The notes below the pieces were generated by a model. It ran no database searches. It was given only the letters and a program-made list of their open reading frames with translations, and had not been told where the DNA came from. A stretch of 64,000 nt of DNA from Thermoplasma acidophilum DSM 1728. Lineage in GTDB: Archaea; Thermoplasmatota; Thermoplasmata; Thermoplasmatales; Thermoplasmataceae. Of the stretch, positions 1-64,000 are shown one piece after another. A program made the translations under genes and the position numbers. Within the stretch, counting starts at the first letter, position 1; each line of letters opens with the position of its first letter. The stretch is from contig NC_002578.1 in the NCBI RefSeq assembly GCF_000195915.1, positions 868,001-932,000 on the forward strand, given 5' to 3'.

Positions 1-420
1 GCGTGGATCGGGCAGGAGAGCAACGGGTCCGGCCGGTCATCATCATGGGACATGGAACCGCTGGCCAGGATGAGCACGACATACATAGAACCGGGCGATT
101 ATTCCTTCGAGGAGCTCTTCGAAGGTGTGCACAGGGGCATATACATAAAGTCGTTTACCGAATGGAACATAGACGACATAAGGTTCAACGAGCGATACGT
201 TGGGAAGGAAGCATATTACATCGAGAATGGTGACATAAAGGGCAGGGTCAGGAGGCCAATACTGGAAACCAACACCATAAAGTTCTACTCCGCTGTCGAC
301 GCAGTTGGCAAGGACCTGCACTTCAGCGCAGGCATATGCGGGAAGGGCGATCCTGAACAGGGCGTAGAGGTCTGGATGGGCGGCCCGCACATGAGGCTGA
401 GGAATATGAGGGTGAAGTGA
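1..420 (+). CDS. tldD: TldD-family metalloprotease subunit, C-terminal 139 residues (5' end outside window)
   Basis: The frame is open from base 1 and ends at TGA 418-420. The visible part carries the TldD C-terminal hallmarks: an M-R-x-x-x-T-Y-I-x-P-G stretch (RMSTTYIEPGD), then the G-x-x-G-K-G-x-P-x-Q-G-V turn and a final G-G-P run. In the TldD/TldE complex TldD holds the zinc site (HExxxH, upstream of this window) and cleaves unfolded or small peptides. Its stop overlaps the start of the next gene by four bases, which is typical of the coupled tldD-tldE pair. Family assignment is firm; the catalytic motif itself cannot be seen here. Confidence 0.88.
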   Translation, partial: AWIGQESNGSGRSSSWDMEPLARMSTTYIEPGDYSFEELFEGVHRGIYIKSFTEWNIDDIRFNERYVGKEAYYIENGDIKGRVRRPILETNTIKFYSAVDAVGKDLHFSAGICGKGDPEQGVEVWMGGPHMRLRNMRVK

Positions 421-1709
421 ACATGTTCGATATGGACAGGATATCAGAATCCTTCGAGAAGAGATTCGACGAGTACGCCATAGAGATGCACGTGAACAGG
501 GACGATCAGGTCAGGTTCTCCAACGGCAGCAGGGATCTGCACAACATATGGGAGGAATCCGTTCTTCTGGTCTTCGTCGCCAGGGGAAAGCGTACGCTGA
601 TGACCACCATCAAGGAAGGCGCCGATCTGGAGAGGTCCATAGAGGATCTGTCCAGGAGAATAGATCAGACACCGGAAAATCCGCTGTTCTCTGGCATAAA
701 CGACAGAAAGCAGGTCTACAGGAAACTGGATCTGCCGCCAAGGGAATTCGATGCTGATGAACTCGCGGACATGGCGATGGCCGGATCCAGGGATGCCGGA
801 TCGGAGAGGATGGCCGGCCTCGTGTACTCGATGAGATCGAGGGTGGAGATAGCCACCAGGTACAACAGGGGTTCTTACGATTCCATCGGCGCCGAGGTCG
901 TGGTTCGATCGTTCAGGGGAGACCGATCGGGCCAGGAATGCGGGCATACGGGCATAAACGGATATCTGGATGCGTACGCCATAGGCAAAAGATCGGCCGA
1001 GAGCATCGTCAACGCAGAGAGGCATGAGGGCAGGGAGGGACACTACGACGTCATACTTGCACCCATGGCTGCCGGGAACATAATAACGTCCGGAAGCTAT
1101 GCGTTCTCTGCACACACGGTCATATCAGGGCTAAGCTTCCTTCAGGACTCCATGGGCAGGCAGATCGCAGCACCCATGGTCAATCTGTACGATGACCCCA
1201 CGGATACGGCTGGCATGGCCTACCGCGTCTTCGACGAGGAGGGTACGGCCACTTCAAGGGTGCCCATAATAGAACACGGTGTGCTGAACACATACCTGCA
1301 CTCCACATCAACAGCAAGGTACATGAATACCGAAACGACCGGAAACGCCGGCATAATATCGCCGGAGGCCTGGCAGCTAGAGATGGACGGTGGTGATGCC
1401 TCCGCCGAGGAACTCATATCAGACACACGTGAAGGCGTCTTCATAAGGAACAGCTGGTACCTCCGCTTCCAGGACTACAGGAACGGCGTCTTCTCCACAG
1501 TCCCGAGGGACGGGGTATACTACATCAGAAACGGCGAGATCGCCGAGGCATGGGACGGCATAAGGATAAGCGATTCAATACCGGAGATACTGAAGAAGAT
1601 ATCGGCCCTGTCGAAAGAGACACAGTACGTCAAATGGTGGAACGAGGTCATGCCGTCAAGGTTGCCGTACATCAAGGTCAGCGGGCTCGGATTGACCAAG
1701 TCCCACTGA
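417..1709 (+). CDS. tldE: TldE/PmbA-family protein, partner of TldD
   Basis: 430 residues, usual length for PmbA/TldE. The C-terminal half has the family pattern (a 'TGN' segment, then G-G-D-x-S and E-L-I-x-x-T-x-x-G-V-F-I-R). No HExxxH zinc motif is visible, as expected for TldE, the non-metal subunit that pairs with TldD in a peptidase that degrades peptides and in bacteria processes microcin B17. The start is GTG 417 inside a GTGA overlap with tldD; ATG 423 is the alternative. The overlap implies translational coupling and equal subunit production. Next to aminopeptidase F3 it adds to a peptide-degradation neighbourhood. Confidence 0.88.
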
Positions 1710-1764
1710 CCCATTTTTGCAGCTGGGGAGAATAAGTTTTAAGCATAGTCAGCGATACTTTTTC

Positions 1765-4107
1765 ATGGAAGTCGAGAAGTACGATCTCACGCTGGATTTT
1801 GATATTCAGAAGAGGACATTCAATGGGACGGAAACCATAACGGCTGACGCTGGAGACATAGTCCTCGATGCCGTAGGATTGCAGATAAACTGGATGAAGG
1901 TCAACGGCAGGGACACGGCGTTCACCTACGATGGCCAGACGGTAAGGGCCCCCGGTGATTCACAGCCACAGAAGATCGAGATATCCTTTGCCGGAAAGGT
2001 TTCAGATTCACTGTCAGGAATATACTATGCCGGCCGTGAAAACGGCATGATAACCACCCACTTCGAGGCCACGGATGCCAGGCGCATGTTTCCCTGCGTC
2101 GATCACCCGGCCTACAAGGCGGTGTTTGCCATAACCGTCGTGATCGACAAGGACTACGATGCAATATCGAACATGCCTCCAAAGCGCATCGAGGTCTCGG
2201 AGAGGAAGGTCGTTGAGTTCCAGGATACGCCGAGGATGTCAACGTACCTTCTCTACGTTGGAATCGGAAAGTTCAGGTACGAGTACGAAAAATACCGCGA
2301 TATCGATCTCATACTCGCATCGCTGAAGGACATAAGATCGAAGTATCCGCTGGACATGGCGAGGAAGTCCGTCGAATTCTATGAGAACTACTTCGGAATT
2401 CCATACGCTCTCCCGAAGATGCACCTGATCTCCGTTCCTGAGTTCGGAGCAGGGGCGATGGAGAACTGGGGCGCGATAACGTTCAGGGAGATATACATGG
2501 ACATCGCTGAGAATTCGGCAGTCACGGTGAAGAGGAACTCAGCGAACGTCATCGCGCATGAGATAGCTCACCAGTGGTTCGGCGATCTCGTGACGATGAA
2601 GTGGTGGAACGACCTCTGGCTGAACGAGAGCTTCGCAACATTCATGTCGTACAAGACGATGGACACCCTATTTCCCGAATGGTCTTTCTGGGGAGACTTC
2701 TTTGTCAGCAGGACGTCTGGCGCACTCAGATCCGATTCTCTGAAGAATACGCACCCGATAGAGGTGGATGTCAGGGATCCGGATGAGATATCGCAGATAT
2801 TCGATGAGATCAGCTACGGAAAGGGTGCATCCATACTGCGCATGATAGAGGATTACGCAGGTTACGAGGAGTTCAGGAAGGGCATATCGAAGTACCTCAA
2901 CGATCACAAATTCGGAAACGCAGAGGGATCGGATCTCTGGACTGCAATAGAGGATGTTTCCGGAAAGCCTGTGAAACGTGTCATGGAGTACTGGATTAAG
3001 AACCCGGGGTATCCTGTCATAAAGCTGAAGAGAAACGGCAGGAAGATCACGATGTATCAGACGCGCTTCCTGCTGAACGGTGAAGAAGAGGGCAGATGGC
3101 CAGTGCCCGTAAACATAAAGAAGAAGGACGGCGTGGAGAGGATCCTGCTGGAGGATGAAGCATCGATCGAAGCGGACGGCCTCATAAAGATAAATGCGGA
3201 CAGCGCTGGCTTCTACCGGGTGCTTTACGATGATGCGACGTTCTCCGACGTTATGGGCCATTACAGGGATCTTTCCCCGCTGGACAGGATCGGACTCGTG
3301 GACGACCTCTTTGCATTCCTGCTCTCCGGGCATATTGACCCCGAAACGTACAGGCAGCGGATCAGGAACTTCTTCGATGACGAAGACCACAATGTCATAA
3401 CGGCCATAGTTGGACAGATGGAGTACCTGCGCATGCTTACGCACGCGTTCGACGACGATGCAAGGGCATTCTGCAGGTCAAGGATGCAGTTTCTTACCGG
3501 AAAGCAGGATGAGAATCTGAAAATAGCCCTTGGCCGCGTATCGCGCCTCTACGTGATGGTCGATGAATCCTACGCCGAGGAGATGTCAAAGCTGTTCAAG
3601 GACTTTGACAGCGCGGAACCTGAGATGAGGAGCTCGATAGCGACAGCCTACGCACTGGTCACCGGTGATCTCAAGGGCCTGCTTGAAAAGTTCAGATCTG
3701 TTGACAGGGACGAGGACAGGGTCCGCATCATATCTGCCTTCGGCAAGCTCAAGTCAAACACCGATCTATCCACCGTTTACGGAATGGTGGAGAAGACCGA
3801 GATAAAGAAACAGGACATGATATCGTTCTTCAGCTCTGCGCTGGAGACGCTTCCCGGCCGCGAATTCATCTTTGCAAACCTTGACAGGATCATCAGGCTA
3901 GTGATCAGGTACTTCACAGGAAACAGGACGGCGTCAAGGACCGTTGAGATGATGATCCCCGTCATCGGATTGGATCATCCGGACGCCGAGGACATCGTCC
4001 GGAACATCGGATCGAAGAACATAAGCATGGGCCTCGCAAAGGGCATCGAGATGCTCGCCGTGAACAGAAAGCTTGTGGAAAGGATCAGGCAGACAGCAGT
4101 GAAATGA
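1765..4107 (+). CDS. trf3: Tricorn protease-interacting factor F3, M1-family zinc aminopeptidase
   Basis: 780 residues from ATG 1765. M1 aminopeptidase domains are clear: the exopeptidase motif GAMENWG, then the zinc site HEIAHQW with His265, catalytic Glu266 and His269, and the third ligand in NESFATF about 19 residues on. The C-terminal half is the helical superhelix domain of the family. I recognise it as T. acidophilum factor F3, which trims peptides released by the tricorn protease, preferring acidic N-terminal residues, in the cytosol. A longer open frame begins at TTG 1717, but ATG 1765 matches the known N-terminus ([10 protein letters not shown]). Confidence 0.97.
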
Positions 4108-4131
4108 AATTTTTTATATCAACAAATTTTT

Positions 4132-5778
4132 TCAGTCGAGCTTCTCCCTGAGTATCGATGTCACATAGCCTCTGACCTGCGCAAAGGTCAGCTTAGGCGG
4201 CATCGGCCTCTCGTCTCCGTCGACCACGGCGTCCAGGACGGCCGGGCCTTCCGTTCTGAGGAATTCCTCCACGGCATCTTCCACCTTATCAGGGTCCTCG
4301 ACTCTCATGCCCTTTATGCCCACCGCCTCTGCGATCTTTGAAAAATCCGGATTGAGGAGATCGACGCCCCATTCCGGATAGCCCATGACCTCCTCCTCGA
4401 ACTTTATCATGCCGAGCTTTGAATTGTTGAAGATGGCTATTTTCACTGGCCTGGAGTATTTCTTCGCAGTGATCAGCTCCATCATGGTCATGGCCGCGCT
4501 TCCGTCGCCGGTTATCGCGATCACCTGCCTGTCCGTTGCGAATGAGACGCCCACTGCACCAGGTATGCCAACGCCCATGGTGCCCAGCCATGGAGACAGG
4601 AGAAATGTCCTTTCCTTGGAAGCCCTGATGTGCCTCGTTGCCCATACGGTGACGTTGCCGGTATCAACTATGAAAACTGCATCGCGATCCGCCTTCTTGG
4701 ATATAACCCGGGCTAGAAATTCCGGTTTTATCGGCTTCGATGTGTCCGATTCTAGCTTCTCCATGCTTGAGATCCAGTCATCACGATCCCTGGACATTTC
4801 GCTGTAAAATTTCTCCGGCTTCTCATCCGGCTTCACCTGGGAGAGAAAATCCGCAACGGTGCACTGGTAGGCAATATCAGCACGAACCCTTTTTCCCAGG
4901 TTGGATGGATCGACATCGACCTGCAGCACCTCCGCCTTTTCGTTCATAAAGGTGACGTAGGGGAAAATTGTGCCCAGGAGTACTATCAGATCCGCCCTCT
5001 TCATAGCCTCAACGGACGGCTTTGTACCCAGCAGTCCAAGCGGGCCCATTACCTTTGGATCGTCATCATCCAGCAGGCCCTTTGCGTTGACACTGTAGAT
5101 TATCGGCGATCCGATCCTTTCCGCGAATTTCAGGACTTCGTCAGAATGCCCAATTATTCCGCGGCCCACGAATAAAAGCGGCTTCTTGCTTTCGTTTATT
5201 ATCTTCTCGGCAGCACCGGGATCTATGCTAAAATGTGAGCTTTCAACAGCCATATGCTGAACTGGCCGGTGATCCGCACCCATTCTCAGGACATCCACGG
5301 ACAGTGTCAGGTGAGAAACGCCGCGTTTTGACACGCTCTCTCGATAGGCCCTTTCCACGATGTATGCCGCGGATTCCGGATTCAGTATCTGGGCGTTGAA
5401 TACGGACACATCATCGAACAGCCTGTCCAGATTGACCTCCTGGAAATAGTCATGGTAGAGGAGATCGGTTTCTATCTGCCCCGTAAGTGCGATCACCGGG
5501 ACCCTGCTCATCTTTGCCTCGTACAAACCGTTTATCAGGTGTATGGAACCGGGCCCTGATGTACCCATGCAGACTGTTAATTCTCCGGTGAACTTTGCCT
5601 CGAATGCAGCTTCCAGAGCGGCGCCTTCCTCATGCCTGACCTGAACGAACTTGATCCTGTCCTGTGTCCTTATGGCATCGACAAGCGGATTTATGGAATC
5701 TCCGGGCAGGCCATAGATCCTCTTGACACCAAGATCAGCAAGCACATCTATGATAACATTCGCAACACTTGTGGCCAT
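4132..5778 (-). CDS. ThDP-dependent pyruvate oxidase/dehydrogenase-like enzyme (acetolactate synthase superfamily)
   Basis: 548 residues with the three ThDP-enzyme domains: PYR (about 1-170, cofactor-activating Glu50 in RHEEGAA), central (about 190-330, G-R-G motif) and PP (about 350-530, GDGSAAM near residue 423 followed by the NN of IFNNSKLG, the Mg-ThDP site). The N-terminal GLPGDSINPL segment resembles pyruvate oxidases and quinone-dependent pyruvate dehydrogenase (PoxB) more than biosynthetic AHAS. There is no membrane-binding C-terminal extension like that of E. coli PoxB. The probable reaction is pyruvate decarboxylation to acetate or acetyl phosphate; the electron acceptor is unknown. 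The ATG at 5778 lies about 25 bases downstream of a TTTAATAAT box, so a leaderless mRNA is likely. Confidence 0.82.
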   Translation of the reverse strand: MATSVANVIIDVLADLGVKRIYGLPGDSINPLVDAIRTQDRIKFVQVRHEEGAALEAAFEAKFTGELTVCMGTSGPGSIHLINGLYEAKMSRVPVIALTGQIETDLLYHDYFQEVNLDRLFDDVSVFNAQILNPESAAYIVERAYRESVSKRGVSHLTLSVDVLRMGADHRPVQHMAVESSHFSIDPGAAEKIINESKKPLLFVGRGIIGHSDEVLKFAERIGSPIIYSVNAKGLLDDDDPKVMGPLGLLGTKPSVEAMKRADLIVLLGTIFPYVTFMNEKAEVLQVDVDPSNLGKRVRADIAYQCTVADFLSQVKPDEKPEKFYSEMSRDRDDWISSMEKLESDTSKPIKPEFLARVISKKADRDAVFIVDTGNVTVWATRHIRASKERTFLLSPWLGTMGVGIPGAVGVSFATDRQVIAITGDGSAAMTMMELITAKKYSRPVKIAIFNNSKLGMIKFEEEVMGYPEWGVDLLNPDFSKIAEAVGIKGMRVEDPDKVEDAVEEFLRTEGPAVLDAVVDGDERPMPPKLTFAQVRGYVTSILREKLD

Positions 5779-5864
5779 GTTTGAATATTAAATCATTATT
5801 ATTAAATAATTTGTAAAGAGCCGTTCACATGGTTTTCGGATTTAAAATACGTTTATTTAAAAAA

Positions 5865-6374
5865 TTATGGTTCCAGCGACTGCTGTACGGGGACACCCCA
5901 TATTGACACCATCTGGGAATATCCTATTTTTGAGAAGAAGTTCACCGCAACAAGATTGTCCGATGGGAACTCCGTCGTAACAAGGCCGATGTTTCTTTTT
6001 GATGCCACGTTCATGAGCTCCTCAATCAGCTTCTGCCCGATGCCGCGCATTCTGTATTCCGGAAGCACATATATATCTCTGATCCTCGCCTCGTATTTTG
6101 GCGAATAGTAGATCCTGTAAAGCACATCGGCCAGAATTAGGCCAACTGTTTTCCCGCGATCCTTGGCCAGCAGGATTATATGCTTGCCGTCGTCTATTAT
6201 GCTTGACGTGTATCGTTTTATCTCCTCAGGATCATCCTCGGAAACGATGCAGTAACAACCGAATTCAGAGTTGAACCTCTTGAGCCTGAGCAGGAGCGAG
6301 AGTATATCGTTAAGATCGCTCTGCGCAGCGGGGACGACGGATACATTATCGGATGCAGTAACCTTACTCACCAT
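5865..6374 (-). CDS. GNAT-family N-acetyltransferase
   Basis: 169 residues from ATG 6374; an in-frame ATG 12 bases upstream (6386) would give 173. The acetyl-CoA-binding motif A is visible: R-D-I-Y-V-L-P-E-Y then R-M-R-G-I-G-Q-K-L around residues 100-118, followed by an N-F-F-S-K-I-G-Y motif-B segment. The start overlaps the 3' end of the upstream CoA-transferase gene by 11 bases, so the two are probably cotranscribed. Substrate unknown: GNATs act on amines of proteins, antibiotics or metabolites. Confidence 0.82.
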   Translation of the reverse strand: MVSKVTASDNVSVVPAAQSDLNDILSLLLRLKRFNSEFGCYCIVSEDDPEEIKRYTSSIIDDGKHIILLAKDRGKTVGLILADVLYRIYYSPKYEARIRDIYVLPEYRMRGIGQKLIEELMNVASKRNIGLVTTEFPSDNLVAVNFFSKIGYSQMVSIWGVPVQQSLEP

Positions 6375-8046
6375 TGATCGGTACATTCTCCGTCACCTCC
6401 GATATCACCCTCGACCTGAGGTTCATCCTCGACGAAATATCGAATATCGCAGGATCCATCTCCCTGAGATCGTCGGATATCCTGACCTCGTACTCCATCA
6501 TGCCGAGTATATCCCTGTCTATGTCTATGCCCGGCGCAACCTCTGTGAGCAGCAGCCCGTCGCTAGTCAGGCGGAATACGCCCCTCTCCGTGATGTACGT
6601 GACATTCTGTCCCTGCTTCATCGCCTCCGATGCACTGAAGACCTTCAGCGCGATCTTCCTGACGAACTTTATCTTCTCAGAATCCGTGCGATTCACGAAT
6701 ATCCTGCCGTCGCGGATGTATTCATCCGTTTTTCCCGCCGTGAACCTTCCCGCGAATATCAGATTCGGTGCACCCCTTGCGATCACCGGGAAACCGCCGG
6801 GACCTGTGAAAACTGAACCAGGCAGATACGATGCGTTGACATTGCCCGCGGGATCAACCTGCATGAAGCCGAGCACAGCGGCATCTATTATGCTGCCCTC
6901 ATAGTTCGCGAACTGGTCCGGCATCCTTATCAGAGCCGAGGGTGAGATCGCGACTCCGAAGTCGTTGCCGGCCAGTGAAACACCGCCCCATGCCCCAGGT
7001 TCAACTGTTCCGATAACGTAATTTTGCAGGCCCTCCTGGTTGAGCACTATGGATGTGTATACGGGTATCCCTATGCCGAGATTTATCACCAGCGTCCTGC
7101 CGTACTTTGTCATGAGATCCGTCAGCTCTATCGCTGCGCGCCTGGCTATGACGTACTCTATCGGGCTCATGTTTTTAGCAGATTCCATGAGTATCTCGTT
7201 AAGATCCGGTATGTAATCTTCGCCGGATATGGCAGGGTGGTATTCGTAGCTTCCAGTCTGCCACTGAACCTCCCTTGGCGCCTTGATAACGTAGTCGACG
7301 AGCGGCCCCGGTACCTCTATGGACTTGGCGGGCCTTGAGCAGCACTTCGTTATCCTCTTGACCTGTGCGATCACCGTTCCCCTGTGCCTGACCTTGGCGG
7401 CCTGGGCTATGCTCAGCACCGATGTGACGGCGCCCTCCTCTTCGACGGATATATTCCCCTGTTCATCCGATGTCGTACCGCGTATGAACGCCACGTCAGG
7501 CTGCGGTGCACGGTAGAGCAGGTATTCCTCGCCGTCTATATGCACCAGCGAAACGTTTGCCCTTCTTCTGGACCTTGCCCTCTCGTTCATCAATCCGCCC
7601 TGAAAGTCTGGATCCCTTGGATCCATGAATATTCCAAGCCCGACCTTTGTAAGCAAGCCGGGCCTGCCAGCGGCGACCTCGCGGAACCAGTTGGCTGCGA
7701 CGCCTATGGCCCACATGTATCCTTCGACAATGTTCTCCTGTATGAGCTTTGCGCTCCATGGTGAGAAACCGGTGAACGGTATCAGCATGCCATCAATGAA
7801 CTCAGTGTCTCCGCTCTCGTATATCTGCTTCGCTACCTTATCCGTCCCTATGCCAGGCATTCCGGTTGTTGTCTCGAATTCGAAGAAAAGGTGCTTCGGA
7901 TGGCCAGTTTCCCTGTAGTGATCGTACAGCTTCTCCAGGAGATACTCCGGCGCCATGGCTCTGTTGAACCCGGACGAGGCTATGACCGATCCATCCTTGA
8001 TATCAGCAAACACCTCCTCAGGGTTGGCAAATTTTCTTTCCATCAT
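6364..8046 (-). CDS. Acyl-CoA:carboxylate CoA-transferase (propionate CoA-transferase/YdiF type)
   Basis: 560 residues from ATG 8046. The two CoA-transferase halves (alpha about 1-290, beta about 310-560) are fused, as in propionate and acetoacetate CoA-transferases of the YdiF/COG4670 group. The expected catalytic glutamate is Glu349 in T-V-E-P-G-A-W-G-G, preceded by L-G-I-G-I-P; the oxyanion-type G-S-x-F-T-G-P-G-G-F segment follows. It would move CoA between short-chain acyl-CoAs and free acids. The frame reaches GTG 8055, but a TTTAAATA box (8077-8068) places transcription start at about 8046, so ATG 8046 or 8043 is more likely. A paralog lies at 9609-11276. Confidence 0.86.
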   Translation of the reverse strand: MMERKFANPEEVFADIKDGSVIASSGFNRAMAPEYLLEKLYDHYRETGHPKHLFFEFETTTGMPGIGTDKVAKQIYESGDTEFIDGMLIPFTGFSPWSAKLIQENIVEGYMWAIGVAANWFREVAAGRPGLLTKVGLGIFMDPRDPDFQGGLMNERARSRRRANVSLVHIDGEEYLLYRAPQPDVAFIRGTTSDEQGNISVEEEGAVTSVLSIAQAAKVRHRGTVIAQVKRITKCCSRPAKSIEVPGPLVDYVIKAPREVQWQTGSYEYHPAISGEDYIPDLNEILMESAKNMSPIEYVIARRAAIELTDLMTKYGRTLVINLGIGIPVYTSIVLNQEGLQNYVIGTVEPGAWGGVSLAGNDFGVAISPSALIRMPDQFANYEGSIIDAAVLGFMQVDPAGNVNASYLPGSVFTGPGGFPVIARGAPNLIFAGRFTAGKTDEYIRDGRIFVNRTDSEKIKFVRKIALKVFSASEAMKQGQNVTYITERGVFRLTSDGLLLTEVAPGIDIDRDILGMMEYEVRISDDLREMDPAIFDISSRMNLRSRVISEVTENVPINGE

Positions 8047-8055
8047 ATCATACAC

Positions 8056-8333
8056 ATTTTGTCAGCCGTATTTAAAGATTGACTTTTTAATATATACATT
8101 AGAATTTTAAGATATAGATTTTATATACTGTCATGAAAAGACGTATCCTGTCATGGAATGCCGCTATAAAAGTCGACATCTGTCCTGAAACTTTGTAAAT
8201 GAAATATCGCATCACGATCTTTTATGGCGGATCACGATAATTATTATTGCTTTGGTGCACCTTATCGGAAAATTATAGAATTATTCCGTCAATAGCGTAT
8301 CTAAATTCACGGCTAATTAATTCTCTCATAATT
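8056..8333. other. Divergent intergenic region with promoters for both neighbours
   Basis: About 320 bases separate the divergent CoA-transferase and citrate synthase genes. It is AT-rich and holds a minus-strand TATA box near 8072 and a plus-strand TATA box near 8337. I see no ORF with coding character and no clear RNA gene in between. Confidence 0.6.
8068..8077 (-). promoter_or_regulatory. TATA box of the CoA-transferase gene
   Basis: CTTTAAATAC on the minus strand, centred about 26 bases before ATG 8046. This predicts a leaderless transcript and argues against the longer GTG start. Confidence 0.6.
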
Positions 8334-8341
8334 CTTATATA
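8334..8341 (+). promoter_or_regulatory. TATA box of the citrate synthase-family gene
   Basis: CTTATATA about 25 bases before a predicted start site near 8363. That start would leave a leader of about 15 bases containing GGTGAT in front of ATG 8379, excluding ATG 8355 as the start. Confidence 0.6.
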
Positions 8342-8378
8342 TTAATTACAGACTATGCAATTAGATGGTGATATTAAT

Positions 8379-9554
8379 ATGGAAAAGACGGCAAATATTG
8401 ATAAGGGCCTCGAAAACGTTAACATAAAGTGGACGAAGCTGACTTATATAGACGGAAACAACGGTATCCTGAAGTATGGCGGATACAACGTCAACGACCT
8501 CATAGAAAATGGCGCCAAAGAAGACGAGATCCAGTACCTGTTCCTGTATGGAGAACTCCCGAACAGGCTGGATCTTGAGCTGTTCCAGAGCAAGGTGCAG
8601 AAGGGGTACGAACTGCCTGACTTTGTTAAGGATATAATATTCGAACTGCCCAGAGAATCCGATGCTGTGGCAATGCAGATGGCAGCATTTTCTGCGCTTG
8701 CTACCTCGACCTACAATTTCAAGTGGAACGCGGATCTGGACAGGGACCAGGCAGCGAAGGCCATAGGATTGATGTCTGCCGTAACGGCAAATGTGTACAG
8801 GCACATAATGGGCAAGGGCCCTGTTGATCTTGAACCTTCAGACAGCTTCGCCGAGAGCTTCCTCAGATCAACGCTTGACAGAACGCCATCAGAAGATGAG
8901 ATCGATGCCATGAACGCTGCGCTGATACTTTACACGGACCACGAGGTGCCGGCATCCACCACGGCAGGCCTGGTCGCGGTATCAACCCTCTCGGACATGT
9001 ACTCCGGCATTGCGGCTGCGCTGGCAGCGTTGAAAGGCCCCCTGCATGGCGGTGCGGCCGAAGCATCGATAATGCAGTTCCAGGAGATTGGCGACCCGGA
9101 CAACGTAGATGCATGGTTCAGGGACAACATAGTGAACGGGAACAAGAGGCTGATGGGCTTCGGCCACAGGGTATACAAGACCTACGATCCGAGGGCAAGG
9201 ATATTCAGAAGGTATGCGGAGAAACTCTCAGCCAATGATCCGGAGGCGAAGAAAATGTTCGACATCGCAACAAGACTGGAAAAGATCGGAATAGACACGT
9301 TCGGTTCAAAGAAGATATATCCGAACACGGACTACTTCTCCGGCATCGTGTACCTGGCGCTGGGCTATCCGCTGAGGAACAACATATACACGTCATTCTT
9401 CGCGCTTTCAAGGGTGACCGGCTGGATATCGCATTTCATGGAGTACGTGGAGAATCAGCACAGGCTCATAAGGCCAAGGGCGGTTTACGTTGGCCCGGAA
9501 GACCTGCAGTTCGTGAAGATCGATGAGAGGAGGGGGCCGATCATAACATCATAA
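8379..9554 (+). CDS. Citrate synthase / 2-methylcitrate synthase family protein
   Basis: 391 residues with all three citrate synthase catalytic residues in context: His223 (GPLHGGAAE), His263 (GFGHRVYK) and Asp318 (NTDYFSG), and the acetyl-CoA-binding R-P-R-A-x-Y-x-G near the C-terminus. It condenses acyl-CoA with oxaloacetate. The start is ATG 8379, preceded by GGTGAT; the frame opens at ATG 8355. From memory the sequence differs from the well-studied T. acidophilum citrate synthase, so this is probably a second paralog. Lying between two propionate-type CoA-transferases it could be a methylcitrate synthase, but that is inference; sequence alone does not separate the two activities. Confidence 0.87.
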   Translation: MEKTANIDKGLENVNIKWTKLTYIDGNNGILKYGGYNVNDLIENGAKEDEIQYLFLYGELPNRLDLELFQSKVQKGYELPDFVKDIIFELPRESDAVAMQMAAFSALATSTYNFKWNADLDRDQAAKAIGLMSAVTANVYRHIMGKGPVDLEPSDSFAESFLRSTLDRTPSEDEIDAMNAALILYTDHEVPASTTAGLVAVSTLSDMYSGIAAALAALKGPLHGGAAEASIMQFQEIGDPDNVDAWFRDNIVNGNKRLMGFGHRVYKTYDPRARIFRRYAEKLSANDPEAKKMFDIATRLEKIGIDTFGSKKIYPNTDYFSGIVYLALGYPLRNNIYTSFFALSRVTGWISHFMEYVENQHRLIRPRAVYVGPEDLQFVKIDERRGPIITS

Positions 9555-9608
9555 ACCATCCACCATTTCTTAGAAACGATTTTATTGTTGAATATTTGCC
9601 GGAAAACG

Positions 9609-11276
9609 TTATGCCGACTGGCCATCATTTTTTCCTATCATTTCTGAAAGGCCAAGGGGGGAATTGATGTCGAATATCCTGGGATCCATCTGCGGTATCT
9701 CCTTTGGGACCAACGGTTCGAACTCCATGTTCTTCAGCACATCCTTTTCAAGATCGACGCCTGGCGCGATCTCCACTATCTCCAGGCCCTTGCTCATGAG
9801 CTTAAATACTGCCCTCTCGGTAACGTAGATGGCCGTCTGCTTCTGCTTCTGGGATTCCCGTCCGCTGAAGAGCCTCATGTAAAGGTCCTTTACGAATTTT
9901 CTTTCCGTGCCCTCGGATTCTATAACGAGCCTTCCATCCCTTATGGTCTCCTCCTGTTCGCCGCCCATGAACCTGCCGGCAAATATCACCAGCGAGGCAC
10001 CGCGCGAAATGACTGGAAAACCCCCTGGGCCCGTGAACACCCTGTTCGGTATGTATGATGAATTCACGTTCCCATGCCTGTCCACCTGCATGAATCCGAG
10101 AACCGCGGCATCCAGTATTCCCCCTTCATAGGTTGCGAACTGATCCGGCATGTGCAGCATCGCGTATGGTGAGAGCGCAACTCCGAAATCGTTGCCGGAC
10201 AGCGCTATCCCACCCCAGGATCCAGGCTCTATGGTAGTGGTTATGTAATCCCTGACGCCTTCCTGGGCTATGACTGTCGAAACGTACACTGGTATGCCGA
10301 CGCCGAGGTTGATGATTATGCTCCTCTTCACTGTTGAGATGTATCTTGCAAGTTCAAGCGCCGATCTCCGGGCTATTACGGCCTGTATCGGGTTCATGTT
10401 CTTTGTCAGGCTGCGCACCATTTCATCCATGTTCGGGATGAAATCCTCGCCGACGATTGCGGGATTGTACTGGAAGCTTCCTGACTGCCAGTGGTCACTT
10501 TCTGGCGCCAGCACAAGGTAGTCTATTAGCGGGCCTGGAACTATCACCAGCTTCGGGGATCTCGATCCGAACCTTGTTATCCGCTTTATCTGCGCTATTA
10601 CCGTGCCACGGTCTGGCTTGCTCTTCGCCGCCTGCGCTATGTTAAGAATCGTTGTTATCATGCCCTCCTCGTCCACGGAGATGTCGCCTATCTCATCCGC
10701 TGTGGTTCCCCTTATGAGAGCGACGTTCGGCTTCGGAGCCTGGTAGAATAGGTATTCCTCTCCGTCCAGAGTTACCACGGATACGCGTGCCCGCATGGCC
10801 TTCCTTGCCTTCTCATTCATCAGCCCACCGTGATAGACGGGATCCCTTGGATCAGTAAAGGTATCTATGCCCACCTTTGTTATCAGGCCAGGCCTTGAAC
10901 ATGAAACCTCCCTGAACCAGTAAGATACAGTTCCAATCGACCACATGTAACCTTCAATGCGATTCTCCTGGATCAGTTTTGCGCTCCACGGTGAAAAGCC
11001 TGTGTACGGTATGAGCATGCCTTTTATGAACTCGTGGTCTTCGTTCTGGTACAGCTCGTTTGCTATCGAATCTATGCCCGATCCAGGGATTCCTGGAGTG
11101 GTCTCGAACTCGAAGAAGAGATGCCTTGGATGCCCTGTGTAGATATACATCCTGTAGAGCTCCTTGAGAAGATACTCAGGAGCTATAGCATGGTTGAATC
11201 CAGACACCGCAATGGTGCTTCCATCCTTCACCGTTTTCAGCGCGGTCTGAGAGTCAACAAATTTGCTTTTTTCCAT
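9609..11276 (-). CDS. Acyl-CoA:carboxylate CoA-transferase, paralog of the 6364-8046 gene
   Basis: 555 residues from ATG 11276. It is collinear with the other CoA-transferase, with the predicted catalytic Glu350 in T-I-E-P-G-S-W-G-G, L-G-V-G-I-P before it and V-F-T-G-P-G-G-F after it. The open frame runs on to 11405, but the paralog's N-terminus (M-E-x-K-F) and a TATA-like CTTAAATA (11309-11302) both support ATG 11276. Its 3' end converges with the citrate synthase gene, leaving 54 bases. Having two copies so close suggests either different acid specificities or partial redundancy. Confidence 0.86.
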   Translation of the reverse strand: MEKSKFVDSQTALKTVKDGSTIAVSGFNHAIAPEYLLKELYRMYIYTGHPRHLFFEFETTPGIPGSGIDSIANELYQNEDHEFIKGMLIPYTGFSPWSAKLIQENRIEGYMWSIGTVSYWFREVSCSRPGLITKVGIDTFTDPRDPVYHGGLMNEKARKAMRARVSVVTLDGEEYLFYQAPKPNVALIRGTTADEIGDISVDEEGMITTILNIAQAAKSKPDRGTVIAQIKRITRFGSRSPKLVIVPGPLIDYLVLAPESDHWQSGSFQYNPAIVGEDFIPNMDEMVRSLTKNMNPIQAVIARRSALELARYISTVKRSIIINLGVGIPVYVSTVIAQEGVRDYITTTIEPGSWGGIALSGNDFGVALSPYAMLHMPDQFATYEGGILDAAVLGFMQVDRHGNVNSSYIPNRVFTGPGGFPVISRGASLVIFAGRFMGGEQEETIRDGRLVIESEGTERKFVKDLYMRLFSGRESQKQKQTAIYVTERAVFKLMSKGLEIVEIAPGVDLEKDVLKNMEFEPLVPKEIPQMDPRIFDINSPLGLSEMIGKNDGQSA

Positions 11277-11433
11277 GCGGATATAATCTATTCCTGAATC
11301 ATATTTAAGATTTCGTGCATTGCAGCGATATGAAGTGTGGTATTTGCGATGTGTGGCCGATGCGGAATCATTCAGAACCATCACCAGCACGGACAGAAGC
11401 CACACAATGAATTAATATTGGATATTCATAAAG

Positions 11434-12237
11434 ATGCGGATGTCTGCCGATATTGTCTTCGATCGTGGTTCTCCTTCAGACATAGATGAGATCAAAACGT
11501 TCACGTCAAACACATGGAAAGTAGGATACTACACGGATCTGTACAGTAAGCTTGCAGATACCGGCACCATGGATGATTATGTGGATAAGGTCATAGAGAG
11601 ATGGGTTAACGATGGTTCCGTATACGTATTGAGGGTTTCAGGCCGTCCCGTTGCCACCATACACATGGAAAAGCTTCCAGACGGATCGGTCATGCTCGGT
11701 GGACTGAGAGTACATCCTGAATACCGCGGATCGAGGCTCGGAATGAGCATCATGCAGGAGACAATACAGTTTTTGAGAGGAAAAACTGAAAGGCTAAGAT
11801 CTGCTGTTTACTCATGGAATGAGCCTTCTCTCAGGCTGGTGCACAGGCTTGGCTTCCATCAGGTGGAAGAGTATCCAATATACACATTCCAGGGCGGTTC
11901 CACTGCGGTGCCGGCGCTGAAACCAGTGAATGAAAGATACGCCGGAAGATGGAGATGCTTCTTCATTGACTGGAAATACATGTGCTCGGATGATCCGGAC
12001 ATAATTCACGAGGAATATTCGAACAATCTGATAGTAGATGGCAGTACGTTCGTGTACTTCGACATTTACGAGGGAGGAATCGATCTTTTCGTCAATGATT
12101 CCGATGATGCGTCTTCGTTCATAGAAAAATATAGGAGCATGAATGGCCGCATCACATTCTATGTGAGAAAGGCTCTGGCGAATGGTCTGCCGTACGTTCC
12201 GGCATCATCGCTGACCGTGTGGGAGTACAGGTATTGA
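11434..12237 (+). CDS. GNAT-family N-acetyltransferase with a C-terminal extension
   Basis: 267 residues. The N-terminal ~150 residues form a GNAT domain with motif A (L-R-V-H-P-E-Y-R-G-S-R-L-G) and motif B (N-E-P-S-L-R-L-V-H-R-L-G-F). The C-terminal ~110 residues are not a domain I recognise and may shape the acceptor site. ATG 11434 or ATG 11440 may be used; an AATATTGG-type AT box about 25 bases upstream slightly favours a leaderless start at 11440. Substrate unknown. Confidence 0.78.
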   Translation: MRMSADIVFDRGSPSDIDEIKTFTSNTWKVGYYTDLYSKLADTGTMDDYVDKVIERWVNDGSVYVLRVSGRPVATIHMEKLPDGSVMLGGLRVHPEYRGSRLGMSIMQETIQFLRGKTERLRSAVYSWNEPSLRLVHRLGFHQVEEYPIYTFQGGSTAVPALKPVNERYAGRWRCFFIDWKYMCSDDPDIIHEEYSNNLIVDGSTFVYFDIYEGGIDLFVNDSDDASSFIEKYRSMNGRITFYVRKALANGLPYVPASSLTVWEYRY

Positions 12238-12376
12238 ATGCTACACAGTATCAAGCTTCTGTTTATCCTTAGCTCATGATATATTTTGAAAAATTTTCCT
12301 TTCTGCCATTTGATCCGAAATTCACATGCGAATGCAATGCGCAAAATTAATAATACACTGGCATGTTAGCATAAGC

Positions 12377-13135
12377 ATGCCAAACGCCATTGTATCTGCA
12401 GCCTCAAGCGGTATAGGTAAAGGAATAGCTTCCGTTCTTTCACGATCTGGATACCGGCTCACCCTGTTTGCACGGGATGAGAAACGAATCGATGAGGCCA
12501 GAAAGGAACTGAAGTTAAAATTCGGCTTGGAACCTCTGGCCATTCCTGCGGATCTGTCAAAACCAGAAGACATAGATAGAGTTGTCAAAAAGCACAGGGA
12601 GACCTATGGAAGCATTGAAAACCTCGTAATCAACTATGGCGATCCACGTGTGGCCGGCTTTACTGATCTGAGCGATGAGGACTGGCAATACGCCATAGAT
12701 ATGATATTCATGTCCACAGTCAGGATCACCAGGGAAGCACTCAAGGACATGATCAGGGCAAGGCACGGATCGATAGTGTACGTGACATCCATGACGGTCC
12801 GTGAACCTATGGAAGGGTTCTCCCTATCATCTTCCCTGAGATCGGCTGTAGTTGCACTGGCAAAGAACATATCGCTAGAGGTCTCTAAATTCGGGATAAG
12901 GATAAACACAATATCTCAGGGATACATCAATACGGAAAGGCTAAGAGACGTCATAAAAACTGGGGTTGACCGCACCGAGGGCATGAGGAGACTCAGCGGA
13001 GATGTTCCACTGCGCAGAGTAGGAGATCCGGAGGAGATAGGTGAAGTTGTAGAATTCCTGTTATCAAGCCGGGCCTCCTATGTCAACGGTGCTAACATAC
13101 CCGTTGACGGAGGAATAACTAAATTTCCGCTGTGA
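12377..13135 (+). CDS. SDR-fold protein with altered catalytic tetrad
   Basis: 252 residues from ATG 12377, the usual SDR length; the longer frame to 12326 is not needed, and an AATTAATA box lies about 30 bases before ATG 12377. The fold signature is present but degenerate: S-A-A-S-S-G-I-G instead of T-G-x-x-x-G-I-G, N-Y-G at the NAG position, and Ser138 of the catalytic set. At the YxxxK positions it has Ser151 and Arg155. This resembles an SDR subgroup described as lacking a perfect NAD motif and tetrad, often labelled 3-oxoacyl-ACP reductase-like. It may be a non-classical oxidoreductase or a binding protein. Confidence 0.78.
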   Translation: MPNAIVSAASSGIGKGIASVLSRSGYRLTLFARDEKRIDEARKELKLKFGLEPLAIPADLSKPEDIDRVVKKHRETYGSIENLVINYGDPRVAGFTDLSDEDWQYAIDMIFMSTVRITREALKDMIRARHGSIVYVTSMTVREPMEGFSLSSSLRSAVVALAKNISLEVSKFGIRINTISQGYINTERLRDVIKTGVDRTEGMRRLSGDVPLRRVGDPEEIGEVVEFLLSSRASYVNGANIPVDGGITKFPL

Positions 13136-13162
13136 GAATTTCCTAATTTATGCATGCCAGTA

Positions 13163-13214
13163 CATGCTGGAAATGCCACAATTTTTCCATGCAACTGGCA
13201 TTTCGTCCTGCATG
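13163..13214. repeat. Nested inverted repeat between SDR and phosphatase genes
   Basis: GAAATGCCA (13170-13178) and TGGCATTTC (13196-13204) form a perfect 9-bp inverted repeat with a 17-base spacer. It is extended outside by CATGC (13163-13167) and GCATG (13210-13214). It lies downstream of the SDR stop and before the next start, so it could be a terminator stem or a protein-binding site. Confidence 0.6.
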
Positions 13215-13254
13215 GCTTCAAAAAGGTAATAACTGAAAAGGCTATCACATTCCG

Positions 13255-13827
13255 ATGGATCGGGCCATTCTGGTCAGGCATGGAGAGAGCGAAACAAACG
13301 TATACGGCATAATATCTTCAGATGAGGATCGGTATCCACTGACCGAGAATGGCATAACGCAGGTTCAGAGGACTGCAGCCCAGCTTGCTGAACTTGATTT
13401 TGATGGCATAGTAACTAGCCCGATATTGAGGGCGTATCAGAGCGCAAGCATCATAGCCTCTGCTACTGGGCTCCCCGTCATAAAGGATGAACGTGCGAGG
13501 GAATCCGAATTTGGCCCGTACAACAACAGCAGGATAACGGAGATACCATATGGCACCCGTGAAGAGCTGGAAATGGAGCCTTGGGATTCGCATGTAAGGA
13601 GGATGCGATCCCTTATTGAGGACTATGACGGCAGCTACATCGTAGTGAGCCATGCCTACCCCATCAAGAGCCTCCTATGCGATCTCCTTGGGCTAGGAGA
13701 GTTCGACTGCTTCAGCGTGGAGATAAAGAATGCATCCATGTCGGCGATCCTTGTCAATGAAAAACGGGTTCTCACGATAGGATCCCTGATACTGAGCGAA
13801 TCCGTGAAGCGGCATTTCAGGAAATGA
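13255..13827 (+). CDS. Histidine phosphatase (phosphoglycerate mutase-like) family protein
   Basis: 190 residues. The phosphohistidine motif L-V-R-H-G-E-S-E-T-N is at residues 6-15, the L-T-E-N-G segment follows, and the second catalytic histidine is in V-V-S-H-A-Y-P. The protein is shorter than bona fide cofactor-dependent phosphoglycerate mutases (about 230-250), so a general phosphatase acting on a small phosphorylated metabolite is as likely as mutase activity. It precedes aroC on the same strand, but the aroC promoter lies between them. Confidence 0.85.
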   Translation: MDRAILVRHGESETNVYGIISSDEDRYPLTENGITQVQRTAAQLAELDFDGIVTSPILRAYQSASIIASATGLPVIKDERARESEFGPYNNSRITEIPYGTREELEMEPWDSHVRRMRSLIEDYDGSYIVVSHAYPIKSLLCDLLGLGEFDCFSVEIKNASMSAILVNEKRVLTIGSLILSESVKRHFRK

Positions 13828-13835
13828 ATTTATAC
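13828..13835 (+). promoter_or_regulatory. TATA box upstream of the aroC leader ORF
   Basis: ATTTATAC, directly after the preceding stop codon. It predicts a transcription start near 13855, exactly at the ATG of a 28-codon leader ORF. Two CAATTG palindromes (13837-13842 and 13847-13852, four bases apart) sit between the TATA box and the predicted start, a typical place for an archaeal repressor site. Confidence 0.5.
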
Positions 13836-13854
13836 GCAATTGTCATCAATTGGC

Positions 13855-13941
13855 ATGCTTTATGGATCTTCGATCAGGCGGATAATTTCGGACAATATGG
13901 CCTCAATAACGGCTTCGTTACCTAAAATGGTGGTGTTGTAG
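13855..13941 (+). CDS. Possible 28-residue leader ORF in front of aroC
   Basis: ATG 13855 to TAG 13939-13941, ending one base before the aroC ATG. The ATG coincides with the start predicted from the TATA box at 13828-13835, so it would be read leaderless. The GGTGGTG ribosome-binding site for aroC lies inside its last codons, which suggests translational coupling. The peptide has one Tyr and no Phe or Trp, so classical aromatic amino-acid attenuation is not supported. It may also be non-coding 5' UTR. Confidence 0.35.
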
Positions 13942-13942
13942 C

Positions 13943-15025
13943 ATGTTCACTCTTGGCAGCTCAATGAAGATGACGGTATTCGGTTCATCGCATGGCGAAG
14001 CCGTAGGATCGATCATAGACGGCTTTCCGATTGGTTTCAAAATCCCGTTGGACTATGTGCAGAAATACATGGAGTACAGGAGGCCTGGATCAAGCATACT
14101 GACCTCACAGAGGAAGGAAGATGATGAGGTCGAGATCATTTCCGGCCTTCATGAGGGTTACACAGATGGAAGCCCTCTGACGCTTATCATAAGAAACAAG
14201 AACGTGATATCATCGTATTACAGCGAGATCAGGGAGAATCCCAGGCCAGGCCACAGCGACTACACGATGTTTCTCAAATACGGAGAATTCAGAAACTATG
14301 AGGGCGGAGGTTTCCTGTCCGGCAGGATGACCGCACCGCTTGTTGCAGCAGGTTCCATTGCCAAGGCATATCTCGAAGGCATGGGCATAAAAGTGAAGAG
14401 CTATATGAGGTCGATAGGCGACGTTGAATGCAGCAGGGTTTCAGGAGAAGCTTACAGCTTTGAAACCAGGATGCCAGATCCAGAGTGTGATGCGAGGGCG
14501 CGTGAACTCATAATGAGAGTTATGAAGGCGGGCGACAGCATTGGCGGAAGAATAGACACGGTCGTCGAGAACTTTCCGGGCGGTGTCGGCGAACCGTTCT
14601 TTGATTCCGTTGAGAGCTCCATCGCGCATGCCATCTTTTCGATACCAGCTGTAAAAGCCATAGAGTTCGGCGATGGCTTCAGGCTCGCTTCGATGCTTGG
14701 CTCAGAGGCAAACGATCCTTTCGATCTTGCCGACGGAAAGATTGTGACGAAGACAAACCACAACGGCGGCATCCTCGGTGGAATAACAAACGGCATGCCA
14801 ATACGATTCTCAATTGCGGTGAAGCCGACGCCGTCCATACACATCCCTCAGCAGACCGTTAATCTATCCACATCTGAGAAAACGACAATAACGGTAAAGG
14901 GCAGGCACGATCCCTGTGTGGCCATAAGGGCAGTTCCGGTCGTCGAATGCCTCACATCCTTCGTACTGCTCGATCTGCTCATCCAGTCCGGCAACGTAAA
15001 CCGCTACGCCAGGAAGACAAGATGA
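13943..15025 (+). CDS. aroC: Chorismate synthase
   Basis: 360 residues, normal length. Family signatures: F-G-S-S-H-G-E near the N-terminus, R-P-G-H-S-D, the G-R-x-T-A segment, and I-x-x-K-P-T-P-S-I with the C-terminal [13 protein letters not shown]. It converts EPSP to chorismate with reduced FMN, the last step of the shikimate pathway. The start ATG 13943 is preceded by GGTGGTG. No other shikimate genes are in the window. Confidence 0.96.
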
Positions 15026-15054
15026 AAATGGAAAATACCGAGTTTGCCAATACT

Positions 15055-15062
15055 CTTATAAA
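15055..15062 (+). promoter_or_regulatory. TATA box of the ROK kinase gene
   Basis: CTTATAAA about 26 bases before GTG 15084, predicting a leaderless transcript with a GTG start. Confidence 0.6.
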
Positions 15063-15083
15063 CGAAGTAAAAATATAAGTAAC

Positions 15084-16058
15084 GTGTCATTGAATATTCT
15101 CGGATATGATGTTGGCGGTACAAAGATATCAACAGTTGTAGGCAACGATTCCGGTGAAATACTCTCCAATGTACGAATGCCCACTGTCAAGCATCTCGGG
15201 AAGAAGAGGCTTATAGAGGAGATGATCACCATGGGCGATGCCGCCTTAAAGAAAGCCCATGTGGAAAAGCCGGATCTGATCGGCATAATATTTGCCGGCC
15301 CTGTTGACCGCAACAGAGGCGTCGTGATAGCTTCGCCAAATATCTTCGGGCTGAGCAACTTCAACATTGTGGAGCCGATAAGGGATTATTATAGAACAGA
15401 CACGTTTCTGGAAAACGATGCGCAGGCAGCTGCCATAGCTGAGAGGCTCTTCGGGTCGGGAAGGAACGTCGATAATTTCGTTTACATGACGCTGAGTACT
15501 GGAATAGGCGGTGGAATATTCATAAACGGAAAACTTTACCGCGGGGCCCATGGAATGGCGGGAGAGATAGGCCACAATGTCATAATGGTCAATGGGCCGA
15601 CATGCGGATGCGGAAGGCGCGGCTGCCTTGAAGCTCTGGCCGGAGGCAAGGCCATTGCGAGAAGGGTGATCGAAAACCTGCGGGCAGTACGGGATTCTGA
15701 CTTCTTTTCGAAGCTGAGGCCGAACGAGATCACGGCAGAAAAGGTCTTCGAAGGCAAGAAGCAGGGCGATATGTTCTCGCAGCTGATACTTGAAGAGACG
15801 ATATATTACCTGGCTGTTGGCCTTGTGAACATAATAAATACGCTGGATCCGGAGCTCGTGATAATAGGTGGTGGAATCTCGAAGGCGGGCAAGGATCTCT
15901 TTGATCCGCTCAACGACGCGGTAAAGGAAGAATTCAAGAGCATGTACAGGCCATTCAAGATCGTTCCAGGACTGGAAAATGGATCGGATCTCGCGGCCAT
16001 ATCGGTACCGCTGTACACGGAGATGGAGCTGCATGGCGAAGGAGAAAAGCAGTATTGA
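15084..16058 (+). CDS. ROK-family sugar kinase, probable glucokinase
   Basis: 324 residues. N-terminal phosphate-binding motif G-Y-D-V-G-G-T-K, catalytic Asp112 in E-N-D-A-Q-A, and the ROK zinc-binding cysteines Cys174, Cys176 and Cys181 in C-G-C-G-R-R-G-C-L-E with the preceding E-I-G-H. The C-terminal I-I-G-G-G-I-S adenosine-binding segment is present. ROK enzymes of this type phosphorylate glucose or related hexoses or amino sugars using ATP. The substrate cannot be fixed from sequence. The start is GTG 15084. Confidence 0.88.
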   Translation: MSLNILGYDVGGTKISTVVGNDSGEILSNVRMPTVKHLGKKRLIEEMITMGDAALKKAHVEKPDLIGIIFAGPVDRNRGVVIASPNIFGLSNFNIVEPIRDYYRTDTFLENDAQAAAIAERLFGSGRNVDNFVYMTLSTGIGGGIFINGKLYRGAHGMAGEIGHNVIMVNGPTCGCGRRGCLEALAGGKAIARRVIENLRAVRDSDFFSKLRPNEITAEKVFEGKKQGDMFSQLILEETIYYLAVGLVNIINTLDPELVIIGGGISKAGKDLFDPLNDAVKEEFKSMYRPFKIVPGLENGSDLAAISVPLYTEMELHGEGEKQY

Positions 16059-16242
16059 GCTGTGCATCTACTACGATGAAGGCCTCTGTTATCTTTCATC
16101 GTATGCAACGCCATGCACGCTGTGCATGAATTACAAGTCCGCATACCCAATCGGAAAGAAGAAAAAGATCGTATACGACATATTCGATTTGGCACCTGAT
16201 ATATTCACCGAAGGAAGCGATCTTCAGTCAAGGCTGTTCTGA
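16033..16242 (+). CDS. Small cysteine-rich protein, possible zinc-binding
   Basis: 69 residues from ATG 16033, overlapping the end of the ROK kinase gene by 26 bases in another frame. Cysteines occur as C-x7-C-x8-C-x2-C within the first 30 residues (E-L-C-I-Y-Y, G-L-C-Y, T-P-C-T-L-C), compatible with one zinc site; the C-terminal half is Lys-rich then acidic. The overlap suggests cotranscription and coupling with the kinase. I recognise no family. Its reading frame continues well past the kinase stop with ordinary codon use, so it is probably real. Confidence 0.6.
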   Translation: MAKEKSSIELCIYYDEGLCYLSSYATPCTLCMNYKSAYPIGKKKKIVYDIFDLAPDIFTEGSDLQSRLF

Positions 16243-16349
16243 ACGTAAGCACAATTCACTTTTTTTGAAAAAGGAATAAAGGGAGAAAGAGAAAGCGATT
16301 TTTCATTCATGCGTTTTGAACAATACGAAAATGATGCTTCGGATCTTAA

Positions 16350-16357
16350 TTTAAATA
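16350..16357 (+). promoter_or_regulatory. TATA box of the tRNA gene
   Basis: TTTAAATA centred about 25 bases before the first tRNA base at 16378. Confidence 0.65.
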
Positions 16358-16377
16358 TCTTCTCATGATTATCCTGT

Positions 16378-16451
16378 GGGCCCGTGAGGTAGTCAGGATA
16401 TCCCATCGGCCCTCGGAGCCGACAACCCGGGTTCAAATCCCGGCGGGCCCG
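16378..16451 (+). tRNA. tRNA, probably Arg (anticodon UCG)
   Basis: 74 bases. The acceptor stem GGGCCCG pairs perfectly with CGGGCCC, the anticodon stem TCGGC with GCCGA, and the T stem CCGGG with CCCGG (loop TTCAAAT); the discriminator base is G and CCA is not encoded. The seven-base anticodon loop CCTCGGA places TCG at 34-36, giving Arg. Position 33 would then be C rather than the near-universal U, and the D stem is weak (two good GC pairs). Shifting the loop to give U33 and anticodon CGG (Pro) breaks the anticodon stem. The upstream TATA box supports an expressed gene. Confidence 0.72.
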
Positions 16452-16859
16452 TACTATATATGGTTTAGTTTTTTGGGAAAAAATCGAATAATGCTATATC
16501 TACAATCAATCGATCCGTATATGTATCTTGCGAATCTTCTGCTTTCCTTTATATAGTCCATGATCGGATTTTGGGATATAATAATGGCTGAATAATAATA
16601 ATCGCAATCTGATGGAGAATTAAAACGAAGAGGGGGGCATAGTTGACCATGAGTTATCTCTCACTCGCCTCAAATCGCTTATTATGAGGCCATAAAGGCA
16701 TATCAGATACGGCTTATGCCTCCGGATCCGAAATCGGTGAAATAGTCGAGGTCGATGAAGAGGATGGCGAAGGCAATGGCCTGATGACCAGGACTATAGG
16801 TATGTGAAGGAACGTTTAATAAAGAGCTATAAGCTTTTAATACGTTGGACTTCGCTTGT
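16452..16859. other. AT-rich stretch with decayed coding remnants
   Basis: No intact gene. Between about 16690 and 16806 one plus-strand frame reads like the acidic end of a protein (repeated G-E and D-E residues, stop TGA near 16804). Another frame, about 16790-16890, reads R-Y-V-K-E-R-L-I-K-S-Y-K-L-L-I-R-W. I take these as eroded fragments at the left edge of the island. I recognise no family. Confidence 0.4.
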
Positions 16860-17200
16860 AGATAGACAGAAGGATGATGATAGCAAATAGAGCAAAGGTA
16901 ATTTTAACTTCGGATCATCGGTCTTTCCATAGTATCTATTGCGTTTTCCACTATTCTCTTCCAGAAATGCCTGTATCTCTCCTTTCATGAGAGATTCCAT
17001 GAACTCCTTCACTCTTAATCGGACTAATTCATATATCTCTGTCAGGACATTCCATTTCTTATTGCCTCCTCTGTGTCCAAAGTAGGCATACTTGCTTTTT
17101 CATGGATTTTATTTTATGATCTTTCTGCGATTCCCTTACACAAAATTAAGGAAACTATCAGGGGAATAGTGCATGTCTTCATAGAAATTCCTATGATTAT
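16860..17200 (-). mobile_element. IS256-type transposase remnant A (N-terminal part)
   Basis: On the minus strand, codons from about 17080 downward read W-N-V-L-T-E-I-Y-E-L-V-R-L-R-V-K-E-F then M-E-S-L-M-K-G-E-I-Q-A-F, E-E-N-S-G-K-R-N-R-Y-Y-G. This is the N-terminal region of mutator/IS256 transposases (K-x-E-x-x-x-x-L-x-E-x-x-G-K-R-N-G-Y-Y). It then loses similarity and stops. The same segment, more decayed, recurs at 23880-24420. No terminal inverted repeats found. Confidence 0.65.
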
Positions 17201-17306
17201 GAAGGGATAAAGTTTTATGCATAGCTTATAGTGATTCTCTAACAGTTAGCGGATTCCTGTATGGACTACACTAGAATTCGAAGGTCCAACTATGCGCTAA
17301 ATATTT

Positions 17307-18836
17307 TTATCTTTCTTGACCGGTTCGATATTTTGACTCTTGATTTAAATCAATTGCCAGTTCAAAGACTAGAGGGATTATTGGTACAGTGATAAAAGGC
17401 GGCAAGGTAATGATATTAAGTCTATAACCTGTGATCTTCACAGGATTTTTAAAATTGGTTAGGCTGCCATGTGAATTGATTCTCCCAATTATTGTCTTAA
17501 ATGAGTTAAGAGGATTTCTAGATTCAGATCCACCACATGAATTTAGAACCGCTAAATTAGATATCAATGGTGGTCCTGAAGCGATCTTTTTTCTTAAGCC
17601 ACCCAAGTAACCCGATAGTTTGTAGTCAATAAGATTTGTAAGTAAATCGTCTGAAGGATTATCTAAAAAAAGATCTGCACTGAAGTCAACGTGACTGAAA
17701 TCTGGCTCTAATTCCGGAAGCTCATACAATGAAATTGGCCTCATCGTTACTAAGTTATTTTCAATATGGGGAAATAATTTGTTATTCGGTATTTTCGAAT
17801 ATCGAAAATACAATTGGAGTTCTGCCTTCATATCAAATAAAGAAAGATATACCATCGCTAAGTGAACTCCAGAAGAAAGAATCCAGAAAGCACTAAGTCC
17901 TCCTCCTATATCCTTGTTGTTGGCAATATTTTGTGAGAGATCCGTGGGCGAAACTCCAGATATAAAATTTGTAAATGGGGCATTTCCTAAATTAATTTGA
18001 GTTAAGGTCCAATATGAAAAACCTATTCCATAGTGAGAATTAAAATTGCTCTCAATCTCTTTTAAAATCTCTGGCAGATCTTTTAGTTCGCCATTCCAAC
18101 GTTCATAATATCCATATTTAAAAAATTTGAAATTGTTTAAATTGAAAAACGGAACTGGAATCAAGTAATTATATTTATAAAAAAGTAAATTTCCGTTGTT
18201 ATCCTTAAGATCATATATCCTTTCATCAAGCGACCATTCTACAGTCTTAATAGGAGATACAGCCCCATCAAGATTTAGAAAACCAGTCTTTTCTGGATCG
18301 AGTTGTAATGATTCAGGGAGTTTCTCCGAGGAATTATATATAATTCCCATCTCACAAGGCAATTTTTGACAATCAGTTCGCAAATAACTTCTTGTATAAT
18401 AAACATAAATAGTATGTTGCTTATTTTTATCTTTGAGGCATATTACTGAAGATCCGTTGACAGGTTTTATATAGACGATAATTACTCTCTTGCCGTCTTC
18501 GGAATAAACTTCCTTATTCTCGAAATCAGGAAAAGCTGTCATCTTATTTGGGTCTCCTAGAATTTTTCTTATCCTATTAAAATCTATTTCGTCGCAACCT
18601 GTGACCTTAAAGTTCGGTTGATCACCTACACCAATTAAGAAATAGCCACCTCCGGAATTAGCCATGCAAGAGAAATCCTTTCTAATCTCATCTGGGTCTA
18701 CTTCTACCCCGTACGTAGACTTAACCTCAATCCACGTATCCTCCCTTTTATTTTTTCTCAGGTAGGAGAGTAAAGAAGTAAGAAAATCTAAATTTATTTG
18801 AGAAATATCGGCGATTTTATATTCCTCAGGTATCAT
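17307..18836 (-). CDS. AlbA_2 (Schlafen-like) domain protein, function unknown
   Basis: 509 residues. The N-terminal ~150 residues match the AlbA_2/Schlafen-type nucleic-acid-binding or nuclease-like domain: E-x-K near residue 39 (W-I-E-V-K-S), then R-K-D-F-S-C-M-A-N-S-G-G-G-Y-F-L-I-G-V (about 52-71). The remaining ~350 residues are a soluble-looking region I do not recognise. The gene is much more AT-rich than the core genes and sits among IS remnants upstream of the ThaI R-M genes, so horizontal acquisition is likely. In other prokaryotes AlbA_2 proteins occur as regulators or in defence islands; which applies here is not shown. Confidence 0.7.
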   Translation of the reverse strand: MIPEEYKIADISQINLDFLTSLLSYLRKNKREDTWIEVKSTYGVEVDPDEIRKDFSCMANSGGGYFLIGVGDQPNFKVTGCDEIDFNRIRKILGDPNKMTAFPDFENKEVYSEDGKRVIIVYIKPVNGSSVICLKDKNKQHTIYVYYTRSYLRTDCQKLPCEMGIIYNSSEKLPESLQLDPEKTGFLNLDGAVSPIKTVEWSLDERIYDLKDNNGNLLFYKYNYLIPVPFFNLNNFKFFKYGYYERWNGELKDLPEILKEIESNFNSHYGIGFSYWTLTQINLGNAPFTNFISGVSPTDLSQNIANNKDIGGGLSAFWILSSGVHLAMVYLSLFDMKAELQLYFRYSKIPNNKLFPHIENNLVTMRPISLYELPELEPDFSHVDFSADLFLDNPSDDLLTNLIDYKLSGYLGGLRKKIASGPPLISNLAVLNSCGGSESRNPLNSFKTIIGRINSHGSLTNFKNPVKITGYRLNIITLPPFITVPIIPLVFELAIDLNQESKYRTGQER

Positions 18837-19049
18837 ATACTTTGATTCAATTGTACTAATAAAATCTATTGGCCTTTTGAAAATTTAAGGTCAATTCATT
18901 TATGAGCCATCTTGCGTTGTTCATCGCCCTGTCGAGGTTGTCCTTTTTCAGACCCTTTCCTTGAGATTTAGCGTTGTTGAGTTATCCCTTTACGTATGCA
19001 GTCGAATCTTATTAAAGTTGAACCAGAGATGCTTTACATTCAAATTTGA
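18837..19049. other. Non-coding stretch with a possible protein-end remnant
   Basis: Contains the promoter region of the AlbA_2 gene (AT box near 18868). On the minus strand (about 18990-18885) there is a coding-like stretch reading G-K-G-L-K-K-D-N-L-D-R-A-M-N-N-A-R-W-L. It is interrupted by stops and I could not assign it. Confidence 0.35.
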
Positions 19050-19260
19050 CTAGAGGCCCTGTAGCGTCTCAGTCCTTGTGTATGCTTAAGGATACCTCCT
19101 ATGGAACATTTTTTGTAGATATGCCTTTTGAATACATCGACAGTACCAGATCCTCTATACCGATAAATCTCTGGTACTGTCCGAACGAGGTATGGAACTC
19201 ATCATCACAATATTTAAAAAATTCCTGCGGCAGATGACCGTGCTAGCATGTTTATTCCTC
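19050..19260 (-). mobile_element. IS256-type transposase remnant B (middle part)
   Basis: Minus-strand translation of about 19240-19080 gives E-F-H-T-S-F-G-Q-Y-Q-R-F-I-G-I-E-D-L then V-L-S-M-Y-S-K-G-I-S-T-K-N-V, the central segment of mutator transposases (…LDELVLSMYAKGMSTRDI…), followed by in-frame stops. Similar nucleotides recur at 23886-23960. It is a dead fragment. Confidence 0.6.
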
Positions 19261-19418
19261 CTCTATCGATAGAACAGATTCATAAGTATGCAGACTCTCT
19301 TTTCAGAACGCATGAGCAGGATCCTTTTTTGTTCAGATAGCAATACGCCCTCATAGAAGCCGTTAGCCGTCAACAGAACTTTAACATGCTTGTTTATCCA
19401 GATCCTTTATTTCTTTCC

Positions 19419-20396
19419 TCAGGATTTCGATCGCCTATCCTTGTTTTCCACCTGATCCTTCAAGTGATCGAGGAAATCCATCGCTTCTCCTACGTCACCT
19501 CTTATGAGCTTTACCGTGACGTTGTTAAGATATCTACCGCCCACACTGTCATCCTGTCCGCTTTCGATTCTATATAACGCATTCTCCAGATCATCGAGTG
19601 CTTTCGTTAAAACCTTCTTTGGATTGTATGCCATGACGGCATTCATTTCATTCAATGCGTTTTCCTTCTCCTTCTGAACTTTTTCCAGCAGTTCCTTATG
19701 ATAGGTATCGAGATTCTCAGGAGAGAGAAAATCCTCTGTGTGTATCCTTTCGATCATTTCCTTCAGATTCTGGTTAAGCAGTTCCATGTGGTTGAACTCT
19801 GCCTTATCCAGTGTCATGCCTAGCGATATGGGGTTCTGATGGAAGTAGTTATCCCACTTTTCAAGGATCGCCGTAAGGAACTTCGTGACATCATTCACAT
19901 TTTTCTCGATGAGTTCCATGCCTCTATCTGTGCGTATATTCGCACGCTGCTTCATCGCCTCTTCGTATTCCCTCTTTATGACCTTTAGATTCTCCTGCTT
20001 CTCATCGTATTCCTTTTCTGCGTCCTTTAATTCCTTTTCAAGCAGTTCAATCTCTTTTCGTTCTTTTGTGGCTTCCTCCTTAAGTCTTTCCAGATCCTCC
20101 TCAGCATCGTTGATTTCGATTATGCCCTCCAGTGCTTTCTTCACTCCATCGATATATAGTGGATTCTCAGGATCGCACACTTCACGAATCATCGGTTGGA
20201 GGTTCTTGTATTTCTTAAAAATGAATTTCGCAGATTCAGGATTCTTTTTCATATAGTGGTATACTTGCCTCTTATCAGCCTCGGAATCAAGGAGGAACGA
20301 ATCGTTATCAAGCCATTCAACCTTCTTTTTGAGTTTCTCATTTTCCTCTTTTATCTTTCTGTAGTAGCTATCCTTTTCCCCTTCTGCCTTCGCCAT
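19419..20396 (-). CDS. Coiled-coil protein, function unknown
   Basis: 325 residues, highly charged (Glu/Lys-rich). Long heptad-like stretches lie at about 1-30 and 95-150, and a helical C-terminal part at about 190-310. No signal peptide, membrane segment or enzyme motif is visible. The ATG at 20396 lies about 25 bases downstream of a minus-strand TATATTTTTAA box (about 20430-20419), predicting a leaderless transcript. Its place in the AT-rich island beside the AlbA_2 protein and ThaI R-M makes a role in a mobile or defence module possible, but nothing in the sequence proves it. Confidence 0.68.
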   Translation of the reverse strand: MAKAEGEKDSYYRKIKEENEKLKKKVEWLDNDSFLLDSEADKRQVYHYMKKNPESAKFIFKKYKNLQPMIREVCDPENPLYIDGVKKALEGIIEINDAEEDLERLKEEATKERKEIELLEKELKDAEKEYDEKQENLKVIKREYEEAMKQRANIRTDRGMELIEKNVNDVTKFLTAILEKWDNYFHQNPISLGMTLDKAEFNHMELLNQNLKEMIERIHTEDFLSPENLDTYHKELLEKVQKEKENALNEMNAVMAYNPKKVLTKALDDLENALYRIESGQDDSVGGRYLNNVTVKLIRGDVGEAMDFLDHLKDQVENKDRRSKS

Positions 20397-20907
20397 GCTG
20401 TTGACAACCGTTAGCTCTATATATTTTTAATCATATTTCAATAGATTTTAATAGATTTTTAACACCTCTATACTGGAAGATAAATCTACATATTTCGTAT
20501 TCTGCTATCGATCAGACATGCGATTTTGACAAAAGTTGAAAGTTTATGTTTTTTCCTATAATGTACCTAATACTGCGAGCTTTCCGCAATAGATCAGAAT
20601 TTAATCGCCTAAACTCTGACGACGTAGATCTGCCTGTAAAATACGAGGCCTCCTGCCGATCGGCTTTGAAATCCATTTTCGGTTTACAGATTTTTATTCT
20701 TAAGCTCTGATCAATACCGAATATATTTTTCGGAAAAGCCAGCAAATGAAAATTTATCATGCACATCTGGCCTTTAATCATTCCTATCCATAATGCCTTT
20801 ATTTTAATTTTTGTCAGGCTTAATGACTAAATTTCCATTCTCATCCCATCGACAAAGAACTTAGCGATGTGGAAGTATAAGATAATAACAATTTCCTTCT
20901 AAAAGGG
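20397..20907. other. Intergenic AT-rich stretch, no supported gene
   Basis: Holds the promoter of the coiled-coil gene (near 20425). A minus-strand open frame of 89 codons (20512-20781) has no promoter or recognisable motif and I do not call it. Toward 20850-20907 a frame continuous with the wHTH ORF below is interrupted by a TAA at 20878-20880. Confidence 0.4.
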
Positions 20908-21066
20908 ATGATCAAGTCAACATTCTTTCAAAGCGTAAACTATTTACAGAACCTTGGATTAATCACGTTAATAAAGAAAGAGGTTGGTAGGTACTATACC
21001 ATAGAATCACAAATATTATTATCAGATGCCATAATTGTTGTTAAAGAAATTAATAAAAGGATATAG
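20908..21066 (+). CDS. Small winged-helix-like protein or truncated regulator upstream of thaIR
   Basis: 52 residues from ATG 20908 to TAG 21064-21066. It reads M-I-K-S-T-F-F-Q-S-V-N-Y-L-Q-N-L-G-L-I then a K-K-E-V-G-R-Y-Y-T-I wing. This is the recognition helix plus beta-hairpin of a winged-helix domain, without the first helices. The same frame continues upstream of the ATG through L-L-K-G but meets TAA at 20878-20880, beyond which E-L-S-D-V-E-V reads plausibly. It could therefore be a nonsense-truncated regulator. Fifty-odd bases separate it from thaIR, the position of a control protein. Unproven. Confidence 0.4.
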   Translation: MIKSTFFQSVNYLQNLGLITLIKKEVGRYYTIESQILLSDAIIVVKEINKRI

Positions 21067-21110
21067 AGACAAGCAAATGAAAATGGAATAGTTGAGAATT
21101 TGAGAACATA

Positions 21111-21118
21111 CTTATATA
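21111..21118 (+). promoter_or_regulatory. TATA box of the ThaI R-M operon
   Basis: CTTATATA. The usual 25-26-base distance puts transcription start at about 21140, at the second in-frame ATG (21141) of thaIR rather than the first (21123). Confidence 0.6.
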
Positions 21119-21122
21119 ATCT

Positions 21123-21773
21123 ATGAACATTAGGGATCGAATGAATGACCATTTGAAAGACTTATTTAGAGATCGTCTTATTATTGATAAGGTACAAAGA
21201 CGACTTCCATATATGTTTCAACTTGCAGAACTTGAGAGTTCAAGAGCGGGCAAGGTAGGCATGGAAGTCGGCTCTTTAAGAGAACGTATTATAAGTTCCC
21301 TTTTGATCTATAAATTTGGTGAAAAAAACGTTGAAACAGACCTACCCATAACAGAACCTGAAATTGATGTAAAGCTCTTCGGCTCTCCAATTTCTATAAA
21401 GACTATAACTGGTAAAGAGCCTGCGGGAGTAAAATTAATATGGACAGTAGATGCTACAAAAGCTAGGCAATTTTTAGAAACTTGGCATCCAAGATTTGAT
21501 TTGATTCTTGTTCATATCAATTGGTCATCATTAGGTGGAGTTTATTACATACCTGATTATGTGCAGCAACGCATTTTTGATGAAATTGGAAAGGATAAAT
21601 ATATAAAATTACCGAAACAGGGCACTAACCCTAGAGGCGTTGAAATATCCAACGAAGCACTCAAAGAAATAATGACAGATGAAGAAACAATGTCAATCAA
21701 AATTGAATGGAAGAAGACCAACGTCCAATATAACGCTTTTAAGAGATGGGTTGATTTGTGGAGTGAGGGTTAA
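21123..21773 (+). CDS. thaIR: Type II restriction endonuclease ThaI (CGCG)
   Basis: 216 residues from ATG 21123, or 210 from ATG 21141, which the TATA box position favours. I recognise this as R.ThaI, which cuts CG^CG and was crystallised with DNA. PD-(D/E)xK-type active-site elements are visible: Glu80 and Asp82 in E-P-E-I-D-V-K and a S-x-K half-motif (Ser91, Lys93) in I-S-I-K-T. It destroys incoming unmethylated DNA. The stop is immediately followed by the methyltransferase ATG, so the two are one operon. Its AT-rich composition differs from the core genes. Confidence 0.93.
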   Translation: MNIRDRMNDHLKDLFRDRLIIDKVQRRLPYMFQLAELESSRAGKVGMEVGSLRERIISSLLIYKFGEKNVETDLPITEPEIDVKLFGSPISIKTITGKEPAGVKLIWTVDATKARQFLETWHPRFDLILVHINWSSLGGVYYIPDYVQQRIFDEIGKDKYIKLPKQGTNPRGVEISNEALKEIMTDEETMSIKIEWKKTNVQYNAFKRWVDLWSEG

Positions 21774-22703
21774 ATGAAAGATTCTCATAAACGAAACGGT
21801 ACAGAAACGAGCTCATTTGGGAGCCCAAGCAGGGCTAACCATGACTCTTCAAAGTTTTATAATAGCAGGCTTTATGAGGCTTTCCCAAAAGCGGAAAACA
21901 ACATAGACTTCACTGAAAATAAAGTTCCAGAAATCGCATTAGATCGAATATTCTGTAAATCATCAGAGAAGATGGACGAAATCCCCGATAATAGCATACA
22001 TCTAATGGTAACCTCACCCCCATATAACGTTGGAAAATTGTATGACAAAGACATGTCCCTTGCCGAATACCGAGATTTTCTATCTTCTGTGTGGAAAGAG
22101 GTATACCGGGTTCTTGTTCCGGGCGGAAGAGCTTGTATAAATATAGCAAATCTTGGAAGGAAGCCGTACATTCCATTGCATGCCTTTATCATTGAAGACA
22201 TGATAAAATTAGGATTTCTTATGCGCGGGGAGGTTATTTGGGATAAGGGAGCAACGGCAAGTTCGTCTGTCGCATGGGGAACGTATCTCTCTGCAAAGAA
22301 TCCAGTATTGCGAGATTCGCATGAATATATCTTAATTTTCTCTAAACAAACATTCACACGCGGGATTAAAGAAAATATGAGATCAACAATGTCAAAGGAG
22401 GAGTTTATAGAGTATACAAAAAGTGTTTGGTCTTTTGGAGCAGAGTCTGCGACTAGGATTGGCCATCCTGCACCATTTCCAGTTGAATTGCCTAAAAGAT
22501 GTATTAAATTATACACTTTTGAGGAGGAAGTAGTTTTAGACCCATTTATTGGAAGTGGTACCACTGCAATAAGTGCTCTTATGTTAAATAGACATTTTGT
22601 TGGTTACGATGTTGATCCTGAATATGTAAAATTGGCAAACAAAAGAATTAACATGATCCTGAGCAAGAGAAAACAACAAGTTCTCCGGGAATCTGAGACT
22701 TAG
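21774..22703 (+). CDS. thaIM: ThaI DNA methyltransferase, probably N4-cytosine
   Basis: 309 residues, starting on the base after the thaIR stop. The catalytic T-S-P-P-Y motif IV (about residue 81) precedes the SAM-binding motif I D-P-F-I-G-S-G-T-T (about residue 255). That is the beta-class order typical of m4C/m6A enzymes, and TSPPY with a CGCG site points to N4-cytosine. It protects host CGCG sites. The N-terminal ~50 residues are polar and probably flexible. Placing the methyltransferase second under a shared promoter raises the question of how the host is protected when the system first enters. Confidence 0.92.
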   Translation: MKDSHKRNGTETSSFGSPSRANHDSSKFYNSRLYEAFPKAENNIDFTENKVPEIALDRIFCKSSEKMDEIPDNSIHLMVTSPPYNVGKLYDKDMSLAEYRDFLSSVWKEVYRVLVPGGRACINIANLGRKPYIPLHAFIIEDMIKLGFLMRGEVIWDKGATASSSVAWGTYLSAKNPVLRDSHEYILIFSKQTFTRGIKENMRSTMSKEEFIEYTKSVWSFGAESATRIGHPAPFPVELPKRCIKLYTFEEEVVLDPFIGSGTTAISALMLNRHFVGYDVDPEYVKLANKRINMILSKRKQQVLRESET

Positions 22704-23030
22704 GAGTTGTATAAGGCTTCGGCTCAAATTCACCCCGACTTCACTCCGCTCAGCCACCCCTCTTTGTGCCTTCGCCAATTACTATGCGCCCTCCGCTCGC
22801 CTGCACGCCAAGCACAGGACCCCATGCTTCACCTCCAATCAAAATTCACCACGTCTTACTCCGCAAGACTCCCGATTCCCTTCGAGCACATTATTCTCTC
22901 CCGCGGTGTGCAATTTTGGGGAGAGGGCTTAAATGGCTTAAGGGGCTTGACCGCACAATGCCGCTACGCTTAGTGCGGAATTTAAACAGAGAGAGATTTA
23001 TATCATCTAGGGATGACTAATAGGAGAAAG
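22704..23030. other. GC-rich, strand-asymmetric patch with imperfect repeats
   Basis: About 22724-22980 is C-rich on the plus strand and clearly richer in GC than the AT-rich genes on both sides. Two imperfect 26-base direct repeats occur (22724-22749 and 22839-22864, sharing TCAAA-TTCACC…CTCCGC). Near the right end CCGCAC and GTGCGG flank a 16-base spacer. Open frames across it have low-complexity Pro/Ser/Leu/Arg content and no start signals, so I call none. It could encode a structured RNA or be foreign DNA. Confidence 0.45.
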
Positions 23031-23171
23031 ATGAACAAAAATGGAGAGGAGCAACCAAGCTCTAATAAAAACAGAGATGCAGACCATGTATTTGAGAACG
23101 ATAATCAGGACGCTAATACTCAAAAAGGAATACAGTCACAGCAACCAAACTTGGCCAATTTTCAAAGTTAA
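23031..23171 (+). CDS. Small hydrophilic ORF, probably the N-terminal part of a frameshifted membrane protein
   Basis: 46 residues from ATG 23031, preceded by AGGAGAAAG (a good ribosome-binding site) and a TTTATATC box near 23000. It is rich in Asn, Gln, Asp and Glu. The downstream ORF 23240-23455 is in the -1 frame, and that frame is open back to the AATTTTC run at 23157-23163. A -1 shift there would join them into one protein of about 140 residues with a polar N-terminus and two membrane segments. The downstream ORF lacks its own ribosome-binding site, supporting one original gene. Confidence 0.5.
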   Translation: MNKNGEEQPSSNKNRDADHVFENDNQDANTQKGIQSQQPNLANFQS

Positions 23172-23239
23172 CGTCTGCAATCCTTCCGTTAGGTCAGCAA
23201 TATGTTGACCTTAAAAAATCCAAACTGGAATACACCATC

Positions 23240-23455
23240 ATGAGGGATGAAAAGGCCGGAATTTATAACAGGAAACTTACTCTCCCCTTACTTATATTCT
23301 TAGGTCTTGTTATCATAGCCATGGCAGTCCTAATTTACTTTGGAAAGGTATCAGGAGACGCTTTACTGTTTCTGGTGGGTATTATAGTAGGATATATTAT
23401 GAATATGATTCAGGGGCTACTCAACTCACCATGGGAAACAGAAACCGAGGAATGA
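23240..23455 (+). CDS. Small two-helix membrane protein (C-terminal part of the 23031 gene?)
   Basis: 71 residues from ATG 23240. Two hydrophobic helices (about residues 14-34 and 40-60) are separated by K-V-S-G-D; the tail is acidic. The open frame extends upstream without stop to about 23159 and reads naturally (…L-P-L-G-Q-Q-Y-V-D-L-K-K-S…), so translation may enter from the 46-residue ORF by frameshift. I cannot assign a family. Confidence 0.5.
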   Translation: MRDEKAGIYNRKLTLPLLIFLGLVIIAMAVLIYFGKVSGDALLFLVGIIVGYIMNMIQGLLNSPWETETEE

Positions 23456-23879
23456 TAGTATCGGCTTAAAACATTAATCAAATCTCCTCCATTCCATCAG
23501 GCCATTCCGTAGCTTAATCCATCAAATTCCATCATCAGGTATCCATCAGACATGAGAGATATTCAGAGAGCAAAAGGTAGGTGGATCTATTGTATTCCAT
23601 CAAAGATTCCCTATAGGTGGATCGGTCCGATCTTATGGCTTATTTTTCAGAGCTGGTCTTATTAATTGTATATTACATGATTATGGGAAGTTTTGTCAGT
23701 TTTGGAAGTTTTACTGCTTTTTACAATTCTTCTATACGGTCGGGGATTTTGTCAATCGAAACTCTTCTTAGAGAGGTAAAACTACAGTATTTATCAACAA
23801 TTAAAAGACCTAAGCCGTTCCAACAAACATAAAAATCAATAATTTTTGACAATGTCCATTATCCGCCCTTACAGATTAG
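23456..23879. other. AT-rich stretch without a supported gene
   Basis: Contains one 71-codon frame (23617-23832, F/Y/S-rich) without promoter or motif, which I do not call. Short repeats of AGGTGGATC occur (23579 and 23615). Probably degenerate mobile DNA. Confidence 0.35.
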
Positions 23880-24420
23880 CATAAGAGTAGTATCCCAGAT
23901 CTTGTGTGTGCTCAAGGATATCTCTTCTGGAACATACCCGCGATATGTCCATGCATTTATAGAATCCTTAGCTATCAAAAAGACCACTCTTCGATCATTT
24001 CAGCTATATTGAAATTATCTTTATGGTACTGTCTTCTGAGAGTAAGGAATCGATCAGCTCGATCCTTCGAATATTTCCGCTCATACTAGCCATAAGATTG
24101 GCCGAATATATTTATCCTCTTATCGGTTCTAGGCATTTAGTTAAGAGATCCATTTCGTAATATCCATTCCTCAATTCACCATTTTCTTCAAAAAATGCTT
24201 GTTTTTTCCTTCATCATGGATTTCATTGAACTTATTCACTGCTCACTAATCCAGATATATTTCTGTCCAGATTGTCCATTCCTTATTCCGTCCTTATAGG
24301 TTTGAGAAGACGTCCTTCTATTTTTCACTAATTTTGCCCTATGATCTTTCCATGATTTTTCTTTACAAAATTTGCCACGCTGTCATTTGGATTACTTAAA
24401 ATGATCTTTATGATTCTATT
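23880..24420 (-). mobile_element. IS256-type transposase remnant C (N-terminal and middle parts)
   Basis: Minus-strand pieces in shifting frames match fragments A and B. Near 24290 R-N-K-E-W-T-I-W-T-E-I-Y corresponds to fragment A; then K-S-M-M-K-E-K, E-E-N-G-E-L-R-N-G-Y-Y-E and L-L-T-K (the IS256 N-terminal pattern); then R-R-Q-Y-H-K-D-N-F-N-I-A-E-M and E-E-I-S-L-S-T-H-K, corresponding to fragment B. Several frameshifts and stops make it a pseudogene. It marks the right side of the island. Confidence 0.62.
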
Positions 24421-24433
24421 TACATGAATATGA

Positions 24434-25390
<957 letters not shown>

Positions 25391-25509
25391 CGTTCATGTA
25401 TGGATCTATGTGCACGATCATCCCTGATATGATGAACTATATTTTCAACATCCAACATCGATGTTGTTAATAAAAATACCTTTCCAATATTTCAATAGGA
25501 TAAGAAAAG

Positions 25510-25518
25510 CCTAAATAC
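25510..25518 (+). promoter_or_regulatory. TATA box of the SCP2 gene
   Basis: CCTAAATAC about 26 bases before ATG 25540; leaderless transcript predicted. Probably drives the SCP2-ADH-AOR gene run. Confidence 0.55.
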
Positions 25519-25539
25519 AGATTTATTCATATATATTAT

Positions 25540-25962
25540 ATGGCAGATGAGATATTGTTTCCGTCCCAGACTTGGGTTGAGGAATACTGCAAAAGGCTAT
25601 CGGAATCGCCGGACTACAACAAAGCTGGAAAGGGCTGGAAGGATCCAATAATGTTCACGATCTCGGACCCGGAAGCATTGAGCGAAAAGCCAGAATTCAA
25701 TTCCTTCACGCTTTATCTGCAGGATGGTAAATGTGAAAAATGCGAGATGATCAAGACAGAGAACGGGAGTGCGCCGTTCGTGCTCACCGCAACGTATGCA
25801 AACTGGAAGAAAATTATCGATGGAAAGATAAATCCGACGCAGGCGATGCTGACCGGACAGCTGAAGGTCAAGGGCAATATGGCCCTGATACTGAGGTATG
25901 CCTCCGCAGCCATAGCCATGGTCAAGGTGGCGCAGAGCATACCCACAAAATACATTGCGTGA
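25540..25962 (+). CDS. SCP2 sterol-carrier domain protein
   Basis: 140 residues, a single SCP2-like domain: the F-T-L-Y-L-Q-D-G-K strand, A-x-Y-x-x-W-K-K-I-I-D-G-K-I-N-P-T-Q-A-M-L-T-G-Q-L-K-V-K-G-N signature and a C-terminal helix. Such domains bind lipids or fatty acyl-CoA in a hydrophobic pocket. Four bases separate it from the Fe-ADH gene, so it is probably the first gene of an operon with Fe-ADH and AOR, hinting at handling of a hydrophobic aldehyde or acyl substrate (inference). Confidence 0.87.
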   Translation: MADEILFPSQTWVEEYCKRLSESPDYNKAGKGWKDPIMFTISDPEALSEKPEFNSFTLYLQDGKCEKCEMIKTENGSAPFVLTATYANWKKIIDGKINPTQAMLTGQLKVKGNMALILRYASAAIAMVKVAQSIPTKYIA

Positions 25963-25966
25963 AATC

Positions 25967-26629
25967 ATGAGCATCATAACCTTGCCAAGGAAGATCTATC
26001 AGCAGAGGGACATAATAGATAACATAAGGGAAACCCTGCAGCTAAAGGAGCCCATATTGCTGGTCAGTGACAGAAACATCATGAAATTGTACGGCCAGAG
26101 AATCAAAAATGCGCTCGATGGATCGGATTACCGCGTAATAGAAGATGTGAGGCCAGAACCGGAAGTCTCTGACATAGAAAATACGTATAGAAGCTTGTCC
26201 GGCTTTCAGCCAAAGACCATCATAGCCTTTGGAGGCGGCAGCGTGATCGACTTTGCCAAGTCCATCGACGTGAAGATATCCTATCCGGACAGATCCCTGG
26301 AGGAGGTTAATCCCTTCGAACCTCTAAACCTTAAAGCTGATCTTGTTGCCATACCGACAACTTCCGGTACTGGCAGCGACGTATCATTCGGCATCGTCAT
26401 TACCGATCAGGGAAGAAAGCTTGCACTCGGCAATTTTGATCTGGTACCATACGTTTCTGTATTAGACTCATCGCTTGTGCCGTCCGATCCATCCATCATC
26501 AGGCCAACCGGCGTTGATGCGCTTGTCCACTCCTTTGAAGCCCTAACTGCAAATACATCATCCATATTCACCGATGCACTGGCGGAGAAGGCAATTGAGA
26601 CCATATTTGGAATCTTGATCGATCCATGA
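25967..26629 (+). CDS. Iron-dependent alcohol dehydrogenase, N-terminal part (frameshifted gene)
   Basis: 220 residues from ATG 25967 (a TTG at 25955 is unlikely). NAD-binding half of group III alcohol dehydrogenase: F-G-G-G-S-V-I-D-F-A-K (about residue 88), T-T-S-G-T-G-S-D-V-S and the first metal ligands, Asp and His, in G-V-D-A-L-V-H-S-F-E-A. The frame ends at TGA 26627-26629 while the homologous C-terminal half continues in the -1/+2 frame at 26626-27072. One added base near 26611 (GGAAT to GGAAAT) would restore a gene of about 369 codons, the family's normal size. Confidence 0.8.
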   Translation: MSIITLPRKIYQQRDIIDNIRETLQLKEPILLVSDRNIMKLYGQRIKNALDGSDYRVIEDVRPEPEVSDIENTYRSLSGFQPKTIIAFGGGSVIDFAKSIDVKISYPDRSLEEVNPFEPLNLKADLVAIPTTSGTGSDVSFGIVITDQGRKLALGNFDLVPYVSVLDSSLVPSDPSIIRPTGVDALVHSFEALTANTSSIFTDALAEKAIETIFGILIDP

Positions 26630-27072
26630 AGGGCGAAGAGGATGCAAGAGAGAACATGCATCTGGCCGCGACCATGGCCGGCATCTCATTCACAAACAGC
26701 GGCACTGCACTCGCACATGCTCTGGGCCACAGCTTCGGCTCAACGCACCATGTTGTACATGGCACCTGCGTTGGTTTATTCCTTCCCTACGTGATAGAAT
26801 TCAACTCTTCCGATGAAAATGCCAGTGAAAAGTATGCAAGGATAGCCAGAAGGCTAGGTTATAAAGATGCTATATCTGCCCTCAGGGATCTGTACAGGAG
26901 GATAGGGCAGCCTCTCACCGTAGCAGAAATCGGCATACCAAAGGATGCATACATGAAGAGCCTGGACAGCATGGTTGAAAAGGCGCTGGCGGATAGCGAG
27001 CTTGCCTTCAACCCAGTGATCGCCGGCGACGAGGACGTAAGATCCATATATATCAAGGCCTACGGTGATTGA
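26626..27072 (+). CDS. Iron-dependent alcohol dehydrogenase, C-terminal part (frameshifted gene)
   Basis: 148 codons. It contains the remaining metal-binding histidines in A-L-G-H-S-F-G and H-V-V-H-G-T-C-V-G, so the metal site is split between the two reading frames. ATG 26626 overlaps the TGA of the upstream part (ATGA). Upstream codons in this frame (…W-N-L-D-R-S-M-K-G-E-E-D…) read naturally back to about 26605, so this was a single gene. Ribosomal re-initiation at ATGA or programmed shifting might still give two pieces, but a frameshift mutation is simplest. Confidence 0.75.
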   Translation: MKGEEDARENMHLAATMAGISFTNSGTALAHALGHSFGSTHHVVHGTCVGLFLPYVIEFNSSDENASEKYARIARRLGYKDAISALRDLYRRIGQPLTVAEIGIPKDAYMKSLDSMVEKALADSELAFNPVIAGDEDVRSIYIKAYGD

Positions 27073-28840
27073 TTTGGGCGGATTCTGGAACAAGCTTATC
27101 TTCGTGGATCTGTCAGGGCGCGATGTATGGTTCGATGGCCTCTCCGAAGATCTATGGGAAAAGTACATGGGTGGAGTGGGCCTTGGATCCTATCTCTTCA
27201 CCAAATACGGTGGAAACTTCGATCCGTTCTCCGAGAAGAACCCGATCATAATCATGACCGGCCCGCTGGTCGGAACCGCGTTCCCCAATTCCGGAAGGCA
27301 TGAGGTTGTGAGCAGGAGCCCGCTCACAACGTTTTTAGGGGAATCGAACTCTGGCGGCAGGTTCGGATTCGAACTGAAGCGATCCGGTTCTGACGGGATG
27401 GTCATAACGGGAAAGTCAGATGTGCCGGTATCGATCTTCATCGATGACGGCGATGTTCGCCTGGCAGAAACACCGGATCTCTGGGGCCTTGACATATATG
27501 AAACGCAGGCTAAGATGAAGAAGGAAAAGAATTACTCGGTTATGTGCATAGGCCCTGCCGGCGAGAACCGCGTCCTCTTTTCATCAATAATGAATGATGA
27601 GGGGCGCGCAGCCGGGAGGACCGGACTCGGCGCTGTCATGGGATCGAAGAAGCTGAAGGCCATCGCCGTTTATGGGCGGAAGATCGTCGAGGTAAACAAT
27701 AGGGCCGAGTACAACAGGATAGTGAAGGAGGCCTCAAAATCTATAATCGAATCACCCGTTGTCTCTGGGTTCAGAAGCTACGGAAGCATGATATGGATGG
27801 ACGGCGGGATAGGTTTCAACGATATCCCGGCCAACTACTTCATGGATAGGAACTTCCAGTTCGACGATCTCAGCAGCATAAAGTTCCACGAGGAATACAG
27901 CGTATCCAGCTACAACTGTGCTGCCTGCGTCATAGGCTGCGGAAGGACTGTTAGATACAACGGCCTCACAGTTGACGGGCCGGAATATGAAACGGTTGCA
28001 GCTTTGGGGCCGCTCCTGGGGAACACCAGTTTCCAGAAAATAATAGAATGGAACCATGAAATCAACAGGCTTGGCATGGACACCATAAGCACCGGCGTCA
28101 TCGTCTCTGCGATCAGGCATTTCATCAAAGCCGGTTTGGTAAACGATGGATCAGTCGAATCGTATTACTCCGGAAGCTTCGAGAAAATAGGCCAGATGAT
28201 CCAAGACATAGCGATGAGGAGAGGTTCCGGAGATCGCATTGCCGATGGCCTCTATCGCTTCGCCTCCTCCCTTGGAATAGACAGGGATCTCATAGCTACG
28301 GTCAAAGGCCTGGAAATACCGCTCCATGATCCCAGGGCCTTCAAGGCACAGGGCATCGTGTATGCAACCTCGACAAGGGGTGCAGACCACATGCAGGGGG
28401 ATATGTACCAGATCGACATAGGGGGCGATCATCCAGATCTGGGCATCGTTTCCGGCGACAGATTCAGCGTGGACAGCGATGACCGCGTCCGGACGGTAAT
28501 AAGGACGCAGGACTTCAGGCAGGTTTACAACTCGCTGATCATATGCTATTACGCGCAGCCTGATCCGGAAACAATAGCCAAAGCGTACGCTCTCGCAACG
28601 GGATTCGATTCATCGATCAAAGATCTGGTTGACCGCGGATCTGAAATAATAAACCTTAAGAGGAGGATCAACGAAGGCCTTGGCATGAGGCCGGAGGACG
28701 ACTGGCTTCCAGCGATAGTCAGAATGCCTATAGAGGGCGAATCGCCTGAATCCGGTACCTCTGACGAGGAGCTCATATCGGCGATCCAGAGGTATTACAG
28801 GCTGAGGGGGTGGGGAAGGTACAGGCCTCCTGTGCGGTGA
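27065..28840 (+). CDS. Tungsten/molybdenum aldehyde:ferredoxin oxidoreductase (AOR family)
   Basis: 591 residues, normal AOR length. N-terminal AOR domain with the pterin-binding G-P-L-V-G-T and S-x-x-G-G-x-F-G segments and R-A-A-G-R-T-G-L-G-A-V-M-G-S-K. The cluster motif is C-x2-C-x3-C at Cys285, Cys288 and Cys292, with a fourth Cys near residue 495 in the L-I-I-C-Y segment. It oxidises aldehydes to acids with ferredoxin, using a bis-pterin W or Mo cofactor and a [4Fe-4S] cluster. The start overlaps the Fe-ADH stop by eight bases (GTG 27065; TTG 27074 possible). Alcohol dehydrogenase plus AOR fits interconversion of alcohol, aldehyde and acid. Confidence 0.9.
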   Translation: MIDLGGFWNKLIFVDLSGRDVWFDGLSEDLWEKYMGGVGLGSYLFTKYGGNFDPFSEKNPIIIMTGPLVGTAFPNSGRHEVVSRSPLTTFLGESNSGGRFGFELKRSGSDGMVITGKSDVPVSIFIDDGDVRLAETPDLWGLDIYETQAKMKKEKNYSVMCIGPAGENRVLFSSIMNDEGRAAGRTGLGAVMGSKKLKAIAVYGRKIVEVNNRAEYNRIVKEASKSIIESPVVSGFRSYGSMIWMDGGIGFNDIPANYFMDRNFQFDDLSSIKFHEEYSVSSYNCAACVIGCGRTVRYNGLTVDGPEYETVAALGPLLGNTSFQKIIEWNHEINRLGMDTISTGVIVSAIRHFIKAGLVNDGSVESYYSGSFEKIGQMIQDIAMRRGSGDRIADGLYRFASSLGIDRDLIATVKGLEIPLHDPRAFKAQGIVYATSTRGADHMQGDMYQIDIGGDHPDLGIVSGDRFSVDSDDRVRTVIRTQDFRQVYNSLIICYYAQPDPETIAKAYALATGFDSSIKDLVDRGSEIINLKRRINEGLGMRPEDDWLPAIVRMPIEGESPESGTSDEELISAIQRYYRLRGWGRYRPPVR

Positions 28841-28884
28841 TGTGCGGCCAATCCCTGTCTTCCCAGCGTATTCCGCATCTCAAT

Positions 28885-28894
28885 CTTTTTATAT
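28885..28894 (+). promoter_or_regulatory. TATA box of hel308
   Basis: CTTTTTATAT about 25 bases before GTG 28914, supporting a leaderless GTG start instead of the longer frame from 28842. Confidence 0.6.
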
Positions 28895-28913
28895 CGTACA
28901 GTTATGGTGCAGC

Positions 28914-30938
28914 GTGAAGATCAGCGAACTGGGTTATGACAGGGCCTTTCTGCAGCTCTTCGATGGTAACGACTTCCAGCTGTACGACCATCAGAGGATG
29001 GCCATCGAACAGATCAGGAAGGGCAGGAACGTTGTCGTCAGCGTGCCCACTGCCGCAGGCAAAACTCTGATCGCATATTCCGCCATCTATGAAACGTTCC
29101 AGAGGAATCTCAAATCAATATACATAGTTCCGCTGAGATCGCTGGCCATGGAGAAGTTTTCAGAGCTGTCCAGACTCAGGGATCTTGGCCTCAAGGTGAA
29201 GATGTCAATTGGGGATTACGATGACAGCCCCGATTTCATAAAGAGATATGATGCGGTCATCCTAACCTCCGAGAAGGCCGATTCACTCCTCCATCATGAT
29301 CCGTATATTCTCAACGATGTGGGCCTCCTCGTCCTCGATGAGATCCACACGATTGGCGACGAGAGCCGCGGCCCTACGCTGGAGACCGTAGCATCCATAG
29401 CTAGATATGTTAATCCCGATGTCAGGATACTGGCACTTTCAGCTACCGTATCCAACGCCATGGAGCTGGCCAGCTGGTTAGACGCTTCCCTTATAAAGAG
29501 CGACTTCAGGCCGGTTCCTCTCAAGACGGGCATATTATACAGGGATCAGCTCTATCTAGACGGGAAGAGGAGATCCGGCGTCAGCATCAACCAGATCATA
29601 AGGGAGACCGTTGAGGACAACGGCCAGGTGCTGATGTTCGTCAGCTCAAGAAAGAAGGCAGAGGATACCGCAAGGGATCTTGCCCAGATATTCGGAAGCG
29701 ATGCGAACATAAAGATATCATCCGATGAAACGAACGTGTACGATGATATGCTCAATGAAATACTGCCAAGAGGCGTAGCGTTCCATCACGCCGGACTGAG
29801 CAATGACCAGCGTGCATTCATCGAGAGGGAGTTCAGGGCAAGGCGGATAAAGGTCATAGTCGCCACGCCAACACTTGCAGCTGGAGTCAACCTTCCAGCA
29901 CGCCTCGTCATAGTCAGGGACATAACCAGATGGGGATCGGACGGCATATCTTACCTGACGAACATGGAGATAAAGCAGATGATAGGGAGAGCCGGCAGGC
30001 CGGGATATGACCAGTATGGCATAGGCCTGATATACGTGTCATCGCAGTCCAGCTACGAGGCGGCAAAGGATTATCTATCAACGGATCCGGAGCCGGTCGT
30101 ATCGTACCTCGGAAACGAGGCAAAGGTCAGGTTCAACACGCTGGCAGCAATATCCATGGGCCTTGCCAGATCCCCTTCGGACATAATGAAGTTCTACGAA
30201 ACAACACTGTTCTTCTCCCAGAACGGTAAGGACCTTCTGGAGGAGAAGATATCTGCCTCACTGAAATTCCTCGAAAAAAACGGCTTCATAAAGCAATCAC
30301 CGGATCTCAGGACGACCCAGCTTGGAAAGGTAACCAGCGATCTGTACATAGATCCGGAGAGCGCTCTGCGCCTCGTTGACTTCTTTGATGGGCCCGCGGA
30401 TGTTGACCATGCGATCTATTACATCTCCCTGTGCAGAGAGATCGTGCCGTTCAACATAAAGGATGATTATTCTGCAATGGAGTTTCTCGACGATATAGGC
30501 CTCATCGATGGCGACATAGATGCAGCGAAGACGGCGATAGTGCTAAGGGATTGGATATCCGAAGCATCCTACAAATACCTGTACGATAAGTACGGCATCG
30601 CACCTGGGGATATGCAGGCCAGGATCTCCATGGCAGATTGGCTCTCCTATTCCCTAGCGAAGCTGTCATCGATATACAAGCCTGAGGTGCGCAGGATGCT
30701 GGAGATACTCAACCTGAGGATAAAGGAGGGAATAAGGGAGGATATACTGCAGCTCGTTCTCATACCTGGCGTTGGCCGTGTCAGGGCCAGAAGGCTGTAC
30801 GATGCCGGCCTGAGGAGCATTGAAGACGTGGCTTCCGCATCCCCGGATAGGATAAAGGCTATATACGGTTTCTCTGACACCCTTGCAAATGCCATCATAA
30901 GGAGGGCGAGAACCATTGCCTCCAAAGAAGTTCGTTAG
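28914..30938 (+). CDS. hel308: Hel308/Hjm superfamily 2 DNA helicase
   Basis: 674 residues from GTG 28914. Q-motif-like Y-D-H-Q, Walker A P-T-A-A-G-K-T near residue 45, DEIH box (Asp142), S-A-T motif III, and motif VI Q-M-I-G-R-A-G-R-P-G. The C-terminal helix-hairpin-helix segment (V-L-I-P-G-V-G-R-V-R-A-R-R-L) is the Hel308 domain. It is a 3'-5' helicase that acts on stalled replication forks and recombination intermediates. Its end overlaps the Trm5 gene by 23 bases. Confidence 0.94.
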   Translation: MKISELGYDRAFLQLFDGNDFQLYDHQRMAIEQIRKGRNVVVSVPTAAGKTLIAYSAIYETFQRNLKSIYIVPLRSLAMEKFSELSRLRDLGLKVKMSIGDYDDSPDFIKRYDAVILTSEKADSLLHHDPYILNDVGLLVLDEIHTIGDESRGPTLETVASIARYVNPDVRILALSATVSNAMELASWLDASLIKSDFRPVPLKTGILYRDQLYLDGKRRSGVSINQIIRETVEDNGQVLMFVSSRKKAEDTARDLAQIFGSDANIKISSDETNVYDDMLNEILPRGVAFHHAGLSNDQRAFIEREFRARRIKVIVATPTLAAGVNLPARLVIVRDITRWGSDGISYLTNMEIKQMIGRAGRPGYDQYGIGLIYVSSQSSYEAAKDYLSTDPEPVVSYLGNEAKVRFNTLAAISMGLARSPSDIMKFYETTLFFSQNGKDLLEEKISASLKFLEKNGFIKQSPDLRTTQLGKVTSDLYIDPESALRLVDFFDGPADVDHAIYYISLCREIVPFNIKDDYSAMEFLDDIGLIDGDIDAAKTAIVLRDWISEASYKYLYDKYGIAPGDMQARISMADWLSYSLAKLSSIYKPEVRRMLEILNLRIKEGIREDILQLVLIPGVGRVRARRLYDAGLRSIEDVASASPDRIKAIYGFSDTLANAIIRRARTIASKEVR

Positions 30939-31836
30939 GGTTAGGAAGCATATGGCTGAGAGGACGATAAGGGATCTGAGGAACGCCGGGCTTTACGATA
31001 CGAACTATACCATAGCCAGGGACGGCGACTACGTCCTCATTCCTGTGACGGACGATTATTCAGGCGAACATGTTGTGATGGAGGCCGAACCAACTAATAT
31101 GCGAAGATCCGCTTCAGGATCCTTCGATACCATAGGATCCATAGCGATCATGAAAAAATATGACGAGGCTTTGGCGAACGATATTCTGCTGACGCACAAG
31201 AAAATAAGAAGCGTGTTCTTTGATGAGGGCGTCGGTGGGCCGGAGCGCATAAGAAAACTGCGGCTTGTTGCTGGAGAAAACAACACCGTGACCGAATACA
31301 GGGAAAATGGATGTTCGTTCACTGTTGACGTCGCGAAGGCGTACTTTTCGCCCAGGCTGGCGACGGAAAGGCGTAGGATCGTCGATCAGGTATCCGATGG
31401 CGAATTCATCTTCGACATGTTCGCCGGTGTCGGGCCGATAAGCATCGAGATCGCCCGGTACAGAAGAGTAAGGATAATCGCTGCGGACATAAACTGCGAT
31501 GCTGTAGAAATGCTGAAGGAGAATATGGAGAAGAATCCACTGCGTGGCATCATAGAACCTTTCTGCGAGGACGCCAGGATCGCAGCAGAGAGGGTTACCG
31601 GTGCTGACAGGGTGATAATGAACCATCCAACAGCATCCTTTGAATTCATCGATTACGCGGTGAAAACTCTGAGAGAAGGCGGGGTAATCAACTATTATGA
31701 ATTCCTGGATAATTCCAAGGTTGACAAACGCATCTCTGACCTCGAGATGCGATCGCTTATCCCGCTTGATGTGCATCCAGTCCACTCCTACTCAAAGACC
31801 ATTTCGCTCTATTCGATGACCCTTAAGAAGGCATAG
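30916..31836 (+). CDS. trm5: tRNA (guanine37-N1)-methyltransferase Trm5
   Basis: 306 residues from TTG 30916. The residues after this start (K-F-V-R-V-R-K-H…R-T-I-R-D) align with archaeal Trm5 N-termini, so TTG is preferred over ATG 30952. The Trm5 pattern is clear: L-R-L-V-A-G-E-N-N-T-V-T, F-x-V-D-V-A-K-A-Y-F-S-P-R-L, SAM motif D-M-F-A-G-V-G-P and the catalytic-loop M-N-H-P (N-L-P in many relatives). It forms m1G37 on tRNAs with G36, preventing +1 frameshifting. The His in the NxP loop is a mild deviation. Confidence 0.88.
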   Translation: MPPKKFVRVRKHMAERTIRDLRNAGLYDTNYTIARDGDYVLIPVTDDYSGEHVVMEAEPTNMRRSASGSFDTIGSIAIMKKYDEALANDILLTHKKIRSVFFDEGVGGPERIRKLRLVAGENNTVTEYRENGCSFTVDVAKAYFSPRLATERRRIVDQVSDGEFIFDMFAGVGPISIEIARYRRVRIIAADINCDAVEMLKENMEKNPLRGIIEPFCEDARIAAERVTGADRVIMNHPTASFEFIDYAVKTLREGGVINYYEFLDNSKVDKRISDLEMRSLIPLDVHPVHSYSKTISLYSMTLKKA

Positions 31837-31890
31837 GCGATGAGATTCGCAGGTCTATTCATTTTTATCGTACGATGCAAATACAGAAAA

Positions 31891-31899
31891 TATATTTAT
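31891..31899 (+). promoter_or_regulatory. TATA box of the acidic micropeptide gene
   Basis: TATATTTAT, giving a predicted transcription start near 31921, followed by a strong GGAGGTG at 31922-31928. Confidence 0.5.
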
Positions 31900-31934
31900 A
31901 GGGGATATCACTGTCTTGACCGGAGGTGGAATGT

Positions 31935-32009
31935 TTGGTCTTCAAAAAAATGGATTACGATGACGACTTCGATGATGAAGACGAAGATGAAGACGACGAT
32001 GATTTTTAA
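31935..32009 (+). CDS. Acidic micropeptide (24 residues)
   Basis: TTG 31935 to TAA 32007-32009, six bases after a near-perfect GGAGGTG Shine-Dalgarno, with its own TATA box upstream. After M-V-F-K-K-M the remaining 18 residues are Asp, Glu, Tyr and Phe only (15 of 18 acidic). GTG 31926 is an alternative start in the same frame. The combination of promoter, ribosome-binding site and a clean short frame supports expression. Function unknown; it might bind metal or a basic partner. Confidence 0.5.
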   Translation: MVFKKMDYDDDFDDEDEDEDDDDF

Positions 32010-32182
32010 GGTCAAATGAATTATCGCAGGGGAGCGGCAAAATTATGATAGCATTGAATTTTTAACACTCCCCGCCATTCCTTCTTGGCCGTTGCGGATA
32101 TCGTTTGAAAAGCTGTTATTTTGCCTTCGCCAGGCGTTATGCAAACCGCAAATCTATATATTGCATAGATCAATGTGGCAGT

Positions 32183-33490
32183 ATGGATATCGTCGTGATA
32201 GGAGGAGGCGCGGCTGGTATGGCCGCAGCATCCAAGGCGAAGAGGGTAAACAAGGATGCAAACGTCACTGTTATAGAATCAGGTTCATTTGTCTCGTATG
32301 CCGAGTGCGGCATACCTTATTTTCTTCAGGGCATCGTGGGAAAAGCGGAGGATCTTCTGCATTACCCTCTGGAGGAATTCACGGAAAAGAGAGGCATCAA
32401 GGTAATAACTGGCAGGGTGGTGAAGAAGATCGATACAGCCTCCCTGTCGCTGGTGCTTGACAATGGATCCGCTGTGAAATTCGATAGATTGATCATAGCA
32501 ACGGGATCAAGGCCGAGGATACCCGATGGCATAGCATCAGGAGTTTTTGGCCTCCGCAGCTTGGAGAGCGCCATAAGATTGAAGGAGGCCATCGATGGAT
32601 CACGAACGATAACGATAATAGGAGCCGGCGTTCTGGGCGTCGAACTGGCATCAACGCTCACCGAAGCTGGCAAGAGGGTAAAGGTGATATCAAAGTACGA
32701 TAGGGTTATGCCGCAGCTCGACCCAGACATGGGAAAGATACTAAACGATTATTTTTCCTCGAAGGTTGAGGTTGAATTCTCCTCCACGCCTGTGGAGATA
32801 AAGAAGGGGGAGGACGGCTTCGCTGTAAAGACGACTGTTGATGATCACGTATCGGACGTTGTCATCGCTGCAGTTGGCATAGTTCCCAACTCAAACATTG
32901 CCGTCGATGCAGGCATAAAGGTTGACCAGCGTGGAGCCATCATAACCGACGAACACATGGAGACTTCCATTCCCGGCATATACGCTGCGGGTGACGTCGC
33001 AACGGTTAAGAATATCATAACAGGGCAGGATGAGATGATGCCGCTTGCCCAGATAGCAAACAAGGCGGGCCGTGTTGCAGGTTCAAACGCTGCCGGTTCT
33101 GAGATGAGGTTCCCCGGCGCCATTGGTTCGACGTTGGTCAAGGTATTCGACATGGAGGTTGGCTTCACAGGCCTCAATGAAAAGCGCGCCTCAGTGCTTG
33201 GCATACCCTATGGAAAGACGATGATCAAGGCTAAGAGCAGGGCCAACTACTATCCAGGAAAGGAGGACATATTCGTGAAGATACTGTACGACAGCAGGGA
33301 CAAGAAGATAATAGGCGGCCAGGTGATCGGAAAGGATGGGGCTGCCTGGAGGCTGAACACACTGGCCACGGCAATATTCGCGGGTTTCACCGTTGAGGAT
33401 CTCTTCTACGACGATCTCGGATACACGCCGCCGTTCGGGCCTGTGTGGGACCCTCTCGTAGTGGCCGGAAGCGTATCCATGAGAGAATAG
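32183..33490 (+). CDS. CoA-disulfide reductase / NAD(P)H oxidase family flavoprotein
   Basis: 435 residues from ATG 32183; the longer frame to 32105 is unsupported, and a CTATATAT box (32153-32160) lies 25-30 bases upstream. FAD-binding G-G-G-A-A-G-M near the N-terminus, a single redox Cys42 in Y-A-E-C-G-I-P-Y, NAD(P)-binding G-A-G-V-L-G-V-E-L around residue 150, the second FAD motif A-A-G-D-V-A, and the C-terminal dimerisation domain. The lone cysteine is typical of CoA-disulfide reductases and related NADH oxidases. It protects against oxygen or keeps CoA reduced. Two bases separate it from lhr. Confidence 0.88.
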   Translation: MDIVVIGGGAAGMAAASKAKRVNKDANVTVIESGSFVSYAECGIPYFLQGIVGKAEDLLHYPLEEFTEKRGIKVITGRVVKKIDTASLSLVLDNGSAVKFDRLIIATGSRPRIPDGIASGVFGLRSLESAIRLKEAIDGSRTITIIGAGVLGVELASTLTEAGKRVKVISKYDRVMPQLDPDMGKILNDYFSSKVEVEFSSTPVEIKKGEDGFAVKTTVDDHVSDVVIAAVGIVPNSNIAVDAGIKVDQRGAIITDEHMETSIPGIYAAGDVATVKNIITGQDEMMPLAQIANKAGRVAGSNAAGSEMRFPGAIGSTLVKVFDMEVGFTGLNEKRASVLGIPYGKTMIKAKSRANYYPGKEDIFVKILYDSRDKKIIGGQVIGKDGAAWRLNTLATAIFAGFTVEDLFYDDLGYTPPFGPVWDPLVVAGSVSMRE

Positions 33491-33491
33491 G

Positions 33492-36176
33492 ATGTCAAAC
33501 TCATTTTCCTATCTAGATGAGAGAATCATAGCGATGCTCCGCGACAGGGGCATAACGGATCCTACAGATCCGCAGGAGCAGATAATACCCCTTGTCCTGG
33601 AGGGAAAGAACGTACTCCTGCTGTCGCCAACCGGCAGCGGCAAGACTGAAGCAGCGGTGCTTCCTGTATTCCAGAGGATATTGAGGGAGAAGCCGAAGAA
33701 GGTCTTCGCATTATACATAACGCCGCTCAGGGCGCTGAACCGCGATATACTTTCACGCCTTGTAGACTACGGCAGAGAACTTGGCATAGATGTGCAGGTT
33801 AGGCACAGCGATATGAGCGATGCAGATAAGCGAAGGATGGCGGAGAGCCCTCCGGACATTCTCGTTACGACGCCGGAATCTCTGCAGATACTTCTTAACG
33901 GGAAGAACCTGAGACGCTTCATCGCAAACGTGCGTGTCGTCATAGTGGATGAGCTGCACGATGCTGCAGAAAACGAACGTGGATCACAGCTGTCGCTTGC
34001 ACTGGAGCGGCTGAGGGATCTTGCTGGCAACTTCCAGCGAATAGGCCTTTCGGCAACCGTCGGAAATCCTGGAGATCTCGCCAGGTTTTTGGTTCCAAAT
34101 GGAACCTGCGAGATCATCTCAACTACGCTGAAGAAGAACATGTCCATAGACGTCATGGTACCGGATGAATCCAGCGAAGAGGATGCCGAGGTCATGGGAT
34201 GCGATCGGCAGTACGCCGGTGCTATACTCAAGGTCTGGGATCTCATAAACAGGCATGCTGGATCGCTCGTATTTGTGAACAGGCGATTCGTAGCTGAGGA
34301 TCTTGCATTCAGGCTGAAGCTAAAATTTGGAGAAATACCGGTACTGGTGCACCACGGATCGCTTTCAAAGGAGACAAGGGAGTTCGCAGAAAGATCGTTC
34401 AAGAACGGAGAGGTCAAGGCATTGATATGCACGTCATCTCTAGAACTCGGCATAGATGTTGGAACGGCGAATGCAGTTATACAGTTCAATTCTCCCAGGC
34501 AGATAAACAAGATGATACAGCGCATAGGAAGAAGCGAACACTGGATAGGAAAGACCTCTAAGGGCTACGTCGTATGCACGGATGTCATAGAGATGGAGGA
34601 GGCAATAGCCATCGTAGACAGCATAGCTGAGGGAAAGATAGAGAACGTCCAGATTATGAAGAACTCGCTTTCTACGCTTGCAAATCAGATTCTATCCGAG
34701 ATCAACGCACAGGGAAAGGTGAACGTCAAGAACTTCTTCGAAACGGTCAAGCGATCGTACGCCTACGCCGATCTGCCATGGGACGAGTACTACTCCGTTG
34801 TCAGCTTCCTAGCTAGCACCAGGAAGCTGTGGCTGGAAGACGAGCTCATGGGCAGGAGGAGGAATACGCTAAAATATTACATAGAGAACATATCCATGAT
34901 ACCCAGCGAAAAGAACTATAAGGTAATAGATACGGGCGGTAAGTTCATAGGAACGCTTGATGAGAGGTACGTGGCATCCGAGATAGATGCCGGCAGTTAC
35001 TTCGTCATGAGGGGCAACACCTGGCGTGTCGTGAGGATCGATCATGACCGCATACTTGTAGAATCTTTCTTCACTCCCGCCATAGCGCCCAGGTGGACGG
35101 GCGAAGACATACCGGTCCTTTACGATGTTGTGCAGAGGGTCTCCGCAAATCGCAAATCGAGATCCATCCTTAACTACATAGACGATGCCTCGGCAAGGAA
35201 GCTGGAAGAATGGTATCAGAACGACATCGCAACGGTGGACAGAGTCATAATTGAAAGCTTCAACGACGAGATAATCATACAGATACTGCTTGGCACAAGG
35301 GGTAATTTCGCTCTTGCTGAGATACTTTCGAATGTGCTCACATCCATCACCGGTGAAAGCGTTGAGATGGACTTTTCACCGTATCACATATATCTGCGGA
35401 CTTCCAGGAAGATCTACGCTGAGGATGTCATGCGCATGATAAAGAGCATAAACTTGGAGAACCTTAATTCCTACATCAGATCATCCGCGTCTAGATCCCG
35501 CTTCTTCAAATCCGTGTTCCTGTACGAGGCCAGGAAATTCGGCATAATAAGCGAAGATGCCGATCTAGAAAGGATAAGGGTGGACAAGATAATGGATGCC
35601 TATTCGGAATCCGTCGTATTTGAGGACTCCATCAGAAAGCTCATCAACGATTACATGGATATAGATGCGATCACGTCTTTCATAGGATCTCTCGATACAG
35701 TGCAGTTCGTGCTGAAGGATAAGATATCAAAGGCATCCGATATCTTCATATCGCATTACTCTGAGAGGGTTGCACCACTAAGGCCTACAAAGGTGATACT
35801 TGAATCTGTCAGAAACCGCATATTGAACGAGCGTGTGACGCTCTACTGCGTCAGCTGCGGCAACGTGCGCACCTACCGCGTCAGGGATATCAAGGTACCC
35901 AAATGCGATGTATGCGGATCAAGGCTTGTTGCTGCCCTGTCCGATTTCGAAAGGGCAAAGATAGATGATCCATCGTACAGGAAGCGCATACTGAAGAATG
36001 CCCACCTTGTAAAGGAAAAGGGCATCCAGGCCGTTATGGTTCTTTCAGCAAGGGGGGTTGGCCCGGAAACCGCATCGAGGATTCTGGAGGTAACCTATGC
36101 GAACGAAGATGATCTGATAAGATCGATCCTGACGGCAGAGATGGATTACGCCAGAAACCGCAGATTCTGGGACTAG
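33492..36176 (+). CDS. lhr: Lhr-type superfamily 2 ATP-dependent helicase
   Basis: 894 residues, typical of archaeal Lhr-core helicases. Walker A S-P-T-G-S-G-K-T, DELH box, S-A-T-V motif III, C-T-S-S-L-E-L-G-I-D motif V and Q-R-I-G-R-S motif VI, followed by the Lhr winged-helix and beta-barrel region. A C-terminal zinc motif (C-V-S-C-G then K-C-D-V-C-G, about residues 784-815) is an extra. Such helicases unwind DNA/RNA hybrids and are linked to DNA repair. It begins two bases after the CoA-disulfide reductase stop, so probably cotranscribed. Confidence 0.9.
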   Translation: MSNSFSYLDERIIAMLRDRGITDPTDPQEQIIPLVLEGKNVLLLSPTGSGKTEAAVLPVFQRILREKPKKVFALYITPLRALNRDILSRLVDYGRELGIDVQVRHSDMSDADKRRMAESPPDILVTTPESLQILLNGKNLRRFIANVRVVIVDELHDAAENERGSQLSLALERLRDLAGNFQRIGLSATVGNPGDLARFLVPNGTCEIISTTLKKNMSIDVMVPDESSEEDAEVMGCDRQYAGAILKVWDLINRHAGSLVFVNRRFVAEDLAFRLKLKFGEIPVLVHHGSLSKETREFAERSFKNGEVKALICTSSLELGIDVGTANAVIQFNSPRQINKMIQRIGRSEHWIGKTSKGYVVCTDVIEMEEAIAIVDSIAEGKIENVQIMKNSLSTLANQILSEINAQGKVNVKNFFETVKRSYAYADLPWDEYYSVVSFLASTRKLWLEDELMGRRRNTLKYYIENISMIPSEKNYKVIDTGGKFIGTLDERYVASEIDAGSYFVMRGNTWRVVRIDHDRILVESFFTPAIAPRWTGEDIPVLYDVVQRVSANRKSRSILNYIDDASARKLEEWYQNDIATVDRVIIESFNDEIIIQILLGTRGNFALAEILSNVLTSITGESVEMDFSPYHIYLRTSRKIYAEDVMRMIKSINLENLNSYIRSSASRSRFFKSVFLYEARKFGIISEDADLERIRVDKIMDAYSESVVFEDSIRKLINDYMDIDAITSFIGSLDTVQFVLKDKISKASDIFISHYSERVAPLRPTKVILESVRNRILNERVTLYCVSCGNVRTYRVRDIKVPKCDVCGSRLVAALSDFERAKIDDPSYRKRILKNAHLVKEKGIQAVMVLSARGVGPETASRILEVTYANEDDLIRSILTAEMDYARNRRFWD

Positions 36177-36182
36177 GGTCAA

Positions 36183-37943
36183 TCATTTGTGCGGTACTAT
36201 GGCCGGTTCTGTGAAATTAACTGCCGCTAATGCCCCATCGTAATGCTGGTTATAGACTATGATGTATACCGTCTGCGGTAAATTCGAAGTAACGGCGAGG
36301 AGAAACGTCGAACCGCCGCTAAGAACGAATGGGTAATCGCTTCCCTGAGATACAACTGCGTTCTCGACCATGACGCTGTAATTTCTGCCAAGCGTCCCGA
36401 ATGCATAGATGTTGACCATCTGCGTTGATACAGTGTTGCTGATCAATGGCATTTTGAGGGTATCGTTCACTGTAGCGTTCACATCAAGAGGGTTGCTGTG
36501 GCGAATCGTGAAATTATTTGTGAGTTCAATGAAGTAAACATGCACGCTGATCGATTCCGAGGCGGTGGATGTGAAGACTGAGACAGTATAGGTGTAAAAT
36601 CCTGGGCTTGATTCTGTGAAATTCATCGTTATGTTGAATATATCCGTACTTGAAGGCGATACGGATCTATGCAAGGAGCTGGCATGCCACTTTATGGAGG
36701 GAGTGATGGAGAAACCAGGTGTGATTTGCGATGTCCCGTGGTTCGATACATATATGGGGCAGGATATGTTGGTGGATATGTTTGCATCCATAGAATAGAC
36801 AACAAACTGGTTCTCCCCGTAGCTGATCGAGAACTGGGGCGGAATGGCATGAAAAGGTATCGGCACTAGACCGATGAGTATTACGATGCCCACCGAGACC
36901 GCTACAGCCTTGACATATGATGATGATCTTCCCACATTGTTAAGCGGTTCTGGCCCCCTGATGCCCAGTATCAGGACGAATACCAGGAGGATCAACCATG
37001 AAGGATACAGTATGGAAAGGCCTATGACCGCGACCACAGCAACGTATGACAGATACTGTGACCATCTGCCCAGCATGGCTGAGGATATAAGGCCTCCGTC
37101 AAGGAAGCCTATGGGCATTACATTGAAGGATGTGGCGATGATGCCTATCCATCCAGCGTATGCCGTCGGAAAGAGGACCCCGTCTGAAGGGACAAAGCTT
37201 CTCATCGCAGCCTGGAATATCAGTGGGCTTCCGATCTGCAGTATGGGCGATTTAACACCGGAAACTGGCGCATGCTGCATCAGCGACAGGTAGCCGCCAA
37301 CAACAACAAAAAGAAGGGACACAAGAAAACCGAAGAGGATTGAGAAGAAAGAGGATTCAACCATGGCCCTCTTGCTTGGATAGGCCACATTCGGTGCATT
37401 TATAGATCCCATGGTTCCCATGCCGATGGGATCGGGCACGAAGATTGGAAAGGAATACTCCATGCTGTTCCTCTTCATGCCCAAATATCTGCCAAACTCC
37501 CGTGCGCCAAGGATAGCAAAAACCGGTATCACAAAGTATCCGATAGTCTGAACCATGGCGATGATGGGTGCAGATGAAAAATATGCGGAAACATATGAAT
37601 AGCCAACATAGAACAACGTTATTACGGTTGCTATTGCCATCGCTATCTTCAGGATCGATCTTTTTGGTTTTTCTGGCTCCCTTATGATTATTATCTCGCT
37701 GCTTGTCCTGGTAAACGCCACATAACCCAGTTTCCTGAGATCCGAAACAAGCATAGAAAAATAGTCCTCGGGATAGTAATCGATATCCTCGACATCCACT
37801 ATGAACTCTCCTTCCTCCTCCCTTATCCTCTTGACGCCATAGTATCGGCCGACTATCTGCTGTAACTGTTCCGGTTGCATGTATGTATTTTTACCTAATC
37901 TGAATGATGTATTATTAAGGTTTGTCCCCTGCGCATCTGTCAT
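36183..37943 (-). CDS. Site-2-protease-like (M50 family) membrane protein lacking the HExxH histidines
   Basis: 586 residues. A cytosolic N-domain (1-95) is followed by membrane helices from about 97 to 380 and a long, Ser/Thr/Asn-rich, probably extracytoplasmic C-domain (about 385-586) with many N-x-S/T sequons. The core follows the EGY1-like S2P pattern (F-P-I-F-V-P-D-P-I-G-M-G-T-M-G-S…). The second motif N-x-x-P-x-x-x-L-D-G-G is intact (Asn274, Asp282), but the HExxH site reads R148-E149-F-G-R152. Two zinc ligands are thus missing and it is probably not a conventional protease. ATG 37880 (Met22) is an alternative start, with a TTAATAAT box upstream. It converges with lhr. Confidence 0.78.
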   Translation of the reverse strand: MTDAQGTNLNNTSFRLGKNTYMQPEQLQQIVGRYYGVKRIREEEGEFIVDVEDIDYYPEDYFSMLVSDLRKLGYVAFTRTSSEIIIIREPEKPKRSILKIAMAIATVITLFYVGYSYVSAYFSSAPIIAMVQTIGYFVIPVFAILGAREFGRYLGMKRNSMEYSFPIFVPDPIGMGTMGSINAPNVAYPSKRAMVESSFFSILFGFLVSLLFVVVGGYLSLMQHAPVSGVKSPILQIGSPLIFQAAMRSFVPSDGVLFPTAYAGWIGIIATSFNVMPIGFLDGGLISSAMLGRWSQYLSYVAVVAVIGLSILYPSWLILLVFVLILGIRGPEPLNNVGRSSSYVKAVAVSVGIVILIGLVPIPFHAIPPQFSISYGENQFVVYSMDANISTNISCPIYVSNHGTSQITPGFSITPSIKWHASSLHRSVSPSSTDIFNITMNFTESSPGFYTYTVSVFTSTASESISVHVYFIELTNNFTIRHSNPLDVNATVNDTLKMPLISNTVSTQMVNIYAFGTLGRNYSVMVENAVVSQGSDYPFVLSGGSTFLLAVTSNLPQTVYIIVYNQHYDGALAAVNFTEPAIVPHK

Positions 37944-38393
37944 TTTTTTAATGAGACGCGGTGTCTGACGTCAAAAAGCGATAAAATTTGCCAGCTAAAA
38001 ATATGTATGCCGGAAATTTATTGGCAAAGACGAATGAAGCTCAATATTCGATCATCTCCAGAATTCGGTGGAATGTGCTGCCAAAAGTTCAGTCCAGGAA
38101 ACTTAAATTTCAGTGGTGCTGATCCTTACCCTGGCATTTGCCTGCCTGCATAAAGAAGTACTGTTTTGAAGATCAGTAATCTTCGAAAGAGCACTCACTT
38201 CATTCAGAATAGAAATCTGAAGCATAATGGAATAAACTACAATGGACGTGAAGTTGGCTGCAAAAAAAGTGAGGTTTATTCTGAATCAGATCCTGTTAGA
38301 CTCGCAGCAATTAGCTTTCTGTTACCTTGGGGAAGCCCATCCTCTGATGGAAAGCATCGGACGATCCTGCAGAGTAAAAATGGCGCAGAAAGA
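37944..38393. other. Intergenic region between VAT and the S2P-like gene
   Basis: 450 bases downstream of VAT and upstream of the S2P-like gene. One 111-codon plus-strand frame enters the VAT 3' end and has no family resemblance, so it is not called. A hairpin, GAAGAT/ATCTTC with a five-base loop, is at 38168-38184. I see no RNA gene I can name. Confidence 0.45.
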
Positions 38394-40676
<2,283 letters not shown>

Positions 40677-40805
40677 CTAGGAGGTCTATGATTTCGTAAT
40701 GTTTGGCAGAATTTGATTACGGATCCATAACAACAATGAAGAAAACAATACAGCGATGATCACCATGGAATGAAAAATTTGATTCAAACTCGAATGAATT
40801 GGAAC

Positions 40806-40815
40806 GGTTTTTATA
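40806..40815 (+). promoter_or_regulatory. TATA box of the MDR reductase gene
   Basis: GTTTTTATAC, centred about 26 bases before ATG 40837; leaderless transcript predicted. Confidence 0.6.
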
Positions 40816-40836
40816 CGCTCTTCAGATAATGCATAC

Positions 40837-41847
40837 ATGAAGGCAGCCCTACTAGAAAAATTGAATCAGCCCTTGTCCATTGTTGATCGTGAGATTCCGG
40901 AACCTGGCGAAAACGAAGTGGTTATAAAGCAGGACTATGCCGGCCTCTGTTATCGTGATATTCTCAGCGCCACCGGCTTTTTTCCGAGGATACAGTTGCC
41001 GATAATACCTGGCCATGAGATAGGAGGCACTGTGGTGAAAACCGGCAGCGAGGTACGCAATTTCCATGTAGGCGATCATGTTGCCAGCCTCATATACATT
41101 CCGTGCGGAAAATGCGAATACTGCAGATCTGGGAATGAAAATCTTTGCCCGTATAAGAAATCGATCGGAGAGGAAGTCCAGGGCGGTTTCCGGGAATACG
41201 TCAACGTGCCGGAGATAAGCCTGATAAGCGCACCTAAGGAAGTTGACACCAGGTACCTTCCAATAGCGTCATGTGTGACGGGTATGATATATCATGCACT
41301 TTTCAAGCTGGCAAAGGTCAAGGAGGGCCAGAGGGTTCTGATAACAGGTGCAGGCGGAGGTGTTGGATCTAACGCTGTGCAGATGGCAAAGGCGTTCGGC
41401 GCAACTGTCATAGCGGAAACCACCTCAGAATCAAAGAAGGAGATGCTGGAGAAGATTGGCGCAGATTACATAGTTGACGGAAATGGAAAATTCAATGAGG
41501 ATGTGAAGAAGATCGGCGGCGCGGATATAGTCTTAGAATGCGTGGGAATACATACATTTGAGAGATCGCTGAGGAGCCTGAACAACGGCGGAAAGATGAT
41601 CGTTATAGGAAATATAAAGCCAGATCCTGTAAATCTCCCATTGGGCCTGATAATCCTGAAGGGCAATACCATAAGGGGAAGCATAAGCTCCACCAGAAAG
41701 GATGTTTCAGATGCCCTGAAGATGGTTGCAGAAAACAGGATAAAGCCCGTCATAGGATCTGAAGTGAGCATTGACAGGATAAATGAAGCCATGGAGATGA
41801 TGAAAAACAAACAGACTGAAGGGCGTGTTCTGATTAAATTTAGTTGA
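40837..41847 (+). CDS. Zinc-binding medium-chain dehydrogenase/reductase (alcohol dehydrogenase or acryloyl-CoA reductase-like)
   Basis: 336 residues. GroES-like domain with catalytic-zinc ligands in L-C-Y-R-D and G-H-E, the structural-zinc cysteines C-G-K-C-E-Y-C…N-L-C, and Rossmann motif G-A-G-G-G-V-G. The L-C-Y-R-D-I-L…F-F-P-R-I-Q-L-P-I-I-P-G-H-E pattern resembles the acryloyl-CoA reductases of Sulfolobales as much as ordinary alcohol dehydrogenases. If so it would act in propionyl-CoA metabolism, fitting the CoA-transferases earlier in the window (inference). Confidence 0.86.
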   Translation: MKAALLEKLNQPLSIVDREIPEPGENEVVIKQDYAGLCYRDILSATGFFPRIQLPIIPGHEIGGTVVKTGSEVRNFHVGDHVASLIYIPCGKCEYCRSGNENLCPYKKSIGEEVQGGFREYVNVPEISLISAPKEVDTRYLPIASCVTGMIYHALFKLAKVKEGQRVLITGAGGGVGSNAVQMAKAFGATVIAETTSESKKEMLEKIGADYIVDGNGKFNEDVKKIGGADIVLECVGIHTFERSLRSLNNGGKMIVIGNIKPDPVNLPLGLIILKGNTIRGSISSTRKDVSDALKMVAENRIKPVIGSEVSIDRINEAMEMMKNKQTEGRVLIKFS

Positions 41848-41874
41848 ACCCGAAGATATTTAGGAGGTCATTCA

Positions 41875-42273
41875 TCATTCATCTATCTTCTTTCCATGTG
41901 GGCACATCTTCGGGTTTCCAATTGATTGCGAAATCTTCTTTGCGTCGTCGTAATCGATGAGAAAGTCAAAGTTGCCTATCTTCCTGCAGGCATCATCCGC
42001 ATCTATGCCGCTCCTGCTATATAGAACCTCAAGAGTGCGATGGACCATCACAATCTTTCTGTAAGTCTCCTCTCCCTTTTCCGTCAGGGCAACCATTCCG
42101 CGATCCTTTTTAATCAGCCCCTTTTCCTGGAGCCTGTTCAGGATCTCCAATACCGACGGCGGTTTAATATTCATCGATGCTGACAGATCCTTCAATCTTA
42201 CCGGAAATGGGCCGCTGGAGGATTCTTTTATGGTTATCAGGCAATCCCTCTCCTTCTTAGTTATAGCTTCCAT
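41875..42273 (-). CDS. DtxR/MntR-family metal-dependent transcriptional regulator
   Basis: 132 residues. N-terminal winged helix (about 1-65: R-L-K-D-L-S-A-S-M-N-I-K-P-P-S-V-L-E then G-L-I-K-K-D-R-G), then the dimerisation and metal-binding region with H-R-x-L-E-V-L and a C-P-H-G motif near the C-terminus. It lacks the SH3-like third domain, as short MntR-type regulators do. Probably represses iron or manganese uptake genes when metal-loaded. A CTTTAAATAAG box (about 42307-42297) gives a leaderless start at 42273. No transporter target is adjacent. Confidence 0.84.
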   Translation of the reverse strand: MEAITKKERDCLITIKESSSGPFPVRLKDLSASMNIKPPSVLEILNRLQEKGLIKKDRGMVALTEKGEETYRKIVMVHRTLEVLYSRSGIDADDACRKIGNFDFLIDYDDAKKISQSIGNPKMCPHGKKIDE

Positions 42274-42413
42274 ATATTATTAGTATTAATCTAACTTATT
42301 TAAAGATTTTCAATTTGCGAGCTAATTCGTCTTTCATTTATCTTTTCGGTATTTGCAGCAATGACCCGAATCAAAAAATTTAAGCCATAAAGGTTTTAGA
42401 GGTAGTGATCCGT

Positions 42414-42575
42414 ATGGAAGAGCTGATATGTAATATCGAGTTTGCAAAGGAATCGGAGACAGAATATACGGCAAAACTCAGGACTGAAATGGGCGGCCTG
42501 AGGGAATACTCAGGAAGAACGTTCGAGGATGTTCTCAATCAGGTTATACTGGAGCTTGAAGAGGAATTTTCCTGA
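42414..42575 (+). CDS. Small acidic conserved-looking protein (53 residues), unknown
   Basis: ATG 42414 to TGA 42573-42575, with AGGTAGTGA upstream. Soluble and acidic, with a beta-type N-terminal half (L-I-C-N-I-E-F…E-Y-T-A-K-L-R) and an amphipathic helix at the end (F-E-D-V-L-N-Q-V-I-L-E-L-E-E-E-F). This resembles small beta-beta-alpha proteins. It is divergent from the DtxR-type regulator and followed by a hairpin at 42628-42646. The frame has normal codon use, so I think it is real; no family recognised. Confidence 0.55.
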   Translation: MEELICNIEFAKESETEYTAKLRTEMGGLREYSGRTFEDVLNQVILELEEEFS

Positions 42576-42627
42576 TTTTTCTGTATTTACCATAAAAAGA
42601 AGCATATTTTTCCAGAATCAATCTGGC

Positions 42628-42646
42628 GCGATCCTTAAAAGATCGC
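42628..42646 (+). terminator. Hairpin after the 53-residue ORF
   Basis: GCGATC-CTTAAAA-GATCGC, a perfect 6-bp stem, flanked by GGCGC and GCGCC that allow an alternative longer stem, and followed by a T-rich run (TTTC…GTTTTT). A possible terminator; archaeal terminators often need only the T-run. Confidence 0.4.
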
Positions 42647-42766
42647 CCATGCGCCGTTTCTTACGTTTTTACCTATAACTCATCGCGGACAAAAAACTCA
42701 AATATAAAAGGCATGTTCAGTGAATATCGGTTGCATATAGCGTGTCGTTATATTTTCTGATGCTAT

Positions 42767-42776
42767 CTTTTTAAAT
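42767..42776 (+). promoter_or_regulatory. TATA box of the E1-like gene
   Basis: CTTTTTAAAT about 25 bases before the ATG pair at 42796 and 42799; leaderless transcript predicted. Confidence 0.55.
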
Positions 42777-42795
42777 TTTGATGCAATAGAGATGC

Positions 42796-43581
42796 ATGAT
42801 GCCAGAAGATTACAAATATGCAAGGCAGATGGTATTGCGGCAATTTGACAAAGATGACATTGCTAAAATAAGAAGGGCAAGGATACTCGTGGTCGGCCTT
42901 GGTGGAGTGGGCAGCCTCATAGCCGATCTGCTGGTACGCAGCGGAGTAAAAAAGGTTGTACTTATAGACCGCGATTATGTATCTTCATCAAACCTCTACA
43001 GGCAGACTCTGTATTCCGAAGAGGACATTGGTGATTCCAAGGTGGAGGCTGCAAAGAGAAGGCTGCAAAAGGTGAATACAGAGGTTGAGGTTGAGGCTAT
43101 AAACGAGACGTTCGATGCAACAAATGCTGAAGCCCTTGTATCGTCAGTTGATCTGGTCATGGACGGAACGGACAATCTGACGAGCAGACTAATCATAAAT
43201 GATGCCTGCGTCAAGTTGAAGCGGCCCTGGGTTATGGCATCGGCAATCGAAACTTATGGGCAGGTAAAAGCTGTAATACCTGAAAAAACATCATGCTACA
43301 GGTGCTACTTCACCAGCGAGCCATTCGCTCAGCCGACATGTGCCGAGGTTGGCGTTTTGAATTCCCTGGTCACTGCGATATCATCTATCGCCTTCACGCT
43401 AGCCATGAAAATATTAACTGGCAAGGAAGTGGACGGATCCATATACAACCTAGATATCTGGACGATGGATCTTGACAAGATAGCAGTAGACAGAAGAGAG
43501 GATTGCCCATCGTGTGGATTGCATCAGTATGAATACCTGACTGACAGGTATAAGAATATAGGCCTCGAATTCATGCCCTGA
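42796..43581 (+). CDS. E1-like adenylyltransferase (ThiF/MoeB/UbaA family)
   Basis: 261 residues (ATG 42796 or 42799). ATP-binding V-G-L-G-G-V-G-S-L, the R-Q-x-L-Y segment with the arginine finger, D-G-T-D-N and a zinc tetrad of two CxxC pairs (Y-R-C-Y-F with its preceding Cys, and C-P-S-C-G). The candidate catalytic cysteine is in [10 protein letters not shown]. In archaea a single such E1 commonly activates ubiquitin-like SAMPs and sulfur carriers for molybdopterin, tungstopterin and tRNA thiolation. AOR in this window needs pterin cofactor, so that role fits. Confidence 0.88.
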
Positions 43582-43583
43582 AG

Positions 43584-44210
43584 ATGGCAATGCAGATAAA
43601 AGGCGTGATCTTCGACTTCGACGGTACGCTCCTGGATTCTGTTGAACTCAGGATAACCGCATGGAAGAAGGCATTTCAGAATTTCGGAGTGAATGTCCCG
43701 GAGGATCTCATCAGACCGATGATAGGTTATCCAGGGATCGATCTAGCGAAAAAGTTTGTGAAGAATCCTCTTGACGTTGAGATGCTCCAGGAGGATTACT
43801 TTCTCAAGAATATAGAATCCGCGAAATTCTTTCAGGATGTGATTCCAACTCTCGCTGAACTTAGGAAACGCGGAATTAAAACTGCAGTTGTTACCTCGAC
43901 CAGAAGGATCGTTATGCAGAAGTTCAGTCTCCAAGTTGATCATGTCGTTACGATAGATGATGTGTCAAAGGGAAAGCCTGATCCAGAACCCTATCTGAAG
44001 GCGCTGAAGATGATGGGCATACCAGCCGAAGAATGCATCGTCGTCGGAGACATAGAAAATGATCTCATACCTGCTAAGAAGCTTAGATGTATCTCAGTAC
44101 TCGTAAAGCATGGGCGTGATATCAGTTCCAACTATGCCGATTATGAGATAGAAAATATAGCGGATATACTGAACGTCATAGATCATCTAGCTGAGAAAAA
44201 TAATAGGTGA
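43584..44210 (+). CDS. HAD-superfamily phosphatase (Gph/PGMB-like)
   Basis: 208 residues, beginning two bases after the E1 stop, so cotranscribed. HAD motif [10 protein letters not shown] near the N-terminus, motif II in V-V-T-S-T, a motif III Lys in K-G-K-P-D-P-E and motif IV V-G-D-I-E-N-D. The helical cap lies between motifs I and II, which fits small-molecule phosphatases such as phosphoglycolate phosphatase or beta-phosphoglucomutase. Substrate unknown. Its last 35 bases overlap the convergent gene 44176-44829. Confidence 0.84.
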
Positions 44211-44829
44211 AATTGGATATCTTCAGATAATTAACGGTATTGCCTATGGACGCGTTCGGGTTTGCCAGAGGTATTTTGATCGTAGCTGTTGATCCGCCTG
44301 TTAGCGTGAGATTATAGGTGAAGCCGTTTATATTTATATTCATCACATTGCCAGCGGTGAACGATGTTGGTACAAACGAAATCTCAACTGCATTTCCCTG
44401 ATCCTTTTCACTCACGTTCTCAAAGAGGCTGGGTACCGTTAGCGAAACCTTCTTTTCGAATACCGCGAAGAGTATTCTCTCACTGAACCTTATGGTTACG
44501 TTGACCGGCTTCAACATCCATCCAGCAGATATCAGCGTGGTCGTATTGACTGGTATAAGTAGATCGGCCGTCGCCTCAGAGAGGGCCGGTACCACTATTT
44601 CTGAATTGTAAAGGGTTATAACAGCGCCTGTGTATGCTCTATTTTCGAAGACAGCTTCCACCTTCAGGTAATAGCTCTGACCAAGTTTTTCGAGGCTGTT
44701 TATGTTGAACGAGTTTAGGATGGCGACAGACGTCATCTGCTGTTCCTGCACAGCTATTCCCGTTGAGACAAGCATAACGGAAACAAACACGGAGAAGACG
44801 AGGAGGAGGATCGAGACCGTCTGACGCAT
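44176..44829 (-). CDS. Membrane-anchored extracytoplasmic protein, unknown
   Basis: 217 residues. A hydrophobic N-terminal segment (about 5-27, [14 protein letters not shown]) acts as signal anchor. The rest is a beta-rich, Thr/Asn/Ser-rich domain with several N-x-S/T sequons, as in archaeal surface proteins. No enzyme motif or family recognised. It overlaps the 3' end of the HAD gene by 35 bases on the opposite strand. Confidence 0.65.
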
Positions 44830-44927
44830 ACTGAAAATAGCCGAAATTAATATTTAAATTTTATCGTAATTAGAACCGAATTTTTCTTCTTTTAGCTTGC
44901 ATTGTCTGACGAAAATATGACGGCATC

Positions 44928-44939
44928 ATTAATTTTTTA
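44928..44939 (+). promoter_or_regulatory. TATA-like box of the MTH1187-family gene
   Basis: ATTAATTTTTTA about 26 bases before ATG 44962, favouring that start over upstream in-frame codons. Confidence 0.5.
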
Positions 44940-44961
44940 TCGAAACACGCAATTTCGTATT

Positions 44962-45252
44962 ATGATCTTAGCTGAAGTAACCTACGTTCCAATCGGTTCA
45001 GGCACCTCTGCATCCAGATATATAAACGCAGCATTGGAAGAATTCAAAAAATATGGTATTAAATTTTATCCGAACAGCATGGGAACTGTTCTAGAAGCTA
45101 AGACCCTTGATGAGTTATTCGAAGCTGTGAAAAGAGGCGAAAGGGCCATTCTCTCCATGGACATAAAGAGGGTTGAAACGTATATCAAAATAGATGACAG
45201 GATCGATGTTGAGAACACGGCTGAGAGAAAGATCAGGGCACTAAAGTATTGA
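44962..45252 (+). CDS. MTH1187/YkoF-like thiamine-binding protein
   Basis: 96 residues from ATG 44962; a longer frame starts at 44902 but the TATA box and homology favour 44962. Ferredoxin-like fold pattern of the MTH1187 (DUF77) family: A-E-V-T-Y-V-P-I-G…S-x-Y-I-N-A-A-L, Y-P-N-S-M-G-T-V-L-E and R-A-I-L-S-M-D-I-K-R. Family members form tetramers and bind thiamine or related ligands. The exact role is unknown. Confidence 0.84.
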   Translation: MILAEVTYVPIGSGTSASRYINAALEEFKKYGIKFYPNSMGTVLEAKTLDELFEAVKRGERAILSMDIKRVETYIKIDDRIDVENTAERKIRALKY

Positions 45253-45366
45253 TGATCGGAGGCTAACGTCTCTCATGGCGTTTTTAGAATAATCGATGAA
45301 CATCGAATCGCTGGCAATGCATACTCGCACGGAAAGAACTTAAATAATTGTAAAAATTCAGGCTCC

Positions 45367-45792
45367 ATGGATCTCAAAGAATTTGCAAGAAGCCAGATGC
45401 AGGCAGCATGCCAGTACCTGAAGGAGAAAAACCCGAAATACGATTGGGTAGGTTTTTACGTCCTGGAACATGGAAAGCTGAAGCTGGAGGCATTCGTCGG
45501 CGAGAAAACTGATCACGTTGAGATCAATCTTGGTGATGGTCTATGCAGCCTCGCCGTCCTCAAGAATGATATAGTGAACGAGTACGATGTCAAGAGCAAT
45601 CCAAAGTATCTGGCGTGCTTTCCGTCAACCCAGTCTGAGATAGTTGTACCTGTCAGGTATCAAGGAGAACCCATAGGCGAAATAGACATAGATTCCGATA
45701 AGAAAGCCGCATTCAGCAAGGAAGACGAGGCCATGCTGTCAAGTATAGCCGATCTAATGGCACCACTCGTACATGAATTCTTTGTGAAATGA
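45367..45792 (+). CDS. GAF-domain protein, free methionine-(R)-sulfoxide reductase-like
   Basis: 141 residues, a single GAF domain with W-V-G-F-Y-V-L, G-D-G-L-C and A-C-F-P-S-T-Q-S-E-I-V-V-P-V. Cys60 and Cys84 are spaced 24 residues apart, like Cys94 and catalytic Cys118 of E. coli fRMsr. The third family cysteine (E. coli Cys84) corresponds to His50 here. It may still reduce free methionine-R-sulfoxide using two cysteines, or be a ligand-binding relative. A CTTAAATAAT box lies about 20 bases upstream. Confidence 0.8.
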   Translation: MDLKEFARSQMQAACQYLKEKNPKYDWVGFYVLEHGKLKLEAFVGEKTDHVEINLGDGLCSLAVLKNDIVNEYDVKSNPKYLACFPSTQSEIVVPVRYQGEPIGEIDIDSDKKAAFSKEDEAMLSSIADLMAPLVHEFFVK

Positions 45793-45887
45793 GTGCCGTC
45801 TATTGAAAATAGCCTTTTAACTAACATTAAAGAAGAGCCCAGTAAGCTTTCACAAAATTAGAAATAGTCTTTTAAAATCATACTCCA

Positions 45888-48503
45888 ATGGAAAAACAGA
45901 CTGGGGAGCTTGATCTGGAATTCTTTTTGAACAGCGGCTTTGAAAAGAAACAGTGCATTAAATGTGGATCATATTTCTGGACACAGGACAAGGAAAGGAA
46001 CACATGCGGAGATACACCGTGCGATGAATACACCTTCATAGGGAACAGCCCAGTTCCTAAGTCCTATTCGCTTAGCGAAATGCGTGATGCCTTTATAAAA
46101 TTCTTCGAGAAGAGGGGGCATAAGTTCCTGAAGCCCTATCCTGTCGTACCTAGATGGAGGGAGGACGTGCTTCTTGTCAATGCGTCAATATACGATTTTC
46201 AACCTCATGTTACATCCGGCATAGTCAGACCTCCCGGAAATCCCATAGTAATGTCACAGCCAAGCATCAGGATGAACGATGTGGATCTTGTTGGCATAAC
46301 CGGCAGGCATCTGACCAGCTTCGAGATGCTGTGCCATGATTCATTTAACACAAAGGATAAGACAGTCTATTGGAAGGAGGAAACGGTCCATTACTGCTAT
46401 GACTTTCTCACAGAGGGCCTAGGCATTGACGGGAAACTGATAAGCTTCAAGGAAAAGCCATGGTCAGGTGGAGGAAACGCCGGAAATGCCCTTGAGGTCT
46501 TTGTTCGTGGATTGGAGGTTGCCACCCTTGTGTTCATGGATATGAAGGAGGATCCGAACGGACCGTACGAGATAGACGGCATCCGCTATTCAAAGATGGA
46601 TATGCGGATAGTTGATACCGGATACGGACTAGAACGCCTTACATGGCTTTCGCAGGGGACACCCACGGTTTATCAGGCCATATATCCCGACATAATCCAG
46701 CATGTAATGAAGAACTCATCAGTTTCTGATATAGACGAAGAATTTCTGTCAGAGGTTGTAAAGGCCTCGGTTATGAAAGAGCCATACGAAGAATCATTCG
46801 TCATTTCGCAACTTGAGAAGCGTTATCCTGATGCCAGGCAAAGATTCGAAGAGATCAAGAAGGTACGGGACGTTTTCTTGATGATCGATCACGCCAGATC
46901 GCTTATGCACATGTTTGCAGCCTATGTCATCCCGTCCAACGTCAAGGTCGGGTACCTCGCCAGGATGCTTATAAGAAGAGCGTACAGGGCGATCAGCAAC
47001 ACAGGATATAGGGGAAGCCTGATGGATCTCATAAGGATGAACCACGAAGATCTGAAAGATATCGTCCCAGATTTTCCGGAACAGTTCGTATCAGATGTGC
47101 TATCCATTGAGGAGGAAAAGTACAGAGATGTTGAGAGGCATGGCACGCAGATCATAGATAAAATGATATCAAACAAGGGGAAGTTAAGCCTGGACGATCT
47201 CGTGCTTCTATACGATTCACACGGTATAAGCCCAGAAACCGTCAAGGCGTATCTTGAAACAAAAGGCATGGAAATAGATGTGCCTGATAATTTCCATGCT
47301 ATCGTCATAAAGAGGCATGAGAAGGGAGAAACTGAAAAGAAAAAATACAGCGATTATCCTGAAATAGAGACAAGAACGCTATATTACGATGATCCATTCA
47401 TGAGAGAATTCACGGGCCTGGTCTTATTCTCAAAGGGCAATGAAATTATACTGGATAAGACTGCATTCTACCCAGAGGGCGGTGGGCAGCCGTGGGATCT
47501 TGGTTATTTCGAATACAAGGGAAAGCGCATCAATGTGGTGGCTGTGAGAAAATACGGCAAGACCATCGTCCATACGCTGGACGGAGAGATACCCCAGGGT
47601 GTCCGTGTCCACGGCGTCATAGACTGGGAAAGAAGGTCAAGGCTGATGGTACACCATACATCCACTCATCTCCTCCTTGGAGTGCTCAGGGAGGTATTAG
47701 GAGAACACGTATGGCAGAACGGCGTCCAGAAGGATGTGGAAGAATCGAGGCTTGACATAACCCACTACAGAAAGATCGATGAAGAGACCATAAGGAAGAT
47801 CGAGGAACGCGTCTTCGATCTCATAAGGGAGGGGAGGGAGGTAAGCGTCAGGAACCTTGACTGGTACAGTGCCATAGATAAATATGGATTCAGGCTTTTT
47901 GAGGGTGGAGTGCCACTTACCCCTAAGATAAGGGTTGTGGAGATACAGGGTGTTGATGCCGAAGGCTGTGGTGGCACCCATCTGAAGAACATCTCCTCAA
48001 TAGGCGTCCTGAAGATCAGAAAGGTGGAGGCGATACAGGAGAACATATACAGAATAACGTTCTCGGCGGGAGTTCCTGCCCTTCATCTCTTCCAGGAATC
48101 GTACGAGGCGTCCTATGGCATATCCACGTTGCTGAAAAAGCCTATAGAAGAAATCGCCCAGTCCGTTTCGGAGCTTTCCAAGGGCTACGCTGATCTGAGG
48201 AGAAGCCTCGCCGAGGCCAGGCGCAGGGACATAGAGAACAGGATAGCCAATGCCAAGAAGATCGGAACTCCAGGTGCAGAATATCCCATAATAGAGGCGG
48301 ATGATGCCGATATAGGAGAAATATCGAGGATAGCGCATTCCAGGAAGGTGGATCTCATTGTTGAGACGCGCATTGCAGGAAAATTTAAGTATACCGCCAT
48401 TTCGCCTAGTAAAAAAGCCAGGGATATGATCAGAAAGCTGTTCAATGCAGATCCAGAGGGAAATGACTCCATGGCTTCATATATAAATGAATACAGCGAG
48501 TGA
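45888..48503 (+). CDS. alaS: Alanyl-tRNA synthetase
   Basis: 871 residues. The archaeal-type N-terminal zinc-finger-like extension (C-I-K-C-G…C-G-D…C-D-E) is followed by the class II core with motif 2 and motif 3 segments (S-F-E-M-L; G-Y-G-L-E-R). The editing domain has H-H-T-S-T-H and C-G-G-T-H-L zinc motifs. The C-terminal oligomerisation and tRNA-elbow region is short compared with most archaeal AlaRS (about 900 or more). It charges tRNA-Ala and edits Ser/Gly errors. Start ATG 45888. Confidence 0.95.
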
Positions 48504-48903
48504 TCATGTATCCGACCCATCAGATATAATTGCGCTATTCCTGAAGGCCGGATTTCTACCTTTAATTCAGAAGCTCCTACATGACCATAAAAATAAATAC
48601 CAATTCATGTTTTATTTAGTGATGGAGTTCTATTCACGCGTGAATCAAAAGCCGGTGATGTCAAGTTCCGGAGAGATAATCGGCTATGTCAAGAGTTTCA
48701 TGGCGGATGAAAAATGGAATTTAACGACCATGGTCGCAAAACCATCAGGTGGCAGGGGTAGGCTGAATATACCCACTGATGATGACGGCAATTACCTGAT
48801 CCCTATGTCTAACGTAAACGTCGGAAACGATGCCATAGTTGTCATGAACATAGAGAGCATCAGGAGGTTGCCGAGGCAAGACCAACATTCTGGCTTGCAA
48901 TAG
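48487..48903 (+). CDS. PRC-barrel-like protein, unknown
   Basis: 138 residues, overlapping the alaS end by 17 bases, so likely coupled. Residues 58-130 resemble a PRC-barrel: [15 protein letters not shown] then [24 protein letters not shown]. The first ~55 residues are helical. PRC-barrels often bind RNA or proteins, as in RimM-like factors. Its last 44 bases overlap the convergent pilin-like gene. The family call is tentative. Confidence 0.6.
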
Positions 48904-49348
48904 TTCCATCAGTTACGGTATCAACTAGTTTAACGAACTTTATGAATGGATCCCCGTTGTTTGGGAGGCTGCTTATGGTTATGACCGTCAGAGCCGATAG
49001 ATAATCCGGGCCGTTAACCGTTATCTTCCAGTACTGTGTCTGAATAGTACCCTGCGTTAGTGGCACTACAGTTATATTACCATCCGATGCCTGAAACTCA
49101 AGCGTAACCTTCGCTAGAGATATGTTCTGGTTTACGCCGCTGATGTAAATGGTGTATACCCCGTCATTCGAGGCCTGCTGTGTCTGGTTTGTTACGGTCA
49201 TGGATGCCTGTGGCGTAGGTGCGGATATCAAGGAAACATAACCTCCAAGCAGGGAATAGGGCGTTGCCGCCAGTACTATCGTTATCGCTATTAACAGTAT
49301 CGTAGCTATTATGGGTGATACAGCCTTATCCTGCCTGCTAAATTTCAT
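48860..49348 (-). CDS. Archaeal type IV pilin-like / surface protein
   Basis: 162 residues from ATG 49348 (the frame reaches 49363). The N-terminus K-A-V-S-P-I-I-A-T-I-L-L-I-A-I-T-I-V-L-A-A is the archaeal pilin/archaellin-type hydrophobic helix with its preceding charged class III signal (…S-R-Q-D-K-A-V-S-P). The remainder is a Thr/Ser/Asn-rich beta domain expected outside the cell. Homologs assemble into adhesive pili or are secreted. An AT box (about 49381-49370) about 25 bases upstream supports ATG 49348. No pilus assembly genes are nearby. Confidence 0.8.
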   Translation of the reverse strand: MKFSRQDKAVSPIIATILLIAITIVLAATPYSLLGGYVSLISAPTPQASMTVTNQTQQASNDGVYTIYISGVNQNISLAKVTLEFQASDGNITVVPLTQGTIQTQYWKITVNGPDYLSALTVITISSLPNNGDPFIKFVKLVDTVTDGTIASQNVGLASATS

Positions 49349-49502
49349 GATACATTCATACATACATATGGATATTAAAATTGATGCGTTTGAAATGCTA
49401 TTTCGCAGTAAATTTTTCCGCTTTCGGTCATATGTACATCAACTCGGATCGAAGAAATTTATAAATCCAGAATTTTTAAGTATGTCCGGATAAAACGAGT
49501 AT

Positions 49503-50252
49503 TCAGATCCTGTACACCATGCCTGATTTCTTTATGGCAAATGTTATGAATGCTGTGTGAGTCAGATCATCACTTGCTGGCCTGGTTGCACCCTCCCTGA
49601 CGAGTATTCTCCTCTTCATCAGTTCAACGGTTTCAAGATGATGCATACCGGACGCAGATAAAGAAAGAACGGTCTTTTCGCTTTGATCGAAGTTGGGCAG
49701 GTAGAATGTAGCAACGCTGCCAGGTTTCATCATCGAAGCGATCTTCTGCACGTGGTTCCATGGATCTGGAATATCGGCTATGACTGCATCGTACATTTGA
49801 TCGCTGATGAAATCAGCGATATCGGATCTGCTGGTCCTGACATTGCCTATGTCGTAGAACTCCGACAGATTATCCATGGCCTTCTTCAAGTTATCCTCGT
49901 CTCTTTCCACTACTGTGAGCGTACCCTTCCCGTTCAGTGCATATAGTATGTATGACGACATGTTTCCGGAGCCGACGCCTACCTCCAGAATATCCATACC
50001 TGGCCTCAGCCCGCATCTCATTATTATGTATGAAGCATCTATTTCAGATATTATCTGTGTGTTCCTCCTTATCACCCTGCCAAAATACATCGGCGAGAAG
50101 TCAGAAACTATAAAGCTCTTTCCAGAAACTATGAGTTCATCTCCAGGCTCTATAACCCTTGATATGCCCAGGTGGTGCATCTTGCCCTTGACCAGAATGC
50201 TGTTCGTACTTTCATCGAATTTACCGTATTCATCCTCAGATACCAATATCAC
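49503..50252 (-). CDS. trmI: tRNA (adenine-N1)-methyltransferase TrmI (m1A57/58)
   Basis: 249 residues from GTG 50252; a TTG at 50270 would add six. A TATA box (ATATAAATA, about 50279-50271) about 25 bases before the GTG makes it a leaderless start. An N-terminal beta-barrel domain (L-V-K-G-K-M-H-H-L-G-I-S) is followed by the Rossmann methyltransferase with I-L-E-V-G-V-G-S-G-N-M-S and D-I-P-D-P-W. Archaeal TrmI methylates A57/A58 in the tRNA T loop, stabilising tRNA at high temperature. Confidence 0.88.
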   Translation of the reverse strand: MILVSEDEYGKFDESTNSILVKGKMHHLGISRVIEPGDELIVSGKSFIVSDFSPMYFGRVIRRNTQIISEIDASYIIMRCGLRPGMDILEVGVGSGNMSSYILYALNGKGTLTVVERDEDNLKKAMDNLSEFYDIGNVRTSRSDIADFISDQMYDAVIADIPDPWNHVQKIASMMKPGSVATFYLPNFDQSEKTVLSLSASGMHHLETVELMKRRILVREGATRPASDDLTHTAFITFAIKKSGMVYRI

Positions 50253-50309
50253 CGGCGAAGATCGCTTCAATATTTATATCGCTTTTGCAGAACACTAAAA
50301 AAGAAAAAG

Positions 50310-51803
50310 TTATAGGCTGAAATCTCCCAGGTATTCCAGCTTTTCTTTGAATTTAAATCTCATAACCACGGTTGAAACGATTATTATTGCGATCAGGGCG
50401 AAGGAGGCGAATACAGCATCCACATAGAACAGGTTGAAATATATGCTTGCCACTATGGCAGCCAGCAGGGTGGCCGTAGAAGCTGAAGGTATAATGAGAT
50501 ACTTGATCGTGTTCATGGGCCCCATTCGTGCGTGCTTCTTCATATAGCTGTAAAGTGAGGTGTTCGTAAGTATATGCACTATATATGTTATGGGACTTTC
50601 AAGTATCAGCAGGAATATGGATGAAGAGAGCAGTGCATTAAGCGGGGACATCTTTGCGATGAATTCAAATCCAGCGCCCACACCTATGACGATCGCCGTT
50701 GATATAATTGCCAGGGTTATCATAGACATCGTGGGCGTTCCATTATTCCTATTGATCTCGGAGAGGAAAGACGGGAGAGCCCCTTCCCTTGACATGGAAA
50801 ACAGAACCCTTGTGGCATTTGTCCCAAGAGAAACCGTGGCCGTGAAAAAGGAGTTCAGCACTATTACTATGAGAACCCAGAATATGACCTTGCTCGCGAT
50901 GCCGAAATCCGCGCCGTATATATTCAGGAGAGGATAGGCATTGTTGCCCACACCGAAGGTTGAAATATTCTGTATGCCCCAGGTTATGACCTGCGCGTAG
51001 GATGCCAGGATTATAGTAACACCAAGTATCGCAATCGTTGCGACAATGGCCAGAGGCACATTCCTCTTCGGTTTCTGAGTCTCCTCAGCTATCGGTATAG
51101 AACCGCCAATGCCTACGAATGCTCCTATCGCATAGATCATCATTGCAAATATGGCGAACGGATCGTTTCCCATCGGTGATGGCGTGAACGGCGTTGCGCT
51201 GACACGAGCCGGATGCATCATTATAAGCGCAAGTGATGTTGCGATCAGAAAACTTACCTCGATGAACATTGTGTATGTGACGAAACGCAGGGATGGCTTT
51301 ATGCCTAAATATATAAGAAGGCTGACAAGGCCGATAAAAATGATGGCAATGGGCATCCATATAAAATCTGGATCAGGTATGGAAATGCCCAGGGTTGGAA
51401 GGATTGCATATCCAAAACCAAGGAAGCCGAGAATACCAAAGCCTGTAAAACTGAGAATCTCGTAGGTTATATACGAAAGCGCGGTGACAAAGCCAGCCGA
51501 AGTGCCCAGGCCTCTCGACACGAAGGTATAATAGCCTCCTGCACTGGAGAGCCGTCTGGAGAATGCGTACATAGAATAGCTCATGAGCGCATATATTATT
51601 AGAGAGAGGAGAAGTATCAGCGGTATGGCATATGCGCCTTCCTGGTGCGTTACAAATGTAGAGGTTATCAACGATGCGGTTCCCGCGATGTAGAGTACGA
51701 TTGTACCGGCAGGTGCATTGAGCGCTACGGCCTGAGATATCGCGTGTCTCAGACCCAGCTGGTTCACTACCAAATGCTTAAACTTATTCGAACCTGTTTC
51801 CAC
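50310..51803 (-). CDS. APC-superfamily amino acid permease
   Basis: 497 residues with about 12-13 membrane helices. Helix 1 carries the APC unwound-helix pattern with G-T-A-S, and helix 6 G-A-F-V-G-I-G-G-S-I-P-I-A-E-E. It imports amino acids or exchanges them with products. GTG 51803 is the start, 25 bases after a minus-strand AAATATAA box (51831-51823). Substrate not predictable. Confidence 0.87.
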   Translation of the reverse strand: METGSNKFKHLVVNQLGLRHAISQAVALNAPAGTIVLYIAGTASLITSTFVTHQEGAYAIPLILLLSLIIYALMSYSMYAFSRRLSSAGGYYTFVSRGLGTSAGFVTALSYITYEILSFTGFGILGFLGFGYAILPTLGISIPDPDFIWMPIAIIFIGLVSLLIYLGIKPSLRFVTYTMFIEVSFLIATSLALIMMHPARVSATPFTPSPMGNDPFAIFAMMIYAIGAFVGIGGSIPIAEETQKPKRNVPLAIVATIAILGVTIILASYAQVITWGIQNISTFGVGNNAYPLLNIYGADFGIASKVIFWVLIVIVLNSFFTATVSLGTNATRVLFSMSREGALPSFLSEINRNNGTPTMSMITLAIISTAIVIGVGAGFEFIAKMSPLNALLSSSIFLLILESPITYIVHILTNTSLYSYMKKHARMGPMNTIKYLIIPSASTATLLAAIVASIYFNLFYVDAVFASFALIAIIIVSTVVMRFKFKEKLEYLGDFSL

Positions 51804-51822
51804 TTTTAAAGTTATTACTCTG

Positions 51823-51831
51823 TTATATTTA
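51823..51831 (-). promoter_or_regulatory. TATA box of the permease gene
   Basis: AAATATAAC on the minus strand, about 25 bases before GTG 51803. Confidence 0.55.
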
Positions 51832-51987
51832 ATTTTCTCTCTCTGGCGCCCGTCATCCGTTGTTTTTCATCAGACATGGTAAGACACATTGATTGATCAA
51901 AAAAATAAAATCTCTCTGAAATTCTGCCTCTTTGATGATCTATGCTGATATCGCTATTGTCTGATACGAATTTAAAAACAAAGCGGA

Positions 51988-52536
51988 TCAAAATTTTTCA
52001 TCAATCATAGCGCATATCATGTGTATTACGGTTATGTGCATCTCTTGAATTATGGAAGTGAGATCCGAATCAACGTTCAGCGTTTCGTCCGCAACACCCT
52101 TCAACTGACCGCCTGATCTCCCGGTAAAAGCTATCGTATGGCAGCCAATCCGCTTTGCGGATTTTATGCCCTCGATTACATTCTTCGAATTTCCTGAGGT
52201 ACTTATTCCCACTACCACATCTCCAGGCTTTGCAAGTGCTTCGACCTGCCTTGAAAAGACAACGTCATAGGAGTAATCATTTGCTATCGCCGTGATCGAT
52301 GAAGTATTCGTGGTGAGGGCTATCGCTGCAAGCGGCTTCCTTTCCTTCATAAAATGCCCGGTGAGCTCAGCCACAAAATGCTGGGCATCTGCGGCAGATC
52401 CTCCGTTTCCGAAAACAATCAGCTTGTTGCCGGATGAGATGGCACTTGATATTTTATCTGCGATACCTATGATCTTTTCAATATTCAAATTCAACCTGGC
52501 ACGAGCACCTTCTTCAAGATACTTTTTTGCATCCAT
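51988..52536 (-). CDS. gmhA: SIS-domain phosphosugar isomerase, GmhA-like
   Basis: 182 residues, one SIS domain with the GmhA pattern: L-I-V-F-G-N-G-G-S-A-A-D-A-Q-H-F, the L-T-T-N-T-S segment, G-I-S-T-S-G-N-S-K-N-V and a C-terminal E-M-H-I-T-V-I-H-M-I-C. GmhA converts sedoheptulose 7-phosphate to D-glycero-D-manno-heptose 7-phosphate, first step of heptose precursor synthesis; other heptose genes are not in this window. A GATATATC box near 52560 predicts a leaderless start at 52536. Confidence 0.87.
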   Translation of the reverse strand: MDAKKYLEEGARARLNLNIEKIIGIADKISSAISSGNKLIVFGNGGSAADAQHFVAELTGHFMKERKPLAAIALTTNTSSITAIANDYSYDVVFSRQVEALAKPGDVVVGISTSGNSKNVIEGIKSAKRIGCHTIAFTGRSGGQLKGVADETLNVDSDLTSIIQEMHITVIHMICAMIDEKF

Positions 52537-52610
52537 GGAGGAATATGTCTTGTCATTGATATATCATTTCTGATCCCCATGATAAATTATGTCATTTCAT
52601 AGGTAAAAGA

Positions 52611-52618
52611 CTTATATA
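52611..52618 (+). promoter_or_regulatory. TATA box of the ABC-transporter operon
   Basis: CTTATATA, about 25 bases before GTG 52639; leaderless transcript predicted. It is back-to-back with the gmhA promoter. Confidence 0.6.
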
Positions 52619-52638
52619 TCATTTTATAATGAGTAAAT

Positions 52639-53439
52639 GTGAATGTACTGTTCAAGCGTCTTATAATTGTAGCGGTGGCAGTGGCAATAGTGGTGCCAAC
52701 TGTTTACTACGCAGTATCGCTAAATAATTCCACGCAGAAGCAATCAGATCCGCTATATTACGCTCCTTCAGATTCAAGCATGATCGGTTACGTAAACTAT
52801 AACGGAACGCATCTATACATTTTCGCAAATAACCGGAGCTACGGTATCATAGTGGATAGCTCATCCCTTTCAAGCCTGAACTTCAGCAGAATCTCCTCGC
52901 TCACCGGAAAAACGAACGTCAGCCAGTCAGGAAATGGTTCAGGCCTCAACCTGACCTCTAAGGTCAACATCGTCATGTATGCAAACTACAAGAATTATCA
53001 GATATACATGATAAAAAATATCAGTTTCTCATTTGCAGGTGTATCATTTGGCAACCAGAGCATTTATCTCTATACAGACAATGGTTTCGTTGTAATTGGA
53101 AACATAAACGGAATTTTCGATTCTATAAATGCAACCCTTAATGGAAGGAATGCAGTGGGATATTCCGGATACATCAATACAGGCGCTAACGTTTCCCTAG
53201 CCATATTCAATCTCACGGATAAATTCGTTAAATCCGTCTATCTGAACATGACTGGATACAATGTGACGGGAAAAATAGTGTTTACAAACTATACGTATGA
53301 ATCCTATTTCATCTCAATGGCATCCAACATAAGGGGCTTCAACGTTACGGGGGTTAATGATCTCAGCCTCCTCTTCACCATGAACGCCAGGAGTTTCGAT
53401 TCAGTTTACGAATTTATCGGTGTATTGAATGGCCAATAA
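52639..53439 (+). CDS. Membrane-anchored extracytoplasmic protein linked to an ABC transporter
   Basis: 266 residues from GTG 52639. One N-terminal membrane helix (about 7-28) is followed by a beta-rich outside domain with many N-x-S/T sequons. No solute-binding motif or enzyme signature is recognisable. It overlaps the permease gene by 11 bases, so the two are coupled. It may be an accessory subunit that senses or shields the substrate, but that is inferred from position. Confidence 0.65.
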   Translation: MNVLFKRLIIVAVAVAIVVPTVYYAVSLNNSTQKQSDPLYYAPSDSSMIGYVNYNGTHLYIFANNRSYGIIVDSSSLSSLNFSRISSLTGKTNVSQSGNGSGLNLTSKVNIVMYANYKNYQIYMIKNISFSFAGVSFGNQSIYLYTDNGFVVIGNINGIFDSINATLNGRNAVGYSGYINTGANVSLAIFNLTDKFVKSVYLNMTGYNVTGKIVFTNYTYESYFISMASNIRGFNVTGVNDLSLLFTMNARSFDSVYEFIGVLNGQ

Positions 53440-54259
53440 ATTCTCAGTCGCATTCTCGTATTATTTCAAGAATTATTATAGATCCAGGAGCTTCTACCTG
53501 ATGCTTGCGCTCATACTACTCATAACCGCCATAATGTCCTATTTCTCATTCAGGTATCAGGGAAAGATAGACAGCTTTCTCGGAAAATTCGACCGATCCG
53601 CAATAACTGCAGGCCTAAAAGCAAGAGCTTTGGATTACATATGGTCCTTTGTCCTGGTTGATATACCCGTATATGCGGCGGTTTTCTTCGGATCTCCATC
53701 CATATCAAGCGAGATAGAGGATCGAACAGCATTCCACATATTTTCCCTTCCGGTTGGGAGAATAACCATATTATCCGCAAAATACGCGGCTGCTTATGCG
53801 GTTACGATCTTAGTGTCCACCATATACTTCATCGCTGAGGCCATAATTACAAGAACAATTTACGGAACCATAGATTTGAATGCATATCTTGAGTCATTTG
53901 CCATAACTCTAATATTCGTGGGTTCGGTGATCGCATTCACGTTCTTCATAAGCAGCATTTTCAACAGGAACATCTACGCATACATAACTGTACTCATCAT
54001 CTATTTCCTTGTTTTTAATGCCATAGATGTCATAACAAGTTTGCTCTACAGCACAACATCACCCTTCCTCTTAAACAACGCTGCGAATATCATCATGGAG
54101 GTTTTCATAAACATAAACCTCTTCACATTCTCGCCAACAATTTCTCTGTCTCCAGCCGGCAGTTCACAGGTCCTTCTTGCAGTTGCGGTTATGATAATAT
54201 ACATGGCAGCATCGATAGCCGCAGCCGCGATTCTATTTGAGAACAAGGAGGCGAAGTGA
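53429..54259 (+). CDS. ABC-2 type transporter permease
   Basis: 276 residues with six predicted membrane helices in ABC-2 arrangement: helix 1 (about 20-40), a conserved E-I-E-D-R-T-A-F-H-I-F-S-L-P-V-G-R loop typical of ABC-2 exporters between helices 2 and 3, and a final helix before E-N-K-E-A-K. It pairs with the following ATPase gene (four-base overlap at the stop). Such exporters move drugs, lipids, peptides or polysaccharides. Confidence 0.82.
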   Translation: MANKFSVAFSYYFKNYYRSRSFYLMLALILLITAIMSYFSFRYQGKIDSFLGKFDRSAITAGLKARALDYIWSFVLVDIPVYAAVFFGSPSISSEIEDRTAFHIFSLPVGRITILSAKYAAAYAVTILVSTIYFIAEAIITRTIYGTIDLNAYLESFAITLIFVGSVIAFTFFISSIFNRNIYAYITVLIIYFLVFNAIDVITSLLYSTTSPFLLNNAANIIMEVFININLFTFSPTISLSPAGSSQVLLAVAVMIIYMAASIAAAAILFENKEAK

Positions 54260-55149
54260 TGGGCATATCCGTTAGCAATGTATCGAAGAGGTACGGAGAT
54301 CTCATGGCTCTTAATCGCGTTTCATTCAACGTCAATGGCACGGGATGCCTTGTCCTTCTCGGGCCAAATGGAGCCGGCAAGACAACGCTGATGAAGATTA
54401 TGACAAACATAATAAGGCCGTCAGAGGGTAACGTGAGCATAAATGGCTTCAACGTCAGGGAAAATCCAGGCAAAGCCCTGGAAACTGTAGGATCGCTGAT
54501 AGAGCAGCCAGAATTCTATCCCTACATAACGGGCTATGAGGCTCTGATGTTTACATGCAGGATAAGGGGCATTTCCAAAGAAAAATGCATATCAGAAGTT
54601 CAGCGTGTCTCAACGCTAACGCACTGCCGCGATTATCTTAATAGGAAGACCAAAGAATACTCGCGGGGAATGAAGCAGAGGGTTGGGCTCGCCACAGCAC
54701 TGATAGGCGACCCTTCGATTATAATACTGGATGAACCAACTTTCGGTCTTGATCCCAATGGAATGATGGAGATCCGCGATATAATAATGAAGATGAAGAA
54801 GGAAAAGCTCATTGTGCTCAGCACCCACCTGATATCTGAAGCTGAATTGCTAGCGGATTATATAGGAATAATAGATCACGGGCGCCTGATGCATTTCGGC
54901 CCCGTTGAAAAACAGCGTTATCTTGAGGTGAAAGGCCAAATAAACGAAGCGCACGTCAACGTGCCTGGAGTAGAAATAGTGAAAAAAGACGATGTCCGGA
55001 TGATATTGAGGAAGAGCGATGGCGTTGACAATTGGGCCATAATAAAGGCACTTGAAACCTCCGGATCCATCATAGAAACATTCGATTATTACAGTATAAT
55101 CGAAGACCTTTACAGAAATAACGTTTCGCAGACGGATGCAGAAATGTGA
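54259..55149 (+). CDS. ABC transporter ATP-binding protein
   Basis: 296 residues from ATG 54259 (GTG 54256 also possible, within the permease stop). Walker A G-P-N-G-A-G-K-T-T, Q-loop I-E-Q-P-E-F-Y, a signature region reading Y-S-R-G-M-K-Q-R in place of canonical L-S-G-G-Q, Walker B I-I-I-L-D-E-P and an H-loop S-T-H. The ~80-residue C-terminal tail follows the pattern of DrrA/CcmA-type exporter ATPases. It energises the permease upstream. Confidence 0.9.
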   Translation: MGISVSNVSKRYGDLMALNRVSFNVNGTGCLVLLGPNGAGKTTLMKIMTNIIRPSEGNVSINGFNVRENPGKALETVGSLIEQPEFYPYITGYEALMFTCRIRGISKEKCISEVQRVSTLTHCRDYLNRKTKEYSRGMKQRVGLATALIGDPSIIILDEPTFGLDPNGMMEIRDIIMKMKKEKLIVLSTHLISEAELLADYIGIIDHGRLMHFGPVEKQRYLEVKGQINEAHVNVPGVEIVKKDDVRMILRKSDGVDNWAIIKALETSGSIIETFDYYSIIEDLYRNNVSQTDAEM

Positions 55150-55201
55150 AAAAATTCTCCGCAGCATACATAAACCTTATTTCCTGATTCTTGTTATTGT
55201 C

Positions 55202-56116
55202 ATGATGGATGTTTACGTTAACTTTCCCGCAGACGGTCATGTCAGGGAAATTGCAAAGACAGTGCTTGATGGTTTCGATCTGCACTGGTACCCTGACTAT
55301 TACGATGCGGAGGCCCAGGTTATAAAGGACAGATATGTCTTGGGCAAGAGGACAAAAATGATACAGGCAATAAGTGCCGGCGTGGATCATATCGATGTAA
55401 ATGGAATTCCTGAAAACGTTGTTTTATGCAGCAATGCGGGCGCATATTCGATCTCCGTTGCTGAGCATGCATTTGCACTTCTGCTGGCTCACGCAAAGAA
55501 TATCCTCGAAAACAATGAACTGATGAAGGCAGGTATCTTCCGGCAATCGCCAACAACGCTTCTTTATGGCAAAGCCTTGGGAATTCTTGGATATGGCGGC
55601 ATAGGCAGGAGGGTTGCCCATCTGGCAAAGGCGTTTGGAATGAGGGTTATCGCGTACACGCGATCCTCAGTAGACCAGAATGTAGATGTTATAAGCGAGA
55701 GCCCTGCCGATCTGTTCAGGCAATCAGACTTCGTATTAATAGCCATACCATTGACAGATAAAACTAGGGGAATGGTCAATAGTCGACTTCTTGCTAATGC
55801 CAGGAAGAACCTCACCATAGTGAATGTTGCACGTGCGGACGTCGTTTCAAAGCCAGATATGATAGGCTTCCTTAAGGAACGATCAGATGTGTGGTACCTT
55901 TCGGATGTCTGGTGGAATGAGCCAGAGATAACTGAGACAAACCTCAGAAATGCGATACTCAGCCCCCACGTTGCTGGTGGAATGTCCGGTGAAATAATGG
56001 ACATTGCGATCCAGCTTGCGTTCGAAAACGTGAGAAACTTCTTTGAGGGCCATCCAAGGAATGTTGTAAGAAAGGAAGAATACAGGGTAAGGAGCGAAAG
56101 ATTCCTGGGGATATAG
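55202..56116 (+). CDS. D-isomer-specific 2-hydroxyacid dehydrogenase
   Basis: 304 residues from ATG 55202 (or 55205); the frame reaches 55136 inside the ABC ATPase gene, but the N-terminal fold begins with M-D-V-Y-V-N-F. NAD-binding G-I-L-G-Y-G-G-I-G-R and the catalytic triad Arg (N-V-A-R-A-D), Glu (W-N-E-P-E) and His (S-P-H-V-A-G-G). It reduces a 2-oxoacid such as hydroxypyruvate, glyoxylate or phenylpyruvate; which one is unclear. The next gene starts on the base after its stop. Confidence 0.87.
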   Translation: MMDVYVNFPADGHVREIAKTVLDGFDLHWYPDYYDAEAQVIKDRYVLGKRTKMIQAISAGVDHIDVNGIPENVVLCSNAGAYSISVAEHAFALLLAHAKNILENNELMKAGIFRQSPTTLLYGKALGILGYGGIGRRVAHLAKAFGMRVIAYTRSSVDQNVDVISESPADLFRQSDFVLIAIPLTDKTRGMVNSRLLANARKNLTIVNVARADVVSKPDMIGFLKERSDVWYLSDVWWNEPEITETNLRNAILSPHVAGGMSGEIMDIAIQLAFENVRNFFEGHPRNVVRKEEYRVRSERFLGI

Positions 56117-57037
56117 ATGATGAGAAGATCTGTATATGCTGTCAGGCTTGATACTGTGAGGTACGAGAGGAAACTAAGCCTCATAGCTGCCGTTGATAGC
56201 GTGGAGTCTTCCCATCAGATCATAAACACCATGATAGATATAGCTGAAGAAACGGGCTATCAATATGAAATTCTGATATCTACCAGGACTTCGGATGAAG
56301 AAAACTATTACTATGATGAGATCAAGGTCGTATCCAGAAACACAAGGAAGAGGAGCGAGGGCCTGGCGAGGGCGGTGAAGTCCGCCACTGGAAATTATGC
56401 CTTCATCTTCGAACCGTCCGTGAGGTATTCGCTCACCTATGCTGATCTCATATATGGCTACATCAACCTGGGCACAAGCGAAGTGCTTGTTTCAAACATC
56501 CTGGGATTCCAGACCGATGTGATAAAGAACGTTGGGAACTGGAGGCCGCTCACATGCGGCGAGGACATAGATCTTATGGCAAGGGCCTTCGATTCTTATG
56601 GCGTCATATCATATCCAATGGGCGGTCTGACAGGCCTTGACATTGATGATCTAATATACGGCAAGTGGCGAAACAGGATAGAAAAGGCTCTGGCCATGCG
56701 GGATCTAGTAATAGCCGCTAACTTGAAGCACAACAACATAGCGGAAATGGCTGAGAGCATGGGCATCGATCTTCCAACCTATGAATGGCTCATCTCAGGA
56801 AGGATCCTCTCCTATCTTTCAGGGATAAGGCCATACGAGAAGAATGTCAATAATTACATTTTCATAATGGAAAGGATCATCGAGTCCTATATATCTCAGG
56901 ACTACAGAAGAATAGATACAGTCAGTGCATCACCATATATATCACTGTCAAACAGGACAAGAAAGTATCTCTCATCCGTCAGCGATCTGTGGACTGAACA
57001 GAATACTGATAACAAATATCCAAGAGAAAGTGTCTAG
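56117..57037 (+). CDS. Glycosyltransferase-like (GT-A, family 2-like) protein
   Basis: 306 residues. The first ~200 residues have the GT-A outline: a strand-helix N-terminus, A-R-A-V-K-S-A-T-G-N-Y-A-F-I-F-E-P-S (where GT2 enzymes carry D-x-D), and a C-G-E-D-I-D-L-M-A-R motif matching the acceptor-site E-D. The usual D-x-D is replaced by E-P-S, so sugar-nucleotide binding may differ. No membrane helix. It follows the dehydrogenase directly and precedes a GtrA fusion, suggesting surface-glycan assembly. Confidence 0.65.
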   Translation: MMRRSVYAVRLDTVRYERKLSLIAAVDSVESSHQIINTMIDIAEETGYQYEILISTRTSDEENYYYDEIKVVSRNTRKRSEGLARAVKSATGNYAFIFEPSVRYSLTYADLIYGYINLGTSEVLVSNILGFQTDVIKNVGNWRPLTCGEDIDLMARAFDSYGVISYPMGGLTGLDIDDLIYGKWRNRIEKALAMRDLVIAANLKHNNIAEMAESMGIDLPTYEWLISGRILSYLSGIRPYEKNVNNYIFIMERIIESYISQDYRRIDTVSASPYISLSNRTRKYLSSVSDLWTEQNTDNKYPRESV

Positions 57038-57142
57038 AGTTATTCGGCGTTTAACGTATATTGTGTCTGACCAGATATAAATGAATTTTCATCAGTATAC
57101 CAGAAAAGTTTAAAAGAAGAAATACCGATAACGCATATCACC

Positions 57143-58081
57143 ATGGAATACCAACGAACCAGAAGTGCCATTGAGCAGCACGCTTCACTGCAGGAATTTC
57201 TGTCTGACAAAACACTGATAATTATAACCCATGATGAAGAATTGCCGAAGAACCTCCCGCCATTCGGCGATGTTAAAATATACACCGTTGAAGCTATAGA
57301 AAAGGACAGAAAGAAATTTGAACAGACGCTCAGCGATGATACATTTTACATGATATGCGATGGGGGATACGCCTCAAAGGATATAATATCGAATCTTTAC
57401 GATATAGACAGATACGACATCATATTGGAAAAGAGGAAGCTTGGCCTTCTTCTGAAGATATTCAAGCACGTACTTGCTGAGGATGAGAGAATAGCGGAAA
57501 CGTCGCTTGATGTAATTCTGATGAACTCTGCCGTGATGGATTACATACTTTCCAGGAATTACAAAATATCGAGAGAAGTTCTTCTCAGGATAATATCCAG
57601 CAACAGGTTTCGAGTAAAGTACATAGACACAAACATGTGGCAGAACCTGAAGAATTTCGTTTATATCGGCATATACGAACTGATAAGAAGCTCACTTCCA
57701 AAATATATGATTGTTGGGACAACAGGCATACTTCTCAACGAATTCATGCTGAAGATGCTTTCTTATCATCTTCCACTCACATTTGCGGACGCCTTTGCCA
57801 TTGAAACCAGCATCACCTCAAATTTCCTTATGAATGAGTACTGGACCTTCAACAACAGGGATGTCACAAAGGGTGTTAAGGGCTTCTTCAGGAGGATGGG
57901 TTTTCACAATCTTACTTCGCTGATCGGCCTTGGAATAAATCTTGGTATATTCACTGCACTCGTCGATACAGGAATGGAGATGCTTGCGGCTAACCTCATA
58001 GGCATTGCAGTTGCATTCCTGTCTAGATATCTTATGTCTTCCAGGATTGTGTGGCATGGCCCGACAAAAACAAAAGAGTAA
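57143..58081 (+). CDS. GtrA-family membrane protein fused to an atypical GT-A-like domain
   Basis: 312 residues. The C-terminal ~125 residues are a GtrA domain with four helices: Y-M-I-V-G-T-T-G, S-N-F-L-M-N-E-Y-W-T-F, and a final L-S-R-Y-L…S-S-R-I-V-W. GtrA proteins flip or hold polyprenyl-phosphate sugars. The N-terminal ~185 residues vaguely follow polyprenol-phosphate mannosyl/glucosyl transferases, but where D-A-D would be there is C-D-G-G-Y. GT-GtrA fusions of this layout are known as DPM synthases in other archaea, so this is a divergent member. Confidence 0.68.
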   Translation: MEYQRTRSAIEQHASLQEFLSDKTLIIITHDEELPKNLPPFGDVKIYTVEAIEKDRKKFEQTLSDDTFYMICDGGYASKDIISNLYDIDRYDIILEKRKLGLLLKIFKHVLAEDERIAETSLDVILMNSAVMDYILSRNYKISREVLLRIISSNRFRVKYIDTNMWQNLKNFVYIGIYELIRSSLPKYMIVGTTGILLNEFMLKMLSYHLPLTFADAFAIETSITSNFLMNEYWTFNNRDVTKGVKGFFRRMGFHNLTSLIGLGINLGIFTALVDTGMEMLAANLIGIAVAFLSRYLMSSRIVWHGPTKTKE

Positions 58082-58128
58082 TGCCATTCTTCATCTTTAG
58101 TGAGATCTTAATGTTCTTTTTCCTGACA

Positions 58129-58137
58129 GATTTAAAT
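58129..58137 (+). promoter_or_regulatory. TATA box of htpX
   Basis: GATTTAAAT about 26 bases before ATG 58160, predicting a leaderless mRNA. Confidence 0.55.
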
Positions 58138-58159
58138 CCATGTTTTTAATTTTGGAAAT

Positions 58160-59113
58160 ATGTCGCTGATGTCGATCCGGTTGAAGCTTAGCAGCCTGCT
58201 GATGGGTATTGCTATCTTCGCCATAGGATTCGGCATAATATATGCTATATTATATTACATTGGCCTGAATATCGGCGCAATAGCACTTTTGATGGTGCTG
58301 CTTCCAATTTTCATAATCATGGATATCGTCCAGTGGCTGTTCGGTCCGTACATGATCGGAGCAGTTTACAGGACACACAAATTACAGCCAACTGAGCCAG
58401 AGTATAACATGCTAACGTCTATCGTCAGCGAAGTGGCGAGAAACAACAACATCAGGATGCCGGAAGTATACATAGCAGAGGTAGATATGCCCAATGCCTT
58501 TGCCTATGGATCGCCCATTGCTGGCAGGAGGATCGCTGTTACAAGGGGTCTTCTCAGGATACTTGAACCAGATGAGATAAAGGCAGTAATAGGTCATGAG
58601 ATGGGGCATCTGAGGCACAGGGATGTTGAGATGCTGCTTGCAATTGGCCTCATACCGACGCTCATATTCTATTTCGGGTATACATTGCTCTTCTCTGGAG
58701 AGAGGGGCCGAAACGCTGGGGGAATAGTGCTGCTGGCCATAATTGCCATGGCAGCGAGCTTCCTGTTCAGGTTCCTCATACTTGCCTTCAACAGAATGCG
58801 GGAGAGCTACGCAGATGTCAACTCTGCGCTAACCGTTGATGGCGGTGCAGAAAAGCTGCAGACTGCACTTGCAAAAATCGTGGCGGCGACTGGACGTACT
58901 GGCCGGTATACAAGACGTAGACGCAATACGCCATCAAGCAGCGTGACCGAAATGCTTTTCTTCAGCAACCCGAATCAATCAGCCAACGAAGATTACAGGA
59001 AGCTGCTTGAGGAATGGAAGACTGCAAAGGTCTCGCTCTTTGCAGATTTCTTTTCTGATCATCCACATCCTGCAAAGAGGATACAGAGACTTGAAAAGCT
59101 AAAGATGTCGTGA
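58160..59113 (+). CDS. htpX: HtpX-like M48 membrane metalloprotease
   Basis: 317 residues. Two N-terminal membrane helices, catalytic zinc motif G-H-E-M-G-H-L-R-H-R-D in the first third of the soluble domain, two further helices, and the third-ligand region R-E-S-Y-A-D. The C-terminal segment F-S-D-H-P-H-P-A-K-R-I is the usual HtpX tail. It degrades misfolded membrane proteins under stress. A single-gene promoter is likely. Confidence 0.92.
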   Translation: MSLMSIRLKLSSLLMGIAIFAIGFGIIYAILYYIGLNIGAIALLMVLLPIFIIMDIVQWLFGPYMIGAVYRTHKLQPTEPEYNMLTSIVSEVARNNNIRMPEVYIAEVDMPNAFAYGSPIAGRRIAVTRGLLRILEPDEIKAVIGHEMGHLRHRDVEMLLAIGLIPTLIFYFGYTLLFSGERGRNAGGIVLLAIIAMAASFLFRFLILAFNRMRESYADVNSALTVDGGAEKLQTALAKIVAATGRTGRYTRRRRNTPSSSVTEMLFFSNPNQSANEDYRKLLEEWKTAKVSLFADFFSDHPHPAKRIQRLEKLKMS

Positions 59114-59207
59114 AACTCATCATACCATGATCACCTTTTTAATTCATCTTCCACAAATCATCAACCCAATCTAAAAAGTCTAATAGAAGGATTATTATCC
59201 CTACACA

Positions 59208-61277
59208 ATGCTGCAGGAGAGGTCGTGGAACCTGGCCCTTTCCGTGACGCTCATCGTATATGCGTATATGGCCTGGTTATCCATCGGCTATTACGAAGTA
59301 TCGGTCCTCGTTCTTGTTTGGATACTGGTAGTAATTGCCGGGCTGCTGGCGATAAATGCAACAACGCACATCATTCCTGCAGCAAGATCAGCCCTGATCT
59401 ATTCAGCACTCTTCGTTTCTATGATCCTCATGCTGGCCATATCGCTGAAGTACGTGTCAAGCTACTACCTTGAGGATGAGATTCTGATACAGAACAACGC
59501 AGCCTATCTCTTCGTTCACGGCCAGGACCCGTACGTCAGATCGAATATGCTGAAGATGTTTTACTCATCCCAGGTACCCTTATTCAACACGCCGATGCTT
59601 GAAGGTGGTTATGTCTATTATCTGATTTATCCTGGATTATCCGTGCTTCTCTTTGTTCCATCCATTTTATTTCATTTCAATCCTGATTATATGATAGCAG
59701 CTTTCAACTTCATATCGATAGTACTTTTGATCTATTATTACCGTAAAAAGAAGTTGAAGCTGCAGACTCCTCTCATAATTACCGCTATAATGGTCTCGGC
59801 TTTTTACTTTGGCTTCACGGTTGCCGGCGTCTCCGCCATAATATGGGTGACACTGCTGGCGATGGCCTACATCTTCAGAGACAGGCCGTACATTTCTGGA
59901 ATAATGTTTGGCCTGTCGGTTGCCTACAAACAGGATCCTGCCATAGTGTTCCCATTTCTTCTTTATTTCATCTACAAAGAATACGGTGGCTCTCATGCTA
60001 TGAAATTCGTAGTTGCAATTGTTATTTCCTTCTTTGCAGTCAATCTGCCGTTCATCGTCATGGGCCCGATGGAATGGATAACCTCCATACTCAGCGTTGC
60101 CAACCAGAACATAATAGGTGTAGGTGTGGGGCCCTCAATAATATCCTTCGCCGGGTTCTATCATGTGAATCCATTGTATTTTTCATCCGTCGTACTCATC
60201 CTTGAACTGTTCTTGCTGTTCCTGTACATCAGGTATTATAATGCCCTGAAGTATGCATTCTTTGCTTTTCCTGTGATCGTAATGCTGTTCAACTTCAGGG
60301 TGCTCATAAGCTATCTCATGTACTGGCCTTTCCTCGTAATGATCGTTCTTCCGGACATAAACATACAGGAGAACATGCTGAAGCCCCTACATGTTAAAAA
60401 ATCGCACTTTATAGCATTGTCTCTGGTTCTCATCGTTGTTACAGGCGGTTTCACCATACCCCTGCATAGCAGCAGTGGATCTATGGCAATAAAATCGATC
60501 GATGCTAGTTCCGATACCATCTCAATACCGAACATCATAGACAGAATCAACATCACGATTTCCTATGAGCCGGGCAATGGCTATCCTGCTTCCATCCCCG
60601 CTTACTTCAGAATACTTACAGATTCAGCTATGGAGAACTACAGCGTGAACGGCCTCCTGTGGCATGCGAATGCATATCTGCATCCGGGCGAGAACAACAT
60701 AAGCATATACCCCGATAATTCTTTCGATCTGCTTCCCAGCAACACATCATTCATACTGATAGCATACTATGGCCAGATGCAGGCCTCCTACAGGAGTCCC
60801 GGGCTTTACGATCAGCCTGAATACCCTGTACCGGACCCCATGTTCCTGTATCCTGAATACTCAAAATCGGAACCTTTCCCAGGATGGCAGGCACGAGGAA
60901 ACGGAGTGGATATTGCATACGATGCCCAGGGGTTCAACATGAGCTCTGCCGGCTGGGCCAACCTCACGTCAAGCATCATTGCAGGAACGCAAGATCTGCA
61001 GAACCTAACACTCTACTATAACATAAGCGGGAGCGGAGTATATGGCTATGTCATATCGTTCTCCGTGTTTAACTATACTGTTTCATCGGATCCTTTCAGC
61101 GTGAATCTCAATTATACGTATCTTATCGTGAACAAAGATCAGGGAACAATAAAACTCAAAGATGCATATGAAGTCGCTTCTGAGTATAAATGGCCATTAA
61201 ACAGCATTAGAATAACATTTTTCACCGGGCCAGCATCTTCGATCAGAGTCGAATATGTAGGTGCAGCATATGATTGA
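59208..61277 (+). CDS. Multi-spanning GT-C-like membrane glycosyltransferase, copy 1
   Basis: 689 residues. About 10-12 membrane helices lie in the first ~430 residues, then a ~250-residue extracytoplasmic beta domain rich in N-x-S/T. The first outer loop has an acidic D-E pair (Y-Y-L-E-D-E-I-L-I-Q) followed by H-G-Q-D-P-Y, as in polyprenol-phosphate-sugar-using GT-C enzymes (GT39/GT87-type). The segment S-V-A-Y-K-Q-D-P is shared with the next gene. Probably adds a sugar to glycan, glycolipid or S-layer outside the membrane. It overlaps its paralog by eight bases. Confidence 0.7.
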   Translation: MLQERSWNLALSVTLIVYAYMAWLSIGYYEVSVLVLVWILVVIAGLLAINATTHIIPAARSALIYSALFVSMILMLAISLKYVSSYYLEDEILIQNNAAYLFVHGQDPYVRSNMLKMFYSSQVPLFNTPMLEGGYVYYLIYPGLSVLLFVPSILFHFNPDYMIAAFNFISIVLLIYYYRKKKLKLQTPLIITAIMVSAFYFGFTVAGVSAIIWVTLLAMAYIFRDRPYISGIMFGLSVAYKQDPAIVFPFLLYFIYKEYGGSHAMKFVVAIVISFFAVNLPFIVMGPMEWITSILSVANQNIIGVGVGPSIISFAGFYHVNPLYFSSVVLILELFLLFLYIRYYNALKYAFFAFPVIVMLFNFRVLISYLMYWPFLVMIVLPDINIQENMLKPLHVKKSHFIALSLVLIVVTGGFTIPLHSSSGSMAIKSIDASSDTISIPNIIDRINITISYEPGNGYPASIPAYFRILTDSAMENYSVNGLLWHANAYLHPGENNISIYPDNSFDLLPSNTSFILIAYYGQMQASYRSPGLYDQPEYPVPDPMFLYPEYSKSEPFPGWQARGNGVDIAYDAQGFNMSSAGWANLTSSIIAGTQDLQNLTLYYNISGSGVYGYVISFSVFNYTVSSDPFSVNLNYTYLIVNKDQGTIKLKDAYEVASEYKWPLNSIRITFFTGPASSIRVEYVGAAYD

Positions 61278-63180
61278 CGATGACCTGTGGTCTACAGTTA
61301 GGCGCCTAGAATTCCTTGGCTTCACTGTTATAGCCTATATGCTGGCCTATTTTCTGTGGACGGTGTACGGTTACCTCGATCTATTCGTGGATATTCTACA
61401 GTGGACGATCTCCATGGCCGGTACATTCGTTGCAATATATGCCATGACTGAGCATTCGATGAAGATCTCTAAAAGGAGCATATATACGCTCGTGGTAGGA
61501 AATACTGCCATTCTCATCGTTATAATAATCAAATTTGGGCTTTTCAGTCCAATATTCGATCCCTTGATACTCTTCCTCGGGTTTGTCGATTACTACCTCA
61601 TGCGCGATACCGTCAAGCCAAAGCTGGGAGATCCGGATCGGTTTGCACGTATATTCGCAGCCGTTATGATATCCCTTATGTCCATAATATCAGCATTCAT
61701 GCGCCCAAGCTATATAACAGGAATTGCTGCCGCAGTTCTCATAATTGCCGGTGCAATATCCTATTTCCGCCTCAATTATCTTGTATATCCTGCCCTTATC
61801 GGTTCAGTTATTTTGTTCGCTCTTTCAATTCTCCCTCTCTACCCGAAGTTCGGAACGGATGAGCTTGCGCTTGATTATTATGCGGCCATCATGATATTGC
61901 ATGGCACAAATCCCTACATACCGATCGTGATGTCCAACGCCTTTGCTTACCTTCATTTTCAGATCTCAATGACCACGCCGCTTTCCACGGGCGGATATGT
62001 AGAAACCTTTTCTTATCCGGTGCTTGCGGCTTTGGTGTTCATACCATCCATTATAATGCATTTTGATCCAACTCTGACAGTTCTTGCATTCACAATGGCC
62101 ATGTACCTAATAGTTGCTATTTACTTTCTCAGAAAGGGCATGATAATATCATCGGTGCTGTCAATTGCCATAATGGCAGTAAACGTGAACATGGTAAGCT
62201 TCGCAGATGGTTCCGTACCGGACGCCATATGGGCATTTTTCCTGATGGCATCGTTGATGACCATAGAAAGACCGAAGTTAAGCGCCGCCATGTATGGTGT
62301 ATCAATATCGATAAAGCAAATACCATGGATTGTGCTTCCATTCCTGATCTATTTCATATACCGCGAAAAGGGCCGCAGAGCGGCTATTGAGTATATAGCT
62401 ATATCCATTGGAATTCTCCTGCTCGCAAATGCATATTTCATCATAAAGGAACCGCACTATTTCATTTCATCCATACTTTCTCCGGAGATCTCAAGTCTCA
62501 TAGGCGTAGGCCAGGGCATAAGCATACTCAGCATAGCGGGCTTCTATCAACTATCGCCCATCTATTTTACCATTCTGTTCATCTTTTCAATAGTTTTTCT
62601 CTTTCTAATTTATGCAAGGCATTACGATGCTCTGAAGTACACCTTTCCCATATTTCCATTGTTCATCTTCTTCTTCAATTACAGGGATCTCTACAATTAC
62701 CTTTTATTCTGGCCATTTATAGCGTTTGCGTTCCTTCCGCAGCTCAAGATCGGAGACAAAGCCAGAAAGATCAGGATCGGCCTCAAGAGGCTGGCCTTGT
62801 ATTCCGTAATTTTTGTGGCCGTCGCTGGGATAGTATCTGTTCCGCTGCACAGCCAGAGCTCATTTTCTATCACCTCTGTGTCAAACATTGAACAGAGGTC
62901 ATATTACGTGGTTCAAATGAACGTTAACGTGTCCTATACAGGCGATCAGATATCACAGATGCAGTTCAGGTTTCTACCGTATGGATACCTTGGAAACCTC
63001 AACGGCCTGATGTGGGATGTAAAATCCTATGAGTCCGGAAAGAACTGGATAAATTTCACCATAGAACCGTTGTTCCAGCAGTCAATGCTCAACGTCAACT
63101 ATTCGTACAAACTCGTAGCGTATTACGGAAATGAACAGGCATTTTACAGCCTGGATCTTCCTTCCATCTTCTCCGGCTAG
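61270..63180 (+). CDS. Multi-spanning GT-C-like membrane glycosyltransferase, copy 2
   Basis: 636 residues from ATG 61270 (GTG 61261 possible). Same layout as the preceding gene but with a shorter C-terminal domain: an acidic T-D-E-L-A-L-D motif followed by H-G-T-N-P-Y, I-K-Q-I-P-W in the middle and an outside beta domain at the end. The two arose by tandem duplication and probably act in the same glycan pathway with different sugars or acceptors. The overlap with the upstream stop (ATGATTGA) implies coupling. Confidence 0.7.
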   Translation: MIDDDLWSTVRRLEFLGFTVIAYMLAYFLWTVYGYLDLFVDILQWTISMAGTFVAIYAMTEHSMKISKRSIYTLVVGNTAILIVIIIKFGLFSPIFDPLILFLGFVDYYLMRDTVKPKLGDPDRFARIFAAVMISLMSIISAFMRPSYITGIAAAVLIIAGAISYFRLNYLVYPALIGSVILFALSILPLYPKFGTDELALDYYAAIMILHGTNPYIPIVMSNAFAYLHFQISMTTPLSTGGYVETFSYPVLAALVFIPSIIMHFDPTLTVLAFTMAMYLIVAIYFLRKGMIISSVLSIAIMAVNVNMVSFADGSVPDAIWAFFLMASLMTIERPKLSAAMYGVSISIKQIPWIVLPFLIYFIYREKGRRAAIEYIAISIGILLLANAYFIIKEPHYFISSILSPEISSLIGVGQGISILSIAGFYQLSPIYFTILFIFSIVFLFLIYARHYDALKYTFPIFPLFIFFFNYRDLYNYLLFWPFIAFAFLPQLKIGDKARKIRIGLKRLALYSVIFVAVAGIVSVPLHSQSSFSITSVSNIEQRSYYVVQMNVNVSYTGDQISQMQFRFLPYGYLGNLNGLMWDVKSYESGKNWINFTIEPLFQQSMLNVNYSYKLVAYYGNEQAFYSLDLPSIFSG

Positions 63181-63236
63181 AGATGTATGAAAAAGCGCAT
63201 TTTCAACCTGTCTTGTAGCAATGACAGGAATTAATG

Positions 63237-63245
63237 CTTATATAT
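63237..63245 (+). promoter_or_regulatory. TATA box of hsp20
   Basis: CTTATATAT about 25 bases before ATG 63266. No extra heat-shock element is recognisable. Confidence 0.6.
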
Positions 63246-63265
63246 CAGTTGGTATTTAATATATT

Positions 63266-63640
63266 ATGTATACACCGGTCAGGTTTTTCACCAATGAGAT
63301 GCTGAAAAACGTCTCCAACACAGTGAAGGAAATGTCATCGTTCATATATCCACCAATAACCATGTACCAGGATGGGACAGATCTGGTACTGGAGGCAGAG
63401 ATGCCAGGTTTCGACAAGAAGGATATAAAGATCACCGTAGAGAAGAACGTGCTGACCTTAAGGGCGGAGCGAAAAAGGGAATACAGATCTGTTTACATCG
63501 ACCAGAGGGTGGACAAGGTATTCAAGGTTGTGCGCCTCCCCGTTGATGTGGACCAGGCCAGCATATCCGCAAAATATCAGGATGGTTTGCTGACGGTCCG
63601 AATGAAGGCCAAGGATATAAAAACAGTTGAAATAGAGTGA
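63266..63640 (+). CDS. hsp20: Small heat-shock protein (Hsp20/alpha-crystallin)
   Basis: 124 residues. A short N-terminal arm (1-28) is followed by the alpha-crystallin domain (about 29-118) with E-A-E-M-P-G-F-D-K-K-D-I, L-T-L-R-A-E-R and the signature Y-Q-D-G-L-L-T-V. A V-E-I tripeptide at the very end could serve as the I/V-x-I/V motif that docks subunits. An ATP-independent chaperone holding unfolded proteins. The short N-arm suggests small oligomers. Confidence 0.93.
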   Translation: MYTPVRFFTNEMLKNVSNTVKEMSSFIYPPITMYQDGTDLVLEAEMPGFDKKDIKITVEKNVLTLRAERKREYRSVYIDQRVDKVFKVVRLPVDVDQASISAKYQDGLLTVRMKAKDIKTVEIE

Positions 63641-63652
63641 AATTTTTTAAGA

Positions 63653-64000
63653 TCATTTTCTAATCATTATGTAAAGAAAAGCCACGATATCAATTGCGAT
63701 AAGAGGGATAAACACAAGAGGCCTGGTTTTCTCCTCTATGAAAAGAGAGAGGAGGATGAAGCCAAGGAATATTGATGCCGGTATCCTGTAGTCTCTCTGC
63801 GGTCTCACGGTTTCATCTTCGCTCTCCAGCCTTCTTTTCATAAGTGGAACGATCTGCACAGCTTTCTCCACCGATCTCAGCGTATCGGATAGAAAATTTT
63901 TCAGCTGCTGCTTGTAGAGGGTCTGTATTAGGCCTTCATCGTAGAGTAGCTTCTGGAGCACCCTTATGAATTTGAAGTCTGGATCCAGCTGCTGGCATAC
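63653..64000 (-). CDS. Membrane protein, unknown, 5' end beyond window
   Basis: The frame is open from the window edge to TGA at 63655-63653, at least 115 codons. GTG 63961 would be an internal start, but upstream codons (…Q-Q-L-D-P-D-F-K-F-I-R…) read naturally, so the gene probably begins outside. A helical charged region is followed by two hydrophobic segments near the C-terminus (S-I-F-L-G-F-I-L-L-S-L-F-I; L-V-F-I-P-L-I-A-I-D-I-V-A-F-L-Y). Convergent with hsp20, 12 bases apart. Family not recognised. Confidence 0.6.
   Translation of the reverse strand, partial: VCQQLDPDFKFIRVLQKLLYDEGLIQTLYKQQLKNFLSDTLRSVEKAVQIVPLMKRRLESEDETVRPQRDYRIPASIFLGFILLSLFIEEKTRPLVFIPLIAIDIVAFLYIMIRK

Follow-up and report, generated by a model that had tools for sequence, protein, structure and literature searches.

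What is a membrane protease kept for once both histidine ligands of its catalytic zinc are gone? The question is raised by a 586-aa reading frame of Thermoplasma acidophilum (36183..37943, minus strand) within the window, by which we mean the whole stretch of 64,000 nucleotides analysed here (C1:868001-932000 of a genome of 1,564,906 bases). From the letters alone, this frame had been predicted to encode a homologue of site-2 proteases (S2Ps) with arginine in place of both zinc histidines, and both its sequence and the structural match of its core to a solved S2P (PDB 3b4r) bear this out. The five codons in question (37488..37502, minus strand), CGG GAG TTT GGC AGA, read R148-E149-F-G-R152 where HExxH would be expected, and the second S2P motif, N274-x7-D282-G-G (37092..37124, minus strand), is present in frame as described. 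The two arginine codons are indeed not one step from a histidine codon, CGG requiring two changes and AGA three. An HExxH elsewhere in the membrane core had been named as evidence against the reading; none occurs anywhere in the 586-aa frame. The protein thus lacks the two histidines that define an active S2P, yet retains the third zinc ligand, the Asp of (L)DGG. We refer to it as pseudo-S2P, since it is most likely a pseudoprotease.

We searched 117 genomes of the order, obtained matches in 112 and read 63 loci of the clade that carries the altered motif (hereafter the dead clade); genome G105 contributed one further intact dead copy, which was read on its own. The pattern [R/K]-E-x-x-[R/K] was found in 61/61 dead-clade sequences with readable motif columns, spanning 19 genera of the family Thermoplasmataceae (GTDB). 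The change is therefore conserved well beyond Thermoplasma, and the original argument that a reading error was unlikely gains force. Position 148 is Arg in 59 sequences and Lys in 2, position 152 is Lys in 33 and Arg in 28 (n=61 for both), E149 is unchanged in 61/61 and D282 in 62/62, and N274 is kept in 57/62, with one odd residue at this last position stemming from a locus of a Thermogymnomonas genome (L071) that looks frameshifted in the motif region. A smaller dead-clade alignment set against the genome collection retrieved relatives from Thermoplasma, Thermogymnomonas, Acidiplasma, Cuniculiplasma, Ferroplasmaceae and E-plasma. Orthologues retaining both histidines, likewise named beforehand as grounds for doubt, do exist in sister families; they lie outside the dead clade, however, and so place the loss in time without contradicting it. 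Genome G105 encodes two different intact dead long copies (L185 and L187), both reading RE..K, which reflect either another, recent duplication or an assembly of mixed origin.

Comparison with active homologues revealed that the change extends beyond the two histidines. Of the active sequences, 76/76 (35 sister-family long forms, 21 short forms and 20 proteins from other orders of the class) have HExxH as well as the second-motif Asp. Eight charged residues (H/E/D/R) are at least 96% invariant in these proteins, of which the dead clade retains just the acids E149 and D282 without exception: H285, H330 and R288 have all but vanished (remaining in 0-2 of 61-62 sequences), and R185 is kept in 8/62. 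The uncharged Q280 is also lost, as is the conserved G201-P202, near invariant in active homologues, while the gains of the dead clade include an invariant Tyr163 and Lys/Arg99. With the zinc ligands and other catalytic-site residues lost, proteolysis by pseudo-S2P is very unlikely, and we regard the protein as almost certainly dead as a zinc protease; it would bind no catalytic zinc and cleave nothing. Two congener comparisons gave dN/dS values of ~0.07-0.13, the larger of the two distances being near saturation, and, to judge from these sequences, the long dead copy is under purifying selection, with no decay. The pseudoprotease clade is real, old and selected.

An AlphaFold2 model built on an alignment of 67 long forms (mean pLDDT 88) resolves the domain layout. 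The N-terminal tail is of low confidence (pLDDT ~50) and holds two extra sequons, N10 and N11; the majority of orthologues begin near residue 22, and the true start may be Met22 (codon at 37878-37880). A soluble alpha/beta domain, presumed cytoplasmic, comprises residues 24-90 (37674..37874, minus strand) according to the predicted secondary structure; it is shared with a short active paralogue described below, and the core alignment with the short copies begins here. The S2P (M50) membrane core follows at residues 96-359 (36867..37658, minus strand), with model helices at 96-122, 126-158 (which contains RExxR), 191-222, 259-274, 282-312 (opening on D282), 316-326 and 342-359.

Because a Foldseek search with the whole protein was dominated by Ig-like domains outside the membrane, we modelled the core separately (pLDDT 87, or 86.8 to one decimal; pTM 0.86). 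Its best PDB match was the S2P of Methanocaldococcus jannaschii (3b4r; probability 1.00, with a moderate E of 6.6e-3), SpoIVFB (8vjl) ranked fourth, and no rhomboid structure appeared among the top 50 matches, which places the core in the S2P and not the rhomboid fold. Homology to M50 extends across the membrane core, supported by order-wide matches to active S2Ps and by tree placement among them. The Pfam Peptidase_M50 profile covers only its second half (profile positions 133-215), scoring 26.7 bits in the protein scan, just below the 27.2 cut-off, and 27.5 bits in the genome search. A sequence search against solved structures returned only weak Ig-like matches, the best with E 9e-4, as well as RseP (E 0.22).

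Beyond the last membrane helix lie two beta-sandwich (Ig-like) domains, residues 371-474 and 478-578 (36210..36833, minus strand), which in Foldseek resemble Ig/ASH-like domains. The large, sequon-rich outside domain noted at first reading was recovered in quantitative terms: its 221 residues hold 9 N-x-S/T sites as compared to 4.1 expected by shuffling (p 0.006), and the outside parts of dead, active and outgroup proteins alike show an approximately two-fold or greater enrichment. With the topology as predicted, this enrichment fits an extracellular, glycosylated outside domain.

The history of the protein was assessed with a maximum-likelihood tree of the core from which the motif columns had been removed. 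It supports a single origin of the dead clade (100/100), a short clade (100/99) and the separation of the outgroups (100/98); dead and short clades are sisters with moderate support (85/86), nested among active long forms that make up a grade. The branch leading to the dead clade is long, and artefacts arising from this could move the precise point at which the duplication is placed. In 57/60 long-form loci, dead and active alike, the gene immediately upstream on the same strand encodes AlaRS, an arrangement that marks the dead protein as the positional orthologue of the active long form, in the ancestral place. The outside domains of dead and active long forms are homologous as well (hhalign 98.7%, E 4e-16). 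Members of a membrane-protein family of ~575-600 aa are encoded near 23/60 long-form loci (16 dead, 7 active; L080 and L036, for example), downstream and on the same or the opposite strand.

In nearly every genome with a dead-clade protein, a short paralogue is encoded too, and all 41 intact short copies read carry HExxH. At least two matches were present in 35/35 Thermoplasmataceae genomes of at least 90% completeness; in contrast, complete genomes of other families mostly yielded one. The original prediction had proposed looking for a second, intact S2P in the genome, and T. acidophilum encodes HEMMH, HESAH and HELAH proteins. The HESAH protein is the short twin (359 aa; G000:C1:1393195-1394271, equivalent to L002:1321-2397). 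It shares the N-terminal domain and membrane core with pseudo-S2P and belongs to its sister clade, but keeps the zinc site and has no outside domain: short copies end 0-1 residues past the last membrane helix (21/21 measured). The Thermoplasma twin departs from the usual HELGH/HETGH and LDGG in reading HESAH and LDGS, the DGS variant being present in both Thermoplasma short sequences read for the second motif. In genome G060 the short copy falls into two pieces with overlapping residues (L186/L262; C-terminal part at 695441-696073, N-terminal part at 1934701-1935210, reaching the contig end), either through rearrangement or through an assembly fault, while the dead copy of the same genome is intact, a case that counts against the joint action of the two proposed below.

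Taken together, these comparisons point to the following course of events, each step read from the sequences. The ancestral protein of the order was a single chain that combined an active HExxH core with an Ig-like outside domain. On the simplest account, it was duplicated in the stem of the family; one copy kept the zinc site and came to lack the outside domain, and the other kept the outside domain while both of its zinc histidines turned into Arg or Lys. That the two copies arose by duplication with division of labour is very likely. The short twin, the retained Glu/Asp pair and the common descent of the outside domain were not part of the original prediction.

How might the altered core hold together? 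The two acids are kept and two new cations occupy the metal positions, from which we infer a salt-bridge substitute: the cations would pair with Glu149 and Asp282, and the resulting cluster would replace the zinc and hold the core together inside the membrane. Predicted as it is from the residues, such a replacement of the zinc site is probable. A closed S2P core joined to an outside domain suggests client binding. The outside domain would recognise membrane or envelope proteins and the core would hold a helix; most simply, clients might be presented to, or kept from, the short active S2P. That pseudo-S2P works together with its short twin is plausible at somewhat short of an even chance. In its most explicit form, this would be a split site-2 protease, a two-chain enzyme whose catalytic chain has no recognition domain and whose dead twin, with its Arg/Lys-Glu/Asp cluster, supplies recognition in trans, an arrangement that we put forward only tentatively; the short twin would then depend on the long one for cleavage of its natural clients. 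For the account as a whole—a pseudo-S2P born of duplication and division of labour and now serving as a non-catalytic, client-binding subunit—we consider the chances to be about even.

Genomic context and evolutionary rates do not tie the two chains to each other. The short copy adjoins the nurA-herA-mre11-rad50 DNA-repair genes (names assigned from sequence) in many of the family's genera, and the neighbourhoods of the short copies showed no linkage to the dead copy. The rates of dead and short copies covary with a partial r of 0.37; this was not above controls, with herA and nurA at ~0.58-0.59 versus 0.56 for the twins in the same ten genomes. Being matched by unrelated control genes, the covariation is no evidence of interaction between the twins. 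The unlinked genes and non-specific covariation sit well with a pseudoprotease that acts apart from the short S2P, akin to iRhoms or to plant EGY3, its dead core binding transmembrane helices and thereby stabilising or trafficking membrane or envelope proteins. The much faster evolution of the dead copy (mean distance 1.55 vs 0.58 for the short one) is what a new role would lead one to expect, and reports credit EGY3, another dead S2P, with stabilising proteins of the chloroplast (PMC10978774; PMC9355673). However, the outside domain is ancestral, kept by the dead copy and lost by the short one, which makes a split function simpler than a wholly new one, and no client of such an independent factor is known. 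It is a serious contender, if one we would not bet on at even odds. A trafficking or regulatory role of the iRhom type had also been raised in the original prediction; we found no partner or phenotype of pseudo-S2P to back it.

Retained activity was considered too. Glu149 and Asp282 are invariant and might in principle serve a different metal or a metal-free mechanism, but cations stand at the two metal-histidine positions throughout the dead clade, and the losses of Q280, H285, R288, H330, R185 and G201-P202 have no counterpart in the active clade, so that a protease of this kind is extremely unlikely. The gene next upstream on the same strand in T. acidophilum encodes VAT, a Cdc48/p97-type ATPase (38394..40652, minus strand). 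Derlins, which are rhomboids without activity, recruit p97, and by analogy pseudo-S2P might be an adaptor for VAT in membrane-protein extraction. This, too, is very unlikely: VAT adjoins the long S2P in no other locus examined, those of other Thermoplasma included, and with the adjacency not conserved we rejected the link. Across 37943-48500 of the window, VAT adjoins pseudo-S2P and AlaRS lies at 45876-48500 on the plus strand, whereas other Thermoplasma loci have AlaRS directly upstream on the same strand; it looks as if a local inversion or rearrangement in the T. acidophilum lineage displaced AlaRS and put VAT in its place. Finally, two changed key residues and a Pfam match confined to the second half of the domain could be put down to a sequencing error or a decaying pseudogene. 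Almost all orthologues, in 19 genera, nevertheless have intact frames of ~560-615 aa with the same class of replacement throughout and dN/dS well below 1; these conserved orthologues refute the idea, to which we assign next to no probability.

The closest counterparts of pseudo-S2P are the active long-form S2Ps found in the order's sister families, which match it in length, N-terminal domain, membrane core, outside-domain homology and gene position, but keep HExxH, H285, H330, Q280 and R288 and occur as single copies. M. jannaschii S2P, the best solved-structure match of the core, differs in being an active zinc protease that has neither the N-terminal nor the outside domain. Among rhomboids, intramembrane proteases that have lost catalysis are well known. 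With such pseudo-rhomboids—iRhoms and Derlins—pseudo-S2P has in common an intramembrane-protease fold that is catalytically dead yet maintained by selection, and the logic of working in trans; they differ in their unrelated fold and their serine catalytic class, and no common ancestry connects the two groups. Within the S2P family, plant EGY3 lacks the zinc motif and is classed as a pseudoprotease (PMC10978774, PMC9355673), and a 2022 paper named it the only pseudoenzyme of the family (PMC9355673). By its published description, EGY3 resembles pseudo-S2P as an S2P homologue without the zinc motif that is kept by selection, yet it is a chloroplast protein confined to plants (PMC9355673). The origin of the dead clade inside archaeal active S2Ps, in a tree confined to sequences of the archaeal class, argues for a separate origin from EGY3. 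We found no publication on the T. acidophilum protein or on any archaeal pseudo-S2P in the open-access literature, and the archaeal clade looks new.

With active long forms of the ancestral type to one side of it and an active twin to the other, this prokaryotic pseudo-S2P clade provides a test case for how an intramembrane zinc site can be dismantled without losing the fold, and lets one ask what purpose the dead protein serves. Should the twins cooperate, they would represent a rare intramembrane protease in which one chain cuts and another recognises.
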